DNA from: Tychonema sp. LEGE 06208
Lineage (GTDB): Bacteria; Cyanobacteriota; Cyanobacteriia; Cyanobacteriales; Microcoleaceae
Reading direction: 5' to 3'
NCBI RefSeq assembly: GCF_015207505.1
Contig: NZ_JADEWT010000054.1
Location: forward strand, 1-40,565
DNA length: 40,565 nt
Shown here: positions 1 to 40,565 of the stretch, one piece after another
Layout: every line of letters begins with the position of its first letter
Position numbering within the stretch: position 1 is the first letter of the stretch
Notes under the pieces: generated by a model
Seen by the model: only the letters and a program-made list of their open reading frames with translations
Database searches by the model: none
Told to the model about the DNA's origin: nothing
Position numbers and translations under genes: made by a program

Positions 1-494
1 TTATAAGAGACAGGGGAAAATATTCCCTTGGACTTCTCCGTTACATCCGCTACATCCGCTACAGAATCCGTTGCCGAACTTCCTTCTGTCTTCGATAGAG
101 TATAGAATCCGAGACAAGTAAGGGCGATCGCGCACAAAGCCGACGGCAGACGTACAGCCCACTCGTTAACTCCCAAAGTGCGGTAAGCCACCGCCATCAG
201 CCAGTAAATCAGCGGCGGCTTGTCAAACCTGGTTTCGCCGTTGAAATAAGGAGTGATCCAATCCCCTGTCACCGTCATTTGACGGGCGGCTTCGGCAAAC
301 AGCGGTTCGGTTTCGTCAACTAAGCCAATGTTGCCAAGATTCCACAAAAAAGCTACGAAGCCGATCGCCCCCAGCCACAACAGCGACAGTAACAAAGGTG
401 CTAACGGGCGGTGCTTGCGATATTCTGACAAATTTTTAATAACTTCCTTCACCCAAACTTCCTGCGATTTTAGATTTAAAATTTTAACTCGCAT
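1..494 (-). CDS. GT39/ArnT-like membrane glycosyltransferase, 5' end only
   Basis: The gene reads leftward and runs off the window at base 1, leaving about 164 N-terminal residues. After a basic cytoplasmic start comes a first membrane segment (LAPLLLSLLWLGAIGFVAFL). The periplasmic loop signature of PMT/ArnT-type glycosyltransferases follows: DETEPLFAEAARQM, then GDWITPYFNGETRFDKPP and LIYWL. The Asp-Glu pair in the first loop is the conserved catalytic/donor-binding acidic site of this family, which moves sugars from polyprenyl-phosphate carriers onto lipid, glycan or protein acceptors. The ATG at 494 is in frame; a GTG at 452 is the alternative. There is no good Shine-Dalgarno at either. 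The acceptor cannot be told from this fragment. Confidence 0.85.
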   Translation of the reverse strand, partial: MRVKILNLKSQEVWVKEVIKNLSEYRKHRPLAPLLLSLLWLGAIGFVAFLWNLGNIGLVDETEPLFAEAARQMTVTGDWITPYFNGETRFDKPPLIYWLMAVAYRTLGVNEWAVRLPSALCAIALTCLGFYTLSKTEGSSATDSVADVADVTEKSKGIFSPVSY

Positions 495-992
495 TAGAGA
501 GTCTACCGAAAGATTTGCTTTCTCGAAACTCGAAACTCGATCGAATCCGGTTCAAATCAAATCTTGCACCACGCTCAGCAATACCGAAAAAACCGGCTTT
601 CTCAACCAAAATATCGGGCCGCAGCTAAGTAAATCCACCTAATGAAATATCAAATATGGCTCGCCACAAAGCTGGCTGTGTATGTCTTCCTCCGATTTCC
701 TTCCTCCTTCTGCCTTCTGCCTGATGACGTTGTACGGAAAGCTCGGAGGCGACAGCACTAATGACTAATGACTAATGACTGATGACTAATGACTAATGAC
801 TAATGACTAATGACTACTGACGTTGTACCGAAAGCTCGGAGGCGACAGCACTAATGACTAATGACTAATGACTGATGACTAATGACTAATGACTAATGAC
901 TACTGACGTTGTACCGAAAGCTCGGAGGCGACCGCACTACTGACTACTGACTACTGACTACTGACTACTGACTAATGACTACTGACTAGCCT
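495..992. repeat. Gene-free stretch with TAATGAC/TACTGAC heptamer arrays and three leader copies
   Basis: From about 722 to 985 the DNA is almost entirely heptamers (TAATGAC, TGATGAC, TACTGAC) in runs broken by three copies of a conserved block, at 722-758, about 815-851 and 901-938. The block contains GTTGTAC(G/C)GAAAGCTCGG followed by AGGCGAC(A/C)GCAC. The sequence before 722 is C/T-rich (CTTCC-type). Such heptamer arrays are known in cyanobacteria as STRR sequences. No gene is seen. Confidence 0.85.
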
Positions 993-1571
993 TCAAGGCT
1001 GCAAAATTAATTGCCATTCCTCCGCTGTGCTGTTCCAAGCGGGCGAGGCTGTCTCCCCGGCAACGTAAGGCCCCCAGTAGCGGCGGGAACCATCTTGAGC
1101 AAAAACCACCACAATGTCTCCCCGTTTGACTTGTAACTTGCCATCCGGCAGCGATAGCATTAGTCCCTTGTCGCCTCCTTCCCCCGGCGCAAAATCCCAG
1201 TGTGCCGGTTTCCCGTAGGATTTCTCGGCTTTGCCTTTCGACAGCAGGGCTACTCGCACTGGGTGTTCGCTGCGGTTGCTGACGCGCAGAATGCCGGCGG
1301 CTTTAATATTTGCAGGGATTGAGGCAAGCAATTCCTCCTCTGACTCGCGGGGCGCTGCTATTGAGTCGGGTTTTGGCTCGTTTGCGGTATCTGCCGAGGC
1401 TGTGGTAACTGGAGAAACGGGGGGTATTGGGGGGAGTGCGGTGGCTGCGTTCGGTAGATCGCTGGGCTGATTTGCACCGTTGGAGATCGTGATTTCAAAG
1501 CGTCCCAGAAACATTCCTATCATTAGGACGATCGACAATCCAATAAAAATCTGGTAAATTTTAAGCTTCAT
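993..1571 (-). CDS. Membrane-anchored hypothetical protein
   Basis: A protein of about 192 residues starting MKLKIYQIF. One N-terminal hydrophobic segment (residues about 5-20, IFIGLSIVLMIGMFLG) acts as an uncleaved anchor or signal. It is followed by a Pro/Ser/Thr/Ala-rich linker (about 30-65), then a compact domain of about 110 residues with alternating beta-like segments (ILRVSNRSEHPVRVALLS, GDIVVVFAQDGSRRYWGPY). The C-terminal part could be a small extracytoplasmic beta domain, but I do not recognise the family. The ATG at 1571 is preferred; an in-frame GTG at 1601 would only add ten residues. The gene ends beside the heptamer array to its left. Confidence 0.6.
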   Translation of the reverse strand: MKLKIYQIFIGLSIVLMIGMFLGRFEITISNGANQPSDLPNAATALPPIPPVSPVTTASADTANEPKPDSIAAPRESEEELLASIPANIKAAGILRVSNRSEHPVRVALLSKGKAEKSYGKPAHWDFAPGEGGDKGLMLSLPDGKLQVKRGDIVVVFAQDGSRRYWGPYVAGETASPAWNSTAEEWQLILQP

Positions 1572-1882
1572 AAGTTTTATTCTTAAACATATAGTTCGCA
1601 CAGGTGCAATTAGTCATAACTACTTGGAATATAGAGCCTGGGGCTGCTTTGCCACAAGATACAGATACACTTAATTAGTTGACCGATCGCAAGCGAGCGT
1701 CTTTGCTAGCAAAGAGGAGGGCTTGACCTTCGATCGCCAAAGCTAATGCAGTCGTGGCGATCGCTCAATACCATCTTAAATGTTAAATTTTAAATTTTAG
1801 ATGGGGGCCGACACACCCGGTAAACATTTGGAGTCGCTCTCGACCCGCATTTTTTAACTCATCAGTATAATTTTTAACGACT
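1572..1882. other. Intergenic region between two divergent genes
   Basis: About 310 bases holding the upstream regions of the anchored hypothetical gene (minus) and ycf20 (plus). It carries several CGATCGC-type motifs and an AT-rich stretch around 1775-1800. No gene, clear promoter or hairpin is supported. Confidence 0.4.
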
Positions 1883-2215
1883 ATGCAGAATACCCGAATT
1901 AACAGATTGCTTGACATTCTGGGCGAGCAATTCGCACGCTGGGCGAGCAATCCTTGGCGGCGGATTTCGCTTTTGCTCATTAGCTTGCTGTTCGGCACTT
2001 TTTTGGGAACTGCTCTTTCGACGATCGCCGGACAATCCTCTGATTGGGATATTATCGCCGCGGCGCTGTTGGTATTGTGGACGGAATTGGTGAGCCTGCT
2101 GCTTTATCGTTGGCAGCGGCAAGGAACTCGTTATTTATGGCTGGAAATGCTCCAAGCTCTGAAAATTGGTGTTACTTATAATTTATTTGTGGAAGCTTTC
2201 AAGCTTGGTTCTTAA
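1883..2215 (+). CDS. ycf20: Ycf20-like protein (DUF565)
   Basis: A 110-residue small membrane protein. It shows the family core: NPWRRISLLLISLLFGTFLG (residues 23-42), then STIAGQSSDWDIIAAALLVL and ELVSLLLYRW. This gives two hydrophobic segments separated by a short polar turn, and the length is typical. Ycf20 is encoded in cyanobacteria and some algal plastids. A plant homologue (NPQ7) affects non-photochemical quenching, but the biochemical role is unknown. It lies 57 bases upstream of the glycerate kinase gene on the same strand and could be cotranscribed with it. Confidence 0.82.
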   Translation: MQNTRINRLLDILGEQFARWASNPWRRISLLLISLLFGTFLGTALSTIAGQSSDWDIIAAALLVLWTELVSLLLYRWQRQGTRYLWLEMLQALKIGVTYNLFVEAFKLGS

Positions 2216-2272
2216 CAAGTATTGAGTTTTAGAGGCCTTGCTTTCGAGTGTCCGCCCCATATTTTTAAGCAG

Positions 2273-3418
2273 ATGGATCGAAACTTAAATCCTGTAGAAA
2301 TTTTAGAAGCATGGATAACTGGCGATCGCCCACTCAAAAAAATCGGCGCCCGCGAGTTAGAATTGCTGGCAGTTTGGGAACTTGCGGATGAGGCGCGATT
2401 GCGCGCTTTTAACATTACTCCCGACTCAGCAGCCGATGTTGTCCGTCACAAAAGCGATTTATTCTTTGCTCTGCTTGACGAATTGCATACTTTCCCGCTC
2501 AAGTCAACTATTTTTCTCGAAACTTTGTGGAATCTTTGGCTGCCGCTAGCAATCCAATTATCTACTGAAAAACAAAGTTTCAACCGTCCTCTAATTCAAG
2601 GCATTTTAGGCAGTCAAGGAACCGGGAAAACGACTTTATGTCAAGTTTTGAAGGTGATTCTGGGAAAAATGGGATATTCTACGGTCAGCATTTCTTTAGA
2701 TGACCTTTACAAGACTTATGCCGATCGCCAACAACTCCAAAAAGCAGACCCCCGTTTAATTTGGCGCGGCCCCCCCGGAACTCACGATATTGACTTGGGA
2801 ATCGCAGTTTTAGACAAGTTGCGCGGTTCACAAACTAGCGAATTAGCAGCAGTTGATAATCTAAAATCCGATTTCCCGAAAACAGATATAATTAAAAATA
2901 TAGAAATTCCCCGGTTTGACAAATCTGCCTGGGGTGGTGCGGGAGACAGAACTCAACCCGAAATTATTTGCGGTGCGGATATTGTACTGTTTGAAGGTTG
3001 GTTTGTCGGCGTAAATCCAGTCGCTGATGCCACATTGAACGAGTTTTTAGCAACTGCGCCGTTTCCGATTTCTACAGAGGCTGACTGTCAGTTTGCGCGC
3101 GATATGAATGCGAAGCTCCACGACTATTTGCCGCTGTGGAACCGATTAGATCGGTTGATGCTTTTGTATCCCCGAGATTACCGCCTTTCTCAAGTGTGGC
3201 GCAATCAGGCGGAACGGGAAATGATGGCGCAGGGTAAGTCGGGAATGTCGGAAGCCGAAATTAATCGGTTTGTTGAATATTTCTGGAAAGCGCTGCATCC
3301 TGAGTTATTTATGCAGTCGATGCTGGAGGGCGATCGGGTAGACTTAGTAATTGAAATTTTGGACGATCGCACTGCGAGCAAGATTTGTCGGGCGATCGAC
3401 TTAAAATCAATCAATTAG
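2273..3418 (+). CDS. glyK: D-glycerate 3-kinase (plant/cyanobacterial type)
   Basis: A 381-residue protein that phosphorylates glycerate to 3-phosphoglycerate, the last step of the photorespiratory C2 cycle. A P-loop GSQGTGKT lies at residues 113-120, followed by the family blocks SISLDDLYKTYADR, WRGPPGTHDIDLG, IPRFDKSAWGGAGDR and VLFEGWFVG. These match plant-type glycerate kinases, which are P-loop proteins related to phosphoribulokinase/uridine kinase. The ATG at 2273 is chosen; an in-frame TTG at 2222, seven bases after the ycf20 stop, would add 17 residues. HIP1-like sites are present in the coding sequence, as in its neighbours. Confidence 0.88.
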   Translation: MDRNLNPVEILEAWITGDRPLKKIGARELELLAVWELADEARLRAFNITPDSAADVVRHKSDLFFALLDELHTFPLKSTIFLETLWNLWLPLAIQLSTEKQSFNRPLIQGILGSQGTGKTTLCQVLKVILGKMGYSTVSISLDDLYKTYADRQQLQKADPRLIWRGPPGTHDIDLGIAVLDKLRGSQTSELAAVDNLKSDFPKTDIIKNIEIPRFDKSAWGGAGDRTQPEIICGADIVLFEGWFVGVNPVADATLNEFLATAPFPISTEADCQFARDMNAKLHDYLPLWNRLDRLMLLYPRDYRLSQVWRNQAEREMMAQGKSGMSEAEINRFVEYFWKALHPELFMQSMLEGDRVDLVIEILDDRTASKICRAIDLKSIN

Positions 3419-3439
3419 CGACACTTAAAACTTCATAGG

Positions 3440-3535
3440 TATAGCCTTTCAAGCGAAAAATGAGGTACTATCCGGCATGGGGCATAGGCCAAACCGGGCA
3501 TAGGGCATACCTCAATTTTGTGAGAACCGCTATAT
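3440..3535 (+). repeat. Composite repeat C: TATAGCC leader plus GGGCATA heptamers
   Basis: TATAGCCTTTC, about ten variable bases, then TGAGGTACTATCCGGCATGG, running into degenerate GGGCATA/GGGCATG heptamers and ending near AACCGCTATA. The same arrangement recurs at 33533-33640 and 40497-40565. The left TATAGC and right GCTATA form a short imperfect inverted pair. Confidence 0.8.
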
Positions 3536-3659
3536 AACATTTTTCTAAAGATGTGCTGATGAAGTCTTAGCCCCCCCAAAGTATGGGGGAGCTAATATCT
3601 AGCGCTACTTTATGAAATTGGTATTAGATGAAATCCTCTCTTCATCGGAAGAGTAAATT

Positions 3660-3764
3660 AACAGCTAACAGTTAACAGTTAACAGCTAACAGTTAACAGC
3701 TAACAGTTAACAGCTAACAGCTAACAGCTAACAGTTAACAGCTAACAGCTAACAGCTAACAGTT
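3660..3764. repeat. 15-copy heptamer array (AACAGCT/AACAGTT)
   Basis: Exactly 105 bases, 15 units of seven, with the last base(s) alternating between CT and TT. This is an STRR-type array. It abuts a leader block at 3766-3801 that is shared with 10767-10800 and 19038-19077. Confidence 0.92.
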
Positions 3765-3825
3765 AACATCATGTCTGAGTGCAACCGGAATTGATATTAT
3801 GTGTCGAGGATTGAGCATTTCTCAA

Positions 3826-4191
3826 TTAACTGCCAGGAGTACCGAGATCGATCGCCTTCTCTACCAAATCGTCGGTAACATTTCCCGCTGCACCTGCCGG
3901 CTTAATTTCCTTAGCCATCGCCCGAAAATCATCGGGCTTGCTGCTTGAATTTGCCGATGTTGGGATATCTTTAGGAGCGGGAACATCAAATTTAGGCTTA
4001 GTTGCAGCCGCGGCAGCTTTGGCACCTGCACTTGTGCGATCGACTTCACTAACGCTGAATTCTTTGGAAGCTTCGTAGTCTGCCGATACATCAACATTCT
4101 GCAACTTTTGTTCTCCAGCTTCCACATTTTCAGTTATTTGCTGAGCGTCAAATGTTTGAGAGTTATTTGCTTCTTTACTGACTTCAGACAT
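3826..4191 (-). CDS. Low-complexity Ala/Ser/Asp/Lys-rich hypothetical protein
   Basis: A 121-residue acidic protein (MSEVSKEANN...). It has no hydrophobic segment, no signal peptide and no cysteine. The composition is dominated by Ala, Ser, Lys, Glu and Asp, with an Ala run (AGAKAAAAATKPK) and Pro-rich turns (PAPKDIP), so it is probably largely disordered. The start is well supported by an AGGAG about seven bases upstream of the ATG. A short C-terminal piece (DDLVEKAIDLG) could be a helix. I do not recognise the family. Confidence 0.6.
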   Translation of the reverse strand: MSEVSKEANNSQTFDAQQITENVEAGEQKLQNVDVSADYEASKEFSVSEVDRTSAGAKAAAAATKPKFDVPAPKDIPTSANSSSKPDDFRAMAKEIKPAGAAGNVTDDLVEKAIDLGTPGS

Positions 4192-4518
4192 ATCGGACTC
4201 CTTGCTAGTTTTATTTAAGAATTCAATATTTAAATAATAATTTAATTTCGCAGCCTTTTCATCTATCTGCAGATGTATCGGTGGCTTCTATCTTAAGGAT
4301 GACTTTTGACTACTGGTGGCTAAACATTACGCCCGTATAAAAAACTCATCTAACCGCCAGCCCGTACCCCAAACCCTTATAAAATCAGTCATTTGCTAAT
4401 CAAAAATCTCAAATCAAAAATCTCAAATCTTAAATCACATTACCTCTAGAGGATGGTGACTTGTACTTACAAATCTTGATATTTATATATTCTGGAAGCA
4501 TTTTTAAGGAACTTATTT
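4192..4518. promoter_or_regulatory. Upstream region of the HCP gene with a module shared with the ctaC upstream region
   Basis: An AT-rich divergent intergenic region of 327 bases. At 4339-4430 it carries a string of motifs in fixed order: AAAAAACTCATCT, CCAAACCCTTA, AGTCATT, ATCAAAAATCTCAAATC. The same order recurs at 35775-35870 upstream of ctaC. Whether this is a regulatory module or another dispersed repeat cannot be told from two copies. Confidence 0.45.
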
Positions 4519-5046
4519 ATGAACTCACCCGCCGAAACCAATTCTCACTCTCTCTCCAACGACACTCAAAAGATAGTTCAGAAAATCAACGGGTTGGGTA
4601 CAGATGAAAAACTGGCGCTGCTCTATTTTATTTATGAAGAAATGGGAGATTCAATTACACCAGCAGCTCCCCAAGCCGCAGAGCCAGAATTAGCTCCCGT
4701 GCTGTTAGGTGATTTTTACAACCTTTCTGATGATGAACAACTGAATATAATGCGAGCTATTGTCAACCGCGATGACACCCCTTATTCTCGCGATTACGGA
4801 GCTTTAACTGCTAATAATCAGTTGGTGGTTTGGTATGCTTGGGCTATTGGTATGGGTGCTAAAATTGTCGATATCCCCGAAGGATATGAGGCAACTGAGG
4901 CTGTCAATGGCCTGTTGGGTGAAATTGAAGGTCTTGATTTTGAACAGCAAATTTCGGTGCTGCGCGATGTAGCTAATAATATGGGCCACACCGATGTTAA
5001 ACCAATTGCTACTCAGGCTGAAGTTGGGAAAACTTCTAGTCTTTAG
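4519..5046 (+). CDS. Helical carotenoid protein (stand-alone OCP N-terminal domain)
   Basis: A 175-residue all-helical protein equivalent to the carotenoid-binding N-domain of orange carotenoid protein, with no C-terminal (NTF2-like) sensor domain. Family blocks are LALLYFIYEEMGDSITPAAP (residues 32-51), FYNLSDDEQLNIMRAIVNR, and GLDFEQQISVLRDVANNMG near the end. By alignment with OCP, Tyr39, Trp105 and Arg149 match OCP Tyr44, Trp110 and Arg155, whereas OCP Trp41 is replaced by Tyr36. HCPs bind keto-carotenoids, and some quench singlet oxygen or phycobilisome energy; the subclass cannot be assigned by eye. AAGGAA lies about nine bases before the ATG. No FRP or C-terminal-domain homologue gene is adjacent. 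Confidence 0.88.
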   Translation: MNSPAETNSHSLSNDTQKIVQKINGLGTDEKLALLYFIYEEMGDSITPAAPQAAEPELAPVLLGDFYNLSDDEQLNIMRAIVNRDDTPYSRDYGALTANNQLVVWYAWAIGMGAKIVDIPEGYEATEAVNGLLGEIEGLDFEQQISVLRDVANNMGHTDVKPIATQAEVGKTSSL

Positions 5047-5142
5047 TCGGTTGTTAAAACCGCTTCGAGCTAAACGCAGAATCCTGTCCGAGCGATTAAC
5101 CGCACAGATAGGTTAGTTTGCAGTGCGGAATGCGAGTACGCT

Positions 5143-5175
5143 CCTAGATTGCGGAATGCGAGTCCGCAATCTAGG
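5143..5175. repeat. 13-bp perfect inverted repeat
   Basis: CCTAGATTGCGGA at 5143-5155 pairs with TCCGCAATCTAGG at 5163-5175 across a 7-base loop. A related GCGGAATGCGAGTACGC sequence lies just upstream, so this is probably one of the dispersed palindromic repeats. Confidence 0.85.
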
Positions 5176-5264
5176 AATGTTTTTGTTTTGGTAATCGATC
5201 GCACATAATACGATCGCCAATATCAAATTCGGTAGCATCAGAATTGTAGATTTGCATCCTTGAG

Positions 5265-5314
5265 AGTGCTGTCCCCGAAGAGCGACATCGATTTCGCTCT
5301 TCGGGGACAGCACT
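5265..5314. repeat. 20-bp perfect hairpin
   Basis: AGTGCTGTCCCCGAAGAGCG at 5265-5284 is exactly complementary to 5295-5314, with a 10-base loop containing ATCGAT. Parts of the stem (GAAGAGCGA and GTGCTGTCCCC) recur next to heptamer arrays at about 16788 and 20514. Confidence 0.9.
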
Positions 5315-5382
5315 ATATAATTTTGATGCTATCAAAAAGGATCTGACCCGACTTCCTTCTTCCTTTTGTTTCCTGCATTTTT

Positions 5383-7278
5383 TTAGAGTTGAGCATTAAT
5401 TTTGCGCGGAATTTCGATCGTAAATGTCGAACCTTGTTCTAGTTGACTTTCTGCGGCAATTGTGCCGTCCATCATCTGAACTAAAGAAGTACAAATCGCT
5501 AATCCTAAACCGGTACCTGGATAAGCGCGGGCTGCGGTTTGGTCGGCTTGGCGGAATTTGTCAAAAATTTTGGGCAGATCGGTTTCACAGATGCCGATTC
5601 CTGTATCCCGAACTGTGATACTTAGCCGATCGCCATTTAATTCCCGCACCTCAATCGAAATGCAGCCCTGATGCGTGAATTTAATCGCGTTGGAAATCAG
5701 ATTAACCAAAACTTGCCGCAGCCGCCACTTGTCATTAACTATCAACCGCTCCTGCAAGCAGACGCTGACAGACATTGCTACATTCTTTGCAGTGGCTTGA
5801 GTTCCAAATTCCCGGGCGGCATCCATTACTAAGTGCGCTAAATTAAATTCTTCTATTTCTAATTCTGTGCGGCAACTCTCAATTTTGGAGAGTTCGAGGA
5901 TATCGTTAATCAGGGTTAGCAGGTTTTTGCCATTATTTAAAATCCGCGATACCATCTTTGTTTGCGCCTCTGTCAGCAGTTGTTTGTGCTGGCGCAGCAG
6001 CAATTGAGAAAAGCCGATAATCGCATTCATGGGAGTTAGCAATTCGTGGGACATGGTGCCCAAAAATTGGGATTTTAACTTCGCTGCTTCTAGCAGTTGC
6101 AATTTTTGCTGTTGAATGCGCCGGCCCTGATTTTCCAGTTCTTCCTGCTGGCGAATTAACAGCTCGTTTTGCAACTCTAAAAGCTGTTCTTGCTTTTTTA
6201 ATTTTTCGATCGCCCGCGCGTTGTTAATCGCGATCGCAGCTTGTTTTCCCATTACCGCCAGCAGTTGCACAGATCCCTCAATTGCCGCGCACTCTTTGCC
6301 GGTGCCGATGGCCAACACGCCCAAACGCCCACTTTCTCCCGACTCGATCGCCGCAGCGATTGTCGCCGCCGGGAATCCCGAGTCGCAGTCAGAGTAGCAC
6401 AGTTGCGACTCTCCCGTCGCAAACGCTTTCAACAGCAGGTTGTTTTGCACCTGCGGGGTTTTGCCTTTCTCAAAGCTTTGGGAGCCTCCGACAGCGGTGA
6501 GCTTGAGGCCGCTGCAATCGCAGTCGGGGAGCGCTACCAGGCAAAATTCAGCTCCGGCGATCGCCTCTAAAGTCGCGTCTGCGATTGCTTGTAACAATTC
6601 CGACAAGTTACCCGCGCGCTGGCTTAACAAATTTGTAAACCGATCGATCGCCTGCAAATCTTGCCCAGCCTGCGTTAGCGTCTTGTTTTCGCACAAATTT
6701 TCGGCTCGGAAGTTAGCTTGCGAGCACGCTTGGGGCCCCAAAAATTCTGGTTCTGCTTCTGTCCCGGCTTGAGTTTGTTCGATCGCGTCCATATCTGTGT
6801 AGGTTCCCACCCACTCTAAAATATCGTGACTTTGTGGGTTCGCGGGCGCTCCTCTGGCTAGGTTCCAGCGGTAAGTGCCGCAGCGCGCCAACAAACGAAA
6901 TTTTATTTCGTAACTTGGCGGAGGGGTTTGAGGAGTGTGCGTTAGCGAAGCCCGCCCCTGCGGGGGCTGCGCCAACGAAGAGGATCGGGCCAACAGACGA
7001 GGACGGTCTTCTGGGTGAACGCGCGCTAAATAGCCGAAACCCAAGGCTGCTGCTGCTGGTACCCCCGTATACTCCTCCCAGCCATGACCTAAATAAGTCG
7101 CCCAGCCCTTCGCATTTACTTTCCAAACTATGTGAGGAATTGCCGATCGCAGGCGATCGTCCTGAGTTTTGCAGTCCCAAACTTGCCGTTGGGGGGAAGT
7201 TATTTCTGATACTTTGTGTAATACTTCCGTGTCGGAAAACTCGGAGCGAAAAGAGTTATTGCTGTGATAGTGAGTCAT
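5383..7278 (-). CDS. PAS-GAF hybrid sensor histidine kinase
   Basis: A 631-residue soluble sensor kinase. A PAS domain (about 40-165) shows HIVWKVNAKGWATYLG and DILEWVGTYTDMDA. A GAF domain follows (about 215-355), then a Gln/Leu-rich coiled coil (355-400), HisKA with phosphoacceptor His411 in SHELLTPMNAII, and HATPase with N box NLISNAIKF, G1 DTGIGI, F box IFDKFRQAD and G2 GTGLGLAI. The H-box has Leu where Arg is usual (SHELRTP). Residues about 101-113 (SLAQPPQGRASLT) are encoded by a palindromic repeat inserted in frame inside the PAS domain. The gene is divergent from the response regulator at 7798, a possible partner. No membrane segments, so it senses a cytoplasmic signal. No strong Shine-Dalgarno. 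Confidence 0.9.
   Translation of the reverse strand: MTHYHSNNSFRSEFSDTEVLHKVSEITSPQRQVWDCKTQDDRLRSAIPHIVWKVNAKGWATYLGHGWEEYTGVPAAAALGFGYLARVHPEDRPRLLARSSSLAQPPQGRASLTHTPQTPPPSYEIKFRLLARCGTYRWNLARGAPANPQSHDILEWVGTYTDMDAIEQTQAGTEAEPEFLGPQACSQANFRAENLCENKTLTQAGQDLQAIDRFTNLLSQRAGNLSELLQAIADATLEAIAGAEFCLVALPDCDCSGLKLTAVGGSQSFEKGKTPQVQNNLLLKAFATGESQLCYSDCDSGFPAATIAAAIESGESGRLGVLAIGTGKECAAIEGSVQLLAVMGKQAAIAINNARAIEKLKKQEQLLELQNELLIRQQEELENQGRRIQQQKLQLLEAAKLKSQFLGTMSHELLTPMNAIIGFSQLLLRQHKQLLTEAQTKMVSRILNNGKNLLTLINDILELSKIESCRTELEIEEFNLAHLVMDAAREFGTQATAKNVAMSVSVCLQERLIVNDKWRLRQVLVNLISNAIKFTHQGCISIEVRELNGDRLSITVRDTGIGICETDLPKIFDKFRQADQTAARAYPGTGLGLAICTSLVQMMDGTIAAESQLEQGSTFTIEIPRKINAQL
6940..6977. repeat. 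Palindromic GC-rich repeat inside the histidine kinase gene
   Basis: An imperfect palindrome: CGTTAGCGAAGCCCGCCCC faces CGGGGGCTGCGCCAACG. It resembles the small GC-rich mobile repeats common between cyanobacterial genes. Here it lies inside codons of the PAS domain and keeps the frame. Confidence 0.75.
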
Positions 7279-7797
7279 AACTGGTTTTTATAAATAAGCA
7301 CTCAACTTGAACCCTAACATCGACTCAAGACTCGCGCTACTAGCTTTATTTATTTTGATTGCCCGAATGCATCAAAAGTTTTTATAGTTTAAATGTATCT
7401 GAGTAGTGTTATCTTTACCTCTATCAAGGGGCGGACAATGGCATAATTCAGTTAAACTGTTAAAAACATTGAGAGCTTACCAGCAAAAAAATGGGTTTAA
7501 AGCGTCCCTTTGGAGGGAGAAAGGAAAAATTAATTTCCCTCGCTGACAATCTCTTCGCGATCGAGTACGAGGTGACAGTCCCCGGTCAACTGTTGAACCG
7601 TCCCGCGATCGGGCGCAAGCTGGCGATCGCAGCAAAATAACTTAAAAATTAACTTGCATTCTTGGCGACTGCATGAGTATGCTTAAACAAGATGTGCGGC
7701 TTGTCAAACTCTAAATCAGCACACATTCTCAAATTTACTCAGTTTGGCTGAGTCAGTGGACGATATTTTAAAAGTTTAGGGGACTATTGGAAGAAAC
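7279..7797. other. Divergent control region between the kinase and the response regulator
   Basis: About 520 bases separating the divergent kinase and regulator genes. It is AT-rich at both ends and GC-richer in the middle, where a possible 49-codon reading frame sits (7491-7640). No defined operator is visible. Confidence 0.4.
7491..7640 (+). CDS. Possible small protein of 49 residues
   Basis: An ATG-started frame reads MGLKRPFGGRKEKLISLADN... and ends ...GRKLAIAAK before TAA. The basic N-terminus is followed by a short amphipathic stretch. It lies between the divergent kinase and regulator genes. Shine-Dalgarno support is poor (an A-run precedes the ATG), and two CGATCGC-type sites supply several of its codons (AIGRKLAIAA), so it could be chance. 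I do not recognise a family. Confidence 0.25.
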   Translation: MGLKRPFGGRKEKLISLADNLFAIEYEVTVPGQLLNRPAIGRKLAIAAK

Positions 7798-8517
7798 ATG
7801 AGTAAAATTCGCGTTGCATTGATAGAAGACCACGACCTGACAAGAGTCGGCATCCGCACAGCTTTACAACAGCGTGACACGATAGAAGTTGTCGGCGATG
7901 CAGCTAACGCTACAGACGGATTGAAACTGCTTCAATCTTCAAAGCCTGATGTGGCAATTGTAGACATTGGTTTGCCAGATTTTGACGGTATTGAACTTAC
8001 ACAAAAGTTCAAGAAATCGGTAGCGGAGTCCGATCCCGATACCAAAATTTTGATTCTGACTTTTCAGGACAATGAAGAAGAAGTGCTGGCAGCTTTTGCC
8101 GCCGGAGCTGACTCTTACTGCATGAAAGATATCAGCTTCGATCAGTTGTTAGACGTGGTAAAAGTAACTCACGAAGGTAACTCTTGGATCGATCCGGCGA
8201 TCGCCCGCATTGTTCTGAAACAAGCTCGCACGAAGGAGTCGGCCCCGGAAGAACCGAAGGTTGAGGGCAAAAGAGTCACAATTAAGGCGGCCGAACCCGA
8301 GTTCAGTCACATCATTGAAACTTACCCTTTAACCGAGCGGGAATTGGAAGTTTTGGAACTGATCGTGCAGGGTTACAGCAATGCTGCGATCGCCGAAAAG
8401 CTGTACATTACTGTCGGTACGGTCAAGACTCACGTCCGCAATATTTTAAACAAGTTGTGCGCTGACGATCGCACTCAGGCGGCCGTTCTCGCCCTCCGTT
8501 CTGGCTTGGTTGGATGA
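7798..8517 (+). CDS. NarL/LuxR-family response regulator
   Basis: A 239-residue two-domain regulator. The receiver domain (about 4-125) has acidic Glu10/Asp11, phosphoacceptor Asp56 in AIVDIGLPDFDG, Thr88 and Lys110. A charged linker (about 140-165, KESAPEEPKVEGKR) leads to a LuxR-type HTH with LTERELEVLELIVQGYSN, AAIAEKLYITVGTVKTHV and RNILNKL. This is a transcription factor controlled by phosphorylation. The start is supported by GGAAGAA about seven bases upstream. The PAS-GAF kinase transcribed the other way from 7278 is the nearest candidate partner, which is an inference from position only. Confidence 0.93.
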   Translation: MSKIRVALIEDHDLTRVGIRTALQQRDTIEVVGDAANATDGLKLLQSSKPDVAIVDIGLPDFDGIELTQKFKKSVAESDPDTKILILTFQDNEEEVLAAFAAGADSYCMKDISFDQLLDVVKVTHEGNSWIDPAIARIVLKQARTKESAPEEPKVEGKRVTIKAAEPEFSHIIETYPLTERELEVLELIVQGYSNAAIAEKLYITVGTVKTHVRNILNKLCADDRTQAAVLALRSGLVG

Positions 8518-9116
8518 AGCGTTATCAAAAGGCTAAAAAGTAGTTAACATAGGGTGCGCGTTGCGCGCCTTACTCCGATCCAGTAGGGTGTGCAACGCGC
8601 ACCTTACTGCCAGAAATATAGGCGGCAATCTCACCATCGCCACCGCGATATTTTTAAGTATTAAAAAGCTATATGCTGTTGTGCAAATAAACATTGTATA
8701 TTTTGATGACAATCAAAAATCGTCAAATTCTCTCCCCCTCTCCCCTGATCCCCATCGGACCCTCAATCGCCATACACAATCTATATGAGCAACAGCTTAT
8801 TTACCTCCGCATCTATCCCAGTGCAGATATTTTAAGTTATTATTTATCAGTAAATACACCTTAAGATAGATGTCAAACAATCATACCATTACTAATAGTT
8901 AAGATTGAACGATCGCAAATAAAACAAATGGCGATCGCACTTACGAATACTGGCGCGATTTCACTTCACAAAATGCAGAAGCCAGGGCAAAATACCCTGC
9001 TTTGAGGAATAGTTGAGCAGTTAAAAAAGTTATATCCGCAGACTGATGCCTGAGTTCGCTTACATTTGCGAAATTAAAAGTATCAACTCTTACTGAAATA
9101 TTCTAAAAGAGGTACT
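8518..9116. other. Intergenic region upstream of the GH13 gene
   Basis: About 600 bases. An inverted repeat lies at 8551-8608 just after the regulator gene. The rest is AT-rich and carries two CGATCGC-type sites near 8911-8939. No credible gene; a 25-codon frame at 8929 is unsupported. The long leader suggests the GH13 gene has its own promoter. Confidence 0.45.
8551..8608. repeat. GC-rich inverted repeat (AGGGTGCGCGTTGCGCGCC type)
   Basis: GGGTGCGCGTTGCGCGCCTTACT (8552-8574) is followed by GTAGGGTGTGCAACGCGCACC and TTACT. The second half is close to the reverse complement of the first, and each half is itself partly palindromic. It sits about 33 bases after the response regulator stop and could fold in the 3' end of that transcript. 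Confidence 0.75.
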
Positions 9117-10769
9117 ATGGCGGCTCCAATTGAATTCAAATTATTTGCTCCTTACAACAAAGGAGCTGCCTTGATGGGGTGTTTTTCTAATTGGGAAGAA
9201 ATCCCGATGGAAAAGGATGAAGAAGGTAATTTCAGCACCAAAGTAGATTTGGAGGATGGCGTTTATCAATACAAATTCCGCGTGCAGTCGAAAAGCTGGT
9301 TTCTGGAAGCAGATCAGTGGATAGATTTAGTAGATCCCTACGCGACTGACATTGACGATCCGAGTCAAAACGCCGTTGTTAGGATCAAAAATGGCGATCG
9401 CATCGTCGATAGCTACGTCTGGAAACACGACGACAAACCCCTCCCTGCCGATCGAGAATTAATTATTTACGAAATGCACGTTGCCGACTTTTCCGGCGGC
9501 GAAGCAGATCCCCTCGCCCGCGGCAAGTACAAGCACGTAGTCGAAAAACTCGATTACCTAGCAGATATCGGCATCAACGCGATCGAACTAATGCCCCTCA
9601 AAGAATACCCCGGCGACTACAGTTGGGGCTACAACCCCCGCTACTTCTTCGCAGCAGAGTCCAGCTACGGCACCACAGAAGAACTCAAAAACCTCATAGA
9701 CGAGTGTCACGCCCGCGGCATTCGCGTCATCAGCGACGGGATTTACAACCACTCCGAATCATCCAGCCCCCTCACCCAAATCGATCACGATTATTGGTAC
9801 CACCACGCCCCCCGCGATCCAGACAACAATTGGGGCCCGGAATTCAACTACGAATTTTACGACGAAAAGTTAGGAACTTACCCAGCGCGCAAATTTGCCG
9901 GCGATGCAGTCCGCTATTGGGTTCAAGAATACCATCTCGACGGCATTCGTTTCGACGCAGCGCGACAAATTGCCAACTACGATTTCATGCACTGGATCGT
10001 TCAAGAAGCCAAAAATGTCGCCGGCCCAAAACCGTTTTACACTATTGCCGAATACATTCCCGAAGATCCTAGCATCACCAATATAGACGGGCCGATGGAC
10101 GGCTGCTGGCACGACAGTTTCTATCACTCGCTGATTCCACAACTGTGCGGCGATAATTTTGATTTAGAGCGGCTCAAAGAGATAATCGACTGCAAGCGCC
10201 AAGGTTTCTTGGGCGCTACAAATGTAGTCAATTATTTGAGCAATCACGACCACGATCGCCTATTCTCAGAATTGGGCGATCGCGGAATTTTGGATGAAGC
10301 AGCATTCAAGCGGGCGAAGTTGGGAGTTGCGCTGTTAATGACTGCAGTTGGCGTGCCGCTGATTTGGATGGGCGAAGAATTTGGCGAATACAAACCCAAA
10401 ACAATCGAGCAATCTAAAATCGACTGGACTCTGCTAGGAAATGACATGAACAAAGGTTTGTGGGAATACTACAAAGGATTGATTCACCTACGCAAAAATA
10501 ACCAAGCACTTTACACAGAAAACATTGAATTTTTCCACGAAGATTCAGACGCAAAAGTGTTTGCTTACACTCGCTGGAACGATGAAGGTTCGAGAGTTGT
10601 GGTAGTGGCGAATATGTCGGAAAATTATCTGGCAGATTACAGCGTTCCCCACTTCCCGGCCAACGGAACTTGGCACGAATGGACGGGAAATTATGATGTT
10701 GAATCCGGCGATGACCATATTATGATTGACTTGCCGGAATACGAAGCAAAAGTGTTTGTTTGGCAGTAA
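9117..10769 (+). CDS. CBM48-GH13 alpha-glucan enzyme (alpha-amylase/branching-enzyme-like)
   Basis: A 550-residue cytoplasmic glucan-active enzyme. The N-terminal CBM48-type beta domain (about 5-90) has LFAPYNKGAALMGCFSNW and DGVYQYKFRV. The GH13 barrel carries the four classic regions: Asp207/His212 in ISDGIYNHSE, nucleophile Asp280 in LDGIRFDAA, acid/base Glu312 in TIAEYIP, and Asp378 in LSNHDHDR, so it should be active. YEMHVADFSGG resembles branching and trehalohydrolase relatives. The C-terminal beta domain starts about residue 455 (VFAYTRWNDEGSRVVVVANMS). There is no signal peptide. Glycogen or maltodextrin is the likely substrate; the exact bond made or cut cannot be told. Shine-Dalgarno AAAGAGGT precedes the ATG by about four bases. 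Confidence 0.88.
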   Translation: MAAPIEFKLFAPYNKGAALMGCFSNWEEIPMEKDEEGNFSTKVDLEDGVYQYKFRVQSKSWFLEADQWIDLVDPYATDIDDPSQNAVVRIKNGDRIVDSYVWKHDDKPLPADRELIIYEMHVADFSGGEADPLARGKYKHVVEKLDYLADIGINAIELMPLKEYPGDYSWGYNPRYFFAAESSYGTTEELKNLIDECHARGIRVISDGIYNHSESSSPLTQIDHDYWYHHAPRDPDNNWGPEFNYEFYDEKLGTYPARKFAGDAVRYWVQEYHLDGIRFDAARQIANYDFMHWIVQEAKNVAGPKPFYTIAEYIPEDPSITNIDGPMDGCWHDSFYHSLIPQLCGDNFDLERLKEIIDCKRQGFLGATNVVNYLSNHDHDRLFSELGDRGILDEAAFKRAKLGVALLMTAVGVPLIWMGEEFGEYKPKTIEQSKIDWTLLGNDMNKGLWEYYKGLIHLRKNNQALYTENIEFFHEDSDAKVFAYTRWNDEGSRVVVVANMSENYLADYSVPHFPANGTWHEWTGNYDVESGDDHIMIDLPEYEAKVFVWQ

Positions 10770-10825
10770 TATCAATTCCGCTTGCACTCATACCGGAATT
10801 GTTGACTGTTGACTGTTGACTGTTA
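10767..10825 (+). repeat. Composite repeat B: AATATCAATTCCG leader plus TTGACTG heptamers
   Basis: The leader begins within the TAA stop of the GH13 gene (TAATATCAATTCCGCTTGC, then ACTCATACCGGAATTG) and runs straight into three TTGACTG-type units. The same leader adjoins heptamers at 3766-3801 (reverse) and 19038-19077. Confidence 0.8.
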
Positions 10826-10880
10826 AGTTAAGAGGGCGGGCACTCTTGGCACCGCCCCTACTGACTGTTGATTGTTTTGC

Positions 10881-10932
10881 TCGTTACCAGGCTCTGCCTG
10901 GTAATGCAGATCCGGAGGCTCTGCCTCCTTCT
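10881..10932. repeat. Double-hairpin dispersed repeat
   Basis: Two adjacent palindromes: ACCAGGCTCTGCCTGGT and GGAGGCTCTGCCTCC, separated by AATGCAGATCC. A copy in the opposite orientation lies at 34836-34886, where GAGGCAGAGCCTC precedes CCCAGGCAGAGCCAGGG. It shares the CTCTGCC core with a widespread class of cyanobacterial palindromes. Confidence 0.85.
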
Positions 10933-11020
10933 TTCTTGCAACTTACAGGAGAGAGGAGTGTAGGAGGTGTTTAAGTTATTAAGTTTTCGATCCTAACCTA
11001 TCTTAAGGACAATCAAATTT

Positions 11021-11054
11021 GTTTGTAGTGAGGACTAAAGTCCTCACTACAAAC
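11021..11054. repeat. 16-bp perfect palindrome, GTTTGTAGTG family
   Basis: GTTTGTAGTGAGGACT (11021-11036) pairs with AGTCCTCACTACAAAC (11039-11054) across AA. Relatives lie at 14153-14213, 23267-23322, 25403-25466 and 30571-30606. The outer GTTTGTAGTG/CACTACAAAC ends are conserved while the interior varies. Confidence 0.92.
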
Positions 11055-11312
11055 CGATGCCCTGAACCCAAGAAATACAGCATATTCCTGGTTTATGAAG
11101 TACAGCAGGAGGCAGGAGGTAATAATAGCAATGATTTGGGCACTCGAAAATGCCCGATCGCGCTGTGGCCGTTGCTGTACACCCTGCGAGTGCCTGCCTC
11201 TGGTAGTACGTGCTTTGAAAATACACGCCTTCGGGCCCGACTCCCATCCTACACAACAATCAAAATCATCCCGCAATTAGGCAGCGCCCTTTTTTGTTTT
11301 GATTCCGGGTTG

Positions 11313-13961
11313 TTAATTGAAACCACGTATTTTGCCCTGTTGATTTTCTAGGTACAATTGGGTGGCGGCGGCCACCGGTAATGGTTTGCTAAAGAAGTAA
11401 CCTTGACCCATCTCGCATTGCAGCGACTGCAAAAATGCCAACTGTTCTCCTGTTTCCACTCCCTCTGCAATCACCTTTAAATTCAAACCCTGTCCCAGGG
11501 CGATCGCCAATTTGACGATCGTAGCACCGCTGCTGTCGTTCAGCAAATCTGCCACGAAGGATTTGTCTATTTTTAAATTATTGAGCGGAAAGTTTTTCAG
11601 AGACCACAGAGAAGAATAACCGGTACCAAAATCGTCCAGAGAAATGTGAATTCCCATTTGCTGCAACTGCAGCAATACCGACACCGTAAAATTCACATCG
11701 GTCATCGCAATGCTCTCGGTAATTTCTATTTCCAAATATTCGGGATTTAACTCGGTTTCTGACAAAATTTTAGCGATGATTTGTACCGTGTTAGGCTGCA
11801 TAAACTGGCGTCCTGATAAATTCACAGCTATCCGCACCGGCGGCAATCCCATTAACTGCCACGCTCGATTTTGCAAGCAAGCAGTCCGCATCACCCATTC
11901 GTCTATTTGACAGATAAATCCTGTTTCCTCAGCTAAGGGAATAAATCGAGCGGGAGCAATCAAGCCGCGTTCGGGATGTTGCCAGCGGATCAGAGCTTCC
12001 AGTCCGACTATTTTGCCGGTATTTAAGTTGATTTGCGGTTGGTAGTGCAGCACAAATTCTGAGTTTTTCAGAGCTTTGTAAAGCTGATTTTCTAAGTTCA
12101 GTTCTTCGGAGACTTGATTGCCGATCGCCCGCGTGTAAAACTGATAATTATTCCGACCTTTCTGCTTAGCTCTGTACATCGCAGCATCAGCATTTTTTAG
12201 CAAAGTTTCTGCATCTTCTCCGTCGTAAGGAGCCAAAGCAATTCCCAAGCTAGCCTTAGTATAAAGCTCCAGCCCGTCAAAATCAAAAGGACTGCTCAAA
12301 CTGTGGATAATTTCCTGGCAAACCTTAATTGCTTCTTCAGGGCTGTTGATATTGTGCAGCAGCACGGTAAATTCATCGCCGCCCCAACGAGCGAGCGAAT
12401 CTCCTACGCGCAAACAGGTAGTCAAACGCCGAGATACACCTTGCAGCAACAAATCGCCCACGGGGTGTCCGAGAGTATCGTTAACATTTTTAAATCTGTC
12501 CAAATCTAGAAAGATTACCGCCAGCATTTCGGCGTTTTGGTGAGCGTTAGCTAAAGCTAAAGACAGCCTTTCATTAAACAGCAACCTGTTCGCTAAACCT
12601 GTTAGTTGGTCGTGAGAAGCTTGATGTCGGATCATCGCCTCGACGCGCCTCTGCATTGCAGCCATGTACAGGTGCGTCCCCAAAGATTTTGCTAGCTTCA
12701 GTTCTTCGGCGCTCCATTTTTGAGTTTCCCCGGTTTTGATTTCTTTCCAAGCTGCAAAGGACTGTCGGGGACGATCGTTCCGCGCGTCGGAAATGCAATT
12801 TCCAGCCCACCAAATTTCGGTTTCTACGGCGCTGCGAAAAACGGTGAGACAGCCGATGCACTGTTGGTGGTATTGCAGCGGTACTGCCAAAACTGACCGA
12901 ATGTCAGCTTCGATAAAATTTGCAGATAAAGATTTGAGTTGAGGTTCTTGAGAAATATCGGAAATCGCGTACAAGTGAGGTACAATTAAATTGGAAATAT
13001 TTGTGTCAGTTGAACTGTAATGCTCGGAATATAGGTTTTGAAAAACACCTAATTGGCTGGTATTACCTGCAGTTTTTTCTCCCTCGTCTTGGTTGGCAAA
13101 CCCCATGATCTGCTGCCAAAACTCGCTGAGTTCAAGATCGGCATCCTGTGGCTGCTGGCCCCAGGTATAAAGTTTAGCTGGCCGATCGCCAAACTCGGCT
13201 GCAATGTACAGCCGCCCTCCCGAACCTTGCAAATGCTTGACAGTTTGTTCGAGAACTGCTTGCCGAATTTCGTGGAGTTCCAGAGGAGAGTGCAGCAGAC
13301 TGCTAATTTGGTTGACAACGGCTTCGTCGCGCGCTTGCTGTCGGGCTTGACTCAGTAGAAAAGATTGGGCGATCGCAATTGAAAGCTGATCCACCAGCAA
13401 CTGCACCATTTTCAATTCTCGCTCGTTAAACCGTTTCGGTTGGCTGTGGTGACAAGCCAACAGCCCCCAAAGCTGATTTTGATGCAAAATCGGCACAGTC
13501 AGAGAAGAAAGCGCCCCCATAGCCTTGAGATATTCAGCGTGACAGGAGTCTACAGGAGAATAGCGAATATCTTCAACTGCTAAAGTTTTGCCGGTTTCGG
13601 GACAGTCTAACCGATTAATTGTTTGATGCTGCAATTGGACATCTACAATCACTCGCTGCCGCGCTTTGACAAACATTTCGCGGGCGCTTTTGGGAATGTC
13701 GCCAGCAGGAAAGCGCAAACCAAGCAGGGATGGCAAGTTGTCGCCGTCGATCGACTCAGCAATCACCTCGCCGCTACCGTCTTCCTCAAAGCGATAAAGT
13801 TTTACCCGATCGCTCCCTAAAAAGCTGCGGATTTCTCGCGCCGTTGTCGTCAAAATCTCTTGCAATTCTAAAGAGTTGCGAATCCGATTAGTAATGCGAT
13901 TGAGTAAAATTTCTTGTTCGAGAGTCGATCTTGACATTGCTCTAACTTTTGCGCGGGCCAT
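11313..13961 (-). CDS. GAF-GAF-GGDEF-EAL cyclic-di-GMP enzyme with a bilin-type first GAF
   Basis: About 882 residues from the ATG at 13961; an upstream in-frame TTG at 14066 would add 35. Residue numbers here count from the TTG. GAF1 (about 65-235) has LLGLRFPAGDIPKSARE with Asp123, and SPVDSCHAEYLKAMGALSSL with Cys175-His176, plus WGLLACHH. These are hallmarks of bilin-binding phytochrome/cyanobacteriochrome GAFs. A second GAF-like region lies at about 255-470. The GGDEF domain has intact GGDEF (562-566) and an RVGD inhibitory site (553-556). EAL (690-692) is followed by the metal/catalytic motifs NLSGRQF, EIEITES, DDFGTGYSSL, KIDKSF and EGVET, ending QGYFFSKP. Both synthase and phosphodiesterase sites look intact. 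Likely a light-regulated c-di-GMP switch; bilin attachment is inferred. Confidence 0.9.
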   Translation of the reverse strand: MARAKVRAMSRSTLEQEILLNRITNRIRNSLELQEILTTTAREIRSFLGSDRVKLYRFEEDGSGEVIAESIDGDNLPSLLGLRFPAGDIPKSAREMFVKARQRVIVDVQLQHQTINRLDCPETGKTLAVEDIRYSPVDSCHAEYLKAMGALSSLTVPILHQNQLWGLLACHHSQPKRFNERELKMVQLLVDQLSIAIAQSFLLSQARQQARDEAVVNQISSLLHSPLELHEIRQAVLEQTVKHLQGSGGRLYIAAEFGDRPAKLYTWGQQPQDADLELSEFWQQIMGFANQDEGEKTAGNTSQLGVFQNLYSEHYSSTDTNISNLIVPHLYAISDISQEPQLKSLSANFIEADIRSVLAVPLQYHQQCIGCLTVFRSAVETEIWWAGNCISDARNDRPRQSFAAWKEIKTGETQKWSAEELKLAKSLGTHLYMAAMQRRVEAMIRHQASHDQLTGLANRLLFNERLSLALANAHQNAEMLAVIFLDLDRFKNVNDTLGHPVGDLLLQGVSRRLTTCLRVGDSLARWGGDEFTVLLHNINSPEEAIKVCQEIIHSLSSPFDFDGLELYTKASLGIALAPYDGEDAETLLKNADAAMYRAKQKGRNNYQFYTRAIGNQVSEELNLENQLYKALKNSEFVLHYQPQINLNTGKIVGLEALIRWQHPERGLIAPARFIPLAEETGFICQIDEWVMRTACLQNRAWQLMGLPPVRIAVNLSGRQFMQPNTVQIIAKILSETELNPEYLEIEITESIAMTDVNFTVSVLLQLQQMGIHISLDDFGTGYSSLWSLKNFPLNNLKIDKSFVADLLNDSSGATIVKLAIALGQGLNLKVIAEGVETGEQLAFLQSLQCEMGQGYFFSKPLPVAAATQLYLENQQGKIRGFN

Positions 13962-14321
13962 CCCTTTTGATCTCCGGCTGTTGACAGCATTTTTGCGAGC
14001 CGCTGTGTTAACTCGCCCTGTATTACAGAATACAACACTTTCGCTGCGTCTGGGGGATTTATTCAACGCGGGAGCGAGAAACTCGGTTTCTGGGGCTCGT
14101 TTTGATTTCCCGACAAATTTCGGTGAGAAACCAGGTTTCTCAAAAGACTTTTATGAGGACTAAAGTCCTCACTGCCAACCTATTGGAGGGACTAAAGTCC
14201 TCACTGCAAACCTATTGGTGGGCATGGAGAAACCGGGTTTACGAGACCTGCTTCTGACTTATAGCACAGAATGCTGGTTCCTCAACCCGGTTTGTAAGTA
14301 TTTATACTCGGAAATATCCTG
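13962..14321. repeat. Upstream region of the GGDEF-EAL gene with dispersed repeats
   Basis: It contains GAGAAACTCGGTTTCT and GAGAAACCAGGTTTCTC (about 14088-14142), a relative (GAGAAACCGGGTTT) near 14226, and two direct copies of GGACTAAAGTCCTCACTGC(C/A)AACC at about 14157-14213. No gene is seen apart from a possible N-terminal extension of the GGDEF-EAL protein. Confidence 0.7.
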
Positions 14322-15125
14322 TTAAGCCGACTGCCAAATTTCCCGAATTCTGTCCGGCAAAAAGCCCGCTATTTCCTGAATTCGTTCCTCGGACAACTCA
14401 TCCTTCGTTGCCGAAAATACGGCGGCGATCGCAGTTTCCGGTTTTACCCCAGAAGGAAGTCCACCTTCTTGTTCCACCCGAAAAATAAACAAGTTGGAAT
14501 CGATCACAAAAGGTGCAGGCCCTTGCCAAGGCGGACGCACCCGGCTCAGCAATCCCACCAGCGGATTCGTATCTTTCCAGAGCTCTGCTATTTCTTTTTG
14601 CAGGGTTTTGTCGTCCGTCGCCGGCAAAACTTCTGTGTGCAGTTCGGCTTCCACGCGATCGCTTGCTTCTGTTGTCATCAAGTCTCGCATTGTCCGGTAC
14701 ACCAATTCGGTAATGTCGCGGGCATCAAAAATATCCTCCATGTTACCGTTTAGCATCACTTTTTCCAAAAAGGGCATATCCTTAGTGGCGATCGGAACTG
14801 CTGACCCTTCTTGATGCAGGGACTTAGGAGGATTCGTCTCCATTTTTTGCAACATTTTGCGACCTTTTTCGGTTAAATCGGCTTTTTGAAATGCCACTAA
14901 AGGCGGCAATAACTCAGTCCCTCCGTAAGGCTCTCCGCTAAACTCTGCTTTGATAAATTCTTTTTGGTTGAGGTAGTCTAAGTGACCGAGCAATTCCGCT
15001 TCTGCTATTTCTCGACCGACATACTTTTCTGCTGCATTCCTAATTGCCGACTCTCCCTGGGCGTTGCCGCTGCCAATCTGTTTGAGCAAAAGGTAAGTCA
15101 GGTCATCTCTGATTGCAATTGTCAT
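14322..15125 (-). CDS. DUF2267-domain protein
   Basis: A 267-residue soluble protein. The N-terminal half (about 1-95) looks like a winged-helix module (DLTYLLLKQIGSGNAQGES, LLGHLDYLNQKEFIKAEF, ADLTEKGRKML). The C-terminal half (about 115-267) matches the DUF2267 pattern of repeated helices: FLEKVMLNGNMEDIFDARDI, VYRTMRDLMTTEASDRVEAE, SATKDELSEERIQEIAGFLP. The family's function is not established, though it is often near stress-related genes. The start is well supported by AGGAG six bases before the ATG. Confidence 0.75.
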   Translation of the reverse strand: MTIAIRDDLTYLLLKQIGSGNAQGESAIRNAAEKYVGREIAEAELLGHLDYLNQKEFIKAEFSGEPYGGTELLPPLVAFQKADLTEKGRKMLQKMETNPPKSLHQEGSAVPIATKDMPFLEKVMLNGNMEDIFDARDITELVYRTMRDLMTTEASDRVEAELHTEVLPATDDKTLQKEIAELWKDTNPLVGLLSRVRPPWQGPAPFVIDSNLFIFRVEQEGGLPSGVKPETAIAAVFSATKDELSEERIQEIAGFLPDRIREIWQSA

Positions 15126-15793
15126 TAATATCTCCTAGATTAATATCCGGTAAACAACAAGTAAAAATTGATATCTTTATTTGCTAAATTTGCGATAATT
15201 ACTACTTACAAACATTAAAATATAAATCTGCTCAACAAGTATCTCTCAACAGGGGGAAATTGTTAAACATTTGTATCTGTTATAATCTTGCTTTAGGTAT
15301 ATTTACTGATTTTAACCTCAGTCTGCTGTTGGTAGTCCTGCGCGGGGGCGAGGTCGAAAACCCGGTTTCTGCGTCAAGCATCTATCGGAATAGATCGACG
15401 ATTTTTCCGAGAAATCTGGTTTTTTGCCTCCGGGACTGTGCAGGTAGTATTCAGCAAAGCCTCTGCCGCTGTTGAGAACAATGAAAGTAATTAAAATAAA
15501 AGGCTTTTCTGGCAATACTTTTGGTGGCGATCGCCTCTGCTTGCCAAGGCTGACGCACGGGCAAGGGCAGGTAGATAATTTGCGCTCTCGATCGGTAAAA
15601 TTATGGAGATGCTATGGTATCGATAGACTGATACAGTCTTTGCCCCAACTAGCAGCGATATTGTACAATCGAGCTAGACCAAAGACCGATCGTCTGAGAG
15701 CTACAAATACGAGCCAATCTGTTTCGAGTGCCAGAGCGCCACTTGAGGAATGCCTCGCTGATAACTTTGACGATCGTTTTTCGATCTGCATTT
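15126..15793. other. Long divergent intergenic region
   Basis: About 670 bases between the DUF2267 gene and the receiver gene. It contains a CCCGGTTTCT repeat fragment (about 15359) and mixed GC-rich sequence. Frames of 65-111 codons here (for example 15472-15807) have compositions unlike proteins and overlap the receiver start in another frame. Probably leader and promoter DNA. Confidence 0.4.
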
Positions 15794-16246
15794 ATGAACT
15801 ACCCTAATTGGAATCAGACTTTGGAATCCTCGTCATTAAATAACGGTCAATCGGCGATTGACAGCCGTCCTCTAGTTTTGGCGGTAGACGACAATCACGA
15901 CAACTTAGAGCTGCTGACGCAAATACTGGATTTGTTCGGCTGCGAGTTCGTCGGAGCCGTTGACGGGTACAGCGCTCTGGCGACAGCGGCCGATCGACTT
16001 CCCGACCTCATCGTACTAGACATTTGCCTGCCGGATCTAGACGGTATAGAATTAATCAAGCGCATCAAACAAAACCCCGACCTGATCGATGTTCCGATTG
16101 TGGCTGTCACAGCACTGGCAAAAGCAGAAGACCGCGATCGGATTCTCGAAGCCGGCTGCACTGCATACCTTTCTAAACCTTTTAACATCAAGGACTTAGA
16201 AACTATTATCCGCGACCACCTCAACTATCATCCTTTTCAGATTTAG
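15794..16246 (+). CDS. Single-domain CheY-like response regulator
   Basis: A 150-residue protein with a short polar N-terminal tail and one receiver domain (about 27-145). It has Asp32/Asp33 in AVDDNHDN, phosphoacceptor Asp76 in LIVLDICLPDLDG, Thr106 in AVTALA and Lys128 in YLSKPF. There is no output domain, so it must act by protein contact or as a phosphorelay intermediate. The ATG at 15794 is chosen because upstream residues (from 15728) do not fit the family. It is convergent with the DUF2294 gene, and the two coding sequences overlap by 26 bases at their 3' ends. Confidence 0.9.
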   Translation: MNYPNWNQTLESSSLNNGQSAIDSRPLVLAVDDNHDNLELLTQILDLFGCEFVGAVDGYSALATAADRLPDLIVLDICLPDLDGIELIKRIKQNPDLIDVPIVAVTALAKAEDRDRILEAGCTAYLSKPFNIKDLETIIRDHLNYHPFQI

Positions 16247-16637
16247 TTTTAGACTTAGAACTAGAATCGCGAACTTTAGGTGCAGACTCCAAAATTGCTA
16301 TGGTTCCCGTGCGGCCAGTCTCCAAAGTCGCATCGCTGAGCAAATCAGTCACTCCCACACCTAAAATTTCTTTGATTAAGTCTTTCAGTTGCAATTCCAG
16401 AACCGACTCTAATTGCGATCGTACCTGCGAAGCCAAATCTTCCTGACCGTTCTGAGCCAGCAACTTTTCAGGCTGAGTAATCGCATTTTCGATCACAATT
16501 ATTAATTTATTATCCAAAAGATTGCACAGCGCCTGACTCGTTTGGTTCCCGAGTAGAGAGCGGTACAAAGCTTGAATTCCCTGTGCAAGACTGCGTTCTA
16601 ATTTGCCGCGAGTAGGCACTAAAATTTCCCCGGTCAT
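16221..16637 (-). CDS. DUF2294-domain protein
   Basis: A 138-residue soluble protein. The core (about 12-115) has the family pattern: GKLERSLAQGIQALYRSLLG, LDNKLIIVIENAITQPEKLL, LKDLIKEILGVGVTDLLSDA and TLETGRTGTIAIL. A Lys/Ser-rich tail (SSSKSKTKSEKDDS) ends the protein and overlaps the receiver gene on the other strand. The function of the family is unknown. The Shine-Dalgarno is weak. Confidence 0.8.
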   Translation of the reverse strand: MTGEILVPTRGKLERSLAQGIQALYRSLLGNQTSQALCNLLDNKLIIVIENAITQPEKLLAQNGQEDLASQVRSQLESVLELQLKDLIKEILGVGVTDLLSDATLETGRTGTIAILESAPKVRDSSSKSKTKSEKDDS

Positions 16638-17107
16638 ATTTTTTAGCTACAGCGATATAATTCAAAAAAACTGTTATATAAGAAGTCAGTAGTCAGTAGT
16701 CAGTAGTCAGTAGTCAGTAGTCAGTAGTCATTAGTCATTAGTCAGTAGTCAGTAGTCAGTAGTCAGTAGTCATTAGTCATTCTAGCCGAAGAGCGAAGTC
16801 GAAGGCTAGTCATTAGGAAGAAGGCTGGAGGCTGGAGGCTGGAGGCATAACAATGAACTCTTGCCTCCGTTGCAGTCGGGAGCATCTGGTGTTTTGCATT
16901 TGAGCGTGCGAGCGTCGCCGAAGAGCGTATTGTACAACTGGCGAGCGGGGACGATCGCACTATAATAAAAATGCTTTTTGCAAAACTCCAGAGGCCTCCG
17001 TTGCAATCGACTGCATGGGGAAAGTGCAATTAAGAACACCTAACTATGATGGGCGATTGCTATAACTGTTAACTGTTAACTGTTAACTGTTATAAACAAC
17101 CTTCGTG
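16638..17107. repeat. Gene-free stretch with AGTCAGT heptamers
   Basis: From 16684 to about 16780 the DNA is a run of AGTCAGT units switching to AGTCATT. A short hairpin follows: CTAGCC, GAAGAGCGAAGTCGAA, GGCTAG at about 16783-16810. Then comes a (GGAGGCT)3-type stretch at about 16824. A TTAACTG array lies at 17067-17091. Frames through here are made of translated repeats and are not genes. Confidence 0.85.
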
Positions 17108-17488
17108 CTAGCCGACAGTAACTTGATTGGTTTCCACGCCAGTTGCACCCTTAACACCTTTAGCAATTGTCACTAACTTGTTGACAATTTCCTGACTGGG
17201 AACTGTACCTTTGAGAACCACCGTAGTGCCGAGTTGCGCCACATAAACAGTCTCAATATCCGCAACATCAGGATTTGCATCAAAGGCCTGAGCTACCCGT
17301 TTAGCTAAACCGCTTTGATCGTATTCTCCATTCAATCCCATGCGTTCCGGCGGGATTGTCTGAGGGCTCGCAGCAGCAGGTTGAGCAGGTGCTTGAGCTT
17401 GAGCTACAGGTGCTTGGTAAGCTGGAGCTTGCACATTTTCTTGATTTTCAAGTTTTTCTAAACCAAACAATCTTTTTAGCCAGCCCAT
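17108..17488 (-). CDS. BON-domain protein
   Basis: A 126-residue protein. The N-terminal part MGWLKRLFGLEKL is amphipathic and could touch membranes. A Pro/Ala/Gln-rich linker (about 20-45, PVAQAQAPAQPAAAS) leads to one BON domain (about 55-126) with GLAKRVAQAFDANPDVADIE, VAQLGTTVVLKGTVPSQEIV and GATGVETNQVTV. BON domains bind phospholipid or act in envelope stress proteins. There is no cleavable signal peptide. GGAGGA stands seven bases before the ATG. Confidence 0.85.
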   Translation of the reverse strand: MGWLKRLFGLEKLENQENVQAPAYQAPVAQAQAPAQPAAASPQTIPPERMGLNGEYDQSGLAKRVAQAFDANPDVADIETVYVAQLGTTVVLKGTVPSQEIVNKLVTIAKGVKGATGVETNQVTVG

Positions 17489-17699
17489 AGAGTTTGTCCT
17501 CCGACAAAGTTTGTGTTAATTTTTGTGTTAATTGACAGTTGACCGATCGCAGTACATTTGTTATGCTCAATACCAGGAATTGCGATCGCACTCGCCAGAC
17601 GCAGAAACCGAATTTTTATACAAAAAAACATAGTTTCCACCATCGCCCCGCTAGGAAAGCCCGGTTTTTTGAGCTGTTTGCGCCAGTCATAAATACCAT

Positions 17700-17949
17700 T
17701 TAATGTTGCATGAGTTCGCAGATCATCTGTCTGGAGACATAAATTCTCCCACTCTCAAACAAATACCAGCGCTCACCGTGGCCGCCAATCAAACTTAAAG
17801 TCTTATGCCCCAACTTGTACAATTTTGTTGTACGCCCAATGTGCCAAGTCCCCGCAGCAGGAAATTTAGGAATGCTGTAACCCGATAGATAATTATCATA
17901 AAAATTGGTTAGTACAACTCGCTTTTTGTAAGCGTTTTAGCGGTAGCAA
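17700..17949 (-). pseudogene. Protein-like frame with no in-frame start, probable frameshift
   Basis: An open frame of 78 codons (17936 down to 17700) reads convincingly as protein: NYLSGYSIPKFPAAGTWHIG, then RTTKLYKLGHKTLSLIGGHG, ERWYLFESGRIYVSRQM and ICELMQH before TAA. It has no ATG, GTG or TTG in its first half. An AAGGAG and a TTG (17949) lie just upstream in another frame (LLPLKRLQKASCTNQF). Removing one T from the five-T run at about 17900 would join the two. I do not recognise the family. It may be a broken small gene or a start I cannot see. Confidence 0.4.
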
Positions 17950-18296
17950 GCTAACAGTTTAGCTCCTTAATATCCTGGATAAAATATATATTTTTAGTTT
18001 AAAGTGCAGGCAAACTTAGCCGCACCAAAATCAGGTTTTTGTAACATTCCAGAAACTCATGATTAGGTCTATATTTTAATAAAAACCATTGCAGTTTGTT
18101 GGGCCGGTTGGGAGTTCGCCCTGTCGATCGTCCAAACTGTTCACCCATCCAGAGCCAATGTAGCTAAAGTTACTAAAAATTATTAATCGCTGTTTATGAA
18201 AAGTAATTGAACTTTTGATAACAATATAAATCGTGACAAAAATTTAATAATTGTAACTAAAGGAACATTTTTTAGCTTACAAAACTAATACTGTAG

Positions 18297-18407
18297 AAAG
18301 ATGTAATTTTAGGCGGAAAGGGGGAGCATGAGCTTGTAATTACCAAGCAAGGGAAACCAGAAAAATTAATGCTTTATGCAACTGGATTTTCGCGCGATCG
18401 CCTTTAA
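18297..18407 (+). pseudogene. Fragment resembling a Phd/YefM-type antitoxin
   Basis: After an in-frame TAG, the frame reads KDVILGGKGEHELVITKQGK, PEKLMLYATGFSRDRL, then TAA. The run HELVITKQGKPEKL resembles the E-x-V-I-T-x-x-G-K-P-x-x-x-L core of Phd/YefM antitoxins. The DNA-binding N-terminus and a start codon are missing and no toxin gene follows. Probably a remnant. Confidence 0.35.
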
Positions 18408-18666
18408 GTCAAGTTTGAGCAGATAATAGCAATGATTATTTTTGCTTATGCCTTGACAGTATTAGTTCTCTAGTCTTGGAATGAGAAATTTTCGAGAACC
18501 CAAATCAACTTTGACGACTGCTGCTACCTCAGTAATTGGTAATCGGTGAAAATCTCATCCGTCCCTGTTACCTGTTAGATATTCCGAGCAGTATCTCTAG
18601 GGTTCTAAAAGTTTAATTTGGGATGTTGGCGAATTACCGTTACTGTAAAACTCTGGAGTGTTAAAA

Positions 18667-18915
18667 ATGCTAAAACAAATGTGTTGGTTGCCCCGATTGG
18701 GAGGCAATGGAGAAAAGATATTGCACTTGCGTACCGAAGTACGTCAAGCATGGCGGCCTTATACAGCTTTTCCGCAGTTCGCGGCGTCCGACTACCTGGA
18801 AAAGGACGGTTCTAAGGGATGGGCAACTTTTCAGAAGCTGACAACTCAAGGGTGGAATTTAATATCGACTGAAGAAGGGCAGAATTCGTTTTTTGACCAA
18901 CAGAAAAGTGCTTAA
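18667..18915 (+). CDS. Small hypothetical protein of 82 residues
   Basis: MLKQMCWLPRLGGNGEKILH..., ending in FFDQQKSA. Three Trp-containing blocks (QAWRPYTAFPQF, GSKGWATFQKLTTQGWNLIS) suggest a folded domain. There is no signal peptide or membrane segment. The ATG at 18667 has GGAG eight bases upstream; a GTG at 18658 would add three residues. A strong intrinsic terminator follows the stop, which supports this as a real, separately transcribed gene. I do not recognise the family. Confidence 0.6.
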   Translation: MLKQMCWLPRLGGNGEKILHLRTEVRQAWRPYTAFPQFAASDYLEKDGSKGWATFQKLTTQGWNLISTEEGQNSFFDQQKSA

Positions 18916-18936
18916 ACAAGCAGAAACCGCAGCAAT

Positions 18937-18965
18937 AAAAGAAGAGGTCAAATCCTCTTCTTTTT
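18937..18965 (+). terminator. Intrinsic terminator
   Basis: AAAAGAAGAGG (18937-18947) pairs perfectly with CCTCTTCTTTT (18954-18964) across a 6-base loop, and the stem runs into a T-rich tail. It lies 21 bases after the stop of the small hypothetical gene. Confidence 0.85.
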
Positions 18966-19413
18966 ATTAGTGCCTTGGACGCAGAAACTTTTTTAAACCA
19001 TGATATTTTCGCGATATTATGTCTGGCAAATTACCTGTAATATCAATTTCGGTTGCACTCCTCGGAATTGTTAACTGATAATTTTGGTCAGAGAAAGCAC
19101 TGATGACGATACTGTTGTGGTGAGGTAAGGAAGTAATATTTATATTCGGTGCTAGGGATTGATGGAACAGTATAGTCTGGGGGATGAGGAACCGTTGGCG
19201 CGGGTTTATCTGAAGGAAATTGTGACTGTTTTGTGAGTGGCGGATTGCTACTTGGATCGGGTCGCAGTGCAGCCTAAAGTTAACAGTTAGTCAAGTGCGG
19301 ATTGACTTAGGTAAGGTGTGCTGCGGCGCAGCCGGAGCGTTAAAAATTTGGTTTTACTCGCCACGACAATTTATAATTGTAGTAATGCCAGATTACCAAT
19401 TACTAACACTATC
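18966..19413. other. Intergenic region upstream of the esterase gene
   Basis: It carries a composite repeat B copy (19038-19077: AATATCAATTTCGGTTGCAC, then TCCTCGGAATTGTTAACTG). A short frame at about 19161 (MEQYSLGDEEPLARVYLKEI, then VTVL and stop) may be a gene remnant, but it is too short to call. Confidence 0.45.
19038..19077 (+). repeat. Composite repeat B leader copy
   Basis: AATATCAATTTCGGTTGCAC followed by TCCTCGGAATTGTTAACTG. It matches the leaders at 10767 and 3766 (reverse). Only one heptamer unit (TTAACTG) is attached here. Confidence 0.75.
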
Positions 19414-20040
19414 ATGTCTTTACAATTTATTAGCATTCCGCCAACAACCGATCGCCAACCTGTCGCTTTGATTGTCGCTTTACACGGGTGGGGTGCTAAT
19501 GCTCGGGATTTGGCGGCCTTAGCACCGGCTTTCAATTTGCCGGATTATCAGTTTGTGTTTCCCGATGCCCCGTTTCCCCATCCCCAAGTAACGGGGGGCA
19601 AAGCGTGGTATGACCTTCAAAGCAAAGATGCTGGGGGATTGGTAGAAAGCCGGCAATTGCTGAGGGAATTTTTGCTTTCTTTGGAAAGCAGCACGGGCGT
19701 GCCTTTGTCTCGCACGATTTTAGGGGGCTTTTCTCAAGGCGGAGCGATGACTCTGGATGTGGGATTGACTTTGCCGGTAGGGGGTTTAATTTGTTTGAGC
19801 GGTTATTTGCATTCGTCGATTTCGCCCGCTGCGGGGAGTGCTTTGCCGCCTGTTTTAATCGCGCACGGTACTCAAGATACTATTGTGCCGATTAGTGCTG
19901 CGGTGCGATCGCGCGACAGTTTGACTGCTTGGGGATCTCAGGTGCAGTATCGAGAATTTAACATGGGACACGAGATTCTACCGGAAGTTGTAGATGTAAT
20001 GCGAAGTTTTGTTGTAGAAACTGTGTCGAAATGTGATTAA
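19414..20040 (+). CDS. Alpha/beta-hydrolase carboxylesterase/phospholipase family
   Basis: A 208-residue cytoplasmic serine hydrolase of the short carboxylesterase/acyl-protein-thioesterase-like family. It has the oxyanion-region motif ALHGWGANARDL, nucleophile elbow GGFSQGG with Ser107, Asp155 in HGTQDTIVP, and His186 in NMGHEI, so the triad is complete. The ATG at 19414 matches the family's usual start (LQFISIPP...); upstream in-frame residues from 19318 are not conserved in character. The substrate is unknown. It is followed 47 bases later by the DUF2555-like gene on the same strand. Confidence 0.85.
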   Translation: MSLQFISIPPTTDRQPVALIVALHGWGANARDLAALAPAFNLPDYQFVFPDAPFPHPQVTGGKAWYDLQSKDAGGLVESRQLLREFLLSLESSTGVPLSRTILGGFSQGGAMTLDVGLTLPVGGLICLSGYLHSSISPAAGSALPPVLIAHGTQDTIVPISAAVRSRDSLTAWGSQVQYREFNMGHEILPEVVDVMRSFVVETVSKCD

Positions 20041-20087
20041 AGGCTTAGTATATAGTATGGCGGAAGTCTAGGGCAGGGGTAAAAAAC

Positions 20088-20300
20088 ATGAAAACTTTAA
20101 CCAAAGCATCGCGCGATATTGCTGTACTTACTTCTCAAGACGTGGCAGAATTGGCTGTCCGTTTGGAGGTTGACGATTATACTGATCCTTTTGAGGGATT
20201 GAATGATTGGCATTTGTTGCGATCGCTTGCCTTTCAGCGGCCGGAGCTGGTTGAACCTTATCTCCACCTTCTGGATATGGAAGCCTACGACGAAGCATAG
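20088..20300 (+). CDS. Small cyanobacterial protein, DUF2555-like
   Basis: A 70-residue acidic protein with LTSQDVAELAVRLEVDDY, DPFEGLNDWHLLRSLAFQRP and ELVEPYLHLLDMEAYDEA. From memory of the family this is DUF2555, a short protein largely confined to cyanobacteria with unknown function. There is no membrane segment and no cysteine. It lies upstream of coaBC on the same strand, but about 380 bases of repeats separate them. Confidence 0.7.
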   Translation: MKTLTKASRDIAVLTSQDVAELAVRLEVDDYTDPFEGLNDWHLLRSLAFQRPELVEPYLHLLDMEAYDEA

Positions 20301-20678
20301 GCTTAAAAATCTAGCTTAAAATTTTCGACGGAATTGAGGAAGAAGTTAGCAGCATTTTTTGTTGTGGATTGAACAGATGAGTTATGGATTGTTGTCTGTT
20401 TTAATCTCAACTTCTTTCTTGATTTTTTTTTATGATAGGTGAAGGAAGAAGTCATTAGTCATTAGTTATTAGTTATTAGTTATTAGTTATTAGTTATTAG
20501 TTATTAGTCATTAGTGCTGTCCCCGCCGAGCTTTCCGTCCAACGTCATCAGGAAGAAGGAAGAGGGAAGAGGGAAGAGGGAAGAAGGAATTAAGAGATGC
20601 GAGGGGCAATTATCGGGAATGGTTTCAGAAATTCATCAAGTTTTCATAACCTAGAAGGTTGCTATATTACAAAAAATC
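20301..20678. repeat. Gene-free stretch with TTATTAG heptamers and leader A (reverse)
   Basis: An array of AGTCATT/AGTTATT units (about 20450-20513) joins a reverse copy of leader A (20514-20550: GTGCTGTCCCC, GAGCTTTCCGTCC, AACGTCATCA). Next come GGAAGA(G/A)G-type purine repeats (about 20551-20587). Order and orientation match the plus-strand copies elsewhere in mirror image. No gene is seen. Confidence 0.85.
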
Positions 20679-21878
20679 ATGAAGGGCAGACGAATTTTAA
20701 TCGGCGTTAGTGGCGGGATTGCGGCTTACAAAGTTTGCGAAGTCGTTTCAACTTTAGCAAAAGCTGGAGCTGAAGTTAAGGCGATTCTTACTGAGGCTGC
20801 GGGGGAGTTTGTAACGCCTTTAACTTTTGCTACTCTTTGCCGCCATCCTGCTTTTACGGACAAAGATTTTTGGCAAGCAAATCACGGTCGCCCGCTGCAC
20901 ATTCAACTGGGAGAATGGGCGGAAGTTTTTGTGATTGCTCCTTTGACAGCTAATACCTTGGCTAAGTTGGCTGGGGGTTTTGCTGATAATTTGCTGACTA
21001 ATACTGTTTTGGCTTCTACTTGCCCGATTTTGCTGGCACCGGCGATGAATACGGATATGTGGGAACAGCCTGCGGTGCAGCGGAATTGGCGGGAGGTGCT
21101 GACTTATCGGCGCTATCACGCGGCGAATCCGGGGGCGGGAATGCTGGCGTGCGATCGCGCGGGTGTCGGCCGCATGGCAGAACCTTGTGAGATTTTGCCT
21201 CACATAGAGTCGCTGTTGTATGCGAAGGGCGATCGAGATTTAGCGGGTAAGCGGGTGTTAATTTCTGCGGGAGGAACGCGGGAACACCTCGATCCGGTGC
21301 GGTTTATCGGCAATCCTTCCACGGGCAAAATGGGCATAGCTTTGGCGCAAGCCGCACTGCACCGTGGCGCGACAGTGACGCTGGTACACAGTATAACTGG
21401 GGAATTGCGGCTGTCAGGTGTGCGGGCGAGATCAGTTACGAGTGCAGAAGAAATGCGGCAGGCGATGCTGCAATGCTTTCACGATGCGGATTTGACGGTG
21501 ATGGCGGCGGCGGTAGCGGATGTGAGGCCGGCTGAGTACAGCAGTGAAAAATTGCCGAAGCGATCGCTCCCGAATTGTTTGCCTTTGGCACCGGTAGCGG
21601 ATCTTGTGGCAGAGTTGGGAAAATTGAAACAGCCGCATCAAAAACTCGTCGGGTTTGCAGCACAAACTGGGGATATTGTCAAACCGGCTTTGGAGAAATT
21701 GCGATCGAAGAAACTGGATGTAATTGCCGCCAACCCGATCGACAAAATAGGTGCAGGTTTCGGCAGCAATACCAATCAAGCAATATTAATTAATGCCGCC
21801 GGCAAGCAAGTAGAAATTGCACCTTGCAGCAAACTAGAAATGGCTCATCGGTTGTTTGATTTTGTGCTGGAAAGGTGA
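20679..21878 (+). CDS. coaBC: Bifunctional phosphopantothenoylcysteine decarboxylase/synthetase
   Basis: A 399-residue coenzyme A biosynthesis enzyme joining phosphopantothenate to cysteine (CoaB) and decarboxylating the product (CoaC). The N-terminal flavoprotein CoaC domain (1-180) has [10 protein letters not shown], His74 in [15 protein letters not shown] (121-128) and Cys158 in [13 protein letters not shown]. The C-terminal CoaB domain (about 190-399) has [35 protein letters not shown] and VGFAAQTG. The length is normal. The start is at the first ATG after an AT-rich leader; the Shine-Dalgarno is weak. Confidence 0.95.
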
Positions 21879-21894
21879 GAGCGCGATTTACTTC

Positions 21895-22284
21895 TTAACT
21901 TGCATTAGCTGGTTCGGGCAATAATTCTGATTCCCCCATTTCCGTTGATATCGAATCAGCGGGCAACTCAATACCTGCGACAGTAATTTCTAGTTTAAAT
22001 CCTAACGCTTCGAGCAATTCTACCAAACTGTAAATTTCCAAACCGCCGCTTTCAGTCAGCATTTTGTCAAGTTTTTCGTGATGTTCTTTTGCTGACTCCG
22101 AAAGAGCATTCATCCTGATTTTAGCCTCAACCACCTTTCTGATGGCATTTCTCAAAAGTGCGGGTTCAGGGTCTTTTTCTTCCAAGATAGCCCCGATAAA
22201 ACCACCAGCGTGTTCGGCATCTTTGAGAGATTCAATTAGAGACTCGTAATAGCTATCGCTGGTAGGCATTTTCATTTCTTTCAT
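21895..22284 (-). CDS. HigA-like antitoxin of a toxin-antitoxin pair
   Basis: About 129 residues from the ATG at 22284, which has AAGGAG 13 bases upstream; ATGs at 22275 and 22269 are alternatives. The block YYESLIESLKDAEHAGGFIG, then AILEEKDPEPALLRNAIRKV, matches the N-terminus of the HigA-type addiction-module antidotes. It is followed by a degenerate helix-turn-helix region (ALSESAKEHHEKLDKMLTES) and LVELLEALGFKLEI. It overlaps the 3' end of the toxin gene by 32 bases, in the toxin-first order typical of HigBA. Gly/Glu-rich tail. Confidence 0.75.
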   Translation of the reverse strand: MKEMKMPTSDSYYESLIESLKDAEHAGGFIGAILEEKDPEPALLRNAIRKVVEAKIRMNALSESAKEHHEKLDKMLTESGGLEIYSLVELLEALGFKLEITVAGIELPADSISTEMGESELLPEPANAS

Positions 22285-22654
22285 AGTCGGCCGAATACTC
22301 CTTCGCTTTGAGAATATCTTGTTCTTGGGTACTTTTATCCCCACTACAGAGCAGAAGCACAATTGTCCCTCCTATTTGTCTAAAATAAATCCGGTAGCCA
22401 GGGCCGTAGTTAATCCTAAGTTCACAGACACCATCTCCAACTGACTTATAATCCCCCAGATTGCCGAGACTAACTCGCTCAAGCCTTGCATCAACCTTAA
22501 CTTGGGCTTTGCCATCTCGTAGGGCGTAGTACCACTCTAAGAAAGGAATCCTGCCATCAGGTCGGATGTAACGTCGAATTTCACGCTTGTTGTACTTCCA
22601 TAATTTTATCGTAATTGATTGACAATTCCTATCGTAAGTGCGATGACAGTGCAT
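22253..22654 (-). CDS. HigB/RelE-type toxin, apparent frameshift at its usual start
   Basis: The conserved toxin body is intact: REIRRYIRPDGRIPFLEWYY, ALRDGKAQVKVDARLERVSL, VGDGVCELRINYGPGYRIYF and VLLLCSGDKSTQEQDILKAK. The family usually starts M-E-(V/I)-Q-x-R-E. Here that start exists at 22601 (ATG GAA GTA CAA), but one extra C at about 22589 throws it out of frame, giving MEVQQA and stop. The body is open back to an ATG at 22654, which would give a novel 25-residue N-terminus (MHCHRTYDRNCQ...). No Shine-Dalgarno precedes either ATG. The toxin may be inactive, attenuated or made from 22654. Confidence 0.7.
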   Translation of the reverse strand: MHCHRTYDRNCQSITIKLWKYNKREIRRYIRPDGRIPFLEWYYALRDGKAQVKVDARLERVSLGNLGDYKSVGDGVCELRINYGPGYRIYFRQIGGTIVLLLCSGDKSTQEQDILKAKEYSADYERNENAYQR

Positions 22655-22660
22655 TAAGTG

Positions 22661-22680
22661 GGCAAATCATACTTAAGACA
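22661..22680 (-). promoter_or_regulatory. Possible -10 box for the toxin-antitoxin operon
   Basis: On the minus strand TATGAT lies about 15 bases before the ATG at 22654. If used, the transcript would start almost at that ATG. No convincing -35 box is seen. Confidence 0.25.
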
Positions 22681-22751
22681 GAGGCATTCTACCGACAAAA
22701 TAGTAAACCTTGTTTGAGGAAACAAAGTTTAAATCAAACAGGGGATTGTGA

Positions 22752-23225
22752 ATGAATTTTAAATCGATCGCAAAAACCAATCTACTATTCGGCAGCCTGA
22801 TAATTAGCCTCGGATTGCAAGCACTTCCAGCAGCAGCGCAATCAGTCACCGACGCGCAAGTTTCCGCCCTCGTAGAAGCGCTGCGACAAGCCGCCCCGCC
22901 ACAAGCCGCAAATGACGGAATGTACAGTCAGTGGCAAGTTTTACCAAACAATATTTCCCGCTGGGCCAAATTCTGTACCAAACAAGATTTAACACCCCAA
23001 CAATTTGAAGCCGACGCGACAAAAGCCAAATCAATTGTTACCTGTATCGTGGGCGATTTGCTGCGCGACGAATACAAAGCTAGCGGCAACAATGAATTAA
23101 CCGCTGTACGCCGCGCCGCTTGCTGGTGGATGACTGGGGAATCCGCAGCTTGCAAAAGCGGCGCAACTGCTACTTTTGCGGAGAAAGTTGTCAAGGTTTA
23201 CCAGCAGCAGCGCGCTAAAAAGTAA
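22752..23225 (+). CDS. Secreted small protein with four cysteines
   Basis: A 157-residue protein with a clear Sec signal peptide (NLLFGSLIISLGLQALPAAAQ, cleavage near AAAQ/SV at residue 30). The mature part is helical in character, with four cysteines (FCTKQ, TCIVG, ACWWM, ACKSG) that could form two disulfides, and a basic C-terminus (VYQQQRAKK). AGGGGAT precedes the ATG. I do not recognise the family. It is transcribed away from the toxin-antitoxin pair. Confidence 0.7.
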   Translation: MNFKSIAKTNLLFGSLIISLGLQALPAAAQSVTDAQVSALVEALRQAAPPQAANDGMYSQWQVLPNNISRWAKFCTKQDLTPQQFEADATKAKSIVTCIVGDLLRDEYKASGNNELTAVRRAACWWMTGESAACKSGATATFAEKVVKVYQQQRAKK

Positions 23226-23266
23226 AGTTTGTGCTGGCGGAATTTAGATTTTTGAGGTTCGATCGT

Positions 23267-23322
23267 TCGGACTTCAGTCCTTCTTCCGAGTCAATCGGGA
23301 CTAAAGTCCTGACTACAAACAA
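23267..23322. repeat. Degenerate GTTTGTAGTG-family repeat
   Basis: GGACTTCAGTCCTTC and then GGACTAAAGTCCTGACTACAAAC. The right half matches the 11021-11054 palindrome; the left half has diverged. A second repeat type (GTTTGTGCAGACGCGGTTTC, then AACCGCC) lies at about 23418-23444 and recurs at about 31879-31911. Confidence 0.65.
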
Positions 23323-23455
23323 ACCTGCCTCATTTTTTTGAAAAAGGCTATACAATTTATACCCAATCCTGGTTTTGGATATTCTTTATGAACCAGTCGG
23401 TTTTGGGGCCGACATCGTTTGTGCAGACGCGGTTTCAACCGCCGAATCATCTAAA

Positions 23456-24526
23456 TTACCCCTTTTCTGCCTGATTTCTCATCAACTTTTGCACGCTACC
23501 CAAAGCCCGATTTAATTCGTAACTCTTTCTTTCTGAATTATGCAAAAAAGCCTGCTGTTCTTCTTCAATCATCAACACATCCTGCCGCACCAAACCATCT
23601 AATAACTTTTGAGCCGCACCGAAACAACTATCTTTAATAAACCTGCGAAACCAAACAGGCAATTTGTGCAGCCGCCAAAACGCATTTAATGAGGTAAAAT
23701 GAATTAAATAAGCGCGAGTTTCTGTCTCGCTTACCGGGCCAACTAAGCAGTAAATTTTAAAGTCGCTTCCCAAGGTTGAAACCCAGTGCGGGTAAACGTA
23801 ACTAACCTCTAGCGGTTCCGGGTGCAGCTTCCGCAGAGATTTAAAAAATAACTGGGAGATTGACCAGATTTTATCTATTTTGTAATAACTTTGCGCCTGA
23901 TAGCGGGCGGTTACTTGATGCGCGTCTTCTGTTAAAGTATCTAATACTGGATTGGCCCAAGCTTGCAAGTCTTCATGCAAGTGTCCGTGGTACATATCCA
24001 TCAAGTTTTCAATTAAAAATGAATAGTGGGCCTGACAGTCGATGACTGAAACTGTGGCAATATAATTGAGATGTTCCCACTCTGGTAAGTCTAATAAATC
24101 TATTTTTTGGGCTTGGGTTGCATCGCCGGGAAACAGCCAGATAAAACCGTTTTGTTCTTGGACTGGATAGGAGCGAATTTTGCAGTTAGGTAGCTTTTGA
24201 TTTTCTGCTAAATAATCGACTTCGGCGCATTCTCCGCTTGTATTTAACCGCCATCCGTGGTAAGCGCATTCGATTAAATCGCCTTTGATTTTACCGTGGC
24301 TGAGTTTGACTTGTCGGTGCGGGCACCTGTCTTCTAAAGCGTTGATTTTGCCTGCACTGTCGCGGAAAAGCACGATCGCCCGATGCCACAATATCACGGG
24401 TAGTGGCTGACTCTGTACCTCTGTGCTGCGGGCGACTGCATACCATTGCTCCAAATTAATGCTCAACTCGCGGATGTGACTATTTTTTTCCCGCGCAGAT
24501 ACTGATTTTATCCCGTTGTTTTGCAT
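23456..24526 (-). CDS. Rieske non-heme iron oxygenase, PaO/CruH-like candidate
   Basis: About 356 residues. The Rieske domain (about 28-135) has Cys68-Pro-His70 (DRCPHRQVKL) and Cys87/His90 (ECAYHGW), binding a 2Fe-2S cluster. The catalytic domain has ENLMDMYHGHLH with Asp177, His180 and His184 for mononuclear iron, and RQDVLMIEEEQQ near the C-terminus, as in the pheophorbide oxygenase/Tic55-like group. The start is fixed by context: the ATG at 24526 overlaps the upstream methyltransferase TAA (TAATG), implying coupled translation. Its closeness to a CruE-like gene suggests a role in oxidising an aromatic carotenoid end group (CruH-like), but chlorophyll or other ring substrates are possible. 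Confidence 0.85.
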   Translation of the reverse strand: MQNNGIKSVSAREKNSHIRELSINLEQWYAVARSTEVQSQPLPVILWHRAIVLFRDSAGKINALEDRCPHRQVKLSHGKIKGDLIECAYHGWRLNTSGECAEVDYLAENQKLPNCKIRSYPVQEQNGFIWLFPGDATQAQKIDLLDLPEWEHLNYIATVSVIDCQAHYSFLIENLMDMYHGHLHEDLQAWANPVLDTLTEDAHQVTARYQAQSYYKIDKIWSISQLFFKSLRKLHPEPLEVSYVYPHWVSTLGSDFKIYCLVGPVSETETRAYLIHFTSLNAFWRLHKLPVWFRRFIKDSCFGAAQKLLDGLVRQDVLMIEEEQQAFLHNSERKSYELNRALGSVQKLMRNQAEKG

Positions 24527-25212
24527 TACAGATTTTCCCAAATCACGCCCATAAAACAATCCAATCTTACAAAATAACAGCCGGGAAAGCAACGACCGTA
24601 CATTTTTTTAAATCTCCCTTCTGACAAATACCTGTCACTGGCTAAATGCTTCAACCAGCTTGGCGACAATCTAAATTTTAATAATCTTGAAGCATTGCGA
24701 AATCCGTATTTGGAACAGTCGGGCATAAAATCTCTCGCTGCACCTACTATGTAGCTGATTGTAGCAGGTGTTTCGACTTCCGAGACATTATCTAAAAAAA
24801 CAATCTTTCCCTGCTCATTCAACAGTTTTTTAATTAATGATAGAGTGGCGGGGAGATTGGGGAAATGGTGAAAGGTGGAGTCACTAACTATTAAATCAAA
24901 TTGGCTATCGACCTTTAAATGACTGGCATCCATTTGGATGTATTCGATATTGGGGGACGAGCGTTTCTGACGGGCGATATCCAGCATTTTTGCTGACAAA
25001 TCTACCGCCACTACCCGATCGTAATACTTAGCTAATTCCCAAGCCAAAATTCCCGAACCGCAGCCAATATCTAATGCGGTACCTTTAGAGGACGATAGGT
25101 TTTTAATAAAGAAATCGTTCTGGCTTTGCAAGGTTGCAGCAAAATCGTATTCTGTTGCAAAAGCATCAAATATTACAGATTTAGTGCGATTTTTCCAGTT
25201 AGTTTTCAGCAT
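24526..25212 (-). CDS. Class I SAM-dependent methyltransferase
   Basis: A 228-residue Rossmann methyltransferase. Motif I LDIGCGSG (47-54), acidic loop VAVDLSAKMLDIARQ, motif YIQMDASHL and post-motif FDLIVSDSTFHHF are all present. The C-terminal region (FMPDCSKYGFRNASRLLKFR, YGRCFPGCYFVRL) is Cys- and aromatic-rich and may bind the acceptor. It is the first gene of a tight two-gene operon with the Rieske oxygenase (stop and start overlap by one base). The pairing suggests both act on the same molecule; the acceptor is unknown. No Shine-Dalgarno is obvious. Confidence 0.85.
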   Translation of the reverse strand: MLKTNWKNRTKSVIFDAFATEYDFAATLQSQNDFFIKNLSSSKGTALDIGCGSGILAWELAKYYDRVVAVDLSAKMLDIARQKRSSPNIEYIQMDASHLKVDSQFDLIVSDSTFHHFPNLPATLSLIKKLLNEQGKIVFLDNVSEVETPATISYIVGAARDFMPDCSKYGFRNASRLLKFRLSPSWLKHLASDRYLSEGRFKKMYGRCFPGCYFVRLDCFMGVIWENL

Positions 25213-25402
25213 CTATTATTGCTTTATACTCGTTCAATAGTTTAACCGCAGATGCACCCAGATAAATGCTGATGATTTTTTTTCAAGCTGTGTCTTTTGG
25301 GTGCAGCGAAACCGCGGCCACAAACCGTAACTCATCTGAATTCCTGCTAATATTACCAACTATCCTCAGCAAGGCGATCGCTCTTAATCCTCTAATCAAG
25401 GT

Positions 25403-25466
25403 GTTTGTAGTGAAAAATTTAATGCTCGCCTTAAAAATCAGAAGACTTGCATTCCTCACTACAAAC
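25403..25466. repeat. GTTTGTAGTGA...TCACTACAAAC element with AT-rich interior
   Basis: Perfect 11-base terminal inverted repeats (25403-25413 and 25456-25466) enclose 42 bases unrelated to the interiors of the other copies. This suggests that the ends define the element. It lies in the 297-base gap between the methyltransferase and the CruE-like gene, which has no gene. Confidence 0.75.
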
Positions 25467-25509
25467 CATTTTTAGCGGACATAATATAAAATCCGCCCCG
25501 CTGCACACC

Positions 25510-27462
25510 TTAGATTTTCAGTACGCCTTCGGGATTCACCGTCAACAGCGATCGCCTCTGCAAACCTTCCTCATATAATATCGCATTAGCTGCTAACAAA
25601 CCGCTGCTCACAGCCCTTTCCATTAAACCGCAAGGAAACGGCATTTTCACCCAATCTCCGGCAAACAAAAGATTAGGTACAGCGCAGCTAGTGTCTGGCC
25701 GTTCCGCATAACTACCGGGTGGATAACCGGAGAAATTCTTTTGATTTACCAATTCCCGGTGCAGCAGAGTCGCCGCTTTTAATTCCGGTACAATTTCATA
25801 CAATTCTTCCTCGAAAGTAGCGAGCAAAACTTCCTGGTTGGGAAATTCTTTCTCCTTGTAACAGTAAGCGTGCAGTTCCACTACGCTACCGCCAGTTTTC
25901 TGATGCCACTCGATGAATTGATCTTGAATTTTGTGGTAAAGTGTGATGCTGTCAGTCAGTTTGTAGCCGGAAAGCGAACTAAAATTGCTGTGTTCCCAGG
26001 GAAAATCGCGATCGAACCAAAAACGGCCCACCGCAAACGGATCGGCTATTTTCAAGCCCTCGATTCGGCTCTGCACCTGTTGATTTACTTCACCGCTAGC
26101 TAAACTAAACAAATGCTGCATCCCAGGAACATCGGCAGCAAAAACATAGTAATCAGCCTGCAATATTTCTCCCAATTTTTGCGGTTGTGATTTGTTTACT
26201 GCTGCTGCCAACTGTACCTCATCTGCTTTTTTATCGACTACCTTAAATCTGGGTAAATCCCGCTGAGCAGGCCCGCTCACAACTCGTCCCTCAGCATCAA
26301 AAACTGCTCCGTGACAGGGACAGTGAAATTGACCGTCGTTTTGTTTCTGAACTGTGCAGCCTTGGTGAGTGCAACTTAGAGAAATTGCTTCTTTTCCTCC
26401 AGGGGCGCTGGCAAATACGCTGTCTCCCGCGCCGAAATATTCTGTAGAGTTGCTGTCAGTTAACAGCGCGTTTCGTTTGACCCAAAAAGGCACTTTACTT
26501 TGCACGTCTCCCGACTGATAACTCAGAGAATCAATCCTGCCGTTTTCCCAGTGAATATTGCTAACTGCGACATCTGTTAATACTTTGCCACCTTTGCTTT
26601 CAATGGCTCTGGCAATAGGCTGCACCAAACTTGTACCCATATCTTGCCGCGTGCCGTTGAAGGCCAAACCTTCGGGATTTCCGAAAAAGTAAAAGTGGAA
26701 AAATTGCATTAATTCTCCGACGCTCAATTTGTCGGGAGCGTTAAGGCTGGATTTGGCAAAAGGCAAAAAATACAAGTCGTAAAGTCCGCGCGGAAATTCA
26801 CCTTTTACCCAGTCAGCAACTGATATATTGTCGAGACGAGCGAAAGTTTTTTGCGTTTGAAAGCCGCCAATTTCTCGAAACACTTCCCAATGAGCGGGTT
26901 TTGTCAGGTTGATTCCCCACTTGAGACGGTTGGGAGAAGATATCGCCAGGTCAACTATATTCCAGGGGAAGGCTGAATGGTTGGGACGGAAAACTTCGGG
27001 TTTGTATTTGCCGTCTCTAAACAGGACGGCGTAGGATTCCAAAGATACAAAATTATCGGTAATTTCTAATTCTTCAACTACACTTTTGAGGTTGTAATAT
27101 TGCGGAAAAAAACCGTGGAAACCGTGTTCCATCATAAAAGTTTCGTTCCCGACTTGTATCGGCCAACTAGCTATTTTGCCTCCGAGTTGGGGCGATTTTT
27201 CTAGTAGCGTCACCGCGAAACCTCGCTGACACAGTTCGTAAGCGCAGGCGAGCCCGGCTAAGCCGCCTCCGACAACTGCTACGGTTTTGCGGTTATTCAG
27301 CATTCGCGGTAAGTCAAGAGAATCTTGACCAAAAACGGCGGGTTCTGGCTTGGAAAATCGAGAGTAGCCCAGCAGCCCGCCGGCGGTACCGACTCCGAGG
27401 ATTTTGAGGGCGGTTCTTCGAGAAATTGGTTGGGATTGTGGTGGATTGGTTGATTGACTCAT
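25510..27462 (-). CDS. cruE: CruE/CrtU-like carotene desaturase with internal Rieske domain
   Basis: About 650 residues from the ATG at 27462; an ATG at 27516 would add 18. A twin-arginine-like signal comes first (ISRRTALKILGVGTAGGLLG, RR at 15-16). The FAD dinucleotide motif VVGGGLAGLACAYEL (about 63-77) and LLEKSPQLGGK follow. HGFHGFFPQYYNLK and FFGNPEGLAF match isorenieratene synthase CrtU/CruE. A Rieske 2Fe-2S domain is inserted at about 327-420 (Cys364, His366 in SCTHQGC; Cys381, His384 in HCPCHGAVFD). The C-terminal FAD motif is NLLFAGDWVKMPFPCGLMERA. CruE/CrtU desaturate and shift a methyl group on beta-rings to give aromatic chi-rings. The symbol is by family likeness. It lies 297 bases upstream of the methyltransferase-Rieske operon, same strand. 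Confidence 0.78.
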   Translation of the reverse strand: MSQSTNPPQSQPISRRTALKILGVGTAGGLLGYSRFSKPEPAVFGQDSLDLPRMLNNRKTVAVVGGGLAGLACAYELCQRGFAVTLLEKSPQLGGKIASWPIQVGNETFMMEHGFHGFFPQYYNLKSVVEELEITDNFVSLESYAVLFRDGKYKPEVFRPNHSAFPWNIVDLAISSPNRLKWGINLTKPAHWEVFREIGGFQTQKTFARLDNISVADWVKGEFPRGLYDLYFLPFAKSSLNAPDKLSVGELMQFFHFYFFGNPEGLAFNGTRQDMGTSLVQPIARAIESKGGKVLTDVAVSNIHWENGRIDSLSYQSGDVQSKVPFWVKRNALLTDSNSTEYFGAGDSVFASAPGGKEAISLSCTHQGCTVQKQNDGQFHCPCHGAVFDAEGRVVSGPAQRDLPRFKVVDKKADEVQLAAAVNKSQPQKLGEILQADYYVFAADVPGMQHLFSLASGEVNQQVQSRIEGLKIADPFAVGRFWFDRDFPWEHSNFSSLSGYKLTDSITLYHKIQDQFIEWHQKTGGSVVELHAYCYKEKEFPNQEVLLATFEEELYEIVPELKAATLLHRELVNQKNFSGYPPGSYAERPDTSCAVPNLLFAGDWVKMPFPCGLMERAVSSGLLAANAILYEEGLQRRSLLTVNPEGVLKI

Positions 27463-28190
27463 CAGCGATACGCGATAACGGGCTTTAAACACAAGGACGC
27501 CATAAGGCATAATCATAGACCGAAATCAGGCTATGTGAAGAAATACTAAGATATATCCCCCGGATCGCCTTTGACACGCCCAAAAACCCATACCCTGCCA
27601 CGTACTCCTGCTGTGGTTCCAAATTTTAGACGGAAGTTCAAGCTTCCAGATTTAATGCTGCAAGTAAATCTCTGATGCTTCAATTGACTGTTATTTGTTA
27701 TTTGTTATTTGTTATTTGTTGTTTGTTGTTTGTTGTTTGTTATTTCTTATTTGTTGATTGCGATCTGTTATCTGTTGAGTTAGAAGGGTTAAAAATTCCA
27801 AATTTCGCCCTAATTATTTCGTTGATTCGAGAGTCCGACAGGGGTTGTTCACCTTGGTTTCATAGCGAAATCCCTCTTTTATAGGACTAAAATTACTCGC
27901 AGTTTCTGTCAGATTTTACAGTCGGTTTCAACTGAAATGTTGCACCATTCTCAATTACTTGTTTGGGAACAGGCTCTCCGGCCTGTTCCGCAAGAAAATT
28001 CATCTTTTGTGGAACGGGCCGGAGAACCCGTTATTAACTCTTGTGCAAAATGTGATTTTTAACCGATTATTGCTATAATACGGTGGTTGCAAACCCTGTC
28101 GGACTGTCGGTATAACGCGCGATCTAGTTGACAGCAATATCCTATAAAACAAGCCTTGTCCGCATAAAAATTTCTCAAAAACCAGAATCA
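27463..28190. repeat. Divergent region with TTTGTTA heptamers and a long imperfect hairpin
   Basis: About 730 bases between the CruE-like gene and the CHAT-domain gene. TTTGTTA/TTTGTTG units run at about 27687-27745. At about 27966-28031 a GC-rich hairpin has arms GGAACAGGCTCTCCGGCC and GGCCGGAGAACCCGTT. TATAATACGG at about 28073 could be part of a promoter for the CHAT gene. No gene is seen. Confidence 0.65.
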
Positions 28191-30563
28191 ATGAATATAC
28201 AAAAGTATAAAAATTGGTTGATATTAGCAGAAATAACAGCATTTTTATGCTGCTTGCAAGTGCCTGTTTCTGCTAGGATAGCAGGTGCGATCGCCCCTAA
28301 AACCAACAGCCAACTAATCGCCGCCCAAAATCTCCAATCAGCCGGACTTTACCGCCAAGCTTGCAATAGTTTGCTCCCTGTTTTAGAAATTGGTAATTTC
28401 AACTGCCAAAGCTTAATCGACAATCAACTATCTCCGACAGAAAAGGCGACAGTTGAAAACTTGGCAGACACGGAACTCAGCGCATCGGGATTGAGAACTT
28501 TAGGCGATGTACTGCGCGTCACGGGTGCTTTGAAAACTTCCGCAATCATGTTAAACCGCAGTTTAGAAATTGCCCAAAATTTGCAGTTAAATGAAGCTAT
28601 CAGCGCCGCTTATCTCAGTTTGGGAAATCTCCAGCGATCGATCGCCAAACGGCAAGAAGATATCCGCAAGGATGCTAAGGTTCATTATGCCCAAGCTTTG
28701 GAATTTTACGAAAGGGCGATCGCCCTTGCTGCCCAAACCGAACAATTGCAAGCTAAATTAAGTAAACTGAGCCTGCTTGTGGAAACTCAACCATACTCAG
28801 ATATCAGCAATTTGTGGCAAGAAATCCAGTCAAAAGTTGACAATTTGCCCGTCACCACTGAATCCATCTATGCCCGCATCGACTTTGCCGAAAGCCTGAC
28901 TTGTTTGAAAGTGCAAACAATGGAGCGATCGCACATCGAGAAAATCTTACTACCTTTGTCGCCTGCAGTCCAACACTGTGCTGTCGCAGCCAAAAGTCAA
29001 ACCCTAGGAAACCCAGAATTAATTTATGTTGCGAAACTATTGGCATCCGCAGCCAAAGATGCTACAAAATTAGGCGATTTGCGAGCAGAATCCTACGCCA
29101 AAGGCAGTCTCGGCGAATTGTACGAAATCACCGGACAATTATCCGATGCCAAACAATTAACCGCAGAAGCTTTAGGTATTGCACAGTCAATTCAGGCGGC
29201 GGATATTGCCTATCGGTGGCAGTGGCAATTAGGCAGATTGACGGTGAAAAGTAAGGGAGACAAAAAAAATGCGATCGCAGCTTATCAAGCATCAGTTCAA
29301 ACCCTCCAATCTTTACGCAAAGATTTAATTGCCGTCAATCCCGACGTGCAGTTTTCCTTCCGAGACAATGCCGAACCAGTTTACCGCCAACTCGTAGATT
29401 TACTCGTGACAACTGAGGGAAACACTCAACCAAATCAAGCAAATTTAGAACAAGCAATCCAACAGATTGACGCACTTCAACTAGCCGAAATCGAAAACTT
29501 TTTGCGGTGCAGTTTATCTCCTACCGTTGCCATCAATCAAATACCCGATCCTGAAGCTACACTAATTTATCCAATTATCTTAGAAGACAAAATAGCACTG
29601 ATTTTTCAAGTAGCAGGAAAACCCCTAACATATCGCGAAACTCCCGTACCTCGAAAAACAGTAGAAACTACCCTGCAACAACTCCGAAAAAATTTGCAAA
29701 CACCGGGAAATAATCCTGAAGTAATAGCGGATGCCAAAAAAGTGTACCAATGGTTGCTCGCACCGCTGAAACCCGAACTCGACAAAAATCCTCAAATTGA
29801 AACATTAGTATTTGTCCTCGATGGCGATTTGCGGAACATCCCGATGGCGGTGCTTTACGATGAAAAAACCGAGCAATATTTAGTACAAGATAAATATGCG
29901 ATCGCCATTTCCCCGCAACTCACACTTTTTGCACCTCAACCGCTACAACAAAAACTAAAAGTCTTCGTCGGCGGCATCGGTCAATCGCAAAACATTGACG
30001 GTAAACAGTTTGAAACCATCCAAAAATTAAAGGAAGAATTAGAAGGAATTAGCCAAAAAGTTCCCGCCAGTCAACCCCTGCTTGAGGCCAATTTCACCAA
30101 AGCCAATATTCAAAATAAGCTTCAAACAGGCAACTTTTCAGCAATACACCTAAAAACTCATGGCGAATTCAGTTCAGACCCAGATGAAACCTATATTGTG
30201 GCTTACCAAAAACTCCTGAAAGGTCAAGATATCGCTAATTTAATTGAAACCGAAACTCCGCAGCAGCAAACTAATATTGAATTGCTTGTTTTGAGTGCTT
30301 GTCAAACTGCATCGGGAGATAACAGAGCAGTTTTAGGACTTGCGGGAATAGCGGTGCGTGCGGGGGCGCGCAGCACTTTATCAACTTTGTGGGAAGCGCA
30401 GGATGCACCAAATACGGAACTGATGTTACGGTTTTATGAGGAACTGTCGAAACCCGGAATGACTAGGGCAAAAGCGCTGCATTTTGCACAAAAGTCTCTG
30501 TTGGAAAGATATGAGCCGGCGAATATTTGGGCGACATATATTTTAGTTGGCAATTGGTTGTAA
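28191..30563 (+). CDS. Secreted TPR-like/CHAT-domain caspase-fold protein
   Basis: A 790-residue protein. The N-terminal hydrophobic segment (NWLILAEITAFLCCLQVPVSA) is a signal peptide or anchor. A long helical region (about 60-400) with TPR-like repeats (AISAAYLSLGNLQRSIAKR, AESYAKGSLGELYEITGQL) follows. The C-terminal CHAT domain (about 480-790) has the catalytic dyad His657 in HLKTHGEF and Cys704 in LLVLSACQTA, then GLAGIAVRAGARSTLSTLW. CHAT proteases are caspase-like; in cyanobacteria such TPR-CHAT proteins are common and mostly unstudied. The dyad is intact. The ATG at 28191 is preferred to 28128 because the signal peptide starts there. A strong palindromic terminator-like hairpin follows. 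Confidence 0.85.
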   Translation: MNIQKYKNWLILAEITAFLCCLQVPVSARIAGAIAPKTNSQLIAAQNLQSAGLYRQACNSLLPVLEIGNFNCQSLIDNQLSPTEKATVENLADTELSASGLRTLGDVLRVTGALKTSAIMLNRSLEIAQNLQLNEAISAAYLSLGNLQRSIAKRQEDIRKDAKVHYAQALEFYERAIALAAQTEQLQAKLSKLSLLVETQPYSDISNLWQEIQSKVDNLPVTTESIYARIDFAESLTCLKVQTMERSHIEKILLPLSPAVQHCAVAAKSQTLGNPELIYVAKLLASAAKDATKLGDLRAESYAKGSLGELYEITGQLSDAKQLTAEALGIAQSIQAADIAYRWQWQLGRLTVKSKGDKKNAIAAYQASVQTLQSLRKDLIAVNPDVQFSFRDNAEPVYRQLVDLLVTTEGNTQPNQANLEQAIQQIDALQLAEIENFLRCSLSPTVAINQIPDPEATLIYPIILEDKIALIFQVAGKPLTYRETPVPRKTVETTLQQLRKNLQTPGNNPEVIADAKKVYQWLLAPLKPELDKNPQIETLVFVLDGDLRNIPMAVLYDEKTEQYLVQDKYAIAISPQLTLFAPQPLQQKLKVFVGGIGQSQNIDGKQFETIQKLKEELEGISQKVPASQPLLEANFTKANIQNKLQTGNFSAIHLKTHGEFSSDPDETYIVAYQKLLKGQDIANLIETETPQQQTNIELLVLSACQTASGDNRAVLGLAGIAVRAGARSTLSTLWEAQDAPNTELMLRFYEELSKPGMTRAKALHFAQKSLLERYEPANIWATYILVGNWL

Positions 30564-30570
30564 ATTAACA

Positions 30571-30616
30571 GGTTTGTAGTGCGGACGGTCGTCCGCACTA
30601 CAAACCGTTTTTGTTA
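30571..30616 (+). terminator. Palindrome acting as likely terminator
   Basis: GGTTTGTAGTGCGGAC (30571-30586) pairs exactly with GTCCGCACTACAAACC (30591-30606) across GGTC, and GTTTTTGTT follows. It lies 8 bases after the CHAT gene stop. It is a member of the GTTTGTAGTG palindrome family recruited to a terminator position. Confidence 0.75.
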
Positions 30617-30658
30617 CAGTAATCGACTAGACATCATATTAGTCGATCGCGCGTTAGC

Positions 30659-31468
30659 CTAAGCCTCGCGCAATTTGCGATCGTCCCGCGCTCCATTGCG
30701 AAGTTTTGGAGTTGCCATCCGCAACACAAAATCCAGCAACCAAGGAGCAATTCGGTGACACAAAACTGCTAGATGACTTTGGTATCCCACCAAGATTTCC
30801 GGCGCATCTTTGTGCAATCCCGCCACAAGCGCTAGGGCAACTTTTTCGGGAGTTGTGGGCACTACCCACCGGAATTGTTCCAAGTCTCGCACCATATCGG
30901 TATCTGTTAGAGATGGCAATAAAGCTGTGACTCGAACATTGTACTGAGTTAACTCGCTACGCAAGGCTTGGGTGAATCCCAAAATTGCAAATTTTGTAGC
31001 AGAATACGTCGCCATTGTCGGAGCCGCAATTTTGCCCATCAAGCTCGAAACATTGACAATTGTTCCCTCTTTTTGCGCCGCCATTCGCTTCGCTATTAAG
31101 CGGGTAATTGTGTAGGTTCCGAGCAAATTTAAGGCGATTTCTTCCTCGATTAACGGTAGCGGGGCACGCAAGAATGATGCTTGGTGTGCTACACCCGCAC
31201 AGTTGACTAGCAGGTGAATTGGGCCGCAATCGCGCCAAGCTTGGGCGATCGCAATATTCACCGCTACTGACTGAGTTAAATCCAAAGCTAAGGGTACTAT
31301 TTCTGTACCAAAAACATCGATTTCCTCTGCCAGTTCAATTAATTGCCGGCGGTTGCGCGCTACTATCACCAAGCGTTTGATTCCTTGTCGCGCTAATTCC
31401 AGGGCGATCGATCGCCCAATTCCGCGCGAAGCTCCTGTCACTAGAGCTGTTTTTCCTTGAAGTTGCAT
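30659..31468 (-). CDS. Short-chain dehydrogenase/reductase
   Basis: A 269-residue classical SDR. TGASRGIG (11-18) binds NAD(P), LVNCAGVAH is the NNAG-type motif, and NVSSLMG supplies the catalytic Ser. YSATK carries Tyr and Lys, and LLPSLTDTDM matches the PG-T region. The C-terminal helix (LCHRIAPWLLDFVLRMATP) is hydrophobic and may associate with membranes. A basic/acidic tail (RNGARDDRKLREA) ends the protein. The substrate is unknown; a lipid or isoprenoid alcohol/ketone is possible given the hydrophobic C-terminus. It is convergent with the CHAT gene. Confidence 0.88.
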   Translation of the reverse strand: MQLQGKTALVTGASRGIGRSIALELARQGIKRLVIVARNRRQLIELAEEIDVFGTEIVPLALDLTQSVAVNIAIAQAWRDCGPIHLLVNCAGVAHQASFLRAPLPLIEEEIALNLLGTYTITRLIAKRMAAQKEGTIVNVSSLMGKIAAPTMATYSATKFAILGFTQALRSELTQYNVRVTALLPSLTDTDMVRDLEQFRWVVPTTPEKVALALVAGLHKDAPEILVGYQSHLAVLCHRIAPWLLDFVLRMATPKLRNGARDDRKLREA

Positions 31469-31598
31469 ACATTAAACCCTCTGGATTTGAAGTGATCGCC
31501 GCGCGCGGAGTTATAAGTTGCGAGTTATGAATTTTGTGGAGTTAATTCAAAACTTTTGAATCGCCAACGCGCGCGGGATTTAAACTCAACTAAACCGT

Positions 31599-31681
31599 GA
31601 CTTATGCAAAAAATCCTTCGATGTGGTATTGCTGTAAGGTGCTTGTGGGCGAACCGTACAAACAGAGTTTGTGCATAAGTC
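31599..31681. mobile_element. 83-bp MITE-like element
   Basis: GACTTATGCA (31599-31608) and its exact reverse complement TGCATAAGTC (31672-31681) bound 63 interior bases. Similarity continues inward (AAAAA against TTTG). It is too short to code. The ends resemble terminal inverted repeats of insertion sequences. No target-site duplication could be confirmed (CCGT on the left, CTCT on the right). Confidence 0.6.
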
Positions 31682-31701
31682 CTCTAAACTTTTGGTTTGG
31701 C

Positions 31702-31767
31702 AGAAATTTGCTAGAAATTTGCCAGAAATTTGCCAGAAATTTGCCAGAAATTTGCCAGAAATCTGGC
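31702..31767. repeat. Six-copy 11-bp tandem repeat
   Basis: Units AGAAATTTGC(C/T), five nearly perfect and one degenerate (AGAAATCTGGC). The period of 11 differs from the heptamers that dominate the window and is close to one helical turn. Confidence 0.9.
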
Positions 31768-32050
31768 TGCTATACCTTACTCAAGCAGACAAACTTGAGA
31801 TTGTAAAACAAGGTAAGAAATCTTACCGAATTTGGTTGGCTTAATTCCCCTGTTTGGTTAGTCAGCGCAGGCGGACTTTGTTTGTGCAGCCGCGAATTAT
31901 ATTCGCCGGGGATTTTTGAGCAATATAGAGCATCAATCACATACCTCCTAGATATGAGTTTTTCGCTTCTACACACACCTTAACAACTTGACAGAAAAGT
32001 GGCAACAATTTTTAATAAATCTTCCGCAACACTTCTTGACAATTTTCTCA

Positions 32051-33481
32051 TCAGGCGGATTTCCAAGTACCGTGAAAGCTCAAAGGTATGACACCGGGCA
32101 ATTCTAGCTGACAAATAGGAGCGCTGTTTAGTCTGTCGCTGTCAAATATCCAGACTTCGCTGCTATCAGAATTCCCATCATAAACAACTGTCAAAATCCA
32201 ACCTTTCTCCGAGGAAATATCTGGAACGTAGACGGGTTCTGTGGGATAGCGATTTTCGCCGCAATCGGCAATTGTGAGATTTCGGGTTTGTGTGTCCAAA
32301 CGGGCGATCGCCCCGTAACGTTCCGCTACAATATCAACATCAGACCGATACATTGCCAGATAAATATACCGCGAGTCTTGACCAATCTCGGAAGCAGGTA
32401 CAACCGGAAACTCGCAAGCTTTATCCAACAATTGTTCGGCTGCTATCACCTCGGCAGTTTCAGGATTTAAACATACCCGCCACAGAGAACCTTCCGCGTC
32501 AGTGCGAGTTTCACCTGTCGGTACTTCTTTCAGTCGCTGATTAGTTTGAAAGTCAGCGAAACGCACAAAATCTACCGCCACCGAACCATCTTCTTTGACA
32601 AAACCGTTAGCAAAGTGCCACTGAAACCAAGCATCAGTTTCGCCACAACTAACTAAAGACAGAGTTTCCGAATCAATAACTAATATCTGCGTTTTTAACT
32701 CCGGTTTCCAGTCAAACGAGTCGCCATAACTGCTAATTCCAGCTAACACTGGCAAAACATTGAGTCGCACCGGCGGCACAAAAAATATTAGATAGTTTCC
32801 CGCCAAAACAAAATCGTGTACGAGAGAAATTCCCTTTAAAGGAATAGTTGCTTTTTGCACGATTTTGCCCGTACAATCGCTTTTATACAAATTCAACTTA
32901 GGACTCGCACTGCTGGTAATTCCAAAGTTAAAAATATTGCCAGTAATCGGGTCGCGCTTGCAGTGAGCTGAATAAGAAAATTTACTATCTAAATTGCCTA
33001 AATTGTCGATTCCTTTAGTTTGCAGAGTTTGCAAATCTAGGCTGTGAGGTGGCCCGCCTTCCCATAATGCCAAAAGGCGATCGGGCAAAGCAAAAACTGA
33101 AGTATTGGCAGCATTTTTAACAGATTTAGTCCACCGCAACCACGCAGGCCCCGGTGCTGTCATGCCATAATTAGTGTAGATAAATCTATTAGCTTTTTCT
33201 TCAGCTAAATATCCCGCTGTTTGCACGTAGCGATAAACAGCAGCAGCACCGACATCGGTAAAATGAACTGCCAAAATTGCACCGTCGCCATCAAACCAGT
33301 GTCCCGCAGTCATGCCGCCGCGTTCCAAACGTCCGGGCCCGTTGCGATAGAGACTGCCGCGCAATCCGTCGGGAATTTTACCGCTTTTAACCGATAGCTG
33401 AGTCAACGGAAACTCCGCAGCCGGAGTGGCTAAAGCTTTAGCCCAGGATTTTTTAGCTGAGATGTTAGTGTCTGTTTTCAT
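32051..33481 (-). CDS. Carotenoid cleavage oxygenase (apocarotenoid-15,15'-oxygenase-like)
   Basis: About 476 residues; a longer form from 33529 would add 16. It is a seven-bladed propeller enzyme with four iron-binding histidines: His173 (YSAHCKRDP), His222 (LVHDFVL), His289 (QWHFANGF) and His470 (SFHGTW). YRNGPGRLERGG and HWFDGDGAILAVHF are the family's N-terminal signatures. All four ligands are present, so it should cleave a double bond in a carotenoid or apocarotenoid, giving retinal-like products. GPAWLRW and PPVRLNVLPVLAG are hydrophobic patches suited to reaching membrane substrates. No signal peptide or Shine-Dalgarno is clear. Confidence 0.9.
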   Translation of the reverse strand: MKTDTNISAKKSWAKALATPAAEFPLTQLSVKSGKIPDGLRGSLYRNGPGRLERGGMTAGHWFDGDGAILAVHFTDVGAAAVYRYVQTAGYLAEEKANRFIYTNYGMTAPGPAWLRWTKSVKNAANTSVFALPDRLLALWEGGPPHSLDLQTLQTKGIDNLGNLDSKFSYSAHCKRDPITGNIFNFGITSSASPKLNLYKSDCTGKIVQKATIPLKGISLVHDFVLAGNYLIFFVPPVRLNVLPVLAGISSYGDSFDWKPELKTQILVIDSETLSLVSCGETDAWFQWHFANGFVKEDGSVAVDFVRFADFQTNQRLKEVPTGETRTDAEGSLWRVCLNPETAEVIAAEQLLDKACEFPVVPASEIGQDSRYIYLAMYRSDVDIVAERYGAIARLDTQTRNLTIADCGENRYPTEPVYVPDISSEKGWILTVVYDGNSDSSEVWIFDSDRLNSAPICQLELPGVIPLSFHGTWKSA

Positions 33482-33532
33482 GTTAAACTGGCAATTTTTA
33501 ACTGGGCTGGCAGCAATTTCAATATACAATTA

Positions 33533-33640
33533 TATAGCCTTTCTGTGCTCTCATAGGAGGTACTATGCGACCTAGGGCATAGGTGTCCGTGGGCACAGGG
33601 CATAGGGCATAGGGCGATCGAACCGCTATAGCAGAAGTTA
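33533..33640 (+). repeat. Composite repeat C, second copy
   Basis: TATAGCCTTTCTGTGCTCTC, then AGGAGGTACTATGCG, then degenerate GGGCATA units and finally AACCGCTATAG. A further TATAGCCGTTCTCAAGCGAG lies at about 33649. It occupies most of the gap between the carotenoid oxygenase and the carboxypeptidase gene. Confidence 0.8.
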
Positions 33641-33774
33641 TCTATAGCCGTTCTCAAGCGAGTCAAGTATTCACCAATTAATTAATAATTCCTCAAATAT
33701 AAAATTTAAAACTCGTACGCTCGCGAAACCGAAGTATCTAAAATTTCACTTAATAGAAAAATGGTATAACATTT

Positions 33775-34809
33775 ATGACTCTCCCCCGCCGCTATGTGCT
33801 CAGAACTTTTGGGTTGACTGCTATGGGCACGATATTTTTGCCGTTGGCGAAGCCCTTGAAGAGGATCGCCCAAAACAACATTTTCCCCCAAACAATTATT
33901 AAGCCTCCCCGCCTGCAAGTCGGTGATACAGTTGCTTTAATCAATCCTGCCGCTTTCAGTTACGAAAAAGAAATCCAAGATTTTTTTAAAGTATTGGATA
34001 ACTTGGGTTTAAAAGTTAAACTGGGAAAGCATTTTTACGATCGCTACGGCTATTTAGCAGGGAAGGATGCCGATCGCGCCGCCGATGTCAACAGCGCCTT
34101 TGCCGATAACTCAGTGCAAGCTATTTTTACCGGGATGGGCGGCTGGGGCTGCAACCGAATTTTGCCGCTCCTAGATTACAACATTATCCGCAACAATCCC
34201 AAAATAATTATGGGATTCAGCGATATTACAGCACTTTTATTAGCGATTCATGCTAAAACTAATATAGTTACTTTTCACGGCCCTTTAGGTGTCTCAAGTT
34301 GGAGTCCCTTTACAGTAAATTACGTCAAAAAAGTTTTGTTTGACGGAGGTGCTGTCACCATGCAAAACTCCCAAAGCGTGCAAGTTCAAGTTATCCGGCG
34401 CGGCACAGCTAGGGGAAAACTAATCGGCGGCAATTTATCAGTAATTGCAGCAATGGTAGGCTCTACTTATTTGCCGGAATGGGAAAATAGTATTTTGTTT
34501 GTCGAGGAAGTGGGCGAAGAAGTTTATCGAATCGATCGAATGTTAACGCAGCTTAAATTAGCGGGCATTCTAGATAAAATATCCGGTTTTATTTTCGGAC
34601 AGTGTACCAAGTGCGAAGCTGAAAAACCGCAAGAGTCCTTAACCTTAGATCAAGTGTTGACGGATCTGATTCGCCCCTTGAATATTCCCGCGTGGTACGG
34701 TTCCATGACAGGACACATTCGGGATAAGTTCACTTTGCCGATCGGCAAAGAAGTCGAAATCGATGCAAATTCTGGTACAATCAAATTATTAGAATCCGCT
34801 GTCAATTAA
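33775..34809 (+). CDS. LD-carboxypeptidase (peptidase S66)
   Basis: A 344-residue murein tetrapeptide carboxypeptidase that trims L,D-bonds in peptidoglycan stems during recycling. The N-terminus (LPRRYVLRTFGLTAMGTIFL) looks like a twin-arginine or Sec signal, which suggests export; many S66 enzymes are cytoplasmic. The triad is visible: Ser149 in IIMGFSDITAL, Glu244/245 in LFVEEVGEEVYRID, and His314 in TGHIRDKFTLP. GMGGWGCNRILPLLDY is another conserved block. No Shine-Dalgarno is clear. The gene ends about 25 bases before a double-hairpin repeat. Confidence 0.9.
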   Translation: MTLPRRYVLRTFGLTAMGTIFLPLAKPLKRIAQNNIFPQTIIKPPRLQVGDTVALINPAAFSYEKEIQDFFKVLDNLGLKVKLGKHFYDRYGYLAGKDADRAADVNSAFADNSVQAIFTGMGGWGCNRILPLLDYNIIRNNPKIIMGFSDITALLLAIHAKTNIVTFHGPLGVSSWSPFTVNYVKKVLFDGGAVTMQNSQSVQVQVIRRGTARGKLIGGNLSVIAAMVGSTYLPEWENSILFVEEVGEEVYRIDRMLTQLKLAGILDKISGFIFGQCTKCEAEKPQESLTLDQVLTDLIRPLNIPAWYGSMTGHIRDKFTLPIGKEVEIDANSGTIKLLESAVN

Positions 34810-34835
34810 ATAGTGAAATATTTTCGCTCTTGCCG

Positions 34836-34886
34836 AGGCAGAGCCTCTGGATCTGCGTTCCCAGGCAGAGCCAGGGAACGAGAAAC
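34836..34886. repeat. Double-hairpin dispersed repeat, second copy
   Basis: GAGGCAGAGCCTC, then TGGATCTGCGTTC, then CCCAGGCAGAGCCAGGGAAC. It is the reverse orientation of the element at 10881-10932. It lies between the carboxypeptidase stop and the next gene. Confidence 0.85.
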
Positions 34887-34925
34887 AACGAGCCAATATT
34901 CAAACACAAAATCCGAAATATCGTC

Positions 34926-35690
34926 GTGAAAAAAGCCGCACAGTTGATTAAACCATTAACAGTAATAATCCTGACAATTATTTGCCTGTTCTCCCAGACT
35001 GCTTGCACCGCAGCACAAGCAAATAAAATTGTCGGCAGCGACACCATTTATCAGCAGCGAACCGTCCACAATCCCGACGGTATAGGCAAATTTTACATGG
35101 GTCGAGAAATTGCCCAAGTCATGGGATATGAAGGCGCTGGTTGGCTGGAAAGACCATCTCGCGGCATGGAAGAAAAATCCGCTCGATTAGTCAACAATCT
35201 CGATTTAAAACCAACTGATATTGTAGCAGACATTGGAGCCGGAACCGGGTATTTTAGCTTTCGCATCGCTGCCCTAGTTCCCGAAGGAAAGGTTTTCGCC
35301 GTTGACGTGCAGCCGGAAATGATTAATTTTCTTGAGTTGAACAAAAAAGAAAAAAATATTACTAATGTTGAGCCAGTTTTGGGCAGTCTTGACAATCCGA
35401 ATTTGCCGGAAAATAGCGTGGATTTAGTTGTGATGGTGGATGCTTATCACGAGTTTGCATATCCCAGAGAAATGATGGAAGGAATTGTCAAAGCACTCAA
35501 GCCGGGAGGGCGCGCGGTATCGATCGAGTATCGGGGCGAAAATCCAATGATTCCCATTAAAGGCTTGCACAAAATGACCCAAAAACAGGTAAAAAAAGAA
35601 ATGGCCGCCGTCGGTTTAGTATGGAAAGAGACAAAAGATATGTTACCCCAGCAGCATTTAATGGTGTTTGAGAAACAATCTCAAGTTTAG
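34926..35690 (+). CDS. Exported protein with a SAM-methyltransferase fold
   Basis: About 254 residues from a GTG at 34926. It is chosen because the frame upstream (from 34830) is only the translated repeat. The N-terminus is a signal peptide or lipoprotein-like leader (LTVIILTIICLFSQTACTAA). The rest is a Rossmann methyltransferase: VADIGAGTGYFSFRIA (motif I), VFAVDVQPEMINFLEL, DLVVMVDAYHEFAYP, LKPGGRAVSIEYRG. An N-terminal block GKFYMGREIAQVMGYEGAGW, LERPSRGMEE is typical of a bacterial family of methyltransferase-like proteins with signal peptides. Since SAM is cytoplasmic, an exported methyltransferase is puzzling. It may be membrane-tethered facing inward, or not a methyltransferase. Confidence 0.78.
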   Translation: MKKAAQLIKPLTVIILTIICLFSQTACTAAQANKIVGSDTIYQQRTVHNPDGIGKFYMGREIAQVMGYEGAGWLERPSRGMEEKSARLVNNLDLKPTDIVADIGAGTGYFSFRIAALVPEGKVFAVDVQPEMINFLELNKKEKNITNVEPVLGSLDNPNLPENSVDLVVMVDAYHEFAYPREMMEGIVKALKPGGRAVSIEYRGENPMIPIKGLHKMTQKQVKKEMAAVGLVWKETKDMLPQQHLMVFEKQSQV

Positions 35691-36015
35691 TAACAAAAAA
35701 TACCAATTGTTTACCATATTTTCTAAGTTTTGTCAAGGGACATAAACCGTATTAATTTGAACGAGCGATCGCCAAAAAAAACTCATCTCAGTTTCACAAA
35801 AAAATGTTACCGCTCCTCTTAGCTCCAAACCCTTAGAGCATAAGTCATTCCCCATCAAAAATATCAAATCAGCAATCAAAAATGGTATAAGCCTTAAGTA
35901 AGCATTAAGATAGGGATTGCACTCAAAATGTCAATTTACAATTAAAAATTGACAACCCAGAGTTGCTTCCCTAATTGTTCAAGCGAAGAAGTGTCGCTAC
36001 TACTAAGGTATCAGC
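35691..36015. promoter_or_regulatory. Upstream region of the ctaCDE operon
   Basis: 325 AT-rich bases. The ordered motifs AAAAAACTCATCT, CCAAACCCTTA, AAGTCATT, ATCAAAAATATCAAATC at 35775-35870 repeat those upstream of the HCP gene (4339-4430). A hairpin TCAATTTAC/AATTAAAAATTGA lies at about 35931-35951. AAGG precedes the GTG start. A defined promoter is not visible. Confidence 0.45.
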
Positions 36016-37017
36016 GTGAACATTCCAAGTTCCATCATCACCATGCTCGCCGGTATCGGAGTGACTCTGATCAGTCTCTGGTACGGGCAGAATCATGGTT
36101 TAATGCCGATCGCCGCTTCTGAGGAGGCCTCCCAGGTAGACGGACTCTTCAACACAATGATGACCATTTCCACCGGACTATTTATCATGGTTCAGGGACT
36201 GCTGATCGTTGCTGCAATTAAATACCGCCGCCGTAAAGGAGACAACACAGACGGCCCGCCTTGGCATGATAACTTTCCTTTAGAAATTCTATGGACAGCC
36301 TTGCCAGCGGTGATAATTTTAGGAATCGGAGTCTACAGTTTTGAGATTTACAACTCAATGGGAGGCCTCGATCCGATGGGCAATCATGACCACGGCACCA
36401 TGCAATCGCAATCTCAAATGCGCGGAAGTGCGATCGCGGCCACACTGTCAGATACACCCCAAAACGCCCCTAAAATTCCCTCTCAAAAGCTCGTTGCTCT
36501 TGGCGTTGGCGCATCCCCAAAAAATGAAAATAAAGCACCAGACTTAATTGTAAACGTCATGGGTTTGCAGTATGCCTGGATTTTTAGCTATCCAGAAAGC
36601 GGTGTCAGTTCCGGCGAACTGCATATGCCAGCCAACCGCGACGTGCAGCTAAATATTGCAGCTCAAGACGTGCTGCACGCATTTTGGATGCCGGAATTTC
36701 GCCTCAAACAAGATGCAATTCCCGGCAGGCCGAGCGAACTGAGATTTACAGCAAATAAAGTCGGCGAATACCGGATTGTTTGTGCAGAATTGTGCGGCGC
36801 TTATCACGGAGCGATGAAAGCTTTAGCATTCGTTCACACCCCCGAAGACTTCGATAATTGGGTCAAGGAACAGCAAATTGCTAGCACTCAAAACTTAGAG
36901 GAAGCAATAGCAATTAATCCTGGGGAAATGTCAGACGGAGAATTTTTAGCTCCCTACGTCAGGGAAATAAAAATTAATCCAGAAACCCTAGAAAAACTTC
37001 ACCCAAACCATCACTAA
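36016..37017 (+). CDS. ctaC: Cytochrome c oxidase subunit II
   Basis: A 333-residue subunit carrying the CuA site that takes electrons from cytochrome c6 or plastocyanin. It has an N-terminal hydrophobic segment (SIITMLAGIGVTLISLWYG) and two membrane helices at about 45-68 and 88-110. The CuA ligands are complete: His221 (VLHAFW), Cys256, Glu258, Cys260 (CAELCG), His264 and Met267. A Gln/His/Ser-rich insertion (about 118-172, GNHDHGTMQSQSQM) separates the helices from the cupredoxin domain. GTG start with AAGG about eight bases upstream. First gene of ctaC-ctaD-ctaE. Confidence 0.95.
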   Translation: MNIPSSIITMLAGIGVTLISLWYGQNHGLMPIAASEEASQVDGLFNTMMTISTGLFIMVQGLLIVAAIKYRRRKGDNTDGPPWHDNFPLEILWTALPAVIILGIGVYSFEIYNSMGGLDPMGNHDHGTMQSQSQMRGSAIAATLSDTPQNAPKIPSQKLVALGVGASPKNENKAPDLIVNVMGLQYAWIFSYPESGVSSGELHMPANRDVQLNIAAQDVLHAFWMPEFRLKQDAIPGRPSELRFTANKVGEYRIVCAELCGAYHGAMKALAFVHTPEDFDNWVKEQQIASTQNLEEAIAINPGEMSDGEFLAPYVREIKINPETLEKLHPNHH

Positions 37018-37095
37018 AAATAGTCATTAGTTCCTGGCAATTGGTCTTCGATCCAAAGCTAATAACTAATGACAAATAACTAATGACGAATAACT
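37018..37095. repeat. Heptamer-derived spacer between ctaC and ctaD
   Basis: TAGTCATTAGTT, a short unique part, then ACTAATGAC and AATAACT units running right up to the ctaD ATG (GAATAACTATGAC). There is no Shine-Dalgarno: the ribosome-binding region of ctaD is repeat-derived sequence. Confidence 0.8.
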
Positions 37096-38901
37096 ATGAC
37101 ACAAGCACAGTTCCAAGAAACTGCCAACCTTGAGGCTCGCGGCACAGCGCCGGCCGACAGACATTGGCGAGATTACTTCGGTTTTAGTACCGACCACAAA
37201 GTAATCGGTATTCAATACCTAGTTACAACATTTTGTTTCTATCTAATCGGCGGCGTGATGGCGACAATAGTGCGAACCGAACTCGCCACCCCCGATAGCG
37301 ATTTTGTCACCCCCGAACTCTACAACAGTTTATTTACCGTTCACGCCACGGTGATGATCTTCCTGTGGATCGTACCAGCCGGAGCTGGATTTGCTAACTT
37401 TTTGATCCCCTTAATGATTGGGGCAAAAGACATGGCATTTCCTAGGCTGAATGCGGTTGCCTTTTGGTTAATTCCAGTAGGCGGCGTATTGCTGCTGAGC
37501 AGTTTTTTGGTGGGAGCTCCGCAGGCTGGTTGGACTTCCTATCCGCCTTTGAGCTTAGTTACTGCTCAAGCCGGAGAAGAAATTTGGATTCTCAGCGTCT
37601 TGATTCTCGGAACTTCTTCGATTTTGGGAGCGGTGAATTTTGCCGTTACCATCTTCACGATGCGGGTTCCGAGCATGAGTCTCAATGAAATGCCTTTGTT
37701 TTGCTGGGCAATGATTGCGACGGCAGCGCTGACTTTAATTGCTACTCCAGTGTTAGCTTCAGCTTTGATTTTGCTGTCGTTTGACTTGTTAGCGGGGACG
37801 GCATTTTTTAACCCGACAGGTAACGGCGATCCCATCGTCTACCAGCATTTATTCTGGTTTTATTCGCACCCGGCAGTTTACATTATGATTATGCCCTTTT
37901 TTGGGGTGATTTCAGAAGTTTTGCCGGTGCATTCGCGCAAGCCAATTTTTGGTTATTTGGCGATCGCCTATTCCAGTCTCGCGATCAGCTTTTTGGGCTT
38001 AATCGTGTGGGCGCACCATATGTTCACCAGCGGCACTCCTGGCTGGCTGCGGATGTTTTTCATGATCACAACTATGATCATCGCCGTGCCCACTGGGATT
38101 AAAATATTTAGCTGGTTGGCCACTATTTGGGGAGGAAAACTCCGCCTAGTTAGCGCCATGCTATTTGGGATGGGTTTTATCTCAACATTCGTCCTCGGCG
38201 GCATCACCGGGATCATGGTAGCTTCCGTACCTTTTGACATTCACGTTCACGATACTTATTTTATCGTCGCTCACTTACACTACGTGCTGTTTGGCGGCTC
38301 AGTGTTTGGAATTTACGCTGCTTTTTACCACTGGTTCCCCAAAATGACTGGGCGGATGCTTAACGAATTTTGGGGTAGAGTTCACTTTGTTTTAACCTAT
38401 GTGGGCTTTACTGTAACTTTCTTGCCAATGCACGCTTTGGGGATGCAAGGAATGCCCCGGCGGGTGGCAATGTACGACCCGAAATTTACCACGATTAATG
38501 TCATTTGTACGATCGGCGCTTATATGCTGGCAGTCTCGACAATCCCGTTTATTGTTAACGTGATTTGGAGCTGGAGATACGGCCCGAAAGCAGGCGATAA
38601 TCCTTGGGAAGCTTTGAGTTTGGAATGGATGACGACTTCGCCACCGCCGATCGAAAATTTTGAAGGAGTGCCGGTATTAGCAACCGGGCCTTACGATTAC
38701 GGCATGGAAAAAATTCAGCATACTGGGGAACGTCTCAGGCTGAAGTTGAGGGAAAATGCCACCCGCAACGCCAAGAAAGAAGGTATTCCGATTGCAGAGG
38801 CTCAAGCTTCAACTTTCTTTGGCGGTACTGCAACTTTAGTCGCTCCTGAATCGGAAATAAAAGCTGATTCTCCTGCAGATGAAAGTCAAGATGACAATTA
38901 G
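37096..38901 (+). CDS. ctaD: Cytochrome c oxidase subunit I
   Basis: A 601-residue heme-copper oxidase core with about twelve membrane helices. It has heme a ligand His83 (FTVHATVMIFLW), the CuB His and cross-linked Tyr in FWFYSHPAVYIMIMPFFG, the CuB His pair in VWAHHMFTSG, and DTYFIVAHLHYVLFGG with the heme a3 and heme a histidines. These are A-family features of an aa3-type oxidase. The hydrophilic C-terminal extension (about 555-601) is rich in Glu, Ala and Ser. It reduces oxygen to water and pumps protons in thylakoid or cytoplasmic membranes. Confidence 0.97.
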   Translation: MTQAQFQETANLEARGTAPADRHWRDYFGFSTDHKVIGIQYLVTTFCFYLIGGVMATIVRTELATPDSDFVTPELYNSLFTVHATVMIFLWIVPAGAGFANFLIPLMIGAKDMAFPRLNAVAFWLIPVGGVLLLSSFLVGAPQAGWTSYPPLSLVTAQAGEEIWILSVLILGTSSILGAVNFAVTIFTMRVPSMSLNEMPLFCWAMIATAALTLIATPVLASALILLSFDLLAGTAFFNPTGNGDPIVYQHLFWFYSHPAVYIMIMPFFGVISEVLPVHSRKPIFGYLAIAYSSLAISFLGLIVWAHHMFTSGTPGWLRMFFMITTMIIAVPTGIKIFSWLATIWGGKLRLVSAMLFGMGFISTFVLGGITGIMVASVPFDIHVHDTYFIVAHLHYVLFGGSVFGIYAAFYHWFPKMTGRMLNEFWGRVHFVLTYVGFTVTFLPMHALGMQGMPRRVAMYDPKFTTINVICTIGAYMLAVSTIPFIVNVIWSWRYGPKAGDNPWEALSLEWMTTSPPPIENFEGVPVLATGPYDYGMEKIQHTGERLRLKLRENATRNAKKEGIPIAEAQASTFFGGTATLVAPESEIKADSPADESQDDN

Positions 38902-39271
38902 TCATCACTTATGAGTCATCAGTCATTAGTCATTAGTCATTAGTTATTGCTCGTTGCAATAGTAGAACTTTGAACTAATGACTTTTGACCGCACAGCAGC
39001 GATGTACAGATAATTTTTTTCTGTCTCTTCCCTCTTCCTTCTTTCTTCTTGCTGATGACGTTGTACGGAAAGCTCGGAAGCAACAGCAAAACATGACTAA
39101 TGACTAATGACTAATGACTTCTTCCTTCTTCCTGATGACGTTGTACGGAAAGCTCGGAAGCAACAGCACTGATGACTGATGACTAATGACTGATGACTGA
39201 TGACTAATGACTAATGACTAATGACTAATGACTTCTTCCTTCAAAATCCCATTACCAACTAGCAATTTATC
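38902..39271. repeat. Repeat-filled spacer between ctaD and ctaE
   Basis: 370 bases made of AGTCATT/TAATGAC/TGATGAC heptamers and two plus-strand copies of leader A (39053-39089 and 39133-39169), each preceded by C/T-rich CTTCCTTCTT tracts. No gene is seen. The operon continues with ctaE, so the repeats must be transcribed or ctaE needs its own promoter. Confidence 0.9.
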
Positions 39272-39895
39272 ATGCAACAAATTCCAACGATAGATCCAGA
39301 AAAAACAGCTCTCAATTACCACCACAGCGCCGAAATAGAAGGGCACGAAGAGCATCCCGACCACCGAATTTTAGGGGTGATTGTGTTCTTGGGCGCTGAA
39401 GGCATGATATTTTTCGGTATGTTTGCGGCCTATTTGATTTATCGAGCGATGGCCCCGGCGTGGCCGCCTGAAGGTACGCCCGATCGCGAGTTATTGCTGC
39501 CGGGAATTAATACCATAATTTTGATTGCTAGCAGTTTTGTGATTCATAATGCGGATACTGCAATCAAAAAGAATGATGTGGCGGGTATGAGGAATTGGTT
39601 GCTTGCAACTATCCTCATGGGCGTAGTGTTTTTGTGCGGTCAGGTTTACGAATATACTCATTTAGAGTTTGGCCTGACAACTAATTTGTACGCTAGTTGC
39701 TTTTACGTTTTGACTGCTTTTCACGGCTTGCACGTTACGTTTGGAGTGCTGCTGATGGCCGGGGTAGTTTGGCGATCGCGCGTGGAAGGTCATTATTCTA
39801 GCGAACACCACTTTGGCATCGAAGCGACCGAGATTTACTGGCACTTTGTCGATGTGATTTGGATTGTTTTGTTTGTACTGCTGTACGTGATTTGA
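39272..39895 (+). CDS. ctaE: Cytochrome c oxidase subunit III
   Basis: A 207-residue subunit with five predicted membrane helices (the short form lacking the first two helices of mitochondrial subunit III, as is usual in bacteria). It shows ILGVIVFLGAEGMIFFGMFA, YASCFYVLTAFHGLHVTFGV and EIYWHFVDVIWIVLFVLLYV, with the conserved His of FHGLHV and WHFVDV. It ends the ctaCDE operon and is followed by an intrinsic terminator. No Shine-Dalgarno is seen before the ATG. Confidence 0.95.
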   Translation: MQQIPTIDPEKTALNYHHSAEIEGHEEHPDHRILGVIVFLGAEGMIFFGMFAAYLIYRAMAPAWPPEGTPDRELLLPGINTIILIASSFVIHNADTAIKKNDVAGMRNWLLATILMGVVFLCGQVYEYTHLEFGLTTNLYASCFYVLTAFHGLHVTFGVLLMAGVVWRSRVEGHYSSEHHFGIEATEIYWHFVDVIWIVLFVLLYVI

Positions 39896-40192
39896 ACCTG
39901 TAGGTTTTTCTACTTAGGGAGCAGGCAAGAAGGCTGCCCCACCAGAAATTAATATGACCCCCCGTTGGGGGTTTTTTATTGTTTGCAAAGTGCGATCGAC
40001 CTTTATATCGTTTCCGGTTGCATCGGAATGATTTAACCTTACTAGAACACAGAGAACACAGAGAGATTAGAGAGAAATGAATACAGGACGATGAAGAGAG
40101 GAATTGATATTACTCACTTTCTGAAAGCCGATCGCCCTAAACTACGCTAAATTAAAAGAAGCAATTGCCTATCAAACAGCATTGAAAAAATT
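39896..40192. other. Intergenic region after the oxidase operon
   Basis: It contains the ctaE terminator and then AT-rich DNA with an ACAGAGAACACAGAGAG purine stretch (about 40050). A degenerate TTCCGGTTGCATCGGAATG at about 40013 recalls leader B. No gene is seen. Confidence 0.45.
39957..39978 (+). terminator. Intrinsic terminator of ctaCDE
   Basis: ACCCCC and GGGGGT form the stem around CGTT, followed by a T-run (TTTTTATT). It lies about 60 bases after the ctaE stop. Confidence 0.85.
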
Positions 40193-40474
40193 ATGCAGTG
40201 CGAATTGTGCGATCGACAAATGGCAGCATTAACCGCCCATCACCTCATCCCCAAACAAAACACCAAGCGGAAAAACGAAGATCCCAGCCCGACGATCGAC
40301 ATTTGCTCAGCTTGTCACCGCCAGATTCACTCTCTATTTGAGAACAAACACCTCGCCCAAGAGCTCAACACCCCAGAAAAGCTCAAAAATGACCCCCAAT
40401 TCCAGAAATTTCTCTCTTGGGTGAAGAAACAAAAAACCGACAAACGCATTCAAGTACACGGCAAAAAAGCTTGA
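40193..40474 (+). CDS. Small HNH-nuclease-like protein
   Basis: A 93-residue protein. CELC (3-6) and CSAC (about 38-41) form a zinc ribbon. TAHHLIPKQN has the HH of the beta-beta-alpha-metal fold and CHRQIHSLF the second His, giving a complete HNH-type site. The C-terminus is Lys-rich (KKQKTDKRIQVHGKKA). Such lone HNH proteins may be nucleases or zinc DNA-binding proteins; its partner or target is unknown. No intron, phage or restriction genes are adjacent within the window. Confidence 0.8.
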   Translation: MQCELCDRQMAALTAHHLIPKQNTKRKNEDPSPTIDICSACHRQIHSLFENKHLAQELNTPEKLKNDPQFQKFLSWVKKQKTDKRIQVHGKKA

Positions 40475-40496
40475 CAATGCAAAACTAGCACTCAGA

Positions 40497-40565
40497 TATA
40501 GCCTTTTTCAGAAAGATGAGGTACTATGCGGCATGGGGCATGGGGCATGGGGCATAGGGCATGGG
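40497..40565 (+). repeat. Composite repeat C, third copy, cut by the window edge
   Basis: TATAGCCTTTTTCAGAAAG, then ATGAGGTACTATGCGGCATG, then GGGCATG/GGGCATA heptamers running to the last base. It matches the copies at 3440 and 33533. Confidence 0.85.

Follow-up and report, generated by a model that had tools for sequence, protein, structure and literature searches.

The data assembled here support the view that a leader of about 30 nt and the array of TAATGAC-type heptamers that follows it were copied together as one composite unit, as an earlier note on this DNA had proposed: the unit occurs at 59 loci of the genome, is present or absent at the same sites in different strains, has a leader and an array that vary together, and delimits the match in three of six paralogue pairs. 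We consider it probable that this dispersed repeat, of the form TGATGAC-leader-(TAATGAC-type heptamer)n, resides in (TTCTTCC)n tracts between genes and is copied through C/T homology. The window, that is, the whole stretch of DNA analysed (40,565 nt), corresponds to contig C182 of G000, a draft genome of 6.55 Mb in 232 contigs; because of this draft state array lengths and some copy numbers are uncertain, and eight of the 59 units lie at edges of contigs or of fetched stretches.

Within the window the leader 18-mer GTTGTACGGAAAGCTCGG (up to three mismatches) is found six times, against a mean of 0.05 expected, and a count of six was never reached by the same search in 100 shuffles. The copies start at 729, 822 and 908 (+), at 20543 (−), and at 39060 and 39140 (+), each with no or one mismatch to the 18-mer, and they sit at three loci (units A, B and C) laid out as follows.

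685–721, + strand: apparent docking tract of unit A, C/T-rich, on the 5′ side (read directly; the relative G019 has a C/T tract without leader and heptamers)
722–758, + strand: unit A copy 1, TGATGAC and 30-nt leader (sequence read and 18-mer search)
759–821, + strand: unit A, nine TAATGAC-type heptamers
822–851, + strand: unit A leader copy 2, preceded by TACTGAC (sequence read and 18-mer search)
852–907, + strand: unit A, eight heptamers
908–937, + strand: unit A leader copy 3, preceded by TACTGAC (sequence read and 18-mer search)
938–986, + strand: unit A, seven heptamers, mostly TACTGAC
20551–20589, − strand: tract of C/T heptamers 5′ of unit B (G021 shows an unbroken C/T tract here)
20514–20550, − strand: unit B, TGATGAC and G-type leader GTTGGACGGAAAGCTCGGCGGGGACAGCAC
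20451–20513, − strand: unit B, nine heptamers (TAATGAC, six TAATAAC, two TAATGAC)
20441–20450, − strand: 3′ side of unit B, where the C/T tract resumes (TTCTTCCTTC)
39024–39052, + strand: C/T-rich tract on the 5′ side of unit C (C/T tract only here in G019)
39053–39118, + strand: unit C1, TGATGAC, leader, AAACATGAC and three heptamers
39119–39132, + strand: C/T tract TTCTTCCTTCTTCC between C1 and C2
39133–39232, + strand: unit C2, TGATGAC, leader and nine heptamers
39233–39242, + strand: C/T tract resuming after C2 (TTCTTCCTTC)

All six of the 37-base blocks listed in the earlier note are present, but they fall at three loci and not four, and the 37-mer is exact at 722 only; nor does every block begin with TGATGAC, as had been stated, since TACTGAC takes its place before leader copies 2 and 3 of unit A. 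The copy at 20543 reads GTTGGAC..GGCGGGGACAGCAC, that at 39060 reads ..GGAAGCAACAGCAAAACATGAC and that at 39140 reads ..GGAAGCAACAGCAC. A C/T-rich tract precedes each of the three loci, the two inner copies of unit A following another heptamer; TAATGAC-type heptamers come after all six leaders (at 39060 by way of AAACATGAC), and six bases separate the last heptamers of unit A from the stop codon (993–995) of a minus-strand ORF at 993–1601. The order and orientation, including those of the reverse copy, are constant in the window and in 84 of 86 matches genome-wide (judged by eye), as had been claimed. No Rfam family matched in the window at gathering scores. Other arrays are also seen there: a TAATGAC/TACTGAC array at 16685–16815 (−) carries a different insert, TAGCCTTCGACTTCGCTCTTCGGCTA, directly after CTTCTTCC-TAATGAC, and further tandem arrays are formed by (TAACAGC/TAACAGT)n at 3659–3768 and by the 11-base TTTGCCAGAAA at 31696–31762. 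Elsewhere, a GC-rich insert around ACGCACCATCCACCGCCCC lies inside some heptamer arrays (L032, L054 and L060, on C46, C22 and C148 of G000), and the GC-rich insert within a heptamer array on C79 of G021 (L152) reads CCGCACC..

Across the genome the 18-mer search (up to three mismatches) returned 86 matches, compared with three for the reversed control. Flanks read by eye place 84 of them in a repeat context, the exceptions being C7:3180 and C184:18513, and these 84 copies make up 59 loci. In a gapless alignment the unit starts with TGATGAC, which is the −1 heptamer in 50 of the 59 loci; it is preceded by TTCTTCC, by a variant of that heptamer or by nTCGGAC, with TTCC, GGAC or TGCC immediately 5′ of the −1 heptamer in 52 of 59. 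The information content is at least 1.35 bits throughout positions −8 to +15, except at +4 (T or G, 1.01 bits), and upstream of −8 it varies, decaying as a period-seven pyrimidine pattern to about −32. The leader, about 29–30 nt long (about 37 with TGATGAC), comes as a T-type, GTTGTACGGAAAGCTCGGAGGCGACAGCA, and a G-type, GTTGGACGGAAAGCTCGG(G)nACAGCA, both with variants; between it and the heptamers stands C at 40 loci, AAACATGAC at 17 and T at two. At 34 of the 59 loci a transition from GAC/AAC to C/T occurs within about 600 nt after the last leader, the return beginning exactly with TTCTTCC in 30 of the 34, and the phase of the C/T tract is fixed on both sides of the unit.

Most leaders adjoin heptamers, so that one of the two outcomes which the earlier note had named as refuting its proposal did not arise: by a strict test (at least three tandem TAATGAC-type heptamers 24–140 nt after the leader start) 50 of the 59 loci carry them, against 199 of 20,000 random positions (1%), and at the remaining nine the heptamers are broken by GTTGGAC, TAAGGAC, TGTTGAC or another module. 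Counted by single copies the figure is 60 of 84, much of the shortfall being due to a 13-copy array on C43 whose heptamers include TAAGGAC. In this array (L031, 5805–6950) thirteen leader copies run head to tail at 93-base spacing (12 exact), each 93-base unit consisting of C/T tract, leader and heptamers. A CRISPR array, which the regular spacing had raised, was rejected, as the ‘spacers’ at C43:5805–6938 are heptamers plus C/T tract, repeated almost unchanged. Neither does the leader lie inside a conserved gene, the other outcome that would have spoken against the proposal: a crude ORF of at least 80 aa encloses only one of the 59 units, and a gene or peptide was further rejected on the grounds that pure TAATGAC arrays contain stops in every frame of both strands (read directly) and that G-type leaders do not retain the GGAGG seen in T-type ones. 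A preference of the units for gene order or strand was likewise dismissed, the right-hand ORF being on the unit's strand in 27 cases and not in 22 (49 units for which both neighbours were called, crude ORF calls).

The earlier note further described the leader as dedicated to TAATGAC arrays, and this part of the claim is not supported. Outside the window, 16 of 18 sampled TAATGAC arrays of at least three heptamers lack the leader, in 376 kb (C110, C155 and part of C221) that are enriched for leaders because these contigs hold leader matches; in the window the leader is present at six of eight such arrays. Moreover, the 5′ half of the leader also heads arrays of another kind: TGATGAC-GTTGKACGGAAAGC precedes AGTTGTC arrays as well, the head common to both module types being 21 nt. 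Strictly defined C/T heptamer tracts are rare (11 in 416 kb), and six of the 11 have the head within 50 nt, one of these six being an AGTTGTC-type head and three lying in the window. In the second composite, TGATGAC-GTTGKACGGAAAGC is followed by (AGTTGYC)n and then mostly by TTACCA.., TAACAAA- or TAATAAC-type and TAATGAC arrays; we observed it at L300–L303, L101 and L102 (C39, C66, C148, C213 and C110 of G000) and, in G021, in the slots of units 5 and 35.

In order to compare the same sites between strains, 18 of the 59 loci, picked for clean flanks and not randomly, were set against five relatives (G027, G019, G009, G021 and G028), and 74 of the 90 cells were resolved and sorted by eye. The leader unit is present in nine cells, eight of which belong to G021; 17 have a C/T tract alone, 20 another heptamer module and 28 neither, so that the unit is indeed present in some strains and absent from others at allelic sites. 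The 17 cells with C/T alone are spread over 11 sites and include a degenerate tract (site 15 in G028) and a tract followed by TGACTAA (site 12 in G019); site 37 in G019 holds CAACTGT heptamers, and site 57 in G027 and site 12 in G028 (with a short C/T stretch) were counted as having neither. The first locus of the window, one of the 18 sites, carries leader units in G027; in G019 a C/T tract directly adjoins the gene end, and G009 and G012 lack leader unit and C/T tract alike. In G001 the place is taken by a different repeat (TTACATCCGTTACATCC..), and in G016 by heptamers together with a leader end of variant sequence. Unit 36 is filled in G021 and represented by C/T only in G019, G027 and G009; units 5 and 35 are of the TAATGAC type in G000 and of the AGTTGTC type, with an identical head, in G021; the slot of unit 57 in G021 contains a leader of the CCAAAG subfamily with GTTGGAC heptamers; and at unit 22 the four resolved relatives all lack both C/T tract and unit. 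A module of the form ATCCGTTACATCCGTTACAAAATCCGTTGCCGAACTTCCTTC also fills the same slots in relatives (sites 1, 11, 14, 35 and 57 in G009, G019 and G027; site 0 in G001).

Considering that filled sites have counterparts with C/T alone, leader and array are a cassette inside a TTCTTCC tract that can exist without the cassette. Leader and heptamers stand as a unit, whereas the C/T tract, which the earlier note had included in it, makes better sense as a docking site; the heptamer of the tract that adjoins the unit is also uncorrelated with leader variants. A site with C/T alone could be the product of deletion between flanking C/T tracts, and for most sites the comparison does not distinguish insertion from loss.

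Leader and array vary together. Over all 59 loci the leader correlates with heptamers 1–3 (Mantel r = 0.285, reached by 5 of 3000 permutations), and the correlation persists (r = 0.245, 21 of 3000) when nine loci are dropped that lie at edges or probably represent both ends of a single array. The heptamer upstream of TGATGAC is not associated with the leader (r = −0.03, 2077 of 3000 for 59 loci; r = −0.08, 2670 of 3000 after dropping the nine). The signal fades at heptamers 5 and 6 (292 and 378 of 3000, 59 loci), and after the nine loci were dropped neither heptamer 1 alone (191 of 3000) nor heptamers 4–6 (342 of 3000) reached significance. The first heptamer divides between ATAAC-like and TRATGAC forms as 2:24 for T-type leaders versus 13:9 for G-type leaders (Fisher p = 1.6e-4), or 2:17 versus 13:7 (p = 8e-4) without the nine loci. 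Six paralogue pairs, chosen by us, were then aligned locally: in three the match begins at −8 (TGATGAC) and ends with the shorter array, pairs 22/51 and 37/38 extend upstream of TGATGAC (22/51 as far as −89), and pair 5/11 aligned in the arrays alone. A dispersed module of about 60 bp (AAATCCACCTAATTAAACGTAAAATACNGATCGC..AAGCTTGCTGTGTATGT), for example at window 629–684, precedes some C/T tracts and also occurs in relatives without the leader. A larger element that would include this upstream module (AAATCCACCTAATTAAACGTAAAATA..) was rejected; the module is read as a separate repeat because it lies upstream of only 10 of the 59 units, yet it falls within the match of pair 22/51.

The 3′ part of the leader resembles one arm of a dispersed hairpin repeat, a copy of which lies in the window and has a strong predicted fold (DNA z = −10.1).

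5265–5314, no strand assigned: dispersed hairpin repeat AGTGCTGTCCCC..GGGGACAGCACT, its right arm resembling the 3′ part of the leader

A match to the leader 3′ half at C155:127841–127888 is one arm of a hairpin, TAGTGCTGTCCCCCC..GGGGGGGACAGCACTA, and this hairpin family was found in eight of 29 genus genomes (exact search). For 57 of the 59 leaders the score against the C155 arm exceeds that of every one of 200 letter shuffles, with the highest-scoring match identical at 20 of 20 letters and covering the last 20 nt of the leader; the match joins G-rich sequences, a composition that letter shuffles preserve. A hairpin in the leader itself was rejected, the first copy in the window showing no fold either as RNA (z = 0.14) or as DNA (z = −0.26). 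At C225:21495 (L299, G-type) a hairpin-like part is followed by an array and the head is missing. On the simplest reading of these sequences, a hairpin arm would have become attached to a heptamer array, and the resulting composite would then have multiplied.

As to how the cassette spreads, we infer a series of steps in which fusion of the hairpin arm to a heptamer array would have created the leader, the C/T tracts on both sides would act as homology arms or docking pads, and the segment between two of them would be copied into another C/T tract by short-homology copying, whether through template switching, strand annealing or gene conversion. Slippage may then change the length of the array, and exchange of cassettes may leave different modules in one slot in different strains; no dedicated enzyme would be required. 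Probably the unit does not itself serve the cell in any way and is simply tolerated between genes. Some observations sit uneasily with copying through C/T homology. The two C/T arms are not always visible, because 25 of the 59 loci show no C/T return after the last leader, and the 5′ pyrimidine arm is shorter than 7 nt at 15 of 59, although 11 of these 15 follow GGAC and are penalised by the measure. Since the upstream heptamer does not travel with the leader, the 5′ end appears more precise than homology predicts; plain gene conversion should often carry that heptamer along, which counts against this route, whereas the upstream sequence shared by pairs 22/51 and 37/38 (two of six) speaks against a precise end.

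This precision is what one would expect if the leader were a small dispersed repeat of the Elhai type, whose exact insertion, through an RNA intermediate or some other dedicated activity, depended on recognition of the head TGATGAC-GTTGKAC-GGAAAGC and took place at TTCC^TTC in C/T heptamer tracts, with the heptamer array as a variable tail. We regard such an activity, the main alternative to homology, as rather unlikely, even though it accords with the 5′ boundary at TGATGAC in the information profile and in three of six pairs, with the indifference of the leader to the upstream heptamer, with one head serving two bodies (TAATGAC or AGTTGTC type) and with a C/T tract that keeps its phase on either side of the unit. 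This constant phase would follow just as well if C/T tracts paired, however; no target duplication was recognisable in the period-seven tracts, and the leader copy examined has no fold. Target-primed reverse transcription, moreover, predicts 5′-truncated copies, and these look rare: the T-type 3′ half (no or one mismatch) has 57 matches in the genome, all but three of them listed leaders, and of the three one lies at a contig end and two have a variant head. In favour of a dedicated activity, the headless G-type copy at C225:21495 does exist, and the truncation search used the T-type pattern only. The more specific proposal that the 21-nt head is the recognition end of a dedicated mobility system placing exchangeable heptamer bodies (TAATGAC or AGTTGTC) into C/T tracts we hold to be unlikely; if true, it would describe a gene-free mobile element with a fixed head, an exchangeable tandem-repeat body and a core of less than 100 bases.

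It is quite improbable that the leader was inserted repeatedly on its own into pre-existing heptamer arrays, without joint copying. Some GTTC-type leaders of other species with heptamers on both sides (G007, G016 and one of two in G001) and leaderless arrays after a C/T tract (site 11 in G028, site 47 in G009) would fit such a history, but 17 cells at 11 sites have the C/T tract with neither leader nor array, leader and array head co-vary, and the first leader precedes the array at most loci, next to a C/T-type or GGAC heptamer, and does not lie at random inside it. We consider it highly unlikely that the unit is a MITE or resembles a REPIN, with its movement driven in trans by a RAYT or IS200/IS605-type transposase. 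The leader unit is small, non-autonomous and of high copy number, as REPINs are according to the text available from PMC3116915, and there is a match between its 3′ part and an arm of a genuine hairpin repeat; the leader resembles that one arm only, however, and REPINs as described there are REP doublets forming hairpins, in contrast to the foldless leader copy tested, which weakens this option. Ordinary slippage combined with vertical inheritance of old repeats, without any mobility, is scarcely credible. Local tandem growth is real, as the C43 array illustrates, but G000 has 59 loci (85 matches) where a relative with 98% identity at one locus has five matches, one of which lacks the context, presence and absence differ site by site, and slippage cannot put the same leader at unrelated loci, so that the dispersed copies refute it as sole explanation. 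The argument in the earlier note that plain slippage does not account for a constant flank is thereby upheld by a unique leader at 59 dispersed loci. Set against these alternatives, copying through C/T homology is the reading we prefer.

The subfamily found here is narrowly distributed. The pattern ATGACGTTGKACSSAAAGCTC (up to two mismatches) gave 91 matches in G000, 56 in G021, 15 in G028, four in G027 and two in G009, some of them AGTTGTC-type heads, and none in 24 of the 29 genus genomes, including G019. A collection that covers 84,980 species with a single genome each, and from which own or near records may have been left out, contains exact matches in 35 stretches, which come from only three other named strains, each belonging to the Microcoleus group: Tychonema sp. 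LEGE 07203, Microcoleus sp. LEGE 07076 and filamentous cyanobacterium Phorm 6. Viral contigs gave no exact match to the pattern, and plasmids no match to window 660–1010. In a quick tree of a 1.2-kb flank from 22 genomes (excluding G028), G021, G009, G019, G000 and G027 are grouped by a branch with 99% SH-aLRT. A related GTTC-type leader, ATGACGTTGKACGTTCGCTC (up to two mismatches), occurs in nine of 29 genomes, including G022, where its match has no repeat context. As the GTTC type is the wider and the GGAAAG type confined to few strains, in which it is highly amplified, an older leader family appears to be wide in the genus, with the GGAAAG subfamily having multiplied in one group. C/T heptamer stretches were present in all 29 genus genomes searched, a count to which the reversed-pattern control adds nothing, TTCTTCC arrays being unchanged by reversal.

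Among known systems, the closest kind would be the small dispersed repeats SDR1–SDR8 of Nostoc, reportedly described by Elhai et al. in 2008 (in Genome Res 18:1484), which are said to be about 21–27 nt long, dispersed, often located in heptamer arrays and subject to nested insertion, SDR4–6 reportedly sharing a predicted secondary structure with compensatory changes. Like them, the leader is tiny, dispersed, apparently mobile, embedded in heptamers (50 of 59 loci) in a filamentous cyanobacterium, and present or absent at orthologous sites (nine of 74 cells filled, 17 with C/T alone). The lengths to set beside the 21–27 nt of those repeats are 29–30 nt for the leader, about 37 nt with TGATGAC and 21 nt for the head shared by the two module types. 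As differences, the host belongs to the Microcoleus group, the leader stands at one boundary of a TAATGAC-type array with which it co-varies, the cassette is nested in a second heptamer system (C/T), and, unlike SDR4–6, the first copy in the window has no fold. The short tandemly repeated repetitive (STRR) heptamers of cyanobacteria, reportedly described by Mazel et al. in 1990, resemble the present arrays in forming seven-base tandem repeats between genes; here, in contrast, a unique leader is linked to the array (59 loci), and presence or absence concerns the composite as a whole. To our knowledge, co-variation with an array, nesting in a second heptamer system, a shared head with different bodies and an origin from a hairpin arm appear to be undescribed. 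Among the literature matches listed, with subscription papers mostly outside their scope, none dealt with such a leader in Microcoleus. The Nostoc small dispersed repeats are cited, in the text available, in PMC3116915, PMC4390886 and PMC2884548. Intergenic TAACTGA direct repeats of Beggiatoaceae and cyanobacteria, at strain-specific sites in the latter, are reported in the accessible text of MacGregor (2015; PMC4679880); they too are intergenic heptamers, and the rotation TGATAAC is among the heptamers here, but that text describes no leader for them, and the role in translation it proposes for Beggiatoaceae contrasts with the mixed gene orientation of our units (27:22).

Our findings bear on the spread of tiny gene-free sequences, given that leader and heptamers have apparently been copied as a package into dozens of intergenic places. 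Where the heptamer repeats of cyanobacteria come from, and how they arrive at the same places across strains, is an old question. The filled, C/T-only, differently filled and empty sites of related strains make insertion, loss and exchange directly testable, and they suggest a route by which a tiny sequence without genes may multiply by living between two copies of another repeat.
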